Source of the DNA: Candidatus Altarchaeum sp.
Lineage (GTDB): Archaea; Altiarchaeota; Altiarchaeia; Altiarchaeales; Altiarchaeaceae
Length of the DNA: 12,070 nt
Assembly: GCA_018260755.1 (NCBI GenBank)
Contig: JAGTWP010000042.1
Coordinates: 1 to 12,070 of the forward strand
Reading direction: 5' to 3'
The notes below the pieces were generated by a model. It had not been told where the DNA came from. It was given only the letters and a program-made list of their open reading frames with translations, and made no database searches. Position 1 is the first letter of the stretch. The number at the start of each line of letters is the position of its first letter. Both the position numbers and the translations under genes were made by a program. This document shows positions 1-12,070 of this stretch, in pieces.

Positions 1-141
1 TTTTCGGTTGTATTCATTTTATTTTTTGTTTTTATTTCTTTCTGTTAAAATTATCCTTTGGTAACAAGATTGTCAATTTTTAAATTTTGTCTTACTTATA
101 TATAATGATGTCTTTAACAGTAAATTTTAAATTTCATCAGT

Positions 142-219
142 TCATTCGATTATTTCCTTTGCTGCTGTTTTTTCTGCAATATCATCAAGTTTTTTAGGTG
201 CGTATTTTTCAAGGAACAT
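142..219 (-). pseudogene. Replication factor C-like N-terminal fragment (25 codons)
   Basis: A minus-strand reading frame from ATG at 219 to TGA at 142 encodes MFLEKYAPKKLDDIAEK and a few more residues. The pattern 'EKY-x-PKxLDDI' matches the extreme N-terminus of archaeal replication factor C subunits (clamp loader ATPases), just before the Walker A region. The frame then stops, and the DNA down to position 1 is AT-rich and non-coding in all frames, so the rest of the ATPase is missing. A TATA-like stretch (TTTATATT on the minus strand, around 242-250) lies about 27 nt upstream of the ATG, so the piece seems to keep its promoter. I read it as a broken gene start or partial duplication. A real 25-residue peptide is the alternative. 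The match is short, so the identity is tentative. Confidence 0.35.
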
Positions 220-277
220 TTAAATTTATTATGCGAATTAGAATATAAATTTTTTGTTTTGATAATAAAATAACTAT

Positions 278-1100
278 TTATGATTTCGGAATATTAAAAT
301 TTTTACAAATCCTGGGCGGACTTTTGTTATTTTCCACATAATTAAATAAAGTCATTTCCTGTTCTTGCTGTCTGCTATCCATGACTTTGCGGTTATTTGT
401 TTGCGGTCTGTATCTTCCTGTAAATTTACCTTCTTCTTTTCGCTCTTTAAATGTCTTTAATACAACATGTTTTGCAGTTTCTTCCTTGACGGATTTTATT
501 TCTTTTTCATAATTTTTTAATCTTTCCTGTGCATGTTTGACATATTCGTCTGAAATTTCAATACCTATAAAATCATGCTCCAATATTTTTGCCGCAACCA
601 ATGTTGTTCCGCTTCCGCAGTATGGATCAATCACAACGCCCTTCTTTTTGTCCATTATTGAATAAATTACTCTCACAGGTAATTCAACAGGAAAAGGAGC
701 AGGATGTGAATTTTCTCTTTCCGGTGAAAATCTCCATATTGATGTTAATAATGCATGCATTGACTTTAATTCTTCACCAATTAAATCGTTTCCTTTTGGT
801 TTGTAAAGCCAGTATATTCTTTCATCAATCTGCCAGAATCTCCATCCCCTAATATTTGCTGCAATCATTCTGTCCCATGTTATTTCCTGTCTGATTAACC
901 ATTTTGTTTTTCTCAGCCAATCCATAGGATGGAAGATTATCCCTTTTTCCCATCTTATTTTGTGGTTATAAAAGAATACCCTCTGTCTTAGTAGTTCTAA
1001 AAATCTCATTCAAAACATCTATCTGATTTTTTTGGTATTATTCTTCGGGTAATTTATCGGTAACCCCAAAATATTTTACATTTTTGATCAGCCATCCTTT
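278..1100 (-). pseudogene. Decayed beta-class DNA methyltransferase (N4/N6 amino-methyltransferase)
   Basis: The longest open part (1009-278) keeps the C-terminal half of a type II DNA methyltransferase: FFYNHK and a target-recognition stretch, HPAPFP (residues 102-107), the SAM-binding motif I DPYCGSGTT (128-136) and GIEIS (149-153). Homology continues upstream in another frame: KNVKYFGVTDKLPEE, a TAA at 1040-1038 where E is expected, then YQKNQIDVLNEIFR. The frame must then shift by one base near 977 to reach FFYNHK. I find no catalytic DPPY/SPPY motif in any upstream frame before the neighbouring gene at 1129. So the gene has a lost N-terminus, one nonsense codon and one frameshift, and should be inactive. 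It is the last gene of a minus-strand operon with two nuclease-like genes, which suggests a former restriction-modification system. Confidence 0.8.
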
Positions 1101-1128
1101 ATTCTTATGTTCAAACTTAGATGATTTA

Positions 1129-1368
1129 CTACCATTTTAAAATTTCTTCTAATACCCTATTCACATCGCTGCAATCTTCCCTTTCTATTGCAACTTGTAA
1201 TTTTTTAAGATTCTTTGAATATTTCTCTGTTAAAGGAGATGGTGTGGTCTCCTGTATGAACCTATAGAGGTACATCGCATCCTCCCAATGGTCTGAACTG
1301 GCTTCCTGCCATAATCTACCTAAATTAAAAATAAAAATTTCATTAGGTAATTGTGTATCTGTTTTCAT
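1129..1368 (-). CDS. Small hypothetical protein (79 aa) of the restriction-like operon
   Basis: I do not recognise this family. The protein is predicted soluble and mostly helical, rich in Glu, Lys and aromatic residues, with no membrane segment, cysteine pair or obvious helix-turn-helix. Its ATG overlaps the stop codon of the upstream gene in an ATGA arrangement, so translation is probably coupled and the two products probably act together. It sits between a PD-(D/E)XK-like gene and the methyltransferase remnant, where accessory proteins of restriction loci are often found. That role is only inferred from position. The reading frame is intact. Confidence 0.6.
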   Translation of the reverse strand: MKTDTQLPNEIFIFNLGRLWQEASSDHWEDAMYLYRFIQETTPSPLTEKYSKNLKKLQVAIEREDCSDVNRVLEEILKW

Positions 1369-2108
1369 TTTTTCACATTGAATGTATCTGAGTAAACTTT
1401 TTCTAATTTATCTCTTGGTAATAATTTTATTAAAGATGCCATATCACATACTTCAAGAGGACAATCTTTCCAATTATGTAACCAACATATAATTATATCA
1501 CACTTGTCCACCGGATGTTTGTGTTGTTTAAAATTTAAACTTTCATATTCAAATTCGGCATATTCTCTTGTCCAACCTTTGCCATTAAATCTTCTGATTG
1601 TTACATCAGGAAAACCGCTTCTTATTTCTTCTACTATCATTCCTAACTCTTCAAATATCATACCAAAAAGAAGTACAACACCCATTTCATTAACCGGCGC
1701 ATAGACAAGACCCCCATACTTTATTGGTTTTCCTACTATTGAGATATCACGCCCACTCTTTTTGCTTACTCTAACTCTTTCAAGATGTTTTTCCTCCGAT
1801 AAAATATCTTCATGTTTCTTTGGACAAAACCGAAAACGATAGCGTTTTCCGATTATGACAGGTTCTATAGTTACAAAGTCCCCAGGTTTTACACTATGTC
1901 TTCTATACCAACCCTTAACACCAAAAAAGCGTTTACATCGGGGGTCATAAGTAAGTGTGTGTACCTTATTATAGCCATCAAACACTGCCTCAATTTTTAT
2001 ACTATTTTTACCCTCAGGTAAACTTAACTCAGGTTTTTTACCCACGGGAATAATTCCATAATCCAGATATATCTTAGTAAGTTCACTGATTATTTCATCT
2101 TTTTTCAT
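1365..2108 (-). CDS. Probable B3-like DNA-binding + PD-(D/E)XK nuclease-like protein
   Basis: The 247-residue protein appears to have two parts. Residues about 35-95 look like a DNA-binding pseudobarrel of the B3/EcoRII-N type: alternating beta strands around 'RFFGVKGWYRRHSVKPGD', where a Gly-x-x-x-Trp segment is followed by the PGD turn. Residues about 130-225 carry YAPVNEMGVV, GFPDVTIRR (Asp168) and EFEYES (Glu185, Glu187, Glu189), then HKHPVDKCDIIICWLHNW. The order helix-Glu, P-D, E-x-E followed by a 'CD-I-I-CW-H-W' strand is typical of predicted restriction-endonuclease-fold proteins, although the usual catalytic Lys is not in the standard place. It starts 2 nt after the frameshifted nuclease gene and overlaps the next gene by ATGA, so the set is one operon. 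Unlike its neighbours it is intact. The fold assignment is by pattern only. Confidence 0.6.
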   Translation of the reverse strand: MKKDEIISELTKIYLDYGIIPVGKKPELSLPEGKNSIKIEAVFDGYNKVHTLTYDPRCKRFFGVKGWYRRHSVKPGDFVTIEPVIIGKRYRFRFCPKKHEDILSEEKHLERVRVSKKSGRDISIVGKPIKYGGLVYAPVNEMGVVLLFGMIFEELGMIVEEIRSGFPDVTIRRFNGKGWTREYAEFEYESLNFKQHKHPVDKCDIIICWLHNWKDCPLEVCDMASLIKLLPRDKLEKVYSDTFNVKK

Positions 2109-2110
2109 AA

Positions 2111-2780
2111 TTAAATTATGTTTATATATATGTCTGTCTCCTCTAAATGAGTAATTGGTAAATTAAGGTCTTCACATTCTATAAAATCCTTGTAATCAAA
2201 ATCTGCACTTCTTAAAAATTGCCCTTTTATACTTGCACTTCCATTTAATTTGCCTTGCCATGTTTCAATTTTGTTTTCCAGATTTTTTACAAAATCCGGT
2301 GAAGTGAAAGGAAACTCAATTATGTAAATCAGTTTACCGTCTGCAAATCCGCTTACTAACATATTCAAGTCCTTTTCCTGTTTGTCTCTTTGCAATCTTG
2401 CGGGGGTGTAATCAGTAAAATTTCCTCCTCCATTTAATTTTGCAGGACTTGTTTTTCTCTCCCTCTTTTTATATTTTTCAAATTCTTCCGTATCAAAAAT
2501 TTTTTGGTTTCGCTTCACATTTTAGAGTTTTTCCCGGAGCAAATGCATCTTGTTTAAAACCATTATATCCAATCTTTGTCTCTTTATGTTTATATCCTGC
2601 CAAAGTAACGGTTAAAAACTCCCGTATTGTTGATGAATTCTTGTCATTTATATACATCGTCAGTAAATCAACAAGCATTCCTATGATAGTGTCTTTGGAT
2701 TTTCCTATAAAATAACTACTTAATTCTTGGTGAGTTCCCGTTGAATAGATTTTTACCACATTTGCTAATTCTTGATTCAT
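2111..2780 (-). pseudogene. Frameshifted restriction-endonuclease-like gene (PD-(D/E)XK)
   Basis: Two overlapping minus-strand frames, 2780-2493 (95 codons) and 2518-2111 (135 codons), form one gene. The first ends ...CEAKPKNF-stop. The second, read from the same spot, continues with DTEEFEKYKKRERK. Removing one base from the run AAAAAATTTTT at 2495-2505 joins them into about 222 residues. The N-terminal half contains Asp78 and Glu89-Ala-Lys91 (QDAFAPGKTLKCEAK), which fits the D...E-x-K catalytic core of type II restriction enzymes, preceded by helices (TIREFLTVTLAGYKHK). The C-terminal half (KLNGGGNFTDYT, MLVSGFADGKLIYIIEFPF, QFLRSADFDYKDF) looks like a beta-rich region of such enzymes, but I cannot name the specificity. 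It is the first gene of the operon; a sequencing error in the homopolymer would make it intact. Confidence 0.65.
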
Positions 2781-2940
2781 AATATCTCAATATTAAATTT
2801 TAAAAATTTAAACATTAAAAATTTATTTTTAGAAACAATTAACAATTTCATAAAAATTTAAATGTCTCAAATATCCCTGACATGTACTATAACAAGTGCT
2901 TTTCAAGGATATAATCAATATCAATATTTAGAACATGTTT
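2781..2940. other. Non-coding AT-rich gap upstream of the restriction-like operon
   Basis: No coding sequence is visible on either strand. The part next to 2780 has TATA-like runs on the minus strand (TTTAAATTTTTAAAATTTAA, about 2790-2815) and probably carries the promoter of the nuclease-methyltransferase operon. The rest shows nothing I can assign. Confidence 0.4.
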
Positions 2941-3108
2941 CTAATATCTCCATCTTTTAATTGGTATTCCATCATGCAATGCTTCTATGCCTCTCAATGT
3001 CGCTATCATCTCTATTGTAGTTCCCTTTAATTTCTTTGATATATAATATGTCTTTCCGTTGAATCGAAGTTTCCCATCCTTTTTTATTAGATTATGACTA
3101 TTAAAAAA
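2941..3108 (-). pseudogene. Transposase C-terminal remnant
   Basis: A 55-codon open stretch without a start codon, ending at TAG 2943-2941, encodes KKDGKLRFNGKTYYISKKLKG and ends in ALHDGIPIKRWRY. The pattern '(D/G)GKI-x-F-x-GK-x-YYI-G/S-x-x-L-x-G' followed by 'Y/L-H-x-G-x-x-I-K-x-W' is typical of the small beta-barrel tail of DDE transposases and integrases of the IS481/ISNCY kind found in archaea. Nothing of the catalytic core is present upstream, because the frame is closed by TAA just before FFNSHNL. I therefore read it as the tail of a deleted insertion sequence lying between the restriction-like operon and aCPSF1. The family assignment is tentative. Confidence 0.45.
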
Positions 3109-3115
3109 TTAAAAT

Positions 3116-5071
3116 TTATGCAATTCGTAATCCGTCAAAATTTTGAGGTGCGGTTGCATCTATTCCGAAAAATTTATTTATCGCATAAGCAAAATTTATA
3201 CATTTCTCTTTTTCACCGTGAACAACGAAAATCCTCTTTGGCTTCGGATTTATTTTCTTAATATATCCTAACAACTGTTTCTTATCCGCGTGTCCCGAAA
3301 ATCCGTCAACCGTTGAAATTTGCATCTTAATTTCAAATCTTTTTGGTTTTCCATTATCCTGCAAAATAACCTCTTTTTGTCCCGTCTGTATTTCTTTTCC
3401 AAGAGAACCGCTTGCCTGATACCCGACAAAAATCAATGTGTTTTTTTCGTCATTGCTTAGTCCCTTTAAGTATTCCAGAACAGGACCTCCGGTCATCATT
3501 CCAGCAGTAGCAATTATAATAGCCGGATCAGGAGAATTTATGAGTTCATCTCTTTCTTTCATACCTTTTACCTGGTGGAAATTTTCATACAAGAAAGGAT
3601 TATCACCCTCATAAGTGCGATTTTTTAAATAAGAGTTTAAATATTCCGGATAAATCGTATGAATTCCAGTTGTTTCCCATATCATTCCGTCCAAATATAT
3701 CGGCACATTAATTTCCCTGTGTCTTTCTAATACAAGCATAACATCCTGCGATCTTCCGACGGCAAATGCGGGGATTAAAATTTTTCCTTTTCTTTCAATT
3801 GTTTCCTGTATTTTTTTTATTAAATTTTCCTCAGCATCCCTCCTGTTCGGCTGTTCATCATTTTTACCTCCGTAAGTTCCTTCAATTACGAGCGTTTCAA
3901 CCCTGACAAAATTTACATTTGCCGGCTCTAATAACCTGACATCTCCGAATTTTATATCTCCCGTATAAACGAGATTATGTAAGCCATCTCCGATATGAAT
4001 ATGAATAATAGAAGATCCAAGAATATGTCCTGCATTATAAAATGTTAATTTCATATCCGGAGTTATATTCGCCACCTCTTCATAGTCGAGTGTAATTGTA
4101 TGCTTAATTACTTCTCTTATATCATTTGCAGAATATAATGCGGGTTCTTCATTCTTTTCCCATACTTTCATCGCATCTATTAAAAGCAAAGTCATCAAAT
4201 CCCTCGTTGGTTCTGTGCAATAAACAGGCCCGCGATATCCGTATTTAAACAAATATGGTAAAAATCCGCAGTGATCCATGTGTGCGTGTGAAATAATAAC
4301 TGCATCTAGTTTATCTATTGCCAGATCAGCAGCTCTGAAATCAGGAAATCTGTTTTTTCCCTGTGCGGCAACATTTATTCCGCAGTCCAGCAGGATATTA
4401 CTTTCAGGTGTTTTAAGCAGAAAACAGGATCTTCCGACTTCCGATGCTCCTCCCAATGGCATAATTCTTACCCAATCAGGGGGCGATAACGGAGAACGAT
4501 AAATTTTGTTGCCTATATCCTGTAAAATTTCCTGTCTTTCATGCATTAAATTTTTCGGTTCTTCAAAAAGCTCTTTCCACTCTTTTCTCTTTGCCAAATT
4601 TATAGTTCTTTGTGTTTCTGTATTTATTCCCATAATTGTTTTTCTTACACTGTCAACAATTTCGGAGTTAATCTGGGGTTTTCTCACAACCTGGGCATTC
4701 CACCCTGTTTGTTTCCAGACCTCATTCAGTGTCTCTCCGTGTTTGCCTATTACCATTCCTAACTTTTCCGCTTCAATATATACATTTTCAAAATACGGGT
4801 CAAAATTTATATCGGTTATGTTTGCCTCTTTGGGAATTATTTTATTTATTTTTTTGATTGCTGACTGCGGATCCAAAAGACCTGACACTCCGCTCCTTAA
4901 TATTATTCTTTTTTTCAGCTGTAATGCCAAATCCCTTATCTCATCCATATGCTCTGTAAAATACTTTCTGTTATTTACATAAACAACAATTCTCGGACCC
5001 TCGGCAACAATCTTTGTCACTTTATCTCCCAAACGTTGCTCTATTGTGCGCTTTATATCTTTTAATTCCAT
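3116..5071 (-). CDS. fttA: aCPSF1 / FttA: KH–beta-CASP ribonuclease and transcription terminator
   Basis: This is the archaeal homologue of eukaryotic CPSF73, an endonuclease and 5'-3' exonuclease that cleaves nascent RNA at U-rich sites and terminates transcription. Residues 1-145 form the N-terminal KH region with the VIGKHG loop (107-112). Residues 200-400 are the metallo-beta-lactamase part: SHAHMDHCGF (261-270), GHILGSS with His349, TGD with Asp372, and IEGTYG (396-401) as motif A. Residues 430-560 are the beta-CASP insert, and GFSGHADKKQL (His594) and VVHGE (His618) are motifs B and C. All zinc ligands are present. Length (651 aa) is near the usual 630-650, and the ATG at 5071 matches the family start MxLxDIKxxI. 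It stands alone, next to a transposase remnant and the decayed restriction locus. The annotation is very secure. Confidence 0.98.
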   Translation of the reverse strand: MELKDIKRTIEQRLGDKVTKIVAEGPRIVVYVNNRKYFTEHMDEIRDLALQLKKRIILRSGVSGLLDPQSAIKKINKIIPKEANITDINFDPYFENVYIEAEKLGMVIGKHGETLNEVWKQTGWNAQVVRKPQINSEIVDSVRKTIMGINTETQRTINLAKRKEWKELFEEPKNLMHERQEILQDIGNKIYRSPLSPPDWVRIMPLGGASEVGRSCFLLKTPESNILLDCGINVAAQGKNRFPDFRAADLAIDKLDAVIISHAHMDHCGFLPYLFKYGYRGPVYCTEPTRDLMTLLLIDAMKVWEKNEEPALYSANDIREVIKHTITLDYEEVANITPDMKLTFYNAGHILGSSIIHIHIGDGLHNLVYTGDIKFGDVRLLEPANVNFVRVETLVIEGTYGGKNDEQPNRRDAEENLIKKIQETIERKGKILIPAFAVGRSQDVMLVLERHREINVPIYLDGMIWETTGIHTIYPEYLNSYLKNRTYEGDNPFLYENFHQVKGMKERDELINSPDPAIIIATAGMMTGGPVLEYLKGLSNDEKNTLIFVGYQASGSLGKEIQTGQKEVILQDNGKPKRFEIKMQISTVDGFSGHADKKQLLGYIKKINPKPKRIFVVHGEKEKCINFAYAINKFFGIDATAPQNFDGLRIA

Positions 5072-5086
5072 CTTTACTTTATGTTT

Positions 5087-5096
5087 CTTTATATTT
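5087..5096 (-). promoter_or_regulatory. TATA box of aCPSF1; likely leaderless transcript
   Basis: On the minus strand AAATATAAAG is centred about 20 nt upstream of the start codon. With the usual archaeal spacing of 22-27 nt from TATA to the start of transcription, the mRNA would begin at or beside the ATG. No Shine-Dalgarno sequence is visible, which agrees with a leaderless mRNA. Confidence 0.5.
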
Positions 5097-5098
5097 GA

Positions 5099-5818
5099 TT
5101 TGTGTTAGAACTTTACCTATTCTTATTTTCTTTTTGATACGTTTATTTTATCAGAAAAATTATGTATGTTTATTTTATCAGAATATTTACAGGTATTTAA
5201 AAAATTTAAAAATTTGATTGGATATATGTTTCTAAAATCCGCTTATATTATTATTTGTTGCCAATAACACCTGCACCTTACATACAATTTATAATAATTC
5301 TAACTATGTTCGAGGTTTATAACAATATACCTACCAGTTAAAAAATATATCTTTTAAGATTGAAAAAATTTATTTTGAATTTCATTATTTTGACATACCA
5401 AAAATATGTGCCTCGATAATTAAATAATCACTTATATTAATTAATACCATGATAACTTAAACAAATAAAACCGTAAGTTGTAACTAACATCTGAAAATAA
5501 TTATGAAAGGAAGTAAATAAATAAAGAATAAAAATAAACCATAGCGTCAAGATAGTCTTGTATACGTTATGAGTTCTCGTTGAAATCAAAACTTTCTACA
5601 ATAATTATCAACATATAGAAAATGTTTATGTTAATAAATAGATAAAGTTATAATATATAAAAATAGAGTCGTGCTAAACAGGTAATGATAAGTTACCATC
5701 AGGGATATGTCTATTTAGGTTTATCTCGGTTGATCCACATTCAGGACAAACTATTTATTCTACCTTGCTTTAAAATCATATTTGTTGAATCATAATTAGA
5801 ATTGGGATTAATATTTAA
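5099..5818. other. Gene-free AT-rich stretch between aCPSF1 and the flippase
   Basis: No convincing gene is present on either strand. A small inverted repeat, GGTAA-tgataag-TTACC (5681-5697), and a 27-codon minus-strand piece with CPECGS (5754-5674) are the only structures I noted. The latter is half of a zinc-ribbon motif and could be debris of a transposase or regulator. Together with the AlbA_2 remnant that follows, the gap reads as a graveyard of lost accessory genes. Confidence 0.4.
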
Positions 5819-5983
5819 AATATCCTTACATCTTTATCACTGCCCCAAAAACAACTTAAAGAAATTATAGAAAAAGGTGAGTCCGAAGAGGCAGAATTCA
5901 AAAAATCAACCGCGCAATTAGAAAATGGCTGGCAGGTCATTATAAGAGCAAGTGAAAGAAAAACCCAGTATATCTTGTCATAA
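5819..5983 (+). pseudogene. Schlafen/AlbA_2 domain remnant (ATP-binding/DNA-binding protein N-terminus)
   Basis: The plus-strand frame between TAA at 5816 and TAA at 5981 encodes LPQKQLKEIIEKGESEEAEF followed by KKSTAQLENG. 'LKEIIEKGESE-x-x-EFKKSTAQL' is the signature N-terminus of the Schlafen AlbA_2 domain found in large archaeal and bacterial ATP-dependent transcriptional regulator-like proteins. The match breaks after STAQLENG, giving an unrelated tail and a stop. There is no start codon. The rest of the protein (usually 400-500 aa) is absent, so this is a gene fragment left by deletion or recombination. It lies about 115 bp upstream of the flippase, on the same strand, with no sign of joint function. 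Confidence 0.65.
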
Positions 5984-6064
5984 AATGACCCTAATGACCA
6001 GAAACAAATTAACAAATATATAAGTGCAACATAGTCAAGACATAACCAAATAAGATAACAGATA

Positions 6065-6072
6065 AATTTAAA
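6065..6072 (+). promoter_or_regulatory. Possible TATA box of the flippase gene
   Basis: AATTTAAA is centred about 31 nt before the ATG at 6099, which would give a short leader of a few bases. The surrounding sequence is very AT-rich, so the exact box is uncertain. No Shine-Dalgarno sequence is visible. Confidence 0.3.
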
Positions 6073-6098
6073 CAAAAAATTTAACCAAATTTGCTAAA

Positions 6099-7721
6099 AT
6101 GTCAACCGCAAAAACCCTTGCAAAAGGAACCGCATGGATTTTGATAGCAGCACTCATCATAAAATTTCTTGCATTCATATATTACATAATTTTGGCAAGA
6201 ACTGTTCCACAGGAAGAAATCGGACAATTCTTCTTTGTTTTAAGTGTTGTAGGTATAATTTCACTTTTTTCAGACCTTGGTTTGGGCTCAAGTGCCATAG
6301 GAAGATTTGTTCCTTTTTATGCGGGACAGGAAAAATTTAATTATGTTAAAAAGGTATTAAAAATTTCTGTCTCGGCGGGAACAATATTTTCAACAATATG
6401 TGCGATTTTTCTTATATTATTTGCTGGAAACATAGCCAATTTCTTTAATAAGTCATATCTAACACCTTTGTTTCAGATAATGGCTTCGTATTTTCTAATT
6501 ATAAATTTTTACTATCTCGCCATTAACTTTTTACAGGGCAGAAAATTAATGAAATTTGTTTCATACATGCAAAGCATTCAGGAAATATTTAAGGTAATTT
6601 TAACCGTAATTTTTTTATTCTTTTTCGGATTTACTACTCACAGTATTGCATTCGGTTTTGTTCTTTCATTTTTATTTGCCGCATTTTTCGGATGGTTCTG
6701 GACATTAAGAGAATACAAATCACTGCCAAAAACGAATGAAATTGCAAAATTTATTCCATTGTTAAAACAAATGGTGCCTTTTGGATTAACAATGGTTTTA
6801 ATTAGTTCCATGGGAATAATAAACAGTTATACGGACAGGATAATGATAGGATATTTTTTTCCCGGAACAGAAAGTGATAAAATGATAGGAATTTATACAA
6901 TGGCAATTGCTTTTTCTTCAGTAATCGGAATTTTTGTCGGTGCAATAGCAAGCATATTTTATCCTGTAATTACAGAGTTGTGGGCAAAGAAAAACACAGA
7001 AGAGATGCAAAAAACAACAACAACAGTAATAAGATGGATTCTTATAAGTTCCATTCCGATGCTTCTCGTAATGCTAATATTTCCGATTCAGATTTTAACC
7101 ATTGTTTACGGACAAAATTTTGCATCAGGATGGCTTGTCTTAATTATTGCTTCAATATATATCTTCATATCCTCTCTTTCTTTACCGCTCCAGTATATTC
7201 TTGCCGCAATGAACAGGCTGGATGTAACACAAAAAATTATTGCAGTCGGAGCGGTAACAAATGTTCTGTTAAATTTTATCTTTGTTCCTTTGTATAACAT
7301 AAACGGTGCTGCCTTCACAACATTGGTGGCTACAATTATTATGACCTTTTTATTTTTAAGAACATCCAAAACCACGAACATTAAATTTCCGAAAGATATT
7401 TATAAGCCGCTCATTGCAGGTATTTTAGCAGCAATTATTTTGTATATGGTGGCAAGTTTATTCAACTTTGATGAAGTTTTAATAAATTTCGTATCGCAAA
7501 GTGTTGCCGGAAAAGATACATTTTCGGAAATTTTGCTGAAATTTTTAAAGGTGTTTATTCTCGGAATTTTTGTTTTAATGAGTTTTTTAATATACCTGTT
7601 CTTTTTGATTAAATTTAAGGCATTTCATAAAGAGGATGTAGAAATTATGGCAGGAGGGATGAGAAGGGCAAAAATTCCCGAAAAATACATTTCGCTTGTT
7701 GAAAAAATTTTATTGAAGTAA
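6099..7721 (+). CDS. Polysaccharide flippase (Wzx/MATE-like, MVF superfamily)
   Basis: A 540-residue membrane protein with about 12-14 hydrophobic segments from residue 12 to about 515, and a short basic cytoplasmic tail. The start MSTAKTLAKGTAWILIAALI, the first helix pair with ILARTVPQEEIGQFFFVLSV and the 'DLGLGSSAIGRFVPFY' loop are typical of archaeal oligosaccharide flippases. The central DRIMIGYFFPG region and the second half (AMNRLDVTQKI, LNFIFVPLYNINGAA) agree. Members move lipid-linked sugars across the cytoplasmic membrane for surface glycan or glycoprotein assembly. No glycosyltransferase genes flank it here, so its substrate is unknown. The length is normal for the family with a slightly extended C-terminus. 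The gene is monocistronic and convergent with the tRNA-sRNA block. Confidence 0.93.
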   Translation: MSTAKTLAKGTAWILIAALIIKFLAFIYYIILARTVPQEEIGQFFFVLSVVGIISLFSDLGLGSSAIGRFVPFYAGQEKFNYVKKVLKISVSAGTIFSTICAIFLILFAGNIANFFNKSYLTPLFQIMASYFLIINFYYLAINFLQGRKLMKFVSYMQSIQEIFKVILTVIFLFFFGFTTHSIAFGFVLSFLFAAFFGWFWTLREYKSLPKTNEIAKFIPLLKQMVPFGLTMVLISSMGIINSYTDRIMIGYFFPGTESDKMIGIYTMAIAFSSVIGIFVGAIASIFYPVITELWAKKNTEEMQKTTTTVIRWILISSIPMLLVMLIFPIQILTIVYGQNFASGWLVLIIASIYIFISSLSLPLQYILAAMNRLDVTQKIIAVGAVTNVLLNFIFVPLYNINGAAFTTLVATIIMTFLFLRTSKTTNIKFPKDIYKPLIAGILAAIILYMVASLFNFDEVLINFVSQSVAGKDTFSEILLKFLKVFILGIFVLMSFLIYLFFLIKFKAFHKEDVEIMAGGMRRAKIPEKYISLVEKILLK

Positions 7722-7844
7722 TTGATTTATTACCTAAAAATTACAAAAAATACTAACGGTTTAGTATATATTACAATTAAAACAATAAAAACCGCATCAA
7801 ATTTAAGTAAATCTTCACAGGTTTCAATTTCGTTAAAATCGTTA

Positions 7845-7910
7845 AATGCTTTCAGTGGTTGTTCATCTCATCATAATGATCAGACCGCCCGTTACTCATC
7901 ATAAAGCATT
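7845..7910 (-). ncRNA. C/D-box sRNA guiding 2'-O-methylation, predicted targets 16S C1402 and 23S U2552
   Basis: All elements of an archaeal C/D sRNA are present in order on the minus strand: a 7-bp terminal stem (AATGCTT 7910-7904 with AAGCATT 7851-7845), box C ATGATGA (7902-7896), a 12-nt guide GTAACGGGCGGT, box D' CTGA (7883-7880), box C' ATGATGA (7874-7868), a 12-nt guide GATGAACAACCA, and box D CTGA (7855-7852). Every box is consensus and both guides have the usual 12-nt length. By the fifth-nucleotide rule, the D' guide pairs with ACCGCCCGU of 16S rRNA and selects C1402. The D guide pairs with the 23S A-loop around UGUUC and selects U2552 (E. coli numbering). The gene lies 13 nt downstream of tRNA-Trp on the same strand, so co-transcription is likely. 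It would work with L7Ae, Nop5 and fibrillarin. The targets are inferred. Confidence 0.92.
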
Positions 7911-7958
7911 AAATAAGTTCAGATGGGACCGGAGGGATTTGAACCCTCATCTCCGGGT

Positions 7959-8080
7959 ATCTCCAATGCATGGTTGATATTTGTATTATACAAATTTTTT
8001 CGTCATAGCCAAAAATCACCTCACTTTCGTTTGGAGATTTCAACTTTCGTTGAAATGGCTCAGCGCTCCAGCTAAAATTT
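7959..8080 (-). other. tRNA-Trp intron (122 nt) with BHB splice motif and in-cis C34 methylation guide
   Basis: The junctions form a canonical bulge-helix-bulge: outer stem GGG/CCC, a 3-nt bulge AU^A at the 3' site, a 4-bp central helix CUCC/GGAG, a 3-nt bulge AG^A at the 5' site and an inner AAU/AUU stem, all as required by the archaeal tRNA endonuclease. Within the intron CTGGAGCG precedes a CTGA box; the fifth base upstream of CTGA is a G that pairs with C34 of this same tRNA. This is the box C/D guide arrangement known from haloarchaeal and Pyrococcus tRNA-Trp introns. After CTGA come GCC...GGC and ATGACGA (a near-consensus C'), closing a D'/C' motif. A second guide and D box are not evident. 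A dispersed repeat fills the D'/C' loop. Confidence 0.85.
8011..8056 (+). repeat. Dispersed hairpin repeat, copy 1 (inside tRNA-Trp intron)
   Basis: AAAAATCACCTC, a variable loop, GGAGATTTCAAC, TTTCG and TTGAAAT form two adjacent hairpins: AATCACC with GGAGATT (one mismatch), and ATTTCAAC with GTTGAAAT. The same arrangement occurs at 10018-10068 and, in inverse orientation, at 10288-10333. In the tRNA-Trp intron the copy lies exactly between the GCC and GGC of the D'/C' motif. Confidence 0.7.
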
Positions 8081-8118
8081 CTGGAGCCCATCAGGATGCC
8101 AGGTTACCCCACAGCCCC

Positions 8119-8248
8119 CAAATTTATCAAAACAATCAAAATCAGAAATAAATAAAAAAATAAAAACAAAAAATATTTATTAAATTTAATTTATTAATTT
8201 AAAAGAATTTTAAGGGAAACAAAACATAAATTCAAAATATTAAATTTT
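8119..8248. other. Short AT-rich spacer between eL15 and tRNA-Trp
   Basis: The spacer is almost pure A and T. On the minus strand it should hold the tRNA-Trp promoter (TATA-like runs around 8160-8190) and the U-rich end of the eL15 transcript. No sharp element can be singled out. Confidence 0.3.
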
Positions 8249-8794
8249 TCATGCCCTGTTCTTTCTTACTTTATGTCCTGCTGGTGTCAGACCTCTGAAC
8301 ACTCTGTGCTTTTGTTTGGGGGCACATAAATAATTCACATCTTTGTCTGCCATTATTACGGGATGATACGGATCCACCATTATTACTTCAAAATATTTGT
8401 ACTGCCCATCCTCATAAAGCGGATAAGAAGCTAAAATTTCCAGATTCATAAATTTTCTTTGTGTTCTTTCTTCCCCTATTCTTTGAATTGACTTTATCGG
8501 AGTTAGTTTTTTATATCCTGTTGGTTTCCTTCCTCCCGATGGAATGCCTGTATTTCTTCCCCCTTTTCTTACTCTGCAGACAGCCGTAACAAAGCCCTGC
8601 TTTGCTTTATATCCGTTCATTCGTGCCTTGTCTATTCGTATTGGCTTTTCTGTCTGAGTTATTGCTTCTTCATTATGTCTAAATTTCATTACTCTTTCTT
8701 TAACGACATCCCGCAAATCCCTGAAATTCGGATCTTTTAATTTTTTTCTCAGTCCTTTGTAAAGTAATCCTATGTGCTTATACATTGACGGCAT
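8249..8794 (-). CDS. rpl15e: Large-subunit ribosomal protein eL15 (L15e)
   Basis: A basic 181-residue protein of the archaeal/eukaryotic-specific 50S subunit set, which binds 23S rRNA. Family hallmarks are present in order: EKPIRIDKARMNGYKAKQGF (residues about 49-68), a basic VRKGGRN loop, IKSIQRIGEERTQRKFMNLE, SYPLYEDGQYKYFEVIMVDP, HPVIMADKDVNYLC and the C-terminal RVFRGLTPAGHKVRKNRA. It is about a dozen residues shorter than the usual 190-195, mostly through a shorter central basic loop and C-terminus. The first residues (MPSMYKHIGLLYK) align with the normal start, so ATG at 8794 is well supported; an internal ATG (MYKHI) is a minor alternative. It is upstream of tRNA-Trp on the same strand and divergent from ribH. 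Confidence 0.97.
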   Translation of the reverse strand: MPSMYKHIGLLYKGLRKKLKDPNFRDLRDVVKERVMKFRHNEEAITQTEKPIRIDKARMNGYKAKQGFVTAVCRVRKGGRNTGIPSGGRKPTGYKKLTPIKSIQRIGEERTQRKFMNLEILASYPLYEDGQYKYFEVIMVDPYHPVIMADKDVNYLCAPKQKHRVFRGLTPAGHKVRKNRA

Positions 8795-8818
8795 TTTATT
8801 TTTGTGTTTATTTAGGTT

Positions 8819-8827
8819 TATTTTAAA
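8819..8827 (-). promoter_or_regulatory. Possible TATA box of eL15
   Basis: TTTAAAATA on the minus strand is centred about 28 nt upstream of the eL15 ATG, implying a leader of only a few bases. A nearby 15-nt sequence (AAATAAACACAAAAA on the minus strand) occurs twice, at about 8799-8813 and 8826-8840, overlapping the box. It could be a regulatory repeat or chance in AT-rich DNA. Confidence 0.3.
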
Positions 8828-8896
8828 TTTTTGTGTTTATTTTGAATTAATAAAATTTTAGATGATATATTTTAGGTTAGTAATTTAATTTATAAG

Positions 8897-8904
8897 TATT
8901 TAAA
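8897..8904 (+). promoter_or_regulatory. TATA box of ribH fusion gene; likely leaderless
   Basis: TATTTAAA is centred about 26 nt before the ATG at 8926, the spacing expected for a leaderless transcript. No Shine-Dalgarno sequence lies before the ATG. No clear palindromic operator could be singled out in the AT-rich surroundings. Confidence 0.4.
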
Positions 8905-8925
8905 TTTACATATTTAAATTTTAAA

Positions 8926-9762
8926 ATGGAAAATAAAAAGATAAACATGGGGATAGTAGCAGCAGAGTTTAATTACGATGTGACTTATGCAATGGTCGAA
9001 CTCGCGAAAGAGCATGCAAAATTTTTAAATGCAGAAGTTGTTGAGGTAATGAAAGTACCCGGAACTTATGATATTCCTTTCGGGGTTAAAATTTTGCTGT
9101 CAAAAAAGAACATTGATTGTATCGTAACATTAGGAGCAGTCATTGAAGGGCAGACAGATCATGATGAGATTATTGCACAACAGGCATCAAGAAAGGTTAT
9201 GGATTTATCACTTGAATTTAACAAGCCGGTTGCATTGGGAATATCGGGACCTGGAATGAGTCGTCTCGAAGCCCACGAAAGAGTGGATTATGCAAAAAGA
9301 GCGGTTGAAGCAGCAGTTAAGATGTGCAAAATTAAATTTGCGAATGAGGAAGAAGAAAAAGAGGGTGAGGAAGCGACTAAAGAACAAAAAATTGAAGAAC
9401 CCGAAAAGGAAAGGGGAGAATGGATGAGTGCAGAAGAGTTTATGAATAAAATTACAGAAGGGAAAAGGGAAAAAAAGAAAATAGGAAGGCCAAAAAAGAA
9501 AAAAACATTTGAAGTAATGGCAGAGAAAACAAAGAAAGGTGAAGAAATAAGGGGCCCGGCAAAACTTAAAAAGATCAAGGATGAAGAAAAGAGGAAAATT
9601 ATTGAAGAAATCAAAAAGAAAAGAAATATCACAACAAAAGAGGTAATGAATATGTTTAATGTTAAGAGAATCACAGCATGGAGCGCTATGAAAGAACTTA
9701 TAAAAGAAGGATGGATTAAAACAGAAGGAAGAAGAAACAAAACCCACTACATTCTTGCATAA
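8926..9762 (+). CDS. ribH: Lumazine synthase (RibH) fused to AT-hook-like linker and winged-helix domain
   Basis: Residues 1-135 are a complete archaeal 6,7-dimethyl-8-ribityllumazine synthase, the penultimate riboflavin enzyme, which condenses 3,4-dihydroxy-2-butanone 4-phosphate with the ribityl-pyrimidinedione. FNYDVT (15-20) and GTYDIP (46-51) bind substrate, [13 protein letters not shown] (70-82) contains the catalytic His79, and [16 protein letters not shown] (104-119) lines the phosphate site. Residues 138-165 are an acidic linker. Residues 180-195 are basic with a GRPKKKK AT-hook-like core. Residues about 215-278 form a winged helix: [40 protein letters not shown], then a wing. Usual RibH is 135-160 aa; this is 278. 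The frame is continuous, without base-composition change. An internal ATG (Met167, after GGGGAG) could yield a separate DNA-binding protein. No other rib genes are nearby. Confidence 0.93.
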
Positions 9763-9800
9763 ATAAGAATTAAAATTAACTATCAGAAGGTATAAAAATT

Positions 9801-10021
9801 ACTGAAAATCCACAAGATTTTCAATCTTTAAAAATGTTTGAAGCATTTTAAAATACTGAAAATCCATACTGAAAATCTACCAGATTTTCAATCTTTAAAA
9901 ATGTTTGAAGCATTTTAAAATACTGAAAATCCATACTGAAAATCTACTGGATTTTCAATCTTTTAAAATGTTTGAAGCATTTTAAAATACTGAAAATCTA
10001 CTGGATTTTCAATCTTTAAAA
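9801..10021 (+). repeat. 67-bp tandem repeat array, about 3.3 units
   Basis: Units begin at 9801, 9868 and 9935, with a shortened unit from 9989. Each contains ACTGAAAATC, a variable 3-6 nt, GATTTTCAATC, TTTAAAAATGTTTGAAGC, ATTTTAAAAT and ACTGAAAATCCAT. Within a unit GAAAATC and GATTTTC form a hairpin with a variable loop (CACAA, TACCA, TACTG), and AAAATG pairs with CATTTT across TTTGAAG. Units are nearly identical apart from the loop. No spacers and no coding potential are present. Confidence 0.9.
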
Positions 10022-10068
10022 ATCACCTCGCTGATGCTCGGAGATTTTCAAAACTCTGCGTTTTGAAA
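10018..10068 (+). repeat. Dispersed hairpin repeat, copy 2
   Basis: AAAAATCACCTCGCTGATGC, then TCGGAGATTTTC, then CAAAACTCTGCGTTTTG form the same two-hairpin layout as the copy in the tRNA-Trp intron. The second hairpin is longer here (CAAAA with TTTTG across CTCTGCG). It overlaps the last tandem unit, so the array runs straight into it. Confidence 0.7.
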
Positions 10069-10287
10069 ATGTTTGGAGCATTTTTAAATAAGATTTTCGC
10101 TCTTATGTTGATTTTTACTGATAGAGATAAACACATTGTTGAATTTTTGCAAATTTTAAAATTCAAGCACAAGTTCAAATATCAATCCAAGTTCAAATAC
10201 ACTATAAAATGCAAAACACAAAAGTTCAATGATAATAGGTATATGAGCGAAGATTTTTAATCTTATTTAAAAATTTCATAAATTTTT
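10069..10287. other. Non-coding repeat-rich spacer
   Basis: Begins with a variant of the array's second hairpin (AAAATGTTTGGAGCATTTTT). It then becomes AT-rich with several similar TTCAAATAT/GTTCAAATAC/AGTTCAA stretches (10165-10230), suggesting decayed short repeats. Open frames here have no family signal. No gene or RNA could be supported. Confidence 0.5.
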
Positions 10288-10333
10288 AAATCTCCGAATG
10301 AAATGAGGTGACAAAATGTTTGAAACATTTTGT
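10288..10333 (-). repeat. Dispersed hairpin repeat, copy 3 (inverted) with 23-bp palindrome
   Basis: On the plus strand AAATCTCCGAATGAAATGAG and GTGA are followed at 10311-10333 by ACAAAATGTTT, G, AAACATTTTGT, a perfect palindrome with a 1-nt centre. Read on the minus strand the first part is TCACCTCATTTCATTCGGAG, matching the other copies. The region after it (10340-10400) has further ACGAAGTGAATG and ACAAAGTGAGTG fragments of similar style. Confidence 0.6.
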
Positions 10334-10440
10334 AAATATACAAACGAAGTGAATGTAAGATACGAAACAAAGTGAGTGGAACAAAGTAATCATAAGTGAA
10401 ACCGTTTGTTGTGGATGAATAGTTACTAAATTTTTATAAA

Positions 10441-10764
10441 ATGGGATGTGAAGAAGAAAAAAAAGAGCCGGAATGCATATTTTGCTTTTCCATAAAGGAA
10501 TCAATACTTAAAGAGATTGACAAGGTAGCAGAAGAAGATATGAGCAACAGAGAAGTAATAGTTAAGAAAATGCTCGGATACGGATTAAGAGAGTTCAGAA
10601 AAGCAAAAGCGGCAAAGTTATATAAAGAAGAAAGACTGTCCCTTTCCGAAGCAGCGAAAATGGCGGGACTTACAATGAAACGTATGAAAGAATATCTTGC
10701 AGATAAGGACTATAGATTGGATTACGGTATTCTTGATATTGAAAAGGAGTTAGGAATTTTGTAA
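10441..10764 (+). CDS. Ribbon-helix-helix / UPF0175-like DNA-binding protein
   Basis: The 107-residue protein begins with an acidic stretch containing ECIFC, then FSIKESILKEIDKVAEEDMS followed by NREVIVKKMLGYGLREFR (about 16-53), a ribbon-helix-helix fold: a beta strand, then two helices that dimerise. Residues 57-90 (AAKLYKEERLSLSEAAKMAG and LTMKRMKEYLADKDY) match the helix-turn-helix core of the UPF0175 family, where 'LY-x-x-x-x-LSLGEAA-x-LAG' is diagnostic. The tail DYGILDIEKELGIL also fits. Such proteins are likely DNA-binding regulators, some acting as antitoxins. The downstream phosphoesterase starts 6 nt later, so they are probably co-transcribed. I see no toxin gene. The start ATG has a TATA-like TTTTTATA just before it, but no clear promoter at -25. 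Confidence 0.75.
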   Translation: MGCEEEKKEPECIFCFSIKESILKEIDKVAEEDMSNREVIVKKMLGYGLREFRKAKAAKLYKEERLSLSEAAKMAGLTMKRMKEYLADKDYRLDYGILDIEKELGIL

Positions 10765-10770
10765 TCATTT

Positions 10771-11541
10771 GTGGAAATTACCATGAAAGACAGTGAAATT
10801 TATAAATACAGTGAAATTTATGGGGCAAGGATTATTGATCTAGCATTGCAGGTTGATGAAAATTTAATTATTGCCGACTTGCATTTGGGCTATGAAAATG
10901 CGTTAATAAATGAAGGAATACTTATTCCGAAATTTCAATACAGAAAGATAACAAATCGTTTGGAGAAAATTTTTCAGGCGGCAAATTCTTATTGTCATGT
11001 AAAAAGGATTGTAATTAACGGTGATTTAAAGCATGAATTCGGAAGGAGCAGCAGACAGGAATATGAGGAGACAACAGAACTCATAAATTTTTTGAAAAAT
11101 TATGCATGCGAGATCGTCTTAATCAGGGGAAATCATGATAATTTTGTAAGGACAATAGCGGAAAATTCAAATGTTAAATTTTGTGAAAATTTTGTTGTTA
11201 AAAATTTTTTTATACTTCACGGCGATAAAATTCCAAAAAATTTTGATAATTTGGCTAAAAACAAGGTTGTTGTTATTGCTCATGAGCATCCCTGCGTCGG
11301 ATTGAGAACATCCGAAAGAACCGAAAAGATGAAGTGCTTTTTAAAGGGAAATTTTGAGGGTAAAAATTTGATTGTCATTCCTGCATTTAATTTTATTACG
11401 GAAGGAACAGATGTTTTGCAGGGAAATTTACTGTCTCCGTTTTTAAAAAATAATGTAGAAAATTTTGAGGTTATCGGTGTTGAAAATTTTGAGGTATTTT
11501 ATTTTGGCACAGTCAGGGATTTGCTCAATTTAAATGTTTAA
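10771..11541 (+). CDS. SbcD-related archaeal metallophosphoesterase
   Basis: This is a calcineurin-like phosphoesterase of the archaeal SbcD/Mre11-related group (ICC-like), of about 240-260 aa. The five metal-binding motifs are present: DLH (Asp36, His38), NGDLKHEFG (Asp85), GNHD (120-123), LHGD (His150) and AHEHP (His171, His173). A dinuclear metal centre hydrolysing phosphodiesters or phosphomonoesters is expected. The substrate in archaea is unknown, and no Rad50-like partner is adjacent. GTG at 10771 and ATG at 10783 are both possible starts; ATG is conventional, and both leave the motifs whole. The first residues include a 14-bp tandem duplication (DSEIYK/YSEIYG). It follows the RHH/UPF0175-like gene with a 6-nt gap. 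Confidence 0.92.
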   Translation: MEITMKDSEIYKYSEIYGARIIDLALQVDENLIIADLHLGYENALINEGILIPKFQYRKITNRLEKIFQAANSYCHVKRIVINGDLKHEFGRSSRQEYEETTELINFLKNYACEIVLIRGNHDNFVRTIAENSNVKFCENFVVKNFFILHGDKIPKNFDNLAKNKVVVIAHEHPCVGLRTSERTEKMKCFLKGNFEGKNLIVIPAFNFITEGTDVLQGNLLSPFLKNNVENFEVIGVENFEVFYFGTVRDLLNLNV

Positions 11542-12029
11542 ATAATGATGATGGTTGTGTACTAAATAAAGGGGAACATAAATTTATAGAAATTTAATAA
11601 ATAGACATGTTGCTAATTAATTTTCAACATATTGTTATGATATATTCACAACAAATATAAATTTTTTCAATCTTAAAAAATAAATTTTTTAGATGGTTTA
11701 TATATTGTTATGATACGAAATACCGCATAAACGTTATTTAACAACAACTCTAATATATATCTCAAAAAATGAAAAAGGCATACTTATTTGAAAGACGAAA
11801 AAAGCAAAAGAGTTAAAACAAAAAGAACGATTAAAAATATTGTTTATTGATATTTTTATTTAGTTTAAAATCTAATCAATTATAAGAGCAAAAAAATGTG
11901 TTCCCTTTTATACAGCTCATAACTATAGGGGGTTTATTCTATTTAAATATTTAAATTTAATTGTATGTATTTAATTACATAAAAGTAAAATTTAAAAAAA
12001 CAATAAAATTTAAAAATAAAAGCAAGAAA
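11542..12029. other. Gene-free AT-rich spacer before the PspA-like gene
   Basis: No coding sequence with a family signal is present on either strand. A 14-nt direct repeat, ATATTGTTATGATA, occurs at 11629-11642 and 11702-11715, 73 bp apart. The last 60 bases are A-rich with TTTAAA boxes and should hold the promoter of the gene starting at 12030. Nothing else could be supported. Confidence 0.5.
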
Positions 12030-12070
12030 ATGGGCATACTGAAAAGAACAGCAGATATTTTGTCTGCAAA
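12030..12070 (+). CDS. PspA/Vipp1-like membrane-remodelling protein, N-terminus only
   Basis: Only 13 codons lie inside the window: MGILKRTADILSA. The pattern 'MGI-(F/L)-x-R-x-x-DI-(V/L)-x-A' is the amphipathic N-terminal helix of the PspA/IM30 (ESCRT-III-like) family, which binds stressed or curved cytoplasmic membranes and protects the proton gradient. The start is a plain ATG after an A-rich leader. The long coiled coil that would confirm it lies beyond the edge, so this call rests on a short match. Confidence 0.55.
   Translation, partial: MGILKRTADILSA

Follow-up and report, generated by a model that had tools for sequence, protein, structure and literature searches.

C1402 of 16S rRNA and U2552 of 23S rRNA (E. 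coli numbering, which for C1402 is assigned from universal sequence) are among the few rRNA positions reported to be 2'-O-methylated in both bacteria and eukaryotes, by enzymes or by snoRNAs. Eukaryotic C/D snoRNAs for 18S C1639/C1703/C1645 (e.g. AtU43) target the equivalent of C1402 (PMC11542601); the literature searched offered no archaeal counterpart. Guides to U2552, by contrast, have a precedent in archaea: Dennis et al. 2015 (PMC4644070) predicted them in five of seven species. Most of the rRNA double guides on record target sites within 100 nt (PMC4644070, PMC7994747). Archaeal box C/D sRNAs with tRNA neighbours and in circular form have been described (PMC7994747), and a circular rearrangement of guide order was suggested for Methanopyrus sR88 versus sR39/119 (Dennis et al. 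2015, PMC4644070). The literature searched held no case of orthologous C/D sRNAs permuted at a syntenic locus.

We analysed a window of 12,070 nt (the whole stretch of DNA) from the 1.3 Mb, 85% complete genome of an uncultivated Ca. Altiarchaeum-type archaeon (G000). Its gene neighbourhood is archaeal (FttA, L15e, lumazine synthase, flippase). On the minus strand, it carries an sRNA built like the archaeal box C/D double guides, with the same C-D'-C'-D order, perfect boxes, 12-nt guides, a k-turn stem and agreement with the five-nucleotide rule. The features are as follows:

7924..8118 (-): tRNA-Trp(CCA) gene with a 122-nt intron at 7959-8080 (ARAGORN, introns allowed)
7845..7910 (-): box C/D sRNA, 66 nt including the terminal stem (anatomy, conservation, Rfam sR3)
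7904..7910 (-): terminal stem, 5' strand AATGCTT (pairs with 7845-7851; covariation)
7896..7902 (-): box C, ATGATGA (sequence pattern, conservation)
7884..7895 (-): D' guide GTAACGGGCGGT, 12 nt, predicted target 16S C1402 (nine contiguous Watson-Crick pairs with own 16S)
7880..7883 (-): box D', CTGA (sequence pattern)
7875..7879 (-): k-loop linker TCATT, 5 nt (sequence pattern)
7868..7874 (-): box C', ATGATGA (sequence pattern)
7856..7867 (-): D guide GATGAACAACCA, 12 nt, predicted target 23S U2552 in the A-loop (11/12 Watson-Crick pairs with own 23S)
7852..7855 (-): box D, CTGA (sequence pattern)
7845..7851 (-): terminal stem, 3' strand AAGCATT (pairing, covariation)

Counted 5' to 3' on the minus strand, sRNA position p is window position 7911-p, and the layout is stem 1-7, T8, box C 9-15, guide 16-27, box D' 28-31, linker 32-36, box C' 37-43, guide 44-55, box D 56-59 and stem 60-66. 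All elements named in the initial annotation (a 7-bp stem, two perfect ATGATGA and two perfect CTGA boxes, two 12-nt minus-strand guides) can be read directly. A strict search for the four boxes in C-D'-C'-D order gives a single match in the 12-kb window. The sRNA folds with z = -2.2, and its terminal stem covaries in both of the guide orders described below (alignment A1: four pairs changed on both sides; score 0.671 versus a shuffled mean of 0.276). Box C is invariant from its second base onward in 9/9 sequences of the window's order. The gene, its boxes and both guides are kept in four genomes of the window's genus, and the same order is found in five further members of the class. The idea of a fortuitous set of boxes, or of a gene in decay, is thus exceedingly improbable: the strict pattern is absent from 20 Mb of simulated first-order Markov sequence of the same composition, and the conservation, the stem covariation and the co-variation of guide with target all speak against it. 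No point in its favour was found, and it is refuted as far as sequence allows. The covariance-model search proposed at the outset gave a divided answer. Rfam sR3 (RF01133) is the best match and aligns over the whole model (7850-7906, E 0.00014), but its 30.5 bits lie below the gathering threshold of 41. Membership in sR3 was rejected on this score; the guides differ as well. The element is an archaeal C/D sRNA on all features checked, namely boxes, stem, guides and their register, and the fibrillarin and Nop5 of its host. It has C/C' boxes of the form RUGAUGA and D/D' boxes CUGA in C-D'-C'-D order, a k-turn stem, and guides of about 10-12 nt against rRNA with the target at the fifth base from D or D' (16S C1402, 23S U2552).

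Both 16S and 23S rRNA were located in the organism's own genome. The D' guide GTAACGGGCGGT forms nine contiguous base pairs with 16S ACCGCCCGT and places its fifth base on C1402; positions 2-12 of the D guide GATGAACAACCA pair with 23S GGGTTGTTCATC, with the fifth base on U2552. Complementarity of both guides to the host's rRNA, on which the initial annotation had staked its reading, is present in both molecules and in the right register. Runs of this kind are matched by 15 of 500 shuffled D' guides (3%) and by 1 of 500 shuffled D guides (0.2%). Hence, the D match is strong, whereas the D' match is modest alone and needs comparative support. A narrow definition of double guides places both sites within 100 nt of one rRNA; the best sites here lie in 16S and 23S. 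The two-target reading is supported as a prediction for this organism, with a D' guide that seems to have become specific for C1402 recently.

The assignment of the D guide to the A-loop and to U2552 gains from comparison as well as from its 11/12 paired positions, since guide and target change together between genera. An A-loop of TTCATCC goes with a GATGAAC guide in the window's genus; other class members with an available 23S have TTCGCC, and most of their guides read GCGAAC (in three, the far end holds a G-U pair or is mismatched). Guide and target have thus changed together at two positions. The usual U2552 enzyme is RlmE, which belongs to the FtsJ family. No recognisable RlmE was found in the class, where a search with the FtsJ family gave weak matches. 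The strongest of those examined were ubiE-like or RsmB/F-type enzymes, and the single FtsJ-like match of the host genome is an RsmB/F (NSUN) m5C enzyme. As this genome is 85% complete, the absence of RlmE is judged from the whole class. In a class without recognisable RlmE, the U2552 guide plausibly stands in for the enzyme.

The D' guide has a more complex history. We searched 394 archaeal genomes for the module TGATGA-n-GGGCGnn-CTGA, a pattern that leaves guide positions 2, 8, 9 and 10 free, and found it in 126 of them (68 genera); the backwards control pattern occurred in only a few. The 74 tabulated matches outside the window's genus (31 family labels) all have A9 and G10; 66 of them have U8 and 8 have C8, and at position 2 the split is 64 A to 10 G. 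Both sites could be compared in 11 class genomes from outside the window's genus. The guide fits the genome's own 23S A-loop strand TTCGCCCATTAA (fifth base on C2558) better than 16S ACCGCCCGTCAA in 10 of these, the two fits being equal in the remaining one. Both guides of these relatives can reach the A-loop (U2552, C2558). U8 pairs with A in 23S and with G in 16S, and G10 with U in 23S and with C in 16S. No letters other than U8 and G10 can pair with both sites, which is what a two-target guide should show; a pure 23S guide would favour A10, and a pure 16S guide C8 and G2.

The window's genus has lost the 23S site (C2558 is U), and its guide has U1, G2 and C8 and matches 16S perfectly over nine bases. 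Positions 1, 2 and 8 have changed toward 16S in this one genus, and a G to A change at position 10 loses a 16S pair. We infer from this pattern that the guide was released from a double constraint once its 23S site was lost. The claim that the D' guide selects C1402 stands for the host, with its 9 bp in 16S, but is genus-specific, as relatives fit 23S C2558 better. One could also suppose that the RNA is effectively a single guide, in which D directs U2552 while D' has lost its 23S target C2558 and pairs with 16S by descent and chance, to no function. The best site of the relatives is indeed 23S TTCGCCCATTAA (C2558), mutated in the window's genus, a 9-bp run is reached by 3% of shuffled guides, and roughly one archaeal C/D sRNA in three lacks a guide with a good fit to rRNA (PMC4644070). 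However, four genomes of the genus preserve guide positions 1-10, and positions 1, 2 and 8 all became 16S-complementary, so that the guide now forms a perfect, correctly placed duplex of 9 bp. We consider a functionless D' guide quite unlikely.

If the guide is truly bispecific, C8 guides should occur with G at the 23S site UUCGCCCGUUAA and U8 guides with A. One T8-type genome outside the class (G166) has 23S TTCGCCCATTAA, as predicted; in a C8-type genome (G109), no rRNA was found in the 1.2 Mb read. The archaeal 23S consensus in Rfam has g at the site facing guide position 8, so A at this site is not universal. Some matches to the module were set aside as chance: those in bacteria (L010-L012, L014, L016-L022, L027) and one in Natronomonas (L024) come without a second C'/D module. 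Two Aenigmatarchaeota loci (L009, L023) carry a C1402-type guide with an indistinct second half, and a Micrarchaeota record (L025) is the same stretch as G156. Across archaea, the C1402/C2558-type guide appears as D' or as D with many different partners (L103-L142).

Of 29 class genomes, 22 carry the sRNA, and its guides come in two orders. Nine genomes resemble the window in having the C1402-type guide at D' and the A-loop guide at D, and 13 have the opposite order; none of the 22 has both. Well-supported branches of the 23S tree force at least four switches of order, and the lysK tree at least three. The sRNA gene usually adjoins lysK (divergent, upstream) and often precedes an AIR-synthase-like gene, and both orders occupy this slot on the same strand. 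By the lysK genes on the same contigs, G013 (window's order) groups with G019 (swapped order) with support 100/99, and G007 (window's order) with G010 (swapped order) with support 95/92. Mis-binning does not explain the pattern, because these lysK genes pair opposite orders. Pieces of the sRNA flank the gene on both sides in G021, and also in G006, G008, G010, G012 and G018, above shuffled controls.

The simplest account of these data is recurrent circular permutation in place, via tandem duplication and loss. Re-insertion of a circular sRNA is an alternative route, since circular C/D sRNAs are known (PMC7994747). The two orders might instead be ancient paralogues that were present in an ancestor and differentially lost. 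Such paralogues could account for the four changes on the 23S tree without permutation, and further sRNAs with an A-loop guide do exist in G019 and G004. Nevertheless, paralogy sits poorly with the absence of any genome holding both orders among the 22, with the shared slot and strand between lysK and the AIR-synthase-like gene, with adjacent lysK genes that unite G013 with G019 and G007 with G010 under strong support, and with the partial duplicate halves at several loci. We regard differential loss as unlikely and favour repeated permutation. The C1402-type guide is also joined to a partner ACCCTATGAGC in other archaea, again in both orders, and the phenomenon may therefore be general in archaea. 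Taking guide and gene together, an archaea-wide guide could be bispecific by design and freed in Altiarchaeum to become a perfect C1402 guide, while the sRNA gene was repeatedly permuted in place, by half-unit duplication and loss or by circular-RNA re-insertion, with both guides kept. For this combined scenario, our confidence falls a little short of even.

Among the other sRNA-like loci with an A-loop guide (L147, L146; G019:C3, G004:C40), two continue with guides ACTTATGAGTC or ACCTTATGAGCA, which resemble guides to the tRNA-Met CAU anticodon loop; guide modules seem to have been re-paired between sRNAs. G008 and G018 share a similar short insert (CAAACTGTTACACAGTTTGGATCATGTGGTG and variants) in the upstream flank of the sRNA, with a weaker version in G009 (flanks of L082, L090 and L039); in G008 and G018 it adjoins truncated sRNA copies. 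It is perhaps a small mobile element that uses the sRNA gene as a landing site.

In the window, the tRNA-Trp gene lies directly upstream of the sRNA, which starts 13 nt past the tRNA 3' end. Default ARAGORN reported no tRNA in the window, and tRNA-Trp appeared once introns were allowed. The same neighbour is present in the sRNA flanks of the genus's three relatives (G001, G002, G003). L7Ae is a ribosomal protein present throughout archaea, and fibrillarin and Nop5 are encoded in the genome. tRNA-sRNA dicistrons, in which tRNA 3' processing makes the sRNA 5' end, are known (PMC7994747), and the sRNA likely shares the tRNA-Trp transcript. We suggest that the sRNA is co-transcribed with tRNA-Trp or made just downstream of it, and is then loaded with L7Ae, Nop5 and fibrillarin; its sequence and stem covariation show a k-turn at C/D and a k-loop at C'/D'. 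By pairing and the five-nucleotide rule, the D guide is predicted to engage the 23S A-loop for 2'-O-methylation of U2552 by fibrillarin, and the D' guide to engage 16S helix 44 for methylation of C1402. The U2552 guide would thereby replace an RlmE/FtsJ enzyme that is apparently absent from the class. Comparison among archaea suggests that the D' guide descends from an archaea-wide ancestor able to pair with both 23S C2558 and 16S C1402, and that it turned fully 16S-complementary after the A-loop of the window's genus lost the 23S site. Overall, we consider it likely that the locus encodes such a tRNA-linked double guide for U2552 and C1402 that replaces RlmE, with a D' guide of dual C2558/C1402 ancestry.

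The surroundings hold other features. The tRNA-Trp intron (7959-8080, minus strand) contains AGCTGGAGCG-CTGA, which can pair with the anticodon loop and then places its fifth base on C34. It also has a GCC/GGC stem leading to a C' box of degenerate sequence, whereas a clear box D was not seen for position 39 (C here). The arrangement resembles the Cm34 guide, a C/D RNA known to be encoded in this intron. A second C/D sRNA of the same genome (L054 1501-1564; G000:C40:28533-28596), about 5 kb from the Nop5 gene, has guides that fit 23S GGGCACGAAGACCC and AGTTTGGCGGTA. At 8926-9762 (+), the window encodes a fusion protein in which a lysine-rich linker joins lumazine synthase (RibH) to a winged-helix domain (HTH_24) at the C terminus; the latter may give this enzyme of riboflavin synthesis a regulatory part. 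AT-rich nested inverted repeats at 9850-10100 (arms up to 64 nt, 83% complementarity, sub-repeats TGAAAATCTACTGGATTTTCA) may be a MITE-like or hairpin element. A short protein with an N6_N4 DNA methylase domain is encoded at 278-1009 (-).

What is new is the combination of these two targets in one RNA, together with the recurrent permutation and a possibly bispecific origin of one guide. A predicted guide to both C1402 and U2552 in a class without recognisable RlmE would be a clear case of an RNA guide replacing a protein enzyme. The swapped orthologues offer a testable system for the rearrangement of C/D RNA genes and for the role of circular RNAs, and the U8/G10 pattern a simple test of guides that evolve for two targets at once. 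Two-target guides, if true, would alter the prediction of archaeal methylation sites.

Compared with described double guides, the sRNA of the window is distinct in having its predicted targets in two different rRNAs. Compared with known archaeal C/D sRNAs, its orthologues come in two circularly permuted guide orders. Methanopyrus sR88 is a diverged paralogue within one genome, whereas here syntenic orthologues with both guides intact are found in both orders. Unlike the eukaryotic snoRNAs for the C1402-equivalent site, the archaeal guide apparently acts, or once acted, on 23S C2558 too. With the other archaeal U2552 guides (Dennis et al. 2015) and yeast snR52, the sRNA shares predicted RNA-guided 2'-O-methylation of A-loop U2552; it differs from them in that this guide is joined to a C1402/C2558 guide, in a class without recognisable RlmE.
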